The position numbers and the translations under genes were made by a program. Shown one piece after another: positions 1 to 37,884 of a stretch of 37,884 bases of DNA; within the stretch, counting starts at the first letter, position 1, and each line of letters starts with the position of its first letter. Location of the stretch: the NCBI GenBank assembly GCA_003224235.1, contig QHYU01000160.1:1-37884 (forward strand). Direction: 5' to 3'. The notes below the pieces were generated by a model. That model was not told where the DNA came from. It made no database searches and saw nothing but the letters and a program-made list of their open reading frames with translations. The stretch comes from Acidobacteriota bacterium (GTDB taxonomy: Bacteria > Acidobacteriota > Terriglobia > Acidiferrales > UBA7541).

Positions 1-35
1 CAAAGGCTTTCACGAGCGCCAGGCTGCGTCCCTGC

Positions 36-81
36 GTCATTGCGAGGCCCGACTTTTTGTGTCGCGGCGGCACGCAATGAC
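36..81. repeat. REP-like palindromic element
   Basis: Arms GTCATTGCG (36-44) and CGCAATGAC (73-81) are perfect 9-bp inverted repeats, and the interior also pairs (CGAC with GTCG around a T-rich loop). GTCATTGCGAG-type palindromes are common intergenic repeats in acidobacterial and related genomes. No gene is visible in 1-252 apart from this element and the ribosome-binding site of the next gene. Confidence 0.6.
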
Positions 82-252
82 CTCTGTGAGGCTGGCAACC
101 CTGCGCCCAGGATGGTGCATCCGATTCCGCACAAAGGTTTGGAGCGGCCGTGCGCCTTTCTACCTCAGGCGCCCCGCTCAGAGTAGCGGGAGCAGTCGAG
201 AGACACGGACGCTCCTGAAAAATCTGAAACTTTTTAAGGGAGGAAGACCTCT

Positions 253-813
253 ATGAGAAAGCTTGCGTGTCTATTCGGATTGGGAATGCTTTTCTTGCTG
301 GCGCAGACGGCTGCGGCGCAGGATACCCCGAAAGTGGACGCATTTCTCGGCTATTCCTACGTGCGCGCCAACCCGGCAACTTCCGGTGCGCCCAGCTTCA
401 ATCTCCACGGGGGTAGTGCCTCGCTGGCCTACAACGTAAGCAATTCGTTGGGGCTGGTGGCCGACTTCGGCGGCTACCACGTCAACAAAATCGGCGGTTT
501 CCCGGTGGACTCTGCGGTCTACACCTACCTGTTCGGTCCGCGTCTGTCCTACCGGCGTAGCGAGAGCAAGATCACACCGTACGCGCAGATCCTGTTCGGG
601 GGCACGCACCTCGGCCGGGGGGCCTTGCAGGCGGGTTCTGACAATACGTTTGCCATGACCGTGGGCGGCGGCCTGGATGCGAACCCCACCAGGCACATCG
701 GCCTCCGGCTCGGCCAGGTCGAGTATCTTATGACCCGCTTCAAGGAGGCGGCCCCGAACCGCCAGACGCAGAACAACCTGCGCTTCTCGACCGGAATCGT
801 TTTCCGGTGGTAG
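253..813 (+). CDS. small outer-membrane beta-barrel protein
   Basis: This 186-residue protein starts with a clear Sec signal peptide (about residues 1-22, hydrophobic LGMLFLLAQ core, cleavage near AAAQD). The rest is made of alternating polar and hydrophobic strands (DAFLGYSYVRA, GLVADFGGYHV, LRFSTGIVFRW) and ends in an aromatic residue, as outer-membrane barrels recognised by BamA do. Length and pattern fit the eight-stranded OmpA/OmpX-like barrel class. A Shine-Dalgarno GGGAGGA (238-244) lies 8 nt before the ATG, and a strong intrinsic terminator follows, so it is probably monocistronic. The ligand or role cannot be told from sequence. It could be a structural barrel or a small adhesin-like surface protein. 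Confidence 0.8.
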   Translation: MRKLACLFGLGMLFLLAQTAAAQDTPKVDAFLGYSYVRANPATSGAPSFNLHGGSASLAYNVSNSLGLVADFGGYHVNKIGGFPVDSAVYTYLFGPRLSYRRSESKITPYAQILFGGTHLGRGALQAGSDNTFAMTVGGGLDANPTRHIGLRLGQVEYLMTRFKEAAPNRQTQNNLRFSTGIVFRW

Positions 814-840
814 CCGTCACTCCCCAACTATGGGGAAAGG

Positions 841-869
841 GGGCCGAGCGTGTTGCTCGGCCCTTTCTT
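841..869 (+). terminator. intrinsic terminator after the barrel gene
   Basis: A perfect 9-bp stem GGGCCGAGC (841-849) / GCTCGGCCC (855-863) with a 5-nt loop is followed by TTTCTT. It sits 27 nt after the stop codon of the outer-membrane barrel gene. Confidence 0.85.
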
Positions 870-1006
870 CTCTCGCGCCGCACCTGCCGGCGCAAGCGCC
901 TATCGCTGGAGTGTGAAGACGGCGATTGGCCGAAGGTTTCCTGACCCCCGTGGCGGCCCCCCCCAAGAGCGTGACCGCCAGAGTTAACTTCGTGCTTGAT
1001 TTCCAC

Positions 1007-1021
1007 TTAGAATCATTCTAA
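1007..1021. promoter_or_regulatory. Fur/PerR-family 7-1-7 operator candidate
   Basis: TTAGAATCATTCTAA is a perfect 15-bp palindrome with 7-1-7 symmetry. It differs from the textbook PerR box TTATAATNATTATAA by one symmetric position pair. It lies about 90 nt before the start of the zinc-ribbon gene and 190 nt after the previous gene, so it most likely controls the downstream gene. A TTGACC (1036-1041) follows, but I see no well-spaced -10. Whether the regulator is PerR, Fur or Zur cannot be decided here. Confidence 0.55.
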
Positions 1022-1114
1022 TATCCACCGTTTTTTTGACCCTGGGAAGCATCGTATAGGCACTCTGGTGCATCCATTGTTTTGAAGGCTTATCCGAGAA
1101 CGAGGCAGGCACTT

Positions 1115-1426
1115 ATGAATCGGCAACTAATCGAAACCTTGGGCGTGCGTTACACCGGGCGAGCGGCGCTGGACCGTGATCCCCAGGAAGACCTGGTGGA
1201 GTTCATCTGTCCGAACTGCGGACAGCGGGGCACCAAGTCGGCCCGCCGCGATCGCACACGGTATCACTTCACCGACGGCTTCGTGCAGGACCTAGAGGGG
1301 GAGCTGACCACTTGCCGGGGCTGCCGGCAAGCGCTTCGCGTTGCTCCGGTAGTGATGGTGCACGACGAAAATGAGAAGAGGCGCTTCACCGCCGTCTTCT
1401 CTGAAGCGCTCGGCGCCAACAATTAA
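1115..1426 (+). CDS. zinc-ribbon protein of unknown function
   Basis: The product is a 103-residue cytosolic protein with two CxxC knuckles, CPNC (in FICPNCGQRG) and CRGC (in TTCRGCRQALRV), about 30 residues apart, as in a treble-clef or zinc-ribbon fold. No wider domain is recognised. The ATG at 1115 is preferred because AGG (1107-1109) lies 5 nt upstream; a TTG at 1082 would add 11 residues but lacks a convincing Shine-Dalgarno. The C-terminal part (APVVMVHDENEKRRF) is polar and charged. The gene stands alone, with a Fur/PerR-like palindrome upstream, so metal- or peroxide-responsive expression is plausible but unproven. Confidence 0.65.
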   Translation: MNRQLIETLGVRYTGRAALDRDPQEDLVEFICPNCGQRGTKSARRDRTRYHFTDGFVQDLEGELTTCRGCRQALRVAPVVMVHDENEKRRFTAVFSEALGANN

Positions 1427-1720
1427 CCCTGAGAAAAAACCAAAGACCAATTCTCGTTTGCGGCCTGGCCGTCCCCGTCTGCCAGGGACACCGAGTCGCG
1501 AAGCATCGCAATTCTTAAGTCCTTCGATTCGCTCAGAGGACACTAACGGACAGAAGTCAGGGCCAAACTCTACTGCGAGCAACACGATGCGCAAGCTGGT
1601 TGAGCCCTTAGGTCGTTCGGAGACTTCCAGCTAGCCTTTCGATGCATCTGTGCCAACCTCAGCGCAGCAGTTTATTGAAAATCGAAAACCACCTTATATA
1701 TTCCTATCCACGAATATGTC
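1427..1720. other. intergenic region, degenerate repeat only
   Basis: No credible gene is visible. Around 1497-1545 the text TCCTTCGATTCGCTCAGAGG and a preceding GCGAAGCATCGCAATTCTT look like a decayed copy of the GTCATTCC...GAATCTC...GGATGACA repeat family seen at 25656. The end of the stretch turns AT-rich and runs into the ArsR promoter. Confidence 0.4.
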
Positions 1721-1752
1721 TTGACAAGAATAGTCGTGTTGGGGCATATTCG
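1698..1752 (+). promoter_or_regulatory. arsR-type promoter with inverted-repeat operator
   Basis: A -35 TTGACA (1721-1726) and a -10 CATATT (1745-1750) are 18 nt apart. Three copies of one half-site are present: ATATTC (1698-1703), GAATAT (1712-1717) and ATATTC (1746-1751). The 8-bp arms CGAATATG (1711-1718) and CATATTCG (1745-1752) form a perfect inverted repeat that brackets the promoter core. ArsR-family repressors commonly bind such repeats over their own promoters, so autoregulation is the likely reading. The predicted start of transcription (about 1757) leaves almost no leader before the ATG at 1761. Confidence 0.6.
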
Positions 1753-1760
1753 GATTCGCC

Positions 1761-2099
1761 ATGATTACCACACTGCGAGCGCTGGCCGAGCCGCACCGTT
1801 TTCAAATCGTCGAACTCTTGCGTGACGGACCACGCCCTGTCGGGGACATGGTCCATCGGCTGCGTCTCCGCCAACCGCAAGTCTCCAAACATCTGCGGGT
1901 GCTCAGTGATGCCGGACTGGTTGACGTTCGCGTGGACGCTCAGCGCCGAATTTATGCGTTGCGGCCCGCGCCATTCCAGGAGCTTGAGGTGTGGCTGGAG
2001 AGGTACCGGCGTCTTTGGGAGGACAACTTCCAGCGCCTGGACGCCCTGCTCGACGAGCTGAAGACCAAGGAAAAAAAACGCGGACGCACGAAGCGATAA
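1761..2099 (+). CDS. ArsR-family HTH transcriptional regulator
   Basis: The product is a 112-residue winged-helix repressor. The N-terminus LRALAEPHRFQIVELL is the classic ArsR opening helix, followed by the recognition helix-turn-helix (QPQVSKHLRVLSDAGLV, about residues 38-54) and a beta-wing (VRVDAQRRIYALR). The protein has no cysteine, so it is not a thiol-metal sensor of the ArsR/SmtB kind. It fits the subgroup encoded beside AHSA1/SRPBCC genes. The next gene starts 12 nt after the stop, and the set 1761-3536 reads as one operon. There is no Shine-Dalgarno, and the promoter -10 sits 10 nt before the ATG, suggesting a leaderless transcript. It probably represses its own operon. Confidence 0.88.
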   Translation: MITTLRALAEPHRFQIVELLRDGPRPVGDMVHRLRLRQPQVSKHLRVLSDAGLVDVRVDAQRRIYALRPAPFQELEVWLERYRRLWEDNFQRLDALLDELKTKEKKRGRTKR

Positions 2100-2111
2100 A
2101 GGAGATCACCG

Positions 2112-2561
2112 ATGAAGAACACCGGAACATTGAAAGTCACTACGCCCACGGAGCGGGAGATCGTGCTGACACGCGTCTTCGACGCTTTGACCAAGCCCGA
2201 ACTGCTCAAGCGTTGGTTCGGGCCGCGGGGCTGGTCGCTGGTGGTCTGCGAGGTCGATCTGAAGGTGGGTGGCACATGGCGCTTCGTGGTGCGTGGTCCC
2301 GACGGCACCGACATGGGGATGCGGGGCGTCTACCGCGTGATCGTGCCGCCCGAGCGGCTCGTCCACACCGAGACCTTCGACGACTTCCCGGGCGAGTCGC
2401 TCGTGACGACGGTCCTGATCGAGCGGGGCGGCAAGACCACGCTCACGGCCACCGTTCTCTACCCGTCGCAGGAGATCCGCGACGCGGTGATCAAGTCCGG
2501 CATGGAGCACGGCGCGGCCGAGAGCCACGACAAGCTCGCTGAGCTCCTTGACAAAGCATGA
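2112..2561 (+). CDS. SRPBCC (AHSA1-type START-like) protein, copy 1
   Basis: This 149-residue protein belongs to the AHSA1/COG3832 group of helix-grip proteins, which bind hydrophobic ligands in an internal cavity. Recognisable landmarks are KPELLKRWFGPRGW, CEVDLKVGGTWRF, GVYREIVPPERLV-like GVYRVIVPPERLV and a C-terminal helix KLAELLDKA. Compared with its paralogue at 3051, eight residues of the first strand/helix junction are missing (VLTRVFDALTK against VMTRDFDAPRRLVFDALTK). This is the footprint of a 24-nt deletion between CTTCGACGC repeats, so the fold may be impaired. The Shine-Dalgarno AGGAG lies 7 nt or so before the ATG. The stop codon overlaps the next start (ATGA). Confidence 0.85.
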   Translation: MKNTGTLKVTTPTEREIVLTRVFDALTKPELLKRWFGPRGWSLVVCEVDLKVGGTWRFVVRGPDGTDMGMRGVYRVIVPPERLVHTETFDDFPGESLVTTVLIERGGKTTLTATVLYPSQEIRDAVIKSGMEHGAAESHDKLAELLDKA

Positions 2562-2971
2562 ACAAGAACACTTTAAAAAGCATGGGCGCTCTGCTTACGG
2601 GCTTCCTCGCCGTCATCATTCTCTCCCTCGGCACCGACATCGTGCTGCACGCAACCGGCGTCTTCCCTCCGCTCGGCCAGCCGATGGTCGACGCACTCTT
2701 CCTGCTTGCGACGGCCTATCGCACTGTCTACGGCGGCGCGGGGAGCTACATCGCGGCGCGGCTCGCGCCCGATCGGCCCATGACGCACGCCCTGGCGCTT
2801 GGCGTCGTGGGCCTTGCCGTGAGTATTTTGGGCGCCGTGGTGACGTGGAACAGGGGACCGGCCTTCGGGCCCCACTGGTACCCCCTCGCACTCATCGCGC
2901 TGGCGATGCCGTGCGCCTGGGCGGGCGGCAGGCTCCGTGGGATGCAGTTGCGCGCACGCGTTGACGGCTGA
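2558..2971 (+). CDS. four-helix membrane protein, unknown function
   Basis: The product is 137 residues, mostly hydrophobic. About four membrane spans can be drawn: LLTGFLAVIILSLGTDIVLH, the stretch around DALFLLATAYRTVYGGAGSY, HALALGVVGLAVSILGAVVT and YPLALIALAMPCAWAGG. It shares an ATGA overlap with the upstream SRPBCC gene, which implies translational coupling, and it sits between the two SRPBCC paralogues. Proteins of this shape are often encoded with ArsR/SRPBCC pairs, but no function is established from the sequence. An inner-membrane location is inferred. Confidence 0.75.
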   Translation: MNKNTLKSMGALLTGFLAVIILSLGTDIVLHATGVFPPLGQPMVDALFLLATAYRTVYGGAGSYIAARLAPDRPMTHALALGVVGLAVSILGAVVTWNRGPAFGPHWYPLALIALAMPCAWAGGRLRGMQLRARVDG

Positions 2972-3050
2972 TGCCGAGGCTCGCACGCCCGGGCGCCGAT
3001 CGCGCCCATTTTTGCGCGCTGCGGAACTCTATCGTTAAAGGAGATCACCG

Positions 3051-3536
3051 ATGAAGGACACCGGGAAATTGAAAGTGACGGCACAATCGGAGCGGGAGAT
3101 CGTGATGACGCGCGACTTCGACGCTCCGCGCCGCCTGGTCTTCGACGCCCTGACCAAGCCCGAACTGCTCAAGCGCTGGCTCGGTGTGTTCGGCGGCTGG
3201 GAGCTTGCGGTATGCGAGGTCGATCTGAAGGTAGGCGGCACGTACCGTTACGTGTGGCGGCGAAGCTCCGACGGAAGCGAGATGGGCGTGCGCGGCGTCT
3301 ACCGCGAGATCGTGCCGCCAGAGCGGCTCGTCTGCACTGAGTTGTTCGACGAGGCCTGGTACCCAGGCGAGTCGCTGATCACGACCACCCTGGCCGAGCA
3401 GGGCGGCAGGACCACGTTCACGAGCACGATCCTGTACGAGTCGCAAGAGGCCCGCGACGCTGTCCTCAAGTCCCCCATGGAGCGCGGGGTCGCCGCGAGC
3501 TACAACAAGCTGGCCGAGCTCCTGGAGAACGCATGA
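3051..3536 (+). CDS. SRPBCC (AHSA1-type) protein, copy 2
   Basis: This 161-residue protein is the full-length paralogue of the product at 2112, with the intact family opening TRDFDAPRRLVFDAL, then KPELLKRWLGVFGGW, CEVDLKVGGTYRYVW, GVYREIVPPERLVCTELF, PGESLITTTLAEQGG and a closing amphipathic helix. A 21-nt stretch spanning the Shine-Dalgarno and start codon (3036-3056) is identical to that of copy 1 (2097-2117), so the pair arose by duplication of gene plus leader. It is the last gene of the ArsR operon. The ligand is unknown; some relatives are stress- or co-chaperone-linked, which is family knowledge only. Confidence 0.87.
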   Translation: MKDTGKLKVTAQSEREIVMTRDFDAPRRLVFDALTKPELLKRWLGVFGGWELAVCEVDLKVGGTYRYVWRRSSDGSEMGVRGVYREIVPPERLVCTELFDEAWYPGESLITTTLAEQGGRTTFTSTILYESQEARDAVLKSPMERGVAASYNKLAELLENA

Positions 3537-3588
3537 ATAATGTAAGAAAGCGCAGCGAATCTCTAACTCAGGACACTAGCTCGGGGCA

Positions 3589-4452
3589 CTAGTCCTGCAG
3601 GTCGTTATCGAGCTTCAGGTGGTACATCTCCAGATTCGTACGGACGCGCTCGAAGGCCTGGTCTACCGTATCCGCAAACACGAGCAGGCCGTACTCATGC
3701 TCATCGATCGTGCCCCAGCGCTGCATGGCGCGCCAATTGAGGACCTGGTCCCAGTAGCGCCGGCCATAGATCAGAATCAGGTTGCTGCGTGGGAGTTTGC
3801 CGGTCTGCATCAGCGTGAGCATCTCCCAGAGCTCGTCCATGGTGCCGAAGCCGCCGGGGAAAACAATCAGGGCCTTGGCCAGTTGGGCAAACCAAAGCTT
3901 GCGCATGAAGAAGTAATGGAAATAGAAGCTGAGCTCCGGGCTGATGAAGGGGTTGGGCAACTGCTCGTGCGGCAGCTCGATGCTCAGGCCGATGGATTTG
4001 CCGCCGGCTTCGGCGGCGCCGCGGTTGGCCGCTTCCATGATGCCGGGACCGCCGCCTGAGCAGATCACAAAACGCCTCGGACGGTCTCCGAAGGTCATTG
4101 CCCAGGCAGTGATGCGGCGAGCCAACTCGCGCGCCTCTTCGTAATAGCGCGACATTTCAACTGCAGAGCGGGCCGCACGGAGCTTCTTCCGATACGCGTT
4201 GGCCTTTTCGGGCGTCCCACGGCCTTGGCGCGCGCGCTCGAGGCGCTTCAGAAGAGCCAGAGCGCGGTCGCGCGGCTCGATGCGGGCGGAACCGAACATC
4301 ACGATGGTGTCACCCACGCCCTCGCGTCGCAGCCGCACCAGCGGGTCCAGATACTCCCCCAATATGCGGATCGGCCGCGCTGGCGCGCTCTCCATGAATT
4401 CGGGATTGCGGTGCGCCACCTTTGGCATGTCGCGGTGGCGAGAAGATTTCAT
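3589..4452 (-). CDS. LOG-family nucleotide-binding protein
   Basis: The 287-residue Rossmann-fold protein has the LOG signatures SGGGPGIMEAANRGA and PGGFGTMDELWE (PGGxGTxxE), which carry the catalytic arginine/glutamate of cytokinin-riboside-monophosphate phosphoribohydrolases. Bacterial members hydrolyse AMP-type nucleotides to base plus ribose phosphate, although many were first annotated as lysine decarboxylases. The start at 4452 is chosen because AGGGAG precedes it at good spacing; an upstream extension to 4530 would add 26 residues without support. The first 60 or so residues, charged and partly helical, are longer than in minimal LOG proteins, as in the larger TIGR00730-like subgroup. 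It is divergent from the VWFA gene and convergent with the SRPBCC operon. Confidence 0.85.
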   Translation of the reverse strand: MKSSRHRDMPKVAHRNPEFMESAPARPIRILGEYLDPLVRLRREGVGDTIVMFGSARIEPRDRALALLKRLERARQGRGTPEKANAYRKKLRAARSAVEMSRYYEEARELARRITAWAMTFGDRPRRFVICSGGGPGIMEAANRGAAEAGGKSIGLSIELPHEQLPNPFISPELSFYFHYFFMRKLWFAQLAKALIVFPGGFGTMDELWEMLTLMQTGKLPRSNLILIYGRRYWDQVLNWRAMQRWGTIDEHEYGLLVFADTVDQAFERVRTNLEMYHLKLDNDLQD

Positions 4453-4578
4453 AATGTCTCCCTGGGGTTCCGTTTGGCCGAATAACCATTCTACGCACCC
4501 GCCGCGCGGCCCGGCAACGCTTGGGAGCAAATCGGCGTCGAATCAAGTACACTGGTTATAGCGTGGGGGTTCTGGAAG

Positions 4579-5754
4579 ATGAGAGATTTCTCGACAGGGT
4601 CACGCGCAGGAAGAATCGCTACGTACGCGGTGGCCTCACTGCTGGCTGCCTTTCCGTTAGGCACATCGTGGGCGCAGGCTCCGGCCGGGCCCTTGCCGCC
4701 CAAGCCGGGCGTTCCGATCCAGCAGCCTCCGCTGAATGAACTCCGGGAAAAAGCGCAGATTCGGGTGAAGGTTGAGTTGGTAAACGCGCCGGTGACGGTG
4801 CGCGACGCCTCGGGCGAGTTGGTGCTCGACCTCACCGAGCGCGATTTCCACATCTTCGACAACGGCGTCGAGCAGAAGATCGAGCACTTCGACTTAGGCG
4901 GCGACCCCGTCTCGGTGGTGATTTTGCTCGAGACCAGCTCGCGCATCGAGGCACTGCTGCCCGCAGTGCGCAAGACCGGCATTGTGTTCACCCAAACCGT
5001 GCTCGGGCAGACCGGCGAAGCTGCTGTGCTGGGTTATGACGACAGCGTGCAGACGCTACTGCCGTTCAACAGCGACGCCGATAAGATCGAGAAAACAATC
5101 GCCACCTTTCGGATGGGCACCTCGGGCGCGCGGCTCTACGATGCGCTGGGGGAGGCAGTCGCCATGCTCCGCAACCGCACCGCGGCGAAATCCCCGGGAC
5201 GCCGGAGCGTGATCGTCGCCGTCTGCGAGGCTGCCGACACCGGCAGCGAGAGCAAACTCGGCCAGGTGCTGCGCGAAGCCCAACTCGCGAACGTCACCAT
5301 CTATACCGTGGGTCTTTCCACCACCGCCGCCGAACTGCGCGCGCCGCCGAAGCAGTCCGGCCCGCCGCAGATCGGGCCGCCAGGCACCTTTCCGCTGCCG
5401 CCGATTCCCGGCACGGCGCAAACCCCGACGACCGAGCAACAGCGTTATGGAAATATCGACCTGATGGCGCTGGCAGTGTGGGTGGTGCAGCACGCCGCGA
5501 ACGCGGTGCATGAACAGGCCCTAGAAGTCGCTGCCACCGCCACAGGAGGAACCCACCTGGCCACCTTCCGCGACCGCTCGATTGAAAAGGCCATTGATCA
5601 GATCGGCGGCGAGCTGCACGCTCAGTATACCGTCAGCTACCGGCCCGCCGGCACCGACCCGGTCGGCTACCACGAGATTAAAGTGCAGGTCGCGCGGCCC
5701 GGCGTGAAGGTGCGCTCGCGGCCGGGCTACTATCCCGCCCCGCCAGCAAGCTAA
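4579..5754 (+). CDS. acidobacterial VWFA-domain protein (TIGR03436-like)
   Basis: The 391-residue protein carries a signal peptide (residues 1-33, ending SWAQA), then a strand-rich segment VNAPVTVRDASGELV with the hallmark LTERDFHIFDNGVEQKI, then a von Willebrand factor A fold (VSVVILLETSSR to VTIYTVGLST). It closes with the typical YTVSYRPAG and VRSRPGYYP motifs. This architecture is the VWFA-related domain that is greatly expanded in Acidobacteriota. The metal-ion-dependent adhesion site DxSxS reads ETSSR here, so metal binding may be weak or lost. A proline-rich insertion lies at about residues 255-280. The role is unknown; it is exported and possibly adhesive. It is transcribed toward zapA. 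Confidence 0.87.
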   Translation: MRDFSTGSRAGRIATYAVASLLAAFPLGTSWAQAPAGPLPPKPGVPIQQPPLNELREKAQIRVKVELVNAPVTVRDASGELVLDLTERDFHIFDNGVEQKIEHFDLGGDPVSVVILLETSSRIEALLPAVRKTGIVFTQTVLGQTGEAAVLGYDDSVQTLLPFNSDADKIEKTIATFRMGTSGARLYDALGEAVAMLRNRTAAKSPGRRSVIVAVCEAADTGSESKLGQVLREAQLANVTIYTVGLSTTAAELRAPPKQSGPPQIGPPGTFPLPPIPGTAQTPTTEQQRYGNIDLMALAVWVVQHAANAVHEQALEVAATATGGTHLATFRDRSIEKAIDQIGGELHAQYTVSYRPAGTDPVGYHEIKVQVARPGVKVRSRPGYYPAPPAS

Positions 5755-5814
5755 CCTCGCTCGGAGCAGCGGCGGGCGACAGCCCTGCCGACAGTTGGGT
5801 GTTCGCAGCGCCGG

Positions 5815-5869
5815 GCAGCTTCCCTAGCCTAGCAGTTAGCGCAGAAGTGGAGCTTGTCAGGGAAGCTGC
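5815..5869. repeat. 11-bp inverted repeat before zapA
   Basis: GCAGCTTCCCT (5815-5825) and AGGGAAGCTGC (5859-5869) are perfect inverted repeats with a 33-nt loop. They lie between the VWFA stop and zapA. The right arm overlaps the spacer of the candidate zapA promoter, so it could be an operator or an mRNA stem. No T-tract follows it. Confidence 0.5.
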
Positions 5870-5882
5870 GGTGCCGCAGAAT
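5854..5882 (+). promoter_or_regulatory. candidate zapA promoter
   Basis: TTGTCA (5854-5859) and CAGAAT (5877-5882) are separated by 17 nt. The predicted transcription start near 5889 gives a leader of about 20 nt before the GTG of zapA. Confidence 0.4.
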
Positions 5883-5909
5883 GGCAACATCCGCCCGGGA
5901 GAGTCTGCC

Positions 5910-6200
5910 GTGTCGAAGCGCGTGAAGGTTGAGATTTACGATCAGACCTATCACATCGGAAGCGAACTCGACGAAGCCTACGTGGAGCAGCTCGCAGGCT
6001 ATGTGGACACGAAGATGCGCGCGGTGGCGGAAGCCACGCAGACTGTGGACTCGTTGCGCGTCGCGGTACTGGCCGCGCTGGCCATCGCCGATGAGCTTCA
6101 AACGCTGCGCCAAACCCAGGGCGAGCTCGACGGGGCGCTGCGCGAACGCGCCGAACGCTGTTTGAAACTGGTCGAGCGCGCGCTGAAACAGTCCGCGTAG
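5910..6200 (+). CDS. zapA: cell division protein ZapA
   Basis: The 96-residue protein matches ZapA, the FtsZ-binding protein that crosslinks and stabilises Z-ring filaments at midcell. Visible features are the N-terminal strand pair KRVKVEIYDQTYHIGSE, the helix EAYVEQLAGYVDTKMR, and the C-terminal coiled-coil helix SLRVAVLAALAIADELQ that mediates tetramerisation. The GTG at 5910 is chosen because GGGAGAG lies at correct spacing and the product then has the family length; an ATG at 5799 would add 37 non-homologous residues. The stop is followed after one nucleotide by a strongly foldable segment. In many bacteria zapA precedes the 6S RNA gene. Confidence 0.85.
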   Translation: MSKRVKVEIYDQTYHIGSELDEAYVEQLAGYVDTKMRAVAEATQTVDSLRVAVLAALAIADELQTLRQTQGELDGALRERAERCLKLVERALKQSA

Positions 6201-6201
6201 T

Positions 6202-6297
6202 AAAAGCGCGTTGGTTTGCGGGGCTTTCGCGGCACGGCCAGGCCCTGACGCAAGCGTTCCTGCTCGTTTCCGAGCCTCGACGCCTGGCGCGTTTTTA
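6202..6297 (+). ncRNA. compact three-helix RNA element after zapA
   Basis: By hand folding, 6202-6214 pairs with 6284-6296 (13 bp, including wobble pairs; A-rich 5' side, U-rich 3' side). Inside it, 6216-6224 pairs with 6242-6253 (9 bp with a 3-nt bulge and a smaller GGC/GCC inner hairpin). Next, 6254-6258 and 6262-6266 pair with 6279-6283 and 6271-6275 around a TTTC loop. Almost every base is used and the helices meet at a tight junction. It begins one nucleotide after the zapA stop, and the 3' strand ends in five T. It may be a branched bidirectional terminator between convergent genes or a small structured RNA. No known family is recognised; SRP and canonical 6S signatures are absent. Confidence 0.4.
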
Positions 6298-6603
6298 TTC
6301 GCCGGCAGGTTCTGGCAAGCGCCCGAGCAGGGCGTTGTCTGCTGGCGCCGATTCTTCCGCAAGCTGTTCTTCAAGCCGCGGCGGGGGAAGCCCCAACCGC
6401 GCTGCGATACGTTCCACCTCATCGACGGTGAAAACCTTCAAGTGCGTGAGCGGGTCGTGCCGCCCGATGCGCAGATCCGCCGCGACCAGGTACAGCTCCA
6501 AGCGCACGAGCCCTAGCGCGGCAGATACCTGGCGTTCGGTGAACTTGCGCATACTATCAGGAGCGCTCCGGGGACGGCCGACGGAATTTGTTGCATCGGC
6601 CAT
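6295..6603 (-). CDS. small MerR-like/winged-helix protein, hypothetical
   Basis: The product is 102 residues from 6603, or 85 from a second ATG at 6552 (MRKFTERQVSAALGL). It follows the permease gene by 12 nt, so it is co-transcribed as the last gene of the metal-uptake operon. The segment FTERQVSAALGL followed by VFTVDEVERIAARLGL faintly resembles the helix-turn-helix plus wing order of MerR-like proteins, but key residues are not conclusive. There are no cysteines. A Shine-Dalgarno-like TAGGA lies about 10 nt before 6603. The stop codon (6295-6297) lies in the T-tract of the structured element shared with zapA. The function is unknown. Confidence 0.55.
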   Translation of the reverse strand: MADATNSVGRPRSAPDSMRKFTERQVSAALGLVRLELYLVAADLRIGRHDPLTHLKVFTVDEVERIAARLGLPPPRLEEQLAEESAPADNALLGRLPEPAGE

Positions 6604-6615
6604 CGGGAAAGTTTC

Positions 6616-7533
6616 CTACCGCGGCCTGGAGAGGGTCTCTTCGCCACGCCCGCCCAGCGCCGCGTCGCGGTTGTTCGCGCTGGCCGGGCGGGCGCCTTCC
6701 AAGGCGCGGGCGGCGGCACGGCGGCGAACGATCAGGTGCACAAGGAACATCAGCACCAGAACGCCCCCGAAGGTACAGACGATGGTGGCGCCGGTGGGCA
6801 GATCGAGCACCACGGAGAGATAAACGCCCAGCGCGGAGACCAGCGTGCCCATCGTCCAGCCGATGGCCAGCCGCGGCCCGATCCGGTCCGCGAACAGCAT
6901 CGCCCCCACCGACGGCACGATCAGGTAGCAGAACACCAGCAAAACGCCGGCGATGGCCACCGACGAAGTGACCACAAATCCGAACGAAGCGTAAAACAGG
7001 AAATCCCACAGGCGGATGGAAACGCCCTGCGCTTCGGCCTCCTCCGGGTGCATTGAGATGAGCAGAAACTTTTTGCGGAAAAGGTAGTGGAACAGGCCAA
7101 TGCCACCGTAGAGCAGCGCCGTGCGTTCGACCTCCGCCTTGGAAACCGCCAGGATATTGCCGACGAGCATGTCCTTGAGGTGTTCTGTTTCGCCGGTGGC
7201 CTTGCTCATGGCCAGGATAGCGGCGGCCGAAGCCACGGCATAGGCGATGCCGATGAAGGCTTCCTGCGGGATGTGGCCGCGGCGAGTGCGGGCCAGCGCG
7301 AAGATCGCAGCACCCAAAAACGTGAAGCCCAGGCTGATCCAATAGGAGGTGCCGCCGTGGGGATCCATGCCGACCAGAATGGCGACTGTCGCCCCGAGCG
7401 CCGCAATCTGGGCCAGCGCCAAGTCCACGAAGATGACGCCGCGCTCGACCACGTGCACGCCCAGGTAGGCGTGGATGCCGGTGAGAATCAGGCTGGCCAA
7501 GAACGGCCAACGCAAAAACTCAAGGACTTCCAT
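6616..7533 (-). CDS. zinc/manganese-type ABC transporter permease
   Basis: This 305-residue integral membrane protein belongs to the ABC-3 (ZnuB/MntB/TroC) permease family, which moves Zn2+ or Mn2+ through the inner membrane. About eight hydrophobic spans are visible, with the family stretch YVGVHVVERG-like YLGVHVVERGVIFVDLALAQ near residues 22-45 and the coupling region near VSIRLWDFLFY. The start at 7533 is supported by GGAGGT a few bases upstream; the longer ATG at 7578 would overlap the binding-protein gene. It lies 28 nt after the binding-protein gene. No ATPase gene lies in the operon, so the energising subunit must be encoded elsewhere or the system is incomplete. Confidence 0.88.
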   Translation of the reverse strand: MEVLEFLRWPFLASLILTGIHAYLGVHVVERGVIFVDLALAQIAALGATVAILVGMDPHGGTSYWISLGFTFLGAAIFALARTRRGHIPQEAFIGIAYAVASAAAILAMSKATGETEHLKDMLVGNILAVSKAEVERTALLYGGIGLFHYLFRKKFLLISMHPEEAEAQGVSIRLWDFLFYASFGFVVTSSVAIAGVLLVFCYLIVPSVGAMLFADRIGPRLAIGWTMGTLVSALGVYLSVVLDLPTGATIVCTFGGVLVLMFLVHLIVRRRAAARALEGARPASANNRDAALGGRGEETLSRPR

Positions 7534-7561
7534 GCTACCTCCGGTCTGCGGGCGCGACGCG

Positions 7562-8509
7562 CTAACGCGTAGCAGCAAACGCCTTGGTCAGCAGCGCTAT
7601 ATCGTAATCGAACAGCTTGAAATAGTCGGTAACTTCCTTCTCGCCGCCCACCGAAGGCAGCAAGACGATCACCTGGGCCCCGGTTTCGCGCGCTATGGCG
7701 TTCGGGGTCTTCAAGTCAAAGTACGGCTCGACCAGGATCAACTTTACCTTTTCGCGCTTCATCAGTTGGATTAGCTCGACCGTGTGCGCGGGGCTGGGCG
7801 GGATGCCGGGCCGCGGCTCGACATACCCCACCACCTCGATGCCAAAGTGCTTGGCAAAATTCGGCCAGGAGCGGTGGTAGGTGACCACCTTGAGCCCGCG
7901 CAGCGGCTTCATCTCTTCGAGCCACTTCTTGTCTTCGTTCTCCAGGCGCTGGCGGAACGACTCGTAGCGCTGGGCGAAGTAAGCGGCGTCATTGGGCCGC
8001 ATCTCGCTGAGCTTTTGCTCGATGCCGCGGGCGATGCGGAGACCGTTTTCCGGGTCGAGCCAGTAGTGCGGGTTGCCCAGGGGATGGACGTCGCCCATCG
8101 CGCGGGTCACCTGCGTGGTGGGAATCTCCAAAATCTCCGCAAACTGCGAGGCGTCCAGATAGCCCGGCGCGGCGGGCTGAATCTTCGGGTTGCCGCACTG
8201 GGTGATCAGCGGGGGAAGCCAGCCGATCTCCAGTTGCAACCCCACCATGATGAGCAAGTCCGCGTGTTTCAGCTTGAGCAGAAAGCTGGGTTTGGCCTCG
8301 ACAAAGTGCGGGTCCTGGTAGCCGCGGGCGATCGATTCGACCTCCACACGGTCGCCACCCACTTCCTGGGCCAGCGCCGCCAGATCGGTGGTCGACGTGA
8401 CAATGTACAGTTTCCCTGCGGCGCGAGCCGGCGCGGCAGAACCCGCGGCGGTGACCACGGCTGCCGCAGCGAGCGCAAGGACATATAAGCGACTCGATCG
8501 TTGAGTCAT
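7562..8509 (-). CDS. ZnuA/TroA-type metal-binding lipoprotein or periplasmic protein
   Basis: The 315-residue protein has a signal peptide (ending APARAAG) and a TroA-like cluster A-1 metal-binding fold. Candidate metal ligands are His in YQDPHFVEAKP, His in GNPHYWLDPENG, His in VVTYHRSWPNFAKHFG, and an acidic residue in LVEPYFD. The conserved central helix and the VGYVEPRPGIPPSPAH segment are present. The long His/Asp-rich loop of many zinc-specific ZnuA proteins is missing, so Zn2+ or Mn2+ remains open. The start at 8509 is chosen for the Shine-Dalgarno TAGGAG, whose TAG is also the stop codon of the upstream porin-like gene, suggesting coupling. It delivers metal to the permease encoded next. 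Confidence 0.88.
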   Translation of the reverse strand: MTQRSSRLYVLALAAAAVVTAAGSAAPARAAGKLYIVTSTTDLAALAQEVGGDRVEVESIARGYQDPHFVEAKPSFLLKLKHADLLIMVGLQLEIGWLPPLITQCGNPKIQPAAPGYLDASQFAEILEIPTTQVTRAMGDVHPLGNPHYWLDPENGLRIARGIEQKLSEMRPNDAAYFAQRYESFRQRLENEDKKWLEEMKPLRGLKVVTYHRSWPNFAKHFGIEVVGYVEPRPGIPPSPAHTVELIQLMKREKVKLILVEPYFDLKTPNAIARETGAQVIVLLPSVGGEKEVTDYFKLFDYDIALLTKAFAATR

Positions 8510-8517
8510 AAGGGCTC

Positions 8518-9760
8518 CTAGAAAGGATGGGCGCCGTGAGCGCCCAGCACGAACAGGAATTGGAAGCGCAGCTCGTTGGCGTCTTGCTTCTCGGCATAGC
8601 GCGCGAAGCGATACTGTCCGCGCACCTGGCTGAACTCGGAGGGCCAATAGGTCAGCAGAGCGGAGAACCCGCTGTCAGTCAGGTTGGCCTGGCGCGCGCG
8701 GTCGGAGCGATCGTACCGCGCGCCGACGGTCCAGCGCCGGTTGAGGCGATACTCACCGGAAGTATAGAAGCCGAAGGCCCGCTGCGTCTCGGGCAGCAGC
8801 AGCGCCGCGGAGAGTTGATCGCGATGGCTCCAGACCAGTTCGGTGCGCGCGAGGAAGTGATGGTAGATGGAGCGGCGCAGCGGCTTCCAGCGCAGGGTGG
8901 CGTCGAGGCCGTAGAGTTGGGTGTGAAAGGCGGAGCCGACGTCGTTATGCCCGAAAGCGTAGGAGAAGCCGAGATCCACGTTGGTGGACTCGCTTAAGTC
9001 GCGGTAGCCGCGCAGGTGTCCGACATAGCTGACGTCCTTCCTCCCGGTGGCGGTAAAGACGTTGGCGGAATCCCCGCGGTAAACCTGCGCTGTCCCCTCG
9101 AGAAAAATCCCCTTCGGCGCGGGGAGAATGCGCGTGACCGACAAGCCGGCGTCGTTGATACCGTCCGTGATTGTGGATCATGTTCACCTTGCCGAAGGCC
9201 GCGCGCATCTTGCCCACTCGCGCCACCAGCCCCGCCGGCAGCGAAGTAAACGTCAGGTAGCCCTCTTCCACATTTACGCCGCTTTCGCCGAAGGAAATGA
9301 AAAAGTCGCCGCGGGCGTAGGGATCGATGATGGCCTGCAAGCCCACCTCGGATTCGTGCAGCTCAAGCCCGGGGACTGGCCGCACGCGGTTGCGCCCAAC
9401 GGCTCCCAAGAAGTCGCCGATCACGCTGATATCGGGATTGAGCGCCTTGGCCGCGGCACTGGCTCCGCCATAGATTGGCAGCGGGCCGGCCTGCGCTTGA
9501 GCAGCATTAGCCGCGGGTTCTGGGGAGGAGGAGAGGCCGGCGGGACCGGGGGTGGCTTCTGCCTCGGCAACTGGGGCAGCGGCTGAAGCCAGCAATAACC
9601 TCAGTGGGGCGGCCTGCGGCTCCCGAATCTTGGCGACCATTGGGGCCCGCGCAGCCTTCAGCGCCTCCTTAAGCAGAGTGAGCTCGTCCTCGAGGGCCCG
9701 GACGCGCTGCTCGAGCATGGCTAGGCGGTCGTCTCTCACAATCTCAGGGGGCAATGGCAC
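8518..9760 (-). pseudogene. frameshifted porin-like outer-membrane protein
   Basis: Two reading frames together encode one barrel protein. The first (9760 down to about 9166) holds a coiled coil (LEQRVRALEDELTLLKEAL), a Pro/Ala-rich linker and barrel strands through VGKMRAAFGKVNMIHNHG. The second (about 9165 down to 8518) resumes with DGINDAGLSVTRILP and runs through barrel strands to a C-terminal Phe. The join near 9165 lacks the family's usual connecting segment (a LPW.DRP-like stretch), so a deletion not divisible by three is likely. There is also no signal peptide: the best Shine-Dalgarno/ATG (about 9772) opens a frame that stops after eight codons. Its operon position suggests a metal-uptake porin, now probably inactive, or else a sequencing error. 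Confidence 0.65.
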
Positions 9761-9819
9761 CGCTTCGCATGGCGAAACTCCTACAAGAGATTTTTAGATA
9801 GCCCAGGGATGAGGTTCGT

Positions 9820-10089
9820 TTACGTTAGCGGAGGGGCGCGGGGGGCGCTGGCTTCACTTCGCCGGTTCTGCGCGCTTGCCCGGTCCGGCTCGGCAACCAG
9901 GCGCAAGGTTAACAGGGTCACCGTTAGGCCCGGGTCCGCGGAGAGAATCGCCCAAGCTCCGAAAGCGCAGACCCCACAAAAGTGGCCGGCGTTACGAGCG
10001 GGGACCGCTTCCACCCAAACGTGCACCTGCGCAGCGATCAAGAAAACCAGGATGGCCAGCGCGAGCAGGCGGGTTGACGGTTGGCGCAT
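9820..10089 (-). CDS. small membrane/exported protein with CxxC
   Basis: The 89-residue product has one N-terminal hydrophobic segment (LLALAILVFLIAAQVHVWVE) that could be a signal peptide or anchor, then HFCGVCAFGAWA with a CxxC pair next to a histidine, and an Arg/Ala/Pro-rich tail. This layout resembles small DUF2946-like proteins encoded with metal-uptake genes, but the match is only by shape. The ATG at 10089 is chosen over 10140 because AGGGTAGG precedes it and a promoter lies just upstream. It is the first gene of the metal-uptake operon and lies 59 nt before the broken porin gene. Confidence 0.6.
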   Translation of the reverse strand: MRQPSTRLLALAILVFLIAAQVHVWVEAVPARNAGHFCGVCAFGAWAILSADPGLTVTLLTLRLVAEPDRASAQNRRSEASAPRAPPLT

Positions 10090-10101
10090 ACACCTACCCT
10101 G

Positions 10102-10140
10102 CATAGGAGCCAGCCTATGGGAACTAAGGTTGCCCGTCAA
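10102..10140 (-). promoter_or_regulatory. promoter and palindrome of the metal-uptake operon
   Basis: On the minus strand TTGACG (10140-10135) is followed after 17 nt by TAGGCT (10117-10112). The arms CATAGG (10102-10107) and CCTATG (10114-10119) form a 6-6-6 inverted repeat over the -10 and start region, a suitable place for a metal-responsive repressor. The identity of the regulator is not shown by the sequence. Confidence 0.45.
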
Positions 10141-10207
10141 GCGCGGGACGCGACCGCACTGTCAGCGGCTGGGTGACTTCTGCGCGGCCCGGTGGGGGCA
10201 CATTTAG

Positions 10208-10235
10208 TTGACCCATCCGGCAGCGGGGCTACAAT
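10208..10235 (+). promoter_or_regulatory. strong sigma70-type promoter of the 6S-like RNA
   Basis: TTGACC (10208-10213) and TACAAT (10230-10235) are 16 nt apart, each 5/6 to consensus. The predicted transcription start is near 10242, exactly where the rod-shaped RNA begins to pair. Confidence 0.7.
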
Positions 10236-10241
10236 GGGAGC

Positions 10242-10476
10242 GGAGTAGGCCTGCGACGCGCGTGTTGGCGCGACGATCTTTTGAACCAACACTGGATCTC
10301 TGGGGGCCCGAGTCAGACGGCCGGTGCGCATGGCCCGCCCCGCATCTTGAATCCCGACGCTCTGAGATCGGCATTCAGGATGCGGGACGGGAAAGCCTAA
10401 AGGCCGGCGCAGGGCGCCCATCTTATACAGAGGTTCAGGATCTAGCGCCCACGGCGAAGCGGACCTCTCCTTTTTT
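10242..10476 (+). ncRNA. ssrS: 6S RNA candidate
   Basis: The stretch folds by hand into one long rod. 10242-10249 pairs with 10464-10470; 10251-10264 with 10450-10462; 10267-10271 with 10445-10449; 10275-10287 with 10432-10442; 10301-10309 with 10412-10420. A large central bubble follows (10310-10333 opposite 10392-10411, with a small GCC-TAAA-GGC hairpin on its 3' side). The apical helix is 10334-10352/10373-10391 (17 Watson-Crick pairs, one wobble, one mismatch), capped by CCGA/TCGG. T6 (10471-10476) ends it. Rod shape, central bubble, 3'-side bubble hairpin, own promoter and terminator fit 6S RNA, the RNA polymerase-sigma70 decoy. The position before a ymdB-type gene and downstream of zapA agrees. 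It is longer than E. coli 6S. Confidence 0.7.
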
Positions 10477-10573
10477 ATTGTGTTGGAAGTCAGGTTGGAG
10501 CTGGCCGATACTGCCAGATGGCAATTGATCTCAGGCGTCTCCATCCTCTAACCTCCAACCTCTAACTTCCGGC

Positions 10574-11377
10574 ATGCGTATCCTGTTCATCGGCGACATT
10601 GTGGGCTCGCCCGGCCGGCACATTGTGGCCGAGCGGCTGGCCGATCTCGTCGCGCAGCAGAAAATCGACCTGGTGATTGCCAACTGCGAGAACGCCGCCT
10701 CGGGCTTCGGCATCACGCCGCGGCTGGTGGAAGAACTGCTGGGCACCGGCATTGAGGTCCTGTCGGGCGGCAATCACAGCTTCGACCGCAAGGAGATCCT
10801 GGACTACTTCCCGCACCAGCCGCGCTTGCTGCGCCCCGCGAACTATCCCAACGGGGCTCCTGGAAGCGGGCTCTACATCGGCGCCGCCAAGAACGGCGTC
10901 GGCTGCGCCGTGCTCAATCTGCAGGGGCGCGTCTTCATGGCTGCGCTCGACTGCCCGTTCCGCACCGCCGACCGCGAACTCGCGCGGATTCCGCCGGACG
11001 TCAAGGTGGTTCTGGTGGACATGCACGCCGAAGCCACGAGCGAAAAGCTGGCGATGGGCTGGTACCTGGACGGCCGGGTCACCGCGGTGGTGGGCACGCA
11101 CACCCATGTGGCCACCGCCGATGAGCAACTGCTCCCGCAAGGTACGGCTTATATCACCGACGTCGGCATGACCGGTCCGCACGACTCGGTCATTGGCATG
11201 GAGAAGGCCCCAATCCTGCGGCGGTTCCTTGACGGGTTGCCCGCGCGCTTTGAGGTCGGTTCCGGCAACGTGCAGATGAATGCCGTGCTACTCGATGTGG
11301 ATGAGTCCGGCCCGCTGGGCCCGGCGGGCCGCGCCTGTGCCCGCTCGATCCAGCGCCTACGCTTCCGCAGCGATTAA
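10574..11377 (+). CDS. YmdB-family metallophosphoesterase (cyclic nucleotide phosphodiesterase)
   Basis: The 267-residue protein matches the TIGR00282/YmdB family of calcineurin-like phosphoesterases that hydrolyse 2',3'-cyclic nucleotides. Metal-binding motifs are in order: GDIVGSPGR (residues 6-14), NCENAASGFGITP, GGNHSFDRKE, DMHAEATSEK and GTHTHVATADE, followed by TAYITDVGMTGP. Length is normal for the family. No convincing Shine-Dalgarno precedes the ATG; instead a pyrimidine tract (10542-10568) contains ACCTCC. In related genomes this gene is often preceded by rny and the 6S RNA gene; here rny is absent and the 6S candidate ends 97 nt upstream. Confidence 0.87.
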   Translation: MRILFIGDIVGSPGRHIVAERLADLVAQQKIDLVIANCENAASGFGITPRLVEELLGTGIEVLSGGNHSFDRKEILDYFPHQPRLLRPANYPNGAPGSGLYIGAAKNGVGCAVLNLQGRVFMAALDCPFRTADRELARIPPDVKVVLVDMHAEATSEKLAMGWYLDGRVTAVVGTHTHVATADEQLLPQGTAYITDVGMTGPHDSVIGMEKAPILRRFLDGLPARFEVGSGNVQMNAVLLDVDESGPLGPAGRACARSIQRLRFRSD

Positions 11378-11512
11378 CGTGAGCCAAGAGACAGGGTGAC
11401 CAGCCGCGCCGTGTACGCGCTACGTCCATTCCGGAACCCGGTGAGTCCCTCACCGCGCCGGGGTGATGGCGCGGCTTCGTGGGGTCTTATTCGGCTGTGT
11501 ATAAATCACTTT

Positions 11513-12634
11513 ATGCGCTGGCGGATTCTGTTCGCAGGTTTGTGCGCCGTGCTTGCCCTGGCTGCGACGGCCGGGGCGCAGGTCCAGACCCAGCTGCTGG
11601 CTCGGCGGCGCTTTCTACCTGAAGTAGGCGCCGGGGTTCGCGCTATCAAGCGCGATGCCGCCGGGCGTTACTACGTGTTGACGGCGCCCGGCGCGGCCGT
11701 TTTGATCTACAACACTGCGGGGCAACGCGTCGGCCAAGTGCCCGCGGCAGCCGGAGCGGCCCCGGTCTCGAAGGAAGCAGCGCTGGTCTATGGCGATGAC
11801 CTCGACGTGGACCCCACCGGCTGGATCTATGTCGCTGACCGGGGGGCTAACGCCGTCAAGGTATTCAAGCCCGACGGCACGCTCGCGGTTACGATTGCCA
11901 TCGTGGCGCCGACCTCCGTGGCTGCGCTCGCCGAAGGCGAGATTGCAGTAGCCAGCATGAAGTCTGCGCGGCTGGTCACCGTGTTCGCTGGCCCCAGCCA
12001 GGAACCTGTCAACAGCGATGGCGCTGCCAGGGCATCGGGGGAGAAAGAAGACGCCGGCCACGGGGCGGGGAGACCTGCGACTGCGGGCCAGCGACCGGGT
12101 AATGTCCCTGCGCCCGGCAAAGTGGTGCGCGAGTTCGGCGACCCGACAGAAATCGCCGAGCGCGGCGAGCTGAATCGCTTCCTTAATGTCGGGCGGCTGG
12201 CCAACGACGCGGGCGGGCACCTCTATTACGCGTTCAACTACCTGCCCGAGCCCACGGTGCGGAAATACGATCGGTACGGCTACGCAGCGCTGGAAATTTC
12301 GCTGTCCGCGCTGGAGTTCCAGCCCGCGGCGCAGGCGGCGCGGCGCGAAATCGAACGGCAGGAAAAAAAGAGCGGCGCGCCAACCTTGAAGCCGATCGTC
12401 ACGGCCGTCGGCGTGGACCCTGCGACGCAAGAGATTTGGGTGGCGCTGGGCGGCTTGCTGCTCCATTTCGACCGCGCCGGCGATCGCCGGGCTAGCTATC
12501 GCACCTTCACCCCAGAAGGCGCGCGCCTGGAAGCCACCGCGATCCTGGTCGAGCCTGATCGCCTGCTGCTGGCTGCCGACCCGCTCGGCATCTACGAGTT
12601 TCCCCGCCCAGATAAAACCCTGCGGTTGCCCTGA
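11513..12634 (+). CDS. secreted NHL/SMP-30-like beta-propeller protein
   Basis: The 373-residue protein has a signal peptide (RILFAGLCAVLALAATAGAQ) and repeated propeller blades such as DLDVDPTGWIYVADRGANAV and VKVFKPDGTLAVTI, characteristic of NHL-type repeats. A low-complexity Gly/Ala/Pro insert at about residues 165-205 splits the blades. Catalytic residues are not evident, so a scaffold or ligand-binding role outside the inner membrane is more likely than enzymatic. The ATG at 11513 is preferred because it starts exactly at a signal peptide; the open frame reaches back to 11396 without support. It follows the ymdB-type gene by 135 nt and ends before the dnaA upstream region. Confidence 0.75.
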   Translation: MRWRILFAGLCAVLALAATAGAQVQTQLLARRRFLPEVGAGVRAIKRDAAGRYYVLTAPGAAVLIYNTAGQRVGQVPAAAGAAPVSKEAALVYGDDLDVDPTGWIYVADRGANAVKVFKPDGTLAVTIAIVAPTSVAALAEGEIAVASMKSARLVTVFAGPSQEPVNSDGAARASGEKEDAGHGAGRPATAGQRPGNVPAPGKVVREFGDPTEIAERGELNRFLNVGRLANDAGGHLYYAFNYLPEPTVRKYDRYGYAALEISLSALEFQPAAQAARREIERQEKKSGAPTLKPIVTAVGVDPATQEIWVALGGLLLHFDRAGDRRASYRTFTPEGARLEATAILVEPDRLLLAADPLGIYEFPRPDKTLRLP

Positions 12635-13078
12635 CGGCTCCCTGCGCCTTCGCGCCGCCACATCCCGCGCCCGCCGCGGCGCGCTCGGAAAGACAATCGC
12701 CATGCTTAAAGGTACACCGCGCGTGGAGTCAAGTGCCGCAAGTGGATGTGCTGCAGGGCGATTCGTGGGTGTGGAAAAACTGTGCAAACTCTGTGCGGAT
12801 TGTGCAGAGGGTTGGCGAAATTTTCTCTTGCCCTGCGCCGAACATTCGTGGAGAATCCCCGCTCGTTCCGTTAGGAGCGGATCTCAAGTCCAGCACTCCT
12901 TGGAGCGCTGTGGGCTAAACGTCGCGGGGGAGAGAGGCAGGGTTTAAACCACAGCTTCCATCCCACATCTAACAACAGAGTTGGATCGAACAGCGGGCTA
13001 GTTTTTCCACAATATTTCCACGCCTGTGGAAATGGTTGCCGGGGTCATTTTTTCAAGTTCGGCGAGGGCTACCAAGCA
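12635..13078. other. dnaA upstream region with DnaA-box clusters
   Basis: No gene is supported here. TGTGGAAAA (12770-12778, complement of TTTTCCACA), TGTGCAAAC (12781-12789), TGTGCGGAT (12792-12800) and TGTGCAGAG (12801-12809) form an array whose first three members start exactly 11 bp apart. A second cluster lies next to dnaA: TTTTCCACA (13003-13011), ATTTCCACG (13014-13022) and TGTGGAAAT (13025-13033). The boxes differ from TTATNCACA by one to a few bases. The region is the likely upstream half of oriC and/or the site of dnaA autoregulation. Confidence 0.6.
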
Positions 13079-14407
13079 ATGAATTCTTGGGAGAAGATCC
13101 TCCAGCACATGGAGCGCCGCGTCAACCCTCATAGTTTTGCTACCTGGTTTCGCCCGACCCGGCAGGAAGGCATCGAGAACAGCAGGCTGCTGGTGCGGGT
13201 GCCGACGCGGCTTTTCCGCAAGCGGCTGACGGAAACCTATGGCGAGCTGCTGCAGGCAGTTCTGCTTGAGGTTGGTCTCCCGAATACGCGGCTCGACTTT
13301 GTCTGCTCGGAACCGGAGCCGCCCGCCAGCGCGGCCCCGGGCGCGGCCGCAGCGGCAGTCAAGCAGGCGCGGCTCGACTTTGATTCCATAGAGCATCAGC
13401 TCAACCCGCGCTACACCTTTGACACATTTGTGGTCGGGGCATCGAACCAGTTTGCCCACGCGGCCTCCCTGGCCGTGGCCGACTCGCCCTCGAAAGCCTA
13501 CAACCCGCTGTTCCTGTACGGCGGGGTGGGCATGGGCAAGACCCACCTGATGCAGGCCGTGGGCCACGCGATCAAGAAGCGCATCCCGGCGATGCGGCTC
13601 ACCTATATCAGCGCCGAGAAGTTCACCATGGAGGTGATCAACTCGCTGCGCTTCGACCGCATGATCACCTTCCGCGATCGCTTCCATACCGTGGATGTAC
13701 TGCTGGTGGACGACATCCAGTTCATCGCCGGCAAGGAGCGTACCCAGGAGGAGTTCTTCCACACCTTCAACGCGCTTTACGACCAGCAGAAGCAGATCAT
13801 TATCTCTTCCGACTGCCTGCCCAAGGAGATCTCCGCGATCGAAGAGCGCCTGCGCTCCCGCTTCGAGTGGGGGCTGATCGCCGACATCCAGCCGCCCGAC
13901 TTGGAGACCAAGATCGCCATCCTGCAGAAGAAAGCCGAAACCGAGCGCGTGCAGCTCCCCGACGAGGTGGCTGAATTCATCGCGCGCTCAATCAAGTCGA
14001 ACGTTCGGGAGCTGGAAGGGGCCCTGACGCGTTTTGTGGCCTACGCCTCGCTAACTGGCGCGGGGGTCAACCTGGCGACCGCGCAGCAGGTACTGCGAAA
14101 CATTATCGCCTCGCAGGAAAAAAAGGTGACCATCGAGCTGATCCAGAAACGCGTCGGCGAACAGTTTGGCTTGCGAGAGCATGACCTCAAGATACGGAGC
14201 AACTCCAAAGCCATCGCCTTCCCCCGCCAAATCGCCATGTACCTCGCGAAGCAGCTCACCGCTGCGTCTCTACCGGAAATCGGCCGGCAGTTCGGCGGGA
14301 AGCACCACACCACCGTCCTGCACTCCATCCACAAAATCGACACCTTGCGCCGCACTGACAAAGACTTGAACCGCACCATCAACAAGCTGCTGGACTCCTT
14401 CAGCTAG
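13079..14407 (+). CDS. dnaA: chromosomal replication initiator DnaA
   Basis: The 442-residue protein is a complete DnaA. Domain I (residues 1-80, WEKILQHMERRVNPHSFATWF) binds helicase and regulators; a short Ala-rich linker follows. The AAA+ core begins at NPRYTFDTFVVGASN with Walker A GGVGMGKTH (about 148-156), Walker B LLVDDIQFIAGKE and sensor motifs. Domain IV binds DnaA boxes through the signature GGKHHTTVLHSIHKI (about 400-415). It oligomerises with ATP on oriC to open the duplex. Box clusters lie on both sides of the gene, and dnaN follows after 352 nt. The domain II linker is short compared with E. coli. Confidence 0.97.
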   Translation: MNSWEKILQHMERRVNPHSFATWFRPTRQEGIENSRLLVRVPTRLFRKRLTETYGELLQAVLLEVGLPNTRLDFVCSEPEPPASAAPGAAAAAVKQARLDFDSIEHQLNPRYTFDTFVVGASNQFAHAASLAVADSPSKAYNPLFLYGGVGMGKTHLMQAVGHAIKKRIPAMRLTYISAEKFTMEVINSLRFDRMITFRDRFHTVDVLLVDDIQFIAGKERTQEEFFHTFNALYDQQKQIIISSDCLPKEISAIEERLRSRFEWGLIADIQPPDLETKIAILQKKAETERVQLPDEVAEFIARSIKSNVRELEGALTRFVAYASLTGAGVNLATAQQVLRNIIASQEKKVTIELIQKRVGEQFGLREHDLKIRSNSKAIAFPRQIAMYLAKQLTAASLPEIGRQFGGKHHTTVLHSIHKIDTLRRTDKDLNRTINKLLDSFS

Positions 14408-14759
14408 CCACTGATTCGCCAGCATCGGTACCGCTCGGCGTGTCGCCTGACCGCTCCAGCGTGTGGGTCGCGCCTGCGTCAGGGCTGTGTAAATCCTGAG
14501 CAAACCCTGTCGATCGACTGAGCACGCGCACGGAAAGTTTTATCCCCTGACGCACCAGCCCTGCGGTTTTCCACGCTTTGCACAAGCGGCTTTTCTGGCG
14601 CGCACAGGGCCATCTCTCCGACCGCCCGTCACGTGAACCTGTTTTCCACCTTTCCACAGCGCTCATCACAACAACAAGCTTTATACTTTCTTGAAAAAAG
14701 AGTAGATTGTTGCGCTGATTGTTCTGCTTCAGCCGGACGGAACCAGAGGATCACACGCG
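14408..14759. other. dnaA-dnaN intergenic region, probable oriC
   Basis: The gap holds TGTGTAAAT (14486-14494), TTTTCCACG (14567-14575), CTTTGCACA (14576-14584), TTTTCCACC (14642-14650) and CTTTCCACA (14650-14658), all near-matches to the DnaA box, followed by the most AT-rich stretch of the area (about 14670-14715), a candidate unwinding element. Box cluster, AT-rich element and the dnaA-dnaN setting together indicate oriC. With the cluster at 12770-13033, the layout is bipartite around dnaA. Confidence 0.65.
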
Positions 14760-15872
14760 ATGGAATTCAGCGTAAAAAAGTTTGATCTGCTTGAAGAGCT
14801 CTCCTTGACGCAAGGTGTGGTCGAGCGGAAGACCACCATCCCTATCCTATCGAACCTGCTCTGCGAGGCGAAGGGTAACCGCCTGACGATCACCGCCACC
14901 GACCTGGAACTGAGCATCCGCACCGGGTGCGAAGCCAAGGTGAAGAAAGAGGGCTCCGGCACCATCCCGGCCAAAAAGCTGCTCGAGCTGGTGCGCTTGC
15001 TGCCGGAAGAGGAGATTCGCTTCAAGCTGCTCGAGAACCACTGGGTAGAAATTGTCTGCGATCGCAAGAAATACAAGATGGTGGGAATGTCCAAAGACAA
15101 TTTCCCCGCCCTCCCGGCCTTTCCCCACCCGCTGGTGACGATTCCCGCGAAGGTCCTGAGTTCGCTTATCGCACGAACCCAGTTTGCCATCTCGATGGAG
15201 GAGTCGCGCTATACCTTGAACGGCGGTTTGTTGATCCTGAAACCCGATCTGTTGGCGATGGTGGCTACCGACGGACACCGGCTGGCGTTGGTGGAAACGG
15301 ATCACAAACTTGCCGGGCTGAATAGCGAAGCGCGCGTGCTGGTTCCCAAGAAGGCCATGGTCGAGGTCCAGCGGCTTGCCGCCAACGCCGGGGAAGACGC
15401 CCAGATTGAGTTTGCCCGTGATGACAATCACCTCTTCTTCCAGGTTGGCCCGCGCTTGCTGATCTCGCGCATGCTCACCGGCCAGTTCCCCAACTACGAA
15501 GCCGTCCTGCCGCGCGAGAATAAAAAGACCGTGGTGCTCGAGCGCAACGAGTTGAACGACGCTGTACGGCGAGTGTCGCAGCTCGCCGACCAGCGCTCCC
15601 ACGTCGTGAAGTTCGCCGTGGCCACCGACGGCGTGGAGATTTCCGCTTCCAGCCCCGAGTATGGCGAGGCCAAGGAAACCATCGACAAGGAATACAAAGG
15701 CGACCCGCTCTCGATCGGCTTCAACGCGCAGTACTTGCTCGATTTTCTGAGCGCCGCGGCCGAAGGGCCGATCAGCATTGAACTCAAGGACGAGCAGTCC
15801 GCTGGCCAGATGCGTCCCCTCGCCGACGATCAGTACCGCTACCGATACGTCATCATGCCCATGCGGATTTAG
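14760..15872 (+). CDS. dnaN: DNA polymerase III sliding clamp (beta subunit)
   Basis: The 370-residue protein is the beta clamp, a ring-shaped dimer that tethers Pol III to DNA. The three topologically equal domains can be followed: MEFSVKKFDLLEELSLTQGVV at the start, LARTQFAISMEESRYTLNGG-like IARTQFAISMEESRYTLNGG in domain 2, and QSRHVVKFAV-like RSHVVKFAVATDGVEISA in domain 3, ending in the conserved YRYVIMPMRI that forms the protein-binding cleft. The Shine-Dalgarno AGAGGA lies about 8 nt before the ATG. It is transcribed away from oriC. recF, its usual follower, is not here. Confidence 0.97.
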   Translation: MEFSVKKFDLLEELSLTQGVVERKTTIPILSNLLCEAKGNRLTITATDLELSIRTGCEAKVKKEGSGTIPAKKLLELVRLLPEEEIRFKLLENHWVEIVCDRKKYKMVGMSKDNFPALPAFPHPLVTIPAKVLSSLIARTQFAISMEESRYTLNGGLLILKPDLLAMVATDGHRLALVETDHKLAGLNSEARVLVPKKAMVEVQRLAANAGEDAQIEFARDDNHLFFQVGPRLLISRMLTGQFPNYEAVLPRENKKTVVLERNELNDAVRRVSQLADQRSHVVKFAVATDGVEISASSPEYGEAKETIDKEYKGDPLSIGFNAQYLLDFLSAAAEGPISIELKDEQSAGQMRPLADDQYRYRYVIMPMRI

Positions 15873-16097
15873 CTGCGGCCGGCAGCATGGGGCTTCGGCC
15901 GAGTCTTCCCAGGGGCGGATTTTGGTGCGAATGCAGGGGTGATAGTTATACGGCGCTACAGCTTCTTTGGCTTAAAGCGAGAGCCAAAATACGCCTTCCT
16001 TCTGCTGCCATAGTGCCGGCGCGGCCACGCCCTCGGCTTGCCACGTAACCTGCTGAATTCAAAAGTGATATTTGTTGGAAAATGATCGCAACCGGTC

Positions 16098-16126
16098 TTG
16101 AGAATGGGCCGGTACTCAGGTACAAT
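16098..16126 (+). promoter_or_regulatory. gyrB promoter
   Basis: TTGAGA (16098-16103) and TACAAT (16121-16126) have the optimal 17-nt spacing. Transcription from about 16133 would give gyrB a long leader of about 280 nt. Confidence 0.6.
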
Positions 16127-16246
16127 TATCCTCGTCAGGAAGAGGTTCGGTTTCCTCCAGAACGGCACGTCGGCCAGCCTCCCAGCGGCCTAGAAATGCT
16201 TGCCCGCGCCAGAGCAAGCGCGCCGCTCGAGCCTGGAAGAAAATAG

Positions 16247-18832
<2,586 letters not shown>

Positions 18833-18899
18833 CGCAGCCTCGTAGCGCCGCCCTCTGGCCGGCCGTTTTTCCGCGCACTGCCATGCCCTGCTGTACGTT

Positions 18900-19193
18900 A
18901 TGAGCGCGGGCGACGAAATGATTTATCAACTGAGCTGGAAGATTCTGCCAGGGCTGCGGGGACTATCGTGCTCCGAGTTTCGCGCGGTGGCGACAGCCAC
19001 GCCGGATCATGAACAGGGTGTGGCGGTGGAACTGGCCGAGGCCGAACGGGACGCGCTGCTGCGGCAGCTCGAAGAGCATTTTGGCCCGCTGCGGTACTCC
19101 AACAACGCGGGTGCATTTGAAGCAGTGAAAACCTACGTGCTGGAGTGGACCGCATGGCGGGCGAGGAATCTCTTGGAGAGAGGACTCACTTAG
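18900..19193 (+). CDS. small hypothetical protein between gyrB and gyrA
   Basis: This 97-residue acidic cytosolic protein (MIYQLSWKILPGLRGL, VAVELAEAERDALLRQLEEHFG) has no recognised domain. It lies on the same strand between gyrB and gyrA, so it is probably part of that transcription unit. Start at 18900 or at the in-frame ATG 18918 (MIYQLSW) is undecided, since neither has a strong Shine-Dalgarno. The last ten codons and the stop lie inside a repeat element (19162-19209), so the native C-terminus has been replaced or extended by repeat insertion. Confidence 0.6.
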   Translation: MSAGDEMIYQLSWKILPGLRGLSCSEFRAVATATPDHEQGVAVELAEAERDALLRQLEEHFGPLRYSNNAGAFEAVKTYVLEWTAWRARNLLERGLT

Positions 19194-19209
19194 TTCGGCA
19201 TGACAGCCG
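19162..19209. repeat. half-copy of the GTCATTCCGAACG repeat family
   Basis: The stretch aligns almost end to end with the right half of the element at 25656-25744 (GAATCTC, GGAGAGA, CTCACTT, GTTCGG and ATGACA in the same order; roughly four of five positions match by eye). It begins inside the 97-residue gene and ends 40 nt before gyrA. Confidence 0.6.
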
Positions 19210-19249
19210 TGGAATCAAGAAGCAGAAGAGCTAGAGGAGCAAAGGACTG

Positions 19250-21793
19250 ATGGCGGACGAGACAAGGCAATCGTTGGTGCCGGTGGACATCGAAGTCGAG
19301 ATGCGCAAGTCGTATCTCGACTACGCGATGAGCGTGATCGTGGCGCGCGCTCTGCCCGACGTGCGCGACGGCCTGAAGCCTGTGCAGCGGCGCATCCTGG
19401 TGGCCATGAACGATCTGGGGCTGGCTTCCAACCGCGGCTTCCGGAAGTGCGCGAAGGTCTGCGGCGACACCTCTGGCAACTATCACCCGCACGGCGAGGC
19501 GGTGATCTACCCCGCTCTGGTACGCCTGGCGCAGGACTTCAGCATGCGCTATCCGCTGATCGACGGACAGGGCAACTTCGGCTCGGTGGACGGCGATCCC
19601 CCGGCGGCAATGCGCTACACCGAGGTGCGCCTGACCCGCATCGCTGAAGAGTTGCTGGCGGATCTGGAGAAGGAAACCGTCGATTTCGTTCCGAACTTCG
19701 ACCAGACGCGCGTGGAGCCCGTCGTGCTTCCCTCGCGCATCCCGAACCTGCTGGTCAATGGTGCCTCCGGCATCGCTGTCGGGATGGCCACCAACATCCC
19801 GCCGCACAACATAAAAGAAGTGATCGATGCCGCGATCTTGCTGATCGAAAAGCCCGACGCCTCGCTGAAGGAAGTGATGAAGCTCGTGCCGGGGCCCGAC
19901 TTCCCAACCGGCGGCTACATCGCCGGGCGCGAGGGCATCGAGGAGGCCTACCGAATCGGCCGCGGCACTTTCCAGATGCGCGCCAAGGCCGCCATCGAGC
20001 AGATCGGCAAAGACCGCGAGAACATTGTCATCACCGAGATCCCCTACCAGGTGAACAAGGCCAGGCTGATCGAGCGCATCGCCGAGCTGGTGCAGACGAA
20101 GAAGCTCGATGGCATCGCCGACATCCGCGATGAATCCGACCGCGAGGGCATGCGCATCGTCATCGAGGTGAAGCGCGGCGAAGAAAGCAAGCTCATCCTG
20201 AACAATCTCTACAAACATACGCAGATGCAGGAGTCGTTCGGGATGATCCTGCTGGCGATCGTGGCCGGCCAGCCCCGCGAGCTGGGCCTGCTGCCTCTGC
20301 TGCGCCTGTTCATCGAGCACCGCGTCGAGGTGGTGCGCCGCCGCTCGCAATTCGAGCTGCGCAAGGCCGAAGAGCGGGAGCACATCCTGCTCGGCTTCAA
20401 GAAGGCGCTCGAGCACCTCGATGAGGTGATCAAGCTCATCCGCCACAGCAAGGCGCCCAAAGAGGCCCGCGAAGGCTTGATGACCACCTGGAAGTTCACC
20501 GAGCGCCAGGCCCAGGCCATCCTGGACCTGCAACTCCACCGCCTGACCCAGATGGAGCGGGAAAAGATCCTGGAAGAACTGAAAGAGATCCAGGCGCGCA
20601 TCGCCGACCTGAAAGAAATCCTGGCCAGCGAGAAAAAGCTGAAGGGCGTGATTATCGCCGAACTCCGCGAGGTGGCCAAGCAGTATGGCGACGCGCGGCG
20701 CACGCAGATCGTTGAGCACGTGGAAGAGATCAAACTCGAAGACCTGATCGCCGACGTGGATATGGCCATCACCGTCAGCCACGCTGGCTATATCAAGCGC
20801 ACCCCGGTGGACGTCTATCGCCACCAGTCGCGCGGCGGCAAGGGCCGCATCGGCGCCAGGACCCGCGAAGAAGACTTCGTCGAGCACCTCTTCATCGCCT
20901 CAGCGCACAGCTACATCCTGCTCTTTACCTCAAAGGGCCGCATCTATTGGCTGAAGGTGTACGAAATCCCCGAGGCTGCCGCAGCGACCCGCGGCAAGGC
21001 CATCACCAGCCTGGTGAAGTTCCAAGAGGGCGAGACGCTGACCGCCGTGGTACCGGCGCGTAACCTGGAAGAGACCGGCCGCTACGTTTTCCTGGCCACG
21101 CGCACCGGCACTGTGAAGAAAAGCGAACTGGCCGAGTTCAGCAACCCGCGGCCCTCGGGCATCATTGCCATCAACCTCGAAGCTAACGATGCGCTGATCG
21201 GCGCCAAGCTGACCGACGGCAAGCAGATGATCTTTCTCGCCAGCCACGAGGGCCAGGCCATCCTGTTCCGCGAGACCGAAGTGCGCGCCATGGGCCGCCA
21301 GGCTGGCGGCGTGATCGGCATGGATCTGGCCAAGGGCGACTACGTGGTGAGCATGGACGCGGTGCAGCCCGACTTTGAGATCATCCGCAAAGAGCACAAG
21401 AAGGAGACGCAAGACCTCGACGAGCTTGATAATGACGCTATCCGTGACTCGCTCACCTCGCTGATGCTGACGGTCTCGGACAAGGGTTATGGCAAGCGCA
21501 CGCCGCTCGCCGAATACCGCATCACCTCGCGCGGGGGCAAGGGCGTCATCAATCTGAAAACCACCGAACGAAACGGCTCCGTGGTAGCCGCGCTCCAGGT
21601 GACCGAAGAGTCTGACGTGATGATCATCACCGAGCACGGCAAGGTGATTCGCGTTCACGCGAATGAAATCCGCGAGGCCGGCCGCTCGACCCAAGGCGTT
21701 CGGCTGCTGCGCCTGGAAGAGGACGACTCCATCGCCGCCGCGGCGGCCATCCTCGAAGAAGAAAACGGCGAAAAAGAACCGGCGAAGAGCTAA
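19250..21793 (+). CDS. gyrA: DNA gyrase subunit A
   Basis: The 847-residue subunit breaks and rejoins DNA. The winged-helix region has [15 protein letters not shown], and the catalytic tyrosine is Y123 in [10 protein letters not shown]. The quinolone pocket reads [10 protein letters not shown], with Ala84 and Pro88 at the positions of E. coli Ser83 and Asp87. The C-terminal beta-pinwheel begins with QSRGGKG, one residue off the GyrA-box consensus QRRGGKG, and has a second SRGGKG near its end. A Glu/Lys-rich tail follows. Shine-Dalgarno GAGGAG precedes the ATG by about 12 nt. The gyrA rather than parC identity rests on the gyrB neighbourhood and the near-complete box. Confidence 0.95.
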
Positions 21794-21853
21794 CCTAGTT
21801 CACGGCTGAACGGAATGACAGCGAGCCTAAGGGTCGCTGCCGCTGCTAGGTAG

Positions 21854-21876
21854 CCGGGCCAGCAGCCGAGGCCCGG
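21854..21876 (+). promoter_or_regulatory. hairpin before the VOC-protein gene
   Basis: CCGGGCC (21854-21860) and GGCCCGG (21870-21876) form a perfect 7-bp stem with a 9-nt loop directly before the Shine-Dalgarno of the next gene. There is no T-tract. It may separate that gene from gyrA transcription or affect its translation. Confidence 0.4.
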
Positions 21877-21887
21877 TTGGAGAGAGG

Positions 21888-22244
21888 ATGATGGCGCCCA
21901 AGCTAGCCTACATAATCAAGTTCGTACCGGACATGGATCGCGCTGTGCACTTCTACCGCGAGACGCTGGGCCTGCCGCTGAAGTTTCAGTCGCCCGGCTG
22001 GAGCGAATTTCTCACCGGCGAAACTACTCTCGCACTGCATGCCGCTGACGCCGACCACCCCGCGGGCCAAATGCGCTTGGGCTTCCGCGTGCCGGACTTG
22101 AGGGCGTTCTGCGCCGAGATGGCCGCCAAGGGCATGCAGTTCACGATGCCGCCTACCATGCAGTTCGGCGTGCTGATGGCTCAGTTCATGGACTCGGAAG
22201 GCACCGAGGTCAGCATCAGCGGAGATTCGACGCAAAGCTCTTGA
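21888..22244 (+). CDS. VOC-fold (glyoxalase/bleomycin-resistance type) protein
   Basis: This 118-residue single-module protein shows the vicinal-oxygen-chelate fold: LAYIIKFVPDMDRAVHFYRETLGLPL, then TLALHAAD, LGFRVPDLRAFCAEMAAKG and FMDSEGTEVSISG. Candidate metal ligands are His in TLALH and Glu in TEVSI; the first-strand position is Tyr/Ile and so may not be a ligand. Such modules serve as glyoxalases, dioxygenases or antibiotic-binding proteins, and the substrate cannot be told here. Two in-frame ATGs (21888, 21891) follow GGAGAG; the second has the better spacing. It is convergent with pheT. Confidence 0.82.
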   Translation: MMAPKLAYIIKFVPDMDRAVHFYRETLGLPLKFQSPGWSEFLTGETTLALHAADADHPAGQMRLGFRVPDLRAFCAEMAAKGMQFTMPPTMQFGVLMAQFMDSEGTEVSISGDSTQSS

Positions 22245-22296
22245 TGGAGGGCCGGCCAGACCCTTCCGCTGGGCGAGCATCGGCGATGGCCGCGGT

Positions 22297-24396
22297 TCAG
22301 GTGGCGCGGAGGGCGGCGCCTAGGCGCGACTCGAGCGCGGCCACGATGCGGCCGCTGAAATCGGTCAGTTGCGCTTCGGTGAGTGTTGCATCGTGGCTCT
22401 GAAAGGTGACGCGCACCAGCAAGGAATATTTTCCCTCAGGAATGTGGCCGCCGCGATACACGTCCACGGCCTCGACGTCAGTGAGTTCGGTGATGCCGAG
22501 CGACCGAATCACCTCGACGACCTCCTCGAAGGGCGTGCCGTCGGCCAGGAGCAGCGAGAAGTCGCGCTCGACTGCCGGGAAGCGAGGCAGCGGCGCATAC
22601 CGCATAGCTGCTCGCGCCTGTCTATAAGCCGCATAAAGGTCGTCGAGTTGCAGCTCGGCGACGAAGACATCTTGTCGCAACTTTAGACGCTCCGCGACGC
22701 GCCGCGCCAGTTGCCCCGCGCAGCCGATGGGGGTTCCATCTGCTTTCGCGGCGGCGTGTGAGAGCGCAAACTTCCCCGCGCGCGCCGGATGGAGCCATGC
22801 CGGCGCGCCTCCCTCCCAGCGCAAACCACCGGCCAGAGCGGCGACCTGGTCGAGATCGCCTTTAATGTCGGCGAAGGCATACTCGCGCGCCGTTTCGTGC
22901 ACGCCCTTCTCGCGCGCCTCGCCGGTCGCGCCGAGGGTGAGGACGCGGGTCTCGAGCGGCTCCGCGCCTCGGAGTCGGTAGGTTCGGCCCATTTCAAACA
23001 GCCGCAAATTGCGCTGGCCGTGATTCAGATTCCATTCCAGCGCGCCGGCCATGGTGACCACGCCCGAGGTGCGCAAGACGGAAGCGTCTTCGGCCAGCGG
23101 ATTCACCATGCGCGCCGGCACAATTCCTTCGGCACGGAAGATGGCGTCCCTTTCTGGATCCACCAGCGGAATAGTGATGATTTCCTGATAGCCCAAGCCA
23201 ATCAAGCGTTCGCGCAGGCGGTCTTCAGCCTCCGCGTGCTCCAAGCGCGCCGCTGGCTGCTTGGCCGCAGGCAGCCGCGCGGGAAACTTGTCGAAGCCGT
23301 AGTGGCGCGCCACTTCTTCCACCAGGTCGATTTCGCGCGACACATCCTGCCTCCAGGAAGGTCTGCGGCACTCCCAGGCGGCCATCAGCGAGCCACTGCT
23401 GCCGCGGGTGCCGTCCACGCGCTCCGGCGCAAAGCCCAGAGCGCTCAGAATTGCTTCGATCTCTTGGTCAGGCACATCGGCGCCCATCACGCGTAGTAAT
23501 TCTCTGCGCGTCAGCTCGATCTTCTGCGGCTCGCGACGCCCGGGATAGACGTCCACCGCGCCACCGAGGAGCTCGCCGCCGGCGAGTTGCAGGATCAGCT
23601 CGGCGCATCGCCGTGAGGCCAATTCCGCCATTTCCGGGTCGGCACCGCGCTCGAAGCGTGTCGAGGCCTCGGTGCGCAGGCCCAACGTTTTTGAGGTGCG
23701 TCGAATCGAAATGGGATTAAACCATGCCGCCTCGAGCAGCACGTTCTTGCTCGAAAAGCTGATCTCCGTCTCCGCGCCGCCCATGATCCCGCCAATGGCT
23801 ACCGCGCGCGCGCCGTCGGCGATCACGCACATCTCGGGCTCGAGCGCGCGTTCGAGGCCATCAAGCGTGCGCATCTTTTCTCCAGCTTGCGCCCGCCGGA
23901 CGAGGATGCGCCGCTCCACGAGCGTATTGAAATCGAAGGCGTGGGTCGGATGGCCCAACTCGAACATAACGTAGTTGGTGGCATCCACAACGTTGTTGAT
24001 CGAGGCCTGTCCCAGCGCCTCGAGGAGCTGCCGCAGCCAATCGGGCGAGGGCGCCACTCTTACCCCGCGAATCAGCCGCGCGGTGTAGCGCCCGCACAGC
24101 TCGGGACATTCGATTTCGACACGCGTGACGCGCTCGACTTTCTCCGTCGCTTCCTTCACCTGCGGCGCGACCCGCTTCAGCCGCAGCCGGTAGAGCGCCG
24201 CCACCTCGCGCGCGATGCCGTAGTGCCCCAGGCAGTCGGGACGGTTGGTGGTCAGGTCGGCGTCGAGCAGCGGCCCCGCATGCGAATCCTCGATGGCGTC
24301 AATCCCGATGCCCGCCATCGAAAGACGCGCGCGCAGCTCTTCGGGCGGCGCCGTGAAGTCGATGAACTCCTTCAGCCAGTTGTAGAGAATCTTCAT
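22297..24396 (-). CDS. pheT: phenylalanyl-tRNA synthetase beta subunit, short form
   Basis: The 699-residue subunit begins MKILYNWLKEFIDF and passes directly from MAGIGIDAIED to LLDADLTTNRPDCLG. The EMAP/OB tRNA-binding domain of about 100 residues that usually sits between these motifs (residues 40-150 in E. coli PheT) is absent. The B3/B4 editing domain (GGIMGGAETEISFSSKNVLLE), B5 domain (RRELLRVMGADVPDQEI), synthetase-like core and C-terminal FDX-ACB domain (PLPRFPAVERDFSLLL) are all present. With PheS it forms the (alpha-beta)2 enzyme that charges tRNA-Phe. It follows pheS by 25 nt. The Shine-Dalgarno GGGAGGAAG is rather far (about 12 nt) from the ATG. Confidence 0.95.
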   Translation of the reverse strand: MKILYNWLKEFIDFTAPPEELRARLSMAGIGIDAIEDSHAGPLLDADLTTNRPDCLGHYGIAREVAALYRLRLKRVAPQVKEATEKVERVTRVEIECPELCGRYTARLIRGVRVAPSPDWLRQLLEALGQASINNVVDATNYVMFELGHPTHAFDFNTLVERRILVRRAQAGEKMRTLDGLERALEPEMCVIADGARAVAIGGIMGGAETEISFSSKNVLLEAAWFNPISIRRTSKTLGLRTEASTRFERGADPEMAELASRRCAELILQLAGGELLGGAVDVYPGRREPQKIELTRRELLRVMGADVPDQEIEAILSALGFAPERVDGTRGSSGSLMAAWECRRPSWRQDVSREIDLVEEVARHYGFDKFPARLPAAKQPAARLEHAEAEDRLRERLIGLGYQEIITIPLVDPERDAIFRAEGIVPARMVNPLAEDASVLRTSGVVTMAGALEWNLNHGQRNLRLFEMGRTYRLRGAEPLETRVLTLGATGEAREKGVHETAREYAFADIKGDLDQVAALAGGLRWEGGAPAWLHPARAGKFALSHAAAKADGTPIGCAGQLARRVAERLKLRQDVFVAELQLDDLYAAYRQARAAMRYAPLPRFPAVERDFSLLLADGTPFEEVVEVIRSLGITELTDVEAVDVYRGGHIPEGKYSLLVRVTFQSHDATLTEAQLTDFSGRIVAALESRLGAALRAT

Positions 24397-24421
24397 CGTG
24401 AGGTCACTTCCTCCCGAGCCG

Positions 24422-25531
24422 TTACGGGAACTGGCGCAGGAAGCGCACGTCGTTCTGGAAGAAGAGCTGGATATCGCTGATGCCGTATTTCCGCATGGCG
24501 AAACGCTCGACGCCCATGCCGAAGGCGAAGCCGGAAAGTTGCTTGGCGTCGTAGTTCACGAAGCCATAGACGGCTGGGTCCACCATGCCGGCGCCGAACA
24601 GCTCAATCCAGCCGGAGAACTTGCAGACGCGGCAGCCGCTGCCGCCGCACACGTGGCAGCTAGCGTCTACTTCAGTCGAGGGTTCGGTGAACGGGAAGTA
24701 GCTGGACCGCAGGCGCGTCTTGACCTGGGGCCCGAAAAACTGGCTGACGAAGTATTCGACGGTGCCCTTGAAATCGCAGAAGGTGATGTCGGTGTCGACC
24801 GCGAGGCCTTCGATCTGGTGGAACGCGAAGGCGTGGGTGGAGTCGGGGTTGTCGCGGCGATAGACCCTTCCCGGCACAATGATGCGCACCGGCGGCTGCT
24901 GGCTTTCCATCACGTGTATCTGCATCGGGGAGGTATGCGTGCGCAGCAGGCGCGGCGGCGCACCGGCGGGCAAGTCAAGATAAAACGTGTCCATGGTGTC
25001 GCGCGCGGGATGGTGCTCAGGGATGTTGAGCGCCTCGAAGTTGTAGTAGGGCGTCTCGATTTCCGGGCCTTCGACCACCGTGTAGCCGAGCGAGAGGAAG
25101 ATGCGGGCGATTTCCTGGAAGGTTTGCTGGATCAGGTGATGTGTGCCAATGGGCCGCCGCACGCCCGGCAGCGAGAGGTCCACGCGCTCGCGCGCCGTCG
25201 CCTCCCGTTCGGCCGATGCTTCCACGGCGGCGCGGCGCGCTTCGACGACGGCTTCGACGTGCGCGCGCAGCTCATTGAGCGCTTGCCCAACCGCGCGCTT
25301 CAGCTCCGGCGGCGCCGGCTTTAACCAGTTGTCGGTGATGTGCGCGAGGACGCCGGACTTACGCCCCAGCCAGGCGTCGCGGAACTCCTTCCAGAGCGCT
25401 TCATCGTTTACGGCCGCGGCATCGCGGTCGAATTCCGCGCGCAGTTCAGCGAAAAGTGGAGGCACTTGGGCGTCCCCGCTGACGCCAAGCTCCGCAAGTG
25501 TCTGCAAGACGTTGCTGGTCTTCGTGGTCAT
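24422..25531 (-). CDS. pheS: phenylalanyl-tRNA synthetase alpha subunit
   Basis: The 369-residue catalytic subunit has an N-terminal coiled-coil region that binds tRNA and a class II core. The core shows motif 1 (GYTVVEGPEIETPYYNFEAL), motif 2 (LRTHTSPMQIHVM, GRVYRRDNPDSTHAFAFHQIEGL) and motif 3 (AFGMGVERFAMRKYGI). The short CHVCGGSGCRVCK cysteine stretch is usual for this subunit group. Start at 25531 is supported by GTGAGG and by matching family length. It is co-oriented with rplT upstream and pheT downstream; a palindromic repeat lies between it and rplT. Confidence 0.96.
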   Translation of the reverse strand: MTTKTSNVLQTLAELGVSGDAQVPPLFAELRAEFDRDAAAVNDEALWKEFRDAWLGRKSGVLAHITDNWLKPAPPELKRAVGQALNELRAHVEAVVEARRAAVEASAEREATARERVDLSLPGVRRPIGTHHLIQQTFQEIARIFLSLGYTVVEGPEIETPYYNFEALNIPEHHPARDTMDTFYLDLPAGAPPRLLRTHTSPMQIHVMESQQPPVRIIVPGRVYRRDNPDSTHAFAFHQIEGLAVDTDITFCDFKGTVEYFVSQFFGPQVKTRLRSSYFPFTEPSTEVDASCHVCGGSGCRVCKFSGWIELFGAGMVDPAVYGFVNYDAKQLSGFAFGMGVERFAMRKYGISDIQLFFQNDVRFLRQFP

Positions 25532-25655
25532 CGCCTCACGTTATCGAGTCCTAGGGCCTGAGGGCCGGACTGAGAATGCGGCATCCCGAGGTAAACTCGG
25601 GCAGGTGCCGAGCCCCACGAGACCCTAGGAAAGGCCCAAGATTACACTATTTTGG

Positions 25656-25744
25656 TGTCATTCCGAACGGCAGTCTGGGCCGAAAGGCCCAAGTCATAGC
25701 GAAGAATCTCTCGGAGAGATCCCTCACTTTCGTTCGGGATGACA
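25656..25744. repeat. MITE/REP-like palindromic element between rplT and pheS
   Basis: Terminal arms TGTCATTCCGAACG (25656-25669) and CGTTCGGGATGACA (25731-25744) are inverted repeats (13 of 14). Inside lie GGGCC-GAAA-GGCCC (25677-25690) and ATCTCT-CGG-AGAGAT (25706-25720), so the whole 89 bp folds into a branched palindrome. GTCATTCCGA...GAATCTC...GGATGACA elements are widespread in acidobacterial intergenic DNA. It sits within the ribosomal protein-tRNA synthetase operon and would be part of the mRNA. Confidence 0.7.
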
Positions 25745-25760
25745 ACGGCGGGTGATCGCG

Positions 25761-26126
25761 TTACGCCGTGACGGTGAGGTGCTGCTTGGCAGTTCCAGCG
25801 AGCTGCGCGAACGCGGCCGCATCCTTCACGGCCATATCGGCCAGCACCTTGCGGTCGATCTCCACCCCGCCGGCCTTAAGCCCATGCATGAACTGGCTGT
25901 AGGAAAGGCCGTGCGCGCGCGCTCCCGCGCCGATGCGCTGGATCCACAGCTGGCGGAACTGCCGCTTGCGGTTGCGGCGGTCGCGGTAACTGTATCGCTC
26001 CGCGCGTCCAACGGCCTCCTGGGCGCTCTGGTAGAGTTTGCTTTTGGTGAGGAAGAAACCTTTGGCGCGCTTCAGATATTTTTTCCGACGCGCGCGGCGC
26101 TTGGTTCCGCGTTTGACTCTGGGCAT
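25761..26126 (-). CDS. rplT: 50S ribosomal protein L20
   Basis: The 121-residue, highly basic protein begins [19 protein letters not shown] (the extended tail that threads into 23S rRNA) and continues with the L20 globular helices [20 protein letters not shown] and [14 protein letters not shown]20 is needed early in 50S assembly, and in several bacteria it represses its own operon by binding mRNA. Start at 26126 has AGGAGATAGAGAG upstream. The gap to rpmI is unusually long (356 nt). Confidence 0.97.
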
Positions 26127-26482
26127 CTCTCTATCTCCTGCGGCCCGCGTCTTTAGACGCGGGCGGCCTTCGCTCGGTCATCTCGGGTCTTCCCGGCTAG
26201 CCGGGATGCACAAAAGACCGGGGCTACAAGTCTTAAGGAGACAAACATCGGAGCGGCGCCCGCTCCCACACCCGAAAACTCATTCCAGAACTTCGGGAAG
26301 AACGAGCTGCGACGGATTTGTCTCCGGTGTGACACTTGACGGCTCGCCCGGCTCGCGCCCCATCCCCCAACCAACGGCTTGGGAACGACAAACGCGACTC
26401 GCGCGGAACCTATCGGCCGGCAGGCACCCGTCGCGCGCTGCCTGGCACGACTGAATCTCTCTATAACACCTACGGCGAAGAC
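26127..26482 (-). other. structured rpmI-rplT intergenic region
   Basis: No gene is credible. CCCGCGTCT (26144-26152) / AGACGCGGG (26155-26163) is a perfect 9-bp inverted repeat directly before the rplT Shine-Dalgarno. GGTCTT (26186-26191) and AAGACC (26214-26219) enclose the 14-bp palindrome CCCGGCTAGCCGGG (26192-26205). No T-tract follows either in the minus direction. This may be a leader involved in L20 control or inserted repeat DNA. Confidence 0.45.
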
Positions 26483-26689
26483 CTAAGCGTACGGCAACAT
26501 CAGGCGAACGTTGGCGACGTCCGCCTGATGCACGCGGGTAAGCTTCTTCAAGTGGCGCATGCGCTTGGCAGGCTTGGTGCCGAGCAAGTGCCGCTTACCA
26601 GAATGCATGCGCAGGATCTTTCCCGTCGCAGTGACCTTGAAGCGCTTGGCCGCGCCGCGGTGCGTTTTCAGTTTCCGATTCTTTGCCAC
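26483..26689 (-). CDS. rpmI: 50S ribosomal protein L35
   Basis: The 68-residue basic protein has the L35 pattern KNRKLKTHRGAAKRFKVT and SGKRHLLGTKPAKRMRHLKK, binding 23S rRNA in the 50S subunit. It lies 24 nt after infC in the conserved infC-rpmI-rplT order. Length is normal (about 65 residues). Confidence 0.96.
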   Translation of the reverse strand: MAKNRKLKTHRGAAKRFKVTATGKILRMHSGKRHLLGTKPAKRMRHLKKLTRVHQADVANVRLMLPYA

Positions 26690-26713
26690 GATTTGCTTCC
26701 TGTCGCGCTGCGT

Positions 26714-27286
26714 TCAGGCCGGGCTGGGACTTGAGGCCAGTCCCTGCTTCGTGGCGCCCTTTTTCGGCGCCAGCAGCGCCATCAGAATATTGGCTTCCAT
26801 GCGCGGCCCAAGTTCCACCTGGGCGTAATCGGCGATTTCCTTCAACAGCCGCTCCATCTTGGCGCGGCCCACTTCCTGGTGGGCCATCTCGCGGCCGCGG
26901 TGAAAGATCATCGCCTTCACTTTGTGGCCCTCGCCGAGGAACCGGATGATCTGGTTTTTCCGCACCTGATAATCGTGCTCGGCGGTGGCCGGCCGAAACT
27001 TCACTTCCTTGAGTTGGGCGGTCTTGTGGTGCCGCCGCTGCTCGTGCTTCTTTTTATTTTCCTGGTAAAGATATTTCCCGTAGTCGGTAATCTTACAAAC
27101 GGGCGGGTCGGCCGTGGGCGAAATCTCCACCAGATCCATGCCCCGCTCGCGCGCGATCTTGACGGCCTCGTACGGCGGCATCACCCCGAGCTGGCCACCC
27201 TCCTCATCAATCACACGGACTTCGCGCGCCCGGATGCGATCGTTCACCCGGATGCGATCGTTCGACCGGAAACTACGTTCGGCGAT
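26714..27286 (-). CDS. infC: translation initiation factor IF-3 with AUC start
   Basis: The 190-residue factor keeps 30S subunits free and checks the initiator tRNA. Domain N (VRVIDEEGGQLGVMPPYEAVKIA), lysine-rich linker (YLYQENKKKHEQRR) and domain C (LKEVKFRPATAEHDYQVR onward, GREMAHQEVGRAKMERL) are intact. The reading frame extends past the GTG at 27247 to an ATC at 27286, placed 6 nt after a perfect GGAGGT (27298-27293) and giving the family-like opening AERSFRSNDRIRV. A non-AUG start is the known device by which IF-3 limits its own synthesis. An 18-bp tandem repeat duplicates NDRIRV/NDRIRA. It follows thrS by 209 nt. Confidence 0.93.
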   Translation of the reverse strand: MAERSFRSNDRIRVNDRIRAREVRVIDEEGGQLGVMPPYEAVKIARERGMDLVEISPTADPPVCKITDYGKYLYQENKKKHEQRRHHKTAQLKEVKFRPATAEHDYQVRKNQIIRFLGEGHKVKAMIFHRGREMAHQEVGRAKMERLLKEIADYAQVELGPRMEANILMALLAPKKGATKQGLASSPSPA

Positions 27287-27495
27287 AAAGCCACCTCCGC
27301 GATTCGCGCCGCTCCCCCACCCTGCGGGTCGAGGGAGACATGGATTCGCCCCGCTCGAGCCGCAAACCTACAGACAGAAGCGGCACCAGGGGACGAGTCG
27401 CGAAGTATAGCATGGCTTATCCTCTCTTAAAATGTACTGTTCCAGTGCGTCAATAGCCGCGGCGAACCTTGCAACCCGCCCTTGCCGCACTGGGA

Positions 27496-29481
27496 TTAGG
27501 AGGTCGCGCGGGTGTCCACTTCGCGGTGAAGGGCGGCGAGGAAATCGGCGAGGGGCTGTGGGCCTAGGTCACCCCGGCTGCGGTGACGCACGGCGACGTT
27601 ACCGGCCTCGGCTTCTTTGCCACCGACCACCAGCATGTAGGGTACCTTCTGGAGTTGTGCGTCGCGGATCTTGGCCTGCAGCTTTTCGTTGCGGTCGTCC
27701 AGGTGCCCGCGGAATCCAGCCGCGGCAACCGCGTCGGTGACTTGCTTGGCGTAGTCTGTGAACTTGCCACTTACGGGCAGCACTTCAACCTGCACCGGAG
27801 CGAGCCACGCCGGAAACGCGCCGGCGTAGTGCTCGATCAGAATGCCGAAGAAGCGCTCGACCGAGCCCCACAGCGCCCGGTGGACCATTAGCGGCTGGTG
27901 GCGACTGCCGTCTTCGCCGACGTACTCGAGGCCGAAGCGGCGCGGCAGGTTGAAGTCAAACTGCACCGTGGTGAGTTGCCAGGGCCGACCGATGGCGTCG
28001 ATCAGCTTGACGTCGATTTTTGGGCCGTAGAAGACCGCTTCGCCCTCCATCTTCTTGAACGGGATCTTCATCCGCTGCATCGTGCCGACCAGCGCGCCTT
28101 CAGCGCGAGCCCAGTCCTCGACCGTGCCGGCATAGTTCTCCGGGTGCGCCGGATCGCGGGCGGAGAGCTCGACTTCGTAGCGGTCGAACCCAAAGGTGCG
28201 CAGCACGGCGAAGGCGAAGTCCACGCACGCCTCGATTTCGCTTTCGATCTGCTCGGGCCTGCAGAAGATGTGCGCGTCGTCTTGGGTGAAGCCGCGGACG
28301 CGCAGCAGGCCGTGGAGCACGCCGCTGCGCTCGTAACGATAGACGGTGCCCAGCTCGGCCAGGCGAATAGGCAGGTCGCGATAGCTGCGCAGGCGGCTTT
28401 TGTAGATCAGGATGTGGCCGGGACAGTTCATCGGCTTGAGCTGGTAGTCGGCTTTCTCCACCTCAATGGCGCCGAACATATTCTCGCGATAGAAGTTGGT
28501 GTGCCCGCTGGTCTTCCACAGATCCAGGCGCATGATGTGTGGCGTGAAGACAAGCTGGTAGCCGCGGCGCAGCAGTTCTTCGCGCAGCCAGTCTTCCATC
28601 AGCTTGCGCACCAGGCCGCCGCGCGGGTGCCAGAAGATCAGCCCCGGCCCGGCTTCTTCCTGAATGCTGAACAGGTCGAGCTCGGACCCCAGCCGCCGAT
28701 GGTCTCGCCGCTTGGCCTCCTCAAGCTTGTGCAGATAGTCGTCGAGTTCCGCCTGGGTATAGAAGCAGGCGCCGTAAATGCGCTGCATCTGCGGGTTGCC
28801 TTCTTGGCCCTTCCAGTAGGCGCCGGAGATGTTCATCAGCTTGAACGCGCGGATGCGCCCGGTCGAAGGAATGTGCGGTCCGCGGCAGAAGTCGAGGAAT
28901 TTCCCGGTGGTGTAAAACGACACCATCGGCTCGGCGGCCTTCTCTTCGACCAGCTCGCACTTAAACGGCTGGCCAGACCGGCGGTAGAGCTCGAGCGCCT
29001 CAGCCTTGGGCAGCAGCTTGCGCTCGTTGGGGATGTCCTGCGCGGCGAGCTCGCGCATCTTGGCCTCGATGCGCTCGAGATCCTCCGGCGTAAAAGGCTC
29101 CTCGCGCAGAAACTCGTAGAAGAAGCCGTTCTCGATCGGCGGGCCGATGCCCAGCTTCACGTTGGGAAACAGCTCCAGCACCGCCGCGGCCAGCAGGTGC
29201 GCGGCTGAGTGGCGGAAGACCTCGAGCGCCGCCGGGTCTTTCGCCGTCAGGATGGCGAGGCGCGCATCGTGCTCCAGCGGCCGGCTAAGGTCCACGAGCT
29301 CGCCATCGCTGGCGGCGCCCGAAGCTACCCCCGCCGGTGGCGGGTTGGAGGAACTGACGCGCGCCACCAGCGCTTCTTCAGCCAGCCGGGGCGAGATCTG
29401 CCGGGCAATCTCGGCCGGGGTGATCCCCCGGGGCGCTTGGCGGCTCGAGCCGTCCGGCAAGGTGATTTGGATGGTGCCCAT
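27496..29481 (-). CDS. thrS: threonyl-tRNA synthetase
   Basis: The 661-residue class II synthetase contains the TGS domain (ITLPDGSSRQAPRGITPAE), the second additional editing domain with HSAAHLLAAAV (HxxxH) and CRGPHIPSTGRI, the catalytic core with zinc ligand Cys in PMNCPGHILIYKS, motif 2 LAELGTVYRYERSG and motif 3 HRALWGSVERFFGILIE, and the C-terminal anticodon-binding domain (PVQVEVLPVSGKF to RSRGDLG). It is the first gene of thrS-infC-rpmI-rplT-pheS-pheT. The TGS start is at the first ATG (29481), with AAGGCT upstream. Confidence 0.97.
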   Translation of the reverse strand: MGTIQITLPDGSSRQAPRGITPAEIARQISPRLAEEALVARVSSSNPPPAGVASGAASDGELVDLSRPLEHDARLAILTAKDPAALEVFRHSAAHLLAAAVLELFPNVKLGIGPPIENGFFYEFLREEPFTPEDLERIEAKMRELAAQDIPNERKLLPKAEALELYRRSGQPFKCELVEEKAAEPMVSFYTTGKFLDFCRGPHIPSTGRIRAFKLMNISGAYWKGQEGNPQMQRIYGACFYTQAELDDYLHKLEEAKRRDHRRLGSELDLFSIQEEAGPGLIFWHPRGGLVRKLMEDWLREELLRRGYQLVFTPHIMRLDLWKTSGHTNFYRENMFGAIEVEKADYQLKPMNCPGHILIYKSRLRSYRDLPIRLAELGTVYRYERSGVLHGLLRVRGFTQDDAHIFCRPEQIESEIEACVDFAFAVLRTFGFDRYEVELSARDPAHPENYAGTVEDWARAEGALVGTMQRMKIPFKKMEGEAVFYGPKIDVKLIDAIGRPWQLTTVQFDFNLPRRFGLEYVGEDGSRHQPLMVHRALWGSVERFFGILIEHYAGAFPAWLAPVQVEVLPVSGKFTDYAKQVTDAVAAAGFRGHLDDRNEKLQAKIRDAQLQKVPYMLVVGGKEAEAGNVAVRHRSRGDLGPQPLADFLAALHREVDTRATS

Positions 29482-29532
29482 ACGAGCCTTGCTGCCGTGG
29501 TGAGTGAAGCCAAACCACGCAGAGAAACTCTT

Positions 29533-29562
29533 ACGCTAGCAGATGGCTCTTGCCAGGGTCAA
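29533..29562 (-). promoter_or_regulatory. candidate thrS promoter
   Basis: On the minus strand TTGACC (29562-29557) is followed after 18 nt by TAGCGT (29538-29533), within the 87-nt gap between vapC and thrS. The -35 is good and the -10 is weak (3/6), similar to other TAG--T -10 hexamers in this window. Confidence 0.4.
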
Positions 29563-29568
29563 GGCAGG

Positions 29569-29958
29569 TTAAACGAGGGTGACACCAGGCAAGCTCTGGA
29601 AGTGGGGATCGGAAGTGATCAATTGCGCCTGAAACCTTTGCGCGGTGGCATAGATGATGGCATCCGCCATAGCCAGCCGGCAGTCCAAACTTACTCTTGC
29701 TGCGCTAAGAGCGAGGTCTTCATCGAGTGGGACCACTCGCTTGCGCAGTGCCTGCGAAGCGAACCGATCCGCCACGGTTTTACCTTGCGCTAGCCACAGC
29801 CTCTTATAGACCTCATACAGCACGATGGTGGGGACGAACACCAGATTCTGCGCCTCGATGTACGGCGCGAAATCTTCTGCCTTGGTATCATCCGTAACGT
29901 ACTCCAGCCAGCCTGAAGAGTCCACCAGGATGACTTTAGAAGCGCTCGGTGTGGTCAC
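29569..29958 (-). CDS. PIN-domain ribonuclease toxin (VapC type)
   Basis: The 129-residue PIN-fold nuclease retains the four acidic catalytic positions: Asp in ILVDSSGWLEYV, Glu in TIVLYEVYKRL, Asp in MADAIIYATA and Asp in LITSDPHFQSL. VapC toxins cleave specific tRNA or rRNA sites in a Mg2+-dependent way. The frame starts at a GTG overlapping the antitoxin gene by 23 nt, indicating translational coupling. The partner is an AbrB/MazE-type antitoxin encoded directly upstream. It is next to, and transcribed toward, thrS. Confidence 0.87.
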   Translation of the reverse strand: MTTPSASKVILVDSSGWLEYVTDDTKAEDFAPYIEAQNLVFVPTIVLYEVYKRLWLAQGKTVADRFASQALRKRVVPLDEDLALSAARVSLDCRLAMADAIIYATAQRFQAQLITSDPHFQSLPGVTLV

Positions 29959-30148
29959 GGTAGTCGTCTTTCCACTTCATGCCTCTGGCCATCCCGCGCA
30001 GTTCGGAAATCGGCCGAGGCGGCTCGATCCGAATGCCCCCATCGCGCTCATAGATGAGCAACTTTTGTCCGGGCCGGAGTTTTAGCTTCTCGCGGACTTC
30101 CTTGGGAATCACGATTTGGTATTTTGGCGATACTTTTACGGTTTGCAT
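29936..30148 (-). CDS. AbrB/MazE-type antitoxin of the PIN toxin
   Basis: The 70-residue protein is a SpoVT/AbrB swapped-hairpin DNA-binding domain: VKVSPKYQIVIPKEVREKLKLRPGQKLLIYER, followed by a polar C-terminal tail (MKWKDDYRDHTERF) that would wrap the toxin. Such antitoxins neutralise the PIN RNase and repress their own operon. TAGGAG lies 8 nt before the ATG, with a promoter upstream. Confidence 0.88.
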   Translation of the reverse strand: MQTVKVSPKYQIVIPKEVREKLKLRPGQKLLIYERDGGIRIEPPRPISELRGMARGMKWKDDYRDHTERF

Positions 30149-30166
30149 GGCGCGCTCCTATCCACT

Positions 30167-30195
30167 AGCCTACGCAGGCGAGCGTCGTATGTCAA
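30167..30195 (-). promoter_or_regulatory. toxin-antitoxin operon promoter
   Basis: On the minus strand a perfect TTGACA (30195-30190) is followed after 17 nt by TAGGCT (30172-30167), about 20 nt before the antitoxin start. Confidence 0.5.
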
Positions 30196-30529
30196 TACAG
30201 CGATCGATGCCGATATCGTCATACGAGTAATCGGACAGCCATTCCGAGTCCAGAAAAAGCCATCAGATTCGGCAGGGAGGTGCTGGCCACGGCATGGAGC
30301 GCCAGCGTCCCGCTGGCAGTGCTTGATATTCGACGCCGGCTGATGGCGGCCACCGTAGACTTTGGCCCGGCTCAGCGCGTAGAGTTTGGGCAGGCGGTGG
30401 TACCCTCGGTACTCTCGGCTATCCTCACTTGAGACTATCGCTCTATTCTTCCGAACGGATTCCTTCCATAGAGTGGTGGCAGATAGAACAGCGTGGGTTG
30501 CGAAACCCCGAGCAAGGAATACCGGCCTC
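30196..30529. other. intergenic region with one small palindrome
   Basis: No gene is convincing. GCCAGCG (30301-30307) and CGCTGGC (30311-30317) form a perfect 7-bp hairpin with a 3-nt loop, of the kind found as short interspersed palindromes in GC-rich genomes. Otherwise I see nothing beyond the ribosome-binding region AAGGAA of the next gene. Confidence 0.45.
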
Positions 30530-31030
30530 ATGCAAGATAGCAAACCACGAGCAGCGACAGCAGTTCTGCTCTTCGCTGCGGCCTTGGTAGCGCTTTTGGT
30601 ATTTTCTCCTGTTTCGCCTCTGGCCCAAAAAGTCAGCCAACCCGGCAGCGAAGGTAACCTTCTGCCTTCTCGAACCGGCGAGCCTCTAACCCTGAAGCCG
30701 ATAGACCTCCCTGACATCCAATGCTCGGTGGCCGACTGGAAGAACACCGCGCCGAAGCCCGTCCTCACGCTGCTCTGCCCACCTCAAGAAGTATTCGCTC
30801 CGCTGCGCGTGTATCTCAAGCTTTCGTGGCTCAAGCCGGAGGACGTTCCCAGCAACTCTGCCAACATACTGGCACCGCCCAAGACACCTACCAAGCTGCG
30901 CACAAACAAAGGCGGGGCGCTGGTGTGGCTGAACGTTGATCCACCGGCAAAGGAAAAGCCGCAAGCGCAGTGGGTGCAATTCAACGGCGTCGTGGATGTG
31001 GCACTTCTCGCCGAACCTCGAAACCGATAA
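30530..31030 (+). CDS. exported protein of unknown function
   Basis: The 166-residue product has an N-terminal hydrophobic segment (AATAVLLFAAALVALLVFSP, residues 8-27) ending near PLAQ, consistent with a signal peptide or anchor. The mature part holds two cysteines (PDIQCSV and LTLLCPP) that could form a disulfide and a sequence typical of all-beta domains (VYLKLSWLKPED, GALVWLNVDPPA). No family is recognised. The ATG at 30530 is chosen for the AAGGAA 9-10 nt upstream and because the signal peptide starts there; the open frame reaches 30386. Confidence 0.6.
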   Translation: MQDSKPRAATAVLLFAAALVALLVFSPVSPLAQKVSQPGSEGNLLPSRTGEPLTLKPIDLPDIQCSVADWKNTAPKPVLTLLCPPQEVFAPLRVYLKLSWLKPEDVPSNSANILAPPKTPTKLRTNKGGALVWLNVDPPAKEKPQAQWVQFNGVVDVALLAEPRNR

Positions 31031-31199
31031 GATCTTTACCTTCTGTCCGTTTCCTGGCTGTCCCGTGCTGCTGTCTCGCGCACAACGGCCATGGGTTCTC
31101 CTGTCCAAACAAGTACCGGCTCGATCCCCAAGAGGTTGGCGCTGTCAGGCGCGATGTCGTTTTGGTGTTGAAACGCGGCGTTAGGGGTAGAATCGCGGC

Positions 31200-31652
31200 T
31201 TGCGCGTTCCATTTGAGGTGATCGAGCATCCGGCCGACGTGGGTTTTGTGGCCTATGGCGACACACCGGAAGAATTGTTCGCAAACGCCGCGCTGGCCAT
31301 GCTTTCACTGGGCTGTGAGCTTGCCGGCGTCGAAGAGCGCGAGTGCCGCGACGTAGAAGCCACGGGGGAGGACGCCGAGGCGCTGCTGTTTGCCTGGCTA
31401 GCCGAGATCCTCGCCGTGGCCGACGCTGAAAAGCTCGTCTTCCGTCGCGTGGAGGTTACCGCGCTCGCCTTCCCGGATCGTCAGGGCAACTCGCCGCGCA
31501 CTCCTGGGCGCGTGCGCGGGATCGCCTACGGCGAGCCGTTCGACAAGGCACGGCACCGCGCCGGCACCTACATCAAGGCAGTCACCTATCACCAGCTTCA
31601 AGTGGCTCGCACGCCGCAGGGCTGGCTCGCCCAGGTCTATCTCGATGTGTGA
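31200..31652 (+). CDS. archease (RtcB RNA-ligase activator)
   Basis: The 150-residue protein matches archease: opening FEVIEHPADVGFVAYG with the metal-binding Asp, middle segment EALLFAWLAEILAVADAEKLVF, and C-terminal GTYIKAVTYHQLQV with a second conserved region. Archease stimulates guanylylation and turnover of the RNA ligase RtcB in tRNA splicing or RNA repair. No rtcB lies in the window. The frame begins at TTG 31200; a GTG at 31218 is an alternative. A TAGAAT at 31188-31193 would start transcription at about 31200, so the mRNA may be leaderless. It is followed by the DUF1028 gene after 56 nt. Confidence 0.85.
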   Translation: MRVPFEVIEHPADVGFVAYGDTPEELFANAALAMLSLGCELAGVEERECRDVEATGEDAEALLFAWLAEILAVADAEKLVFRRVEVTALAFPDRQGNSPRTPGRVRGIAYGEPFDKARHRAGTYIKAVTYHQLQVARTPQGWLAQVYLDV

Positions 31653-31708
31653 GGCGAGGTCGCATCGGCGCTGAAAGAAAGAGCCCAGGGTTTGGAGAAA
31701 TCAAAAGC

Positions 31709-32791
31709 ATGTCGTCGAGGAGGCGAACGGTGAAGAGAGTCGTGGTCGCAATTCTCATTCTGGGCCTGCTGGCCGTGAATCCCGTGGTTAAGCTGGTTGC
31801 GGGCGACGAGGCATTGCAACCGAAGCGGTCGAACCAACTGAGCGACGCGCGCACTGGACCCTGGCCGGGCCGGCCAGTTCACACCTACTCCATCGTGGCG
31901 CGCGACCCAGCGACCGGGGAGCTGGGCGTGGCGGTGCAGTCGCACTGGTTCTCGGTTGGTGCCGCCGTGCCGTGGGCCGAAGCCGGCGTCGGCGCTGTGG
32001 CCACACAATCGTTCGTCGATGCCAGTTACGGCCCGCTCGGCTTGGAGTTGATGCGCGCCGGCCGCTCGGCTCCGGAGGCGCTCCGAGGCTTGCTCGCTGC
32101 CGACGACGGCCGCGATGTTCGCCAAGTGGCCATGATTGATGCGCAGGGCCGCGTTGCGGCGCACACCGGCAGTAAATGCATCGCCGCCGCGGGGGACCTG
32201 GTCGGCGCGAATTACTCCGTGCAGGCGAACCTGATGGAAAAGCCCAGTGTGTGGCCGGCCATGGCGCGCGCGTTTGAAGCCGCTACCGGCGACCTGACCG
32301 ACCGTCTGCTGGCGGCGCTTGAGGCGGCGCAGCGCGAAGGCGGGGATATCCGCGGGCAGCAGTCGGCCGCCATCTTGGTGGTGCGAGGGCAGGTCACCGG
32401 GAGGCCCTGGGTCGACCGGGAGGTGGACTTGCGCGTTGAAGATCACCCGGATCCGTTGGGCGAGCTCAAGCGCCTGGTGCGCTTCCACCGCGCCTACCAG
32501 CACATGGACGCTGGCGACAACTGCGCGGCGAAGAAAGACTGGGACTGCGCAATGCGCGAATACGGCGCCGCAGAAAAGCTCCTGCCCGAGCAGATGGAGG
32601 TCGTCTTCTGGCACGCCGTGACGTTGGTCACGGGTGGGCGCGTCGAGCAGGCGCTGCCGCTATTCAAAAAAATCTTTGCACGCGAACCCAAGTGGGCGGA
32701 GCTTGTGGACCGCCTACCGGCGGCGGGACTGCTTCCCGCGGACGAAAAGCTTCTTGCGCAAATCAAGTTACAGCTCGCCAGCGCGCGCTGA
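31709..32791 (+). CDS. exported DUF1028 (Ntn-hydrolase-like) protein with TPR-like tail
   Basis: The 360-residue protein has an N-terminal hydrophobic anchor (KRVVVAILILGLLAVNPVVK). The DUF1028 domain follows: VHTYSIVARDPATGELGVAVQSHWFSVGAAVPWAEAG, ATQSFVDASYGPLGLELM, DAQGRVAAHTGSKC, VGANYSVQANLM and GGDIRGQQSAAILVV. DUF1028 resembles N-terminal-nucleophile hydrolases, but substrates are not known. The C-terminal 90 residues (CAAKKDWDCAMREYGAAEKLLP, VEQALPLFKKIF) form helical TPR-like pairs. The start at 31709 has GGAG upstream. It is possibly co-transcribed with archease. Confidence 0.82.
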   Translation: MSSRRRTVKRVVVAILILGLLAVNPVVKLVAGDEALQPKRSNQLSDARTGPWPGRPVHTYSIVARDPATGELGVAVQSHWFSVGAAVPWAEAGVGAVATQSFVDASYGPLGLELMRAGRSAPEALRGLLAADDGRDVRQVAMIDAQGRVAAHTGSKCIAAAGDLVGANYSVQANLMEKPSVWPAMARAFEAATGDLTDRLLAALEAAQREGGDIRGQQSAAILVVRGQVTGRPWVDREVDLRVEDHPDPLGELKRLVRFHRAYQHMDAGDNCAAKKDWDCAMREYGAAEKLLPEQMEVVFWHAVTLVTGGRVEQALPLFKKIFAREPKWAELVDRLPAAGLLPADEKLLAQIKLQLASAR

Positions 32792-32890
32792 AGTTTCGAA
32801 GAGTTATCTCATGAATGTCAAGCCCAGGGGCCAGACTGAACAACCAGGGCCTCAGAGCTTGAAAGTCCTTCCTATTGCCTGCCTTCTTTT

Positions 32891-32914
32891 GTCGGAACTA
32901 AGCTCCGACCCTTT
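32891..32914 (+). terminator. weak terminator-like hairpin
   Basis: GTCGGA (32891-32896) and TCCGAC (32904-32909) pair around a 7-nt loop, followed by CCTTT. It lies between the DUF1028 gene and the convergent pilin gene. The stem is short and the T-run interrupted, so it is only a candidate. Confidence 0.35.
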
Positions 32915-32934
32915 AGAGGTCTAAGATGCGGGTT

Positions 32935-33459
32935 CTATTGCGGTATGGGCGTGGAATTAGGACCGGCGGCCCCACCGACCGCGTAGCGGATCACGTTGGT
33001 CTGGTCGACGTAAAAATAGCGCTGGCCAGTCTGCCCAACTGCGACTGGGTTGGCATTGACTGTGTACCTGTCCGGCGCGCCCAGCCCGCTCGTATCGATC
33101 GGCACGTAAACGAAAGTGTAACCGTTGCGGATACTACTGGCCAGCACCTCATCGACTAGGCCTGCCTGGTTGGCGTTGGCCTGATTGCCTGGCGGCGGCG
33201 GGCCGAGTGCGGCGAGACTGGGCGCGAAGCCCTGCTGGTAGGTAAAGCTGTAAGTCACCTGAACGGTGGCAATCGTGCGCAGCGCAGCCACCGCGCCCGC
33301 TTCGTTGGCCGCCATTCGGGACTGCAGCAGTCGGGGAATGGCGATGGCCGCGATAATCAGAATGATGGCAATGACCACGAGGACTTCGATCAATGAAAAG
33401 CCGACGTCGCGCGACCGCCGGGTGACGCTTCGAGCCTCGAGTTTCGAGCGTGTCTTCAT
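32935..33459 (-). CDS. type IV pilin-like protein (pseudopilin), orphan
   Basis: The 174-residue protein has the prepilin motif with cleavage at G|FSLIEVLVVIAIILIIAAI (Glu5 present, N-methylated Phe1 expected), preceded by a basic leader of 20 residues. The globular part has the ALRTIATVQVTY helix end, a QQGFAPSLAALGPP loop and strands GYTFVYVPI and RYTVNANP, typical of major pseudopilin/PilA-like heads. Shine-Dalgarno GAGGCAG precedes the ATG. No assembly ATPase, platform protein or peptidase gene lies in the window, so it depends on machinery encoded elsewhere. Confidence 0.87.
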   Translation of the reverse strand: MKTRSKLEARSVTRRSRDVGFSLIEVLVVIAIILIIAAIAIPRLLQSRMAANEAGAVAALRTIATVQVTYSFTYQQGFAPSLAALGPPPPGNQANANQAGLVDEVLASSIRNGYTFVYVPIDTSGLGAPDRYTVNANPVAVGQTGQRYFYVDQTNVIRYAVGGAAGPNSTPIPQ

Positions 33460-33656
33460 TTAAGCTGCCTCGCTGCGAAGTCCGAAGGGGCCAGCAATCT
33501 TTTTCTCATCTTAGCACGCGCTGCGCCTGGCTGGTTCGCGCGCAGGCAAGTGTTACTACGAAAGAAGTACTAGGGATCGCGCCAGGTTTCTCTGCGCATG
33601 TCTTCTCACAGGTGAGGCTTTGAGCGGGGCTCCAAGCGGGTTGGCGGACTGTGGTT

Positions 33657-34508
33657 TCAGCGGGGCTTTCGCGCTTGCTCCATCTTCTCCCACATCGCGT
33701 CGGGGAGTTCCACCAGATCATTGAACTCGCCCGCGCCGCGCAGCCACTGGCCTCCGTCAATCACCATGCACTCACCGTTGATATAGGCGGACTGCTCGCT
33801 CAGCAGATACGCGGCGAGATTGGCGAGCTCCTCGTGGCGGCCAAAGCGTTTCATGGGATGATAGTTTCGCAGGCGCTCCTCGTACTCCTTGGTTGGGATC
33901 AGCCGCGACCAGGCGCCTTCGGTGGGGAATGGACCGGGGGCGATGGCGTTCAGGCGAATGTTGTAGCGCGCCCACTCGACCGCTAGCGACCTCGTCATCG
34001 CCAGGACTCCCGCCTTGGCGCAAGCCGAAGGCACCACGAAACCTGAACCCGAGCCCGCCGCCGCGTAGTTAGTGACGATGTTCAGCACCGTGCCAGGCTG
34101 CCGGGCCGCAATCCAGCGCCGGCCCAGCGCCAGCGTGCAATGAAACGTGCCGTGCAGCACGATGCCTACTACGGCCGCGAACGCATTGGGCGAGAGTTTT
34201 TCCGTGCGCGCGATGAAGTTGCCCGCGGCGCTGTTCACCAGCGTGTCCACGCGGCCAAACTGGGTTTCAGCCGCGGTGATGGCCGCTTCGACCGCGGCCG
34301 GGTCGCGCACGTCGCAAGTGGCGTAGCCGCACTCGCCGCCGGCTTTGCGGATCTTTTCGGCGGCTTGGCGCAGCGGCTCTTCGCGCCGCCCGGCCAGGAA
34401 AAGCTTCGCTCCCAATTCGGCCAGGCGCACCGCCATGGAGAGCCCAAGGCCCGTCCCGCCGCCGGTGATAAAGATCGCCCGCCCCTTCAGCAAATCGCTC
34501 TGAAACAT
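33657..34508 (-). CDS. 2,4-dienoyl-CoA reductase-like SDR
   Basis: The 283-residue short-chain dehydrogenase/reductase has the NADP(H)-binding ITGGGTGLGLSMAVRLAELGA with Arg in LAGRREEPL and the NSAAGNF motif. The usual YxxxK catalytic motif is replaced by GSGFVVPSACAKAG, in which the Tyr position is Ser. This is exactly the signature of mitochondrial/peroxisomal 2,4-dienoyl-CoA reductases (GSGFVVPSASAKAG), so the substrate is probably a 2,4-dienoyl-CoA from unsaturated fatty-acid breakdown. Further family motifs are RLNAIAPGPFPTEGAWSRL and the C-terminal IDGGQWL. The start at 34508 has AAGGAG upstream; the open frame reaches 34574. Confidence 0.85.
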   Translation of the reverse strand: MFQSDLLKGRAIFITGGGTGLGLSMAVRLAELGAKLFLAGRREEPLRQAAEKIRKAGGECGYATCDVRDPAAVEAAITAAETQFGRVDTLVNSAAGNFIARTEKLSPNAFAAVVGIVLHGTFHCTLALGRRWIAARQPGTVLNIVTNYAAAGSGSGFVVPSACAKAGVLAMTRSLAVEWARYNIRLNAIAPGPFPTEGAWSRLIPTKEYEERLRNYHPMKRFGRHEELANLAAYLLSEQSAYINGECMVIDGGQWLRGAGEFNDLVELPDAMWEKMEQARKPR

Positions 34509-34668
34509 CGTCTGGCTCCTTGAACACTCACGTCGTGCCCCTGTGTTTGTACGCACAGCGGAGCGACAGCGCAAGGAAAGAGTTGCAGCGGCGATCGCGG
34601 GCGGGAGTCACAGCCAGGGAGTTGAGCCGGGGCGCACGGTGCTGTGCCTCGGCCTGTGGAGGTGGACG

Positions 34669-34698
34669 GCCGCGCCGCCACTGAGTGGGCGGCGCGGC
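34669..34698 (-). terminator. very stable hairpin after the TonB-dependent receptor gene
   Basis: GCCGCGCCGCC (34669-34679) and GGCGGCGCGGC (34688-34698) form a perfect 11-bp GC stem with an 8-nt loop, 12 nt beyond the stop codon of the receptor gene. No T-tract follows on the minus strand, so it may work with Rho or protect the mRNA 3' end rather than terminate alone. Confidence 0.5.
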
Positions 34699-34710
34699 AG
34701 CTCCAACGGG

Positions 34711-37700
34711 CTAGAACAACAACTTCAGAGCGAACTGCACCTGCCGGGCGCTGCCCGAATCCCCGGTCGGGAAGCGCGTACTGACAATGTGGCCGAAGGA
34801 CGCGCTACCGGGCGAGGCCACGCGGCCAGGCTGGCCGAAGTTCGGGTGGTTGAATAGGTCGAAGAACTCGGTGCGGAACTGGAGCCTTATGCTCTCGGTG
34901 ATGCTGGTCGTCTTGATCACGGAGAAGTCCACATTGACGAACCTCGGGCCGATGATGGCGTTGCGGCCCAGATTGCCGACGTGGAAGACGCCCGTTGGCG
35001 AAACCGGCAAGGCAAAAACAGTTCCTGCGGGGCAGGGGTTGGTCACCCGTGGGTCGCACACCGAATTGTTGAACCACAGCGCCGGATCGTTCAGGTACTG
35101 GACGGAGCCAACCAGGTCCGGCCGCAGCGTAGCGATGCCGTTCAAAGTGGTCCCGGTGAAGTTGCTGACACTGGTGGCCACATACAACGGGTTGCCGCTC
35201 TGCGCCTGGGTGATGGTGGAAAGCTGCCAGCCCTCGATCCAGCGGTTGCCGCGGAAGGGCAACTCGTAGAGTGTGTTGATCACGAAGCGGTGGCGGGCGT
35301 CGAAGTCCGAAAGGCCGCGGTCGTTGCGGATATTGAAGCTGTCCTGGACGGTGGTGCCTTGCGAGTTGAGCGAATTGTTGTCGATGGATTTCGAGAAGGT
35401 GTACGACGCGTTGAACTGAAGCCCGTGGGAGAGCCGCTTATTGGCGGTGATCCACAGAGCGTTATAGCTGGAATTGGCCTCGCTCGAGACCTGGATGATG
35501 TTGCGCAGCGCCACGCCGGGGTCGATAGCGCTCGACGGCGAAACCTTGGTGAACGGCCGGTTGGACGCGCTCGACAGGCAGCCGTTGCCGGTGAGGTTGC
35601 ACTGATTGGTATTCCGCGCGATGCGCAGGTGCGTGCCCTTGGAGCCGAAGTAGCCGATCATGACGGCCAGCGAAGGCGTGATCTCGCGCTCCACGTTCAG
35701 GTTCCAGGACTGCGCGTACGCGTTGTTGAAGTTGGGATCAATGCTCGCCGGTGACACCGTGGTCGGGTTCGTGGTGCTGACGGGCGGCGAAAACGAAATG
35801 CTGCCGGTCAGGTTGATGGGCGTGGCGAACGGCGGATTGGTCGTCAATGGAGTCACGGTGTTGGTGACAGGCTGATCGTACTGGATGGCGTAGCCACCGC
35901 GTACGGAAGTTTTTCCGTTCTTGAACGGGTCCCAGGCGAATCCTACCCGCGGCTGAAAATTCTTGTCGTTGGTGTGATAGGGCTGCTCGATGCCGTTGCC
36001 CGTCTGCACCAGCGAGCCCGTCCCGGGGACAAACACGACAAAGCGGTTTAGGGCCTCGGTGGGCGATAGGTTGACGTCGTAACGGAAGCCCAGCTCGAGG
36101 GTGAGGTTCGCCCGCAACTTGTAGCTGTCCATGGCAAAGAACCCGAAGGCGCTTTGCACGATTCTGCTGGCGCCGTTGCCCAGCGTGATGGAGAACTGGT
36201 TGGCGTTGCCGTTAATGAAGCTGTTGACGTCGGCGAAGTTGAACCGGCCGATGTCGAGGTTGAAGTTGTTGTTGTAGAAGCGGCGGCCTTCGCCGCCGAA
36301 CTTGAAGGAGTGTTTCCCGAGCAGCCAGCTCAGCGTGTCGGAAAAGACCCCGGTGGTATCGCCGCGGCCCTGTGGGAACCCTGCCGGACCGCCGAAGTTC
36401 AGGCCGATGGCGGTGATGTTGATCTGCGGCAGCCCGATGGGCAAGGTGATGCCGTCGTTGATGTTGAAATCCGTCGGATTCAACTGGGCATTGGGCGTGA
36501 AGGTGATGTGGATGCGGTTGAAGCCCAGGCGCGCCTCGTTCACCAGGGTGGAGCCAAAAATGTGCGTCTCGTTCAGCGTGAAGATCTGGCGGTGGGATTG
36601 GCGCGTGTCGCCGAAGCCGGGGATCGAGTTACCCTGCAAGATGGGCTCCTGCCGCAGGTCTCGCTGAAAGACATAGTAGCCGTGCAAGTGGTCGTCTTTG
36701 CCGATACTGTGGCTTACATCTCCGGTCCATTGGTCAATGTTCACCGGTGCCGTGGCCGATCCCACGAAAATCACGTTGCCTTGCGCGTTGGTGGCATTGG
36801 ACTTAGGGATGAGGTCCAGCAGCTTGACGACAGTGGGATTGCCTGTCGTCTGCGCCGTGGCGCGCTGGGCGTCGCTCAGCACTCCGTTATTGATAGTGAT
36901 CCCCTGGCGCTGGCGCAGGCCTTCATAGCTGAAGAAGAAAAACGTGTGGTCCTTCCAGATCGGGCCGCCCAGCGCGGTGCCGAACTGATTCCGCTTGAAG
37001 GGTCCCTTGGGAATAAACTGCCCGCTCGCGCCGAGGCGGGGGTTAAAGAAATTGCGGGCGTCAAGCGCTTCGTTGCGCAGAAACTCGAACGCCTCGCCGT
37101 GGAACTGATTTGAGCCGGAGCGCGTAGCAATATTGACGATGGCCCCGGAGTTGCGCCCGTACTCGGCGCTGTAGGTGGAGTTGTCCACTTTGAATTCCTG
37201 CACCGTGTTGATCGACGGCTGGAAGGTGATCTGGTTCTGAACCATGTCGTTCAGGTTGATGCCGTTGATCATGAAGTTGACGCTGTCTTCGCGGTTCCCG
37301 GCGGTGTTGAATGCGAACGATCCCTGGCCGCGCAGCGGGGCGGTCAGGAAGCCGCTCTGCGGCGGGGTGACCGAGCCCGGGATTAGCAGGCCAAGGTCCA
37401 CGAAGTGCCGGCCGTTGAGCGGAATCTCCTGCACCGTCTTGCTGTTGATCACCTGACCGACGCTCATCGTGGCTGTCTCCACGACGGCAGCTTCGCCAGT
37501 CACCTCAGTCGTTTGGCTCAGTTCGCCCACCTTCAGCTCGAAGTTCTGCGACACGATCGTGGCCACGTCGAGATCAATCTGCTTGACCACCAGCGTCTGG
37601 AAGCCTTCGTGACGGATTTCGATGCGGTAAGCGCCCACCGGCAGTGAAGGCAGTTGGAAGTAGCCGGCGCTGTCGGTCTGCGTGTTTCGCTCGACGCCCG

Positions 37701-37875
37701 TGGCCACGTTCCGCACCGTCACTTTTGCATCGGGCACGGCTCCACCCTGCGGATCGATCACGGTGCCCTGGAGCGTAGCCGTGGACTGCGCCAACGCCGT
37801 CGCGCCCGTGAAGAACATCAACAAGGCCGCAAACAGGAGAATAAGACCTGCGCGAGCCAGAATTTTGTTTCTCAT
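34711..37875 (-). CDS. TonB-dependent receptor, Oar-like, with carboxypeptidase-regulatory domain
   Basis: The 1054-residue outer-membrane protein has a signal peptide (residues 1-30, ending ATALAQ), a CarboxypepD_reg-like beta-sandwich (about 31-115: LQGTVIDPQGGAVPDAKVTV, QTDSAGYFQLPSLPVGAYRI), a plug domain (about 120-240, with VQEIPLNGRHFVDLGLLIPG) and a 22-strand barrel ending with FALKLLF. The family is greatly expanded in Acidobacteriota and is thought to import large substrates such as glycans or peptides by TonB energy; the substrate is unknown. No TonB box is seen by eye. The start at 37875 is preceded by GGTGAACCC at the window edge, so its promoter lies outside. No partner gene is visible in the window. 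Confidence 0.92.
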   Translation of the reverse strand: MRNKILARAGLILLFAALLMFFTGATALAQSTATLQGTVIDPQGGAVPDAKVTVRNVATGVERNTQTDSAGYFQLPSLPVGAYRIEIRHEGFQTLVVKQIDLDVATIVSQNFELKVGELSQTTEVTGEAAVVETATMSVGQVINSKTVQEIPLNGRHFVDLGLLIPGSVTPPQSGFLTAPLRGQGSFAFNTAGNREDSVNFMINGINLNDMVQNQITFQPSINTVQEFKVDNSTYSAEYGRNSGAIVNIATRSGSNQFHGEAFEFLRNEALDARNFFNPRLGASGQFIPKGPFKRNQFGTALGGPIWKDHTFFFFSYEGLRQRQGITINNGVLSDAQRATAQTTGNPTVVKLLDLIPKSNATNAQGNVIFVGSATAPVNIDQWTGDVSHSIGKDDHLHGYYVFQRDLRQEPILQGNSIPGFGDTRQSHRQIFTLNETHIFGSTLVNEARLGFNRIHITFTPNAQLNPTDFNINDGITLPIGLPQINITAIGLNFGGPAGFPQGRGDTTGVFSDTLSWLLGKHSFKFGGEGRRFYNNNFNLDIGRFNFADVNSFINGNANQFSITLGNGASRIVQSAFGFFAMDSYKLRANLTLELGFRYDVNLSPTEALNRFVVFVPGTGSLVQTGNGIEQPYHTNDKNFQPRVGFAWDPFKNGKTSVRGGYAIQYDQPVTNTVTPLTTNPPFATPINLTGSISFSPPVSTTNPTTVSPASIDPNFNNAYAQSWNLNVEREITPSLAVMIGYFGSKGTHLRIARNTNQCNLTGNGCLSSASNRPFTKVSPSSAIDPGVALRNIIQVSSEANSSYNALWITANKRLSHGLQFNASYTFSKSIDNNSLNSQGTTVQDSFNIRNDRGLSDFDARHRFVINTLYELPFRGNRWIEGWQLSTITQAQSGNPLYVATSVSNFTGTTLNGIATLRPDLVGSVQYLNDPALWFNNSVCDPRVTNPCPAGTVFALPVSPTGVFHVGNLGRNAIIGPRFVNVDFSVIKTTSITESIRLQFRTEFFDLFNHPNFGQPGRVASPGSASFGHIVSTRFPTGDSGSARQVQFALKLLF

Positions 37876-37884
37876 GGGTTCACC

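Follow-up and report, generated by a model that had tools for sequence, protein, structure and literature searches.

Identity of the locus

In a stretch of 37,884 nt from an uncultivated Acidobacteriota bacterium (Terriglobia, Acidiferrales; contig QHYU01000160.1 of assembly GCA_003224235.1; hereafter the window), a 235-nt segment pairs with itself from end to end, which raises the question of what kind of RNA, if any, is encoded there. From the letters alone, a first-pass annotation had proposed a 6S RNA, long and divergent enough that annotation pipelines could miss it. We searched the window with cmscan against all Rfam models at their gathering thresholds and obtained a single match, RF00013 (6S/SsrS), at 10245-10469 on the plus strand (65.5 bits, E 6e-11, model positions 1-187 of 187). 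The segment was thus placed in the 6S class over the full model and in no other class. A family model, R1, matches at 10241-10471, and both matches and the stability of the fold support a 6S RNA at 10242-10470 (+). No second copy was found in the genome when RF00013 was searched down to E 10. Covariation, the -10 box and the gene order zapA-6S-ymdB agree with this assignment. The analysis covered the sequence, its promoter and rod fold, covariation, the neighbouring genes and the family assignment, and on these grounds the locus is almost certainly a 6S RNA gene, present once in the genome and equipped with a housekeeping promoter of its own.

Of the proposed oddity of this RNA only a part remains. 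It is indeed long (approximately 230 nt), and several relatives do score below the Rfam cut-off. However, the window's copy passes the curated gathering score of 46.4 bits, so pipelines would not miss it. It is a real and correctly recognised 6S RNA, an ordinary member of its family that standard pipelines annotate, and its only peculiarity is a longer hairpin at the tip. It shares with RF00013 members the full-length match, the rod with closing stem, bubble and apical arm, a predicted promoter of its own and a zapA gene nearby.

Two other RNA classes were considered. The 6S-flavo family (RF01685), a 6S-type family listed for Bacteroidetes (PMC2864571), gave no match in the window by cmscan. 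Ms1 RNA, which occurs in Actinobacteria beside its own set of neighbour genes, was rejected, as the window has zapA, znuAB-type genes and ymdB as neighbours and its relatives are Acidobacteriota.

Promoter and predicted transcript ends

The promoter that had been read from the letters, TTGACC-16-TACAAT at 10208-10235, was recovered by a scan for sigma-70-like sites: on either strand of 9800-10700 it is the one site found, while 0.2 were expected. Its -35 box TTGACC lies at 10208-10213 and its -10 box TACAAT at 10230-10235, both on the plus strand. A -10 hexamer of the TANAAT type (A at positions 2 and 4, T at position 6) stands about 6-8 bases 5' of GGAG in 30/30 relatives, thus initiation is conserved; a -35 box can be made out in some of these 30 only. 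The GGAG begins at 10242, where transcription had been proposed to start at the outset of the self-pairing segment, and it pairs with the CTCC ending at 10470, so that the ends of the rod meet as described. Directly after this last pair follows the predicted T6 (10471-10476, +). From promoter, terminal pair and T-run we infer 10242 and 10470 as start and end of the 6S RNA. Together with the closing stem the T6 probably forms an intrinsic terminator, and intrinsic termination is likely at this site. Runs of at least five T were detected in about half of the 30 relatives; consequently, such termination is not general in the family.

Rod structure and central bubble

The 235-nt segment folds as one end-to-end rod, as had been claimed (-122.6 kcal/mol, z -6.44), and none of 200 shuffled sequences was as stable. 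The fold comprises the closing stem, central bubble and apical arm by which members of the 6S family are recognised. On the plus strand, the closing stem is built from a 5' strand at 10242-10287, which ends in UGAACC, and a 3' strand at 10432-10470, which runs from GGUUCA to CUCC; their pairing is seen in the fold and in the covariation. The 5' side of the bubble, AACACTGGATCTC (10288-10300, +), falls into strongly conserved alignment columns and is the likely start of pRNA synthesis, while its 3' side, TCTTATACAGA (10421-10431, +), is delimited by the fold. The apical arm (10301-10420, +) comprises helices 7-9 of the covariation count.

Two details of the first-pass annotation required revision. 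An apical helix of 17 Watson-Crick pairs had been described, but the helix in fact starts with 4 pairs (10334-10337/10388-10391), is interrupted by a 1x1 mismatch and continues with 14 uninterrupted pairs (10339-10352/10373-10386), one of which is U-G; a few more pairs follow above a further mismatch. The small hairpin proposed for the 3' side of the bubble does not appear in the minimum-energy fold, but a version of 3-4 bp can form. In 30/30 relatives, hairpins of 3-5 bp are possible at this place, which is weak evidence as the count comes without a chance control.

The same architecture is found in 6S-1 RNA. There, the 3' side of the bubble is described as carrying a small hairpin that exists in equilibrium (PMC8876501), and a hairpin of this type can be drawn at the corresponding place in the window's RNA. 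Polymerase binding and pRNA synthesis have been demonstrated for 6S-1 RNA and are predicted for the RNA described here, which most likely follows the mechanism of its family: the transcript would accumulate during slow or stationary growth, and its central bubble, imitating a melted promoter, would bind the sigma-70-type RNA polymerase holoenzyme and thereby repress many housekeeping promoters. Once nucleotides become plentiful, the polymerase would begin a short pRNA within the 5' side of the bubble (10288-10300) and extend it back through GAACC, and this synthesis would refold the 6S RNA and release the enzyme. The conserved stretch UUUGAACCAACAC would serve as template. The bubble sequence is conserved in the 30-sequence alignment.

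Conservation and covariation among relatives

The named relatives in the genome collection are Acidobacteriota metagenome bins (Terriglobia, Candidatus Acidiferrales). Of 61 genomes (60 relatives plus the one that holds the window), 43 matched RF00013 at E <=0.001 and 34 scored above the cut-off. Clear 6S RNAs such as those at L047:5684-5917 and L048:5658-5918, among others, go unreported at the gathering score; thus RF00013 under-calls this family of Acidobacteriota.

Compensatory changes were sought in an alignment of 30 sequences from the family and order. RNAalifold alone, applied to the plain alignment, gave 34 pairs, 13 of them with changes on both sides, and it lost the closing stem and the tip because the 5' ends of some rows are off by a base and the tip varies in length. 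We therefore replaced this result by the window's own fold, restricted to the pairs available to a majority of rows. In the resulting 60 rod pairs, 24 of the 60 have changed on both sides. Over 60 pairs and 30 sequences, 91.5% of the cells are paired, compared with 38.7-44.1% in slid controls (partners displaced by 1-3 columns), and 134 cells have changed on both sides, compared with 34-58 in slid and 47.5 in shuffled controls. Since the structure was taken from the window's fold and then trimmed with this very alignment, it is somewhat favoured over the controls; the excess of paired cells is to some degree built in, and the excess of double changes is less affected. The covariance model made from the alignment found ten relatives outside its training set with E-values of 1e-41 to 1e-51.

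The apical tip

While most relatives have a 6S RNA of about 185-205 nt, it measures about 230 nt in the window and in its only same-genus relative, and the surplus sits in the tip of the apical arm. Between the conserved motifs GUGxGCA and AGCCU, tip length ranges from 17 to 216 nt across the family. The motif search did not work for about a dozen rows; all tips with correctly placed boundaries fold as hairpins. The window's tip measures 63 nt, and its hairpin has a z of -4.67 (10328-10396). Fold stability, single copy and length comparison mark 10334-10391 (+) as the lengthened, genus-specific part.

An origin of this tip from a dispersed repeat was rejected, as the 63 nt are single copy and other matches in the genome span 14-20 bases at E 3. 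The core palindrome GCATTCAGGATGC occurs 8 times in the genome at up to 1 mismatch, compared with 2 occurrences of a reversed control, which does not suffice for a repeat family. A more extreme case was observed in genome G028 (L139:2335-2719, minus strand), where the 6S RNA reaches 385 nt with both arms and the bubble intact; the added length comes from an apical tip of 216 nt, which again folds as a hairpin. This large insert, too, is single copy in its genome, and a repeat origin was rejected.

The lengthened apical hairpin probably reaches beyond the part that binds polymerase and is tolerated as an extension. For B. subtilis 6S-1 RNA, truncated versions reduced to the bubble and two short arms are reported to go through the whole cycle, with an affinity about tenfold lower (PMC8876501), which fits a tolerant apical end. 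The variation would appear neutral or mildly tuned, located where polymerase binding imposes the least constraint. That the tip, which is hypervariable in this family, has instead gained an added role as an expansion segment in some genera, the window's included, is unlikely; candidate roles would be those such as a site for a double-strand-specific nuclease, or a protein-binding arm that tunes processing or release of the 6S RNA.

Possible decay in a neighbouring genus and the pseudogene reading

In a neighbouring genus, the 6S locus at L045:4620-4779 (the same place as G002:C25:12321-12480) has kept the -10 box and the 5' half, but its 3' arm is mostly missing (36.6 bits). This is a truncated or decaying copy, or else a misassembly. 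One might consequently ask whether the window's locus descends from a 6S gene as well but no longer works, given this largely lost 3' arm so close by and the unusual tip. However, the window's copy shows no damage to its promoter, to either arm, to the bubble sequence or to the T-run, its fold ranks with the most stable ones in the family, and the same-genus relative G001 retains a full-length copy of 187 bits. We thus regard a 6S-derived pseudogene as very improbable and retain the reading as an intact 6S RNA gene.

Gene neighbourhood

The gene downstream of the 6S RNA is YmdB-like (PF13277, 10574-11377, +; 339 bits), in agreement with the position that had been proposed. The ancestral upstream neighbour zapA (PF05164, 5799-6200, +) was identified by its Pfam match and by comparison of contexts. 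The order zapA-6S-ymdB is found in most relatives and recurs in the class, often with dnaA next. In the window, zapA and the 6S RNA are separated by minus-strand genes matching the ABC-3 permease and ZnuA families (znuAB-type). This set at 6616-9760 comprises an ABC-3 permease, a ZnuA-type binding protein and ORFs without Pfam match, and it is common to the window's genus, genus g2 and G018. A zapA gene beside ssrS is a known arrangement in beta- and gamma-proteobacteria (PMC7641849). In contrast to proteobacterial 6S RNA genes, which have ygfA or an EVE gene downstream, the window has ymdB. In one record titled Nitrospirae, a c-di-GMP-I riboswitch match (L066:3490-3591, minus strand, 45.8 bits) lies just upstream of a 6S gene on the opposite strand.

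In most relatives, approximately 100 nt separate the 6S RNA from ymdB, which follows on the same strand, an arrangement that would also suit a cis-acting leader or attenuator of ymdB merely resembling a 6S RNA. However, the RF00013 match is full-length, the structure ends at CTCC-T6 well short of ymdB, and 6S is linked to zapA both in the class and in distant phyla. In Syntrophales-type relatives (L081, L088, L096) it is next to zapA, with ymdB some 2 kb away; thus 6S is not tied to ymdB. We consider a leader extremely unlikely. A chance inverted repeat or coding region deserves practically no credence: two ORFs do overlap the segment (10208-10528, +, and 10137-10544, -; 106 and 135 aa), but no Pfam family matches the plus-strand ORF, aligned relatives differ by indels of many sizes that ignore the reading frame, and the fold z of -6.44 and the covariation speak against both versions; the RF00013 match and the covariation already exclude them.

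Significance and apparent loss in relatives

The locus adds a well-supported 6S RNA from uncultivated Acidobacteriota, and demonstrates that a 6S RNA can be recognised from its architecture alone by reading a sequence without tools. Its comparative value is modest and lies in the under-calling by RF00013 in this phylum and in an apical tip that varies more than tenfold in length. Apparent loss and decay in the relatives are of more interest than the window's locus itself. In genus g13 (G013, G023, G030, G036; L140-L143), zapA stands directly before ymdB and leaves no room for a 6S RNA. In all four genomes (91-97% complete), neither RF00013 nor the family model gave a convincing match elsewhere. 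Genus g13 has thus apparently lost its 6S RNA, and such a loss would make the genus a natural experiment on what cells need 6S RNA for.
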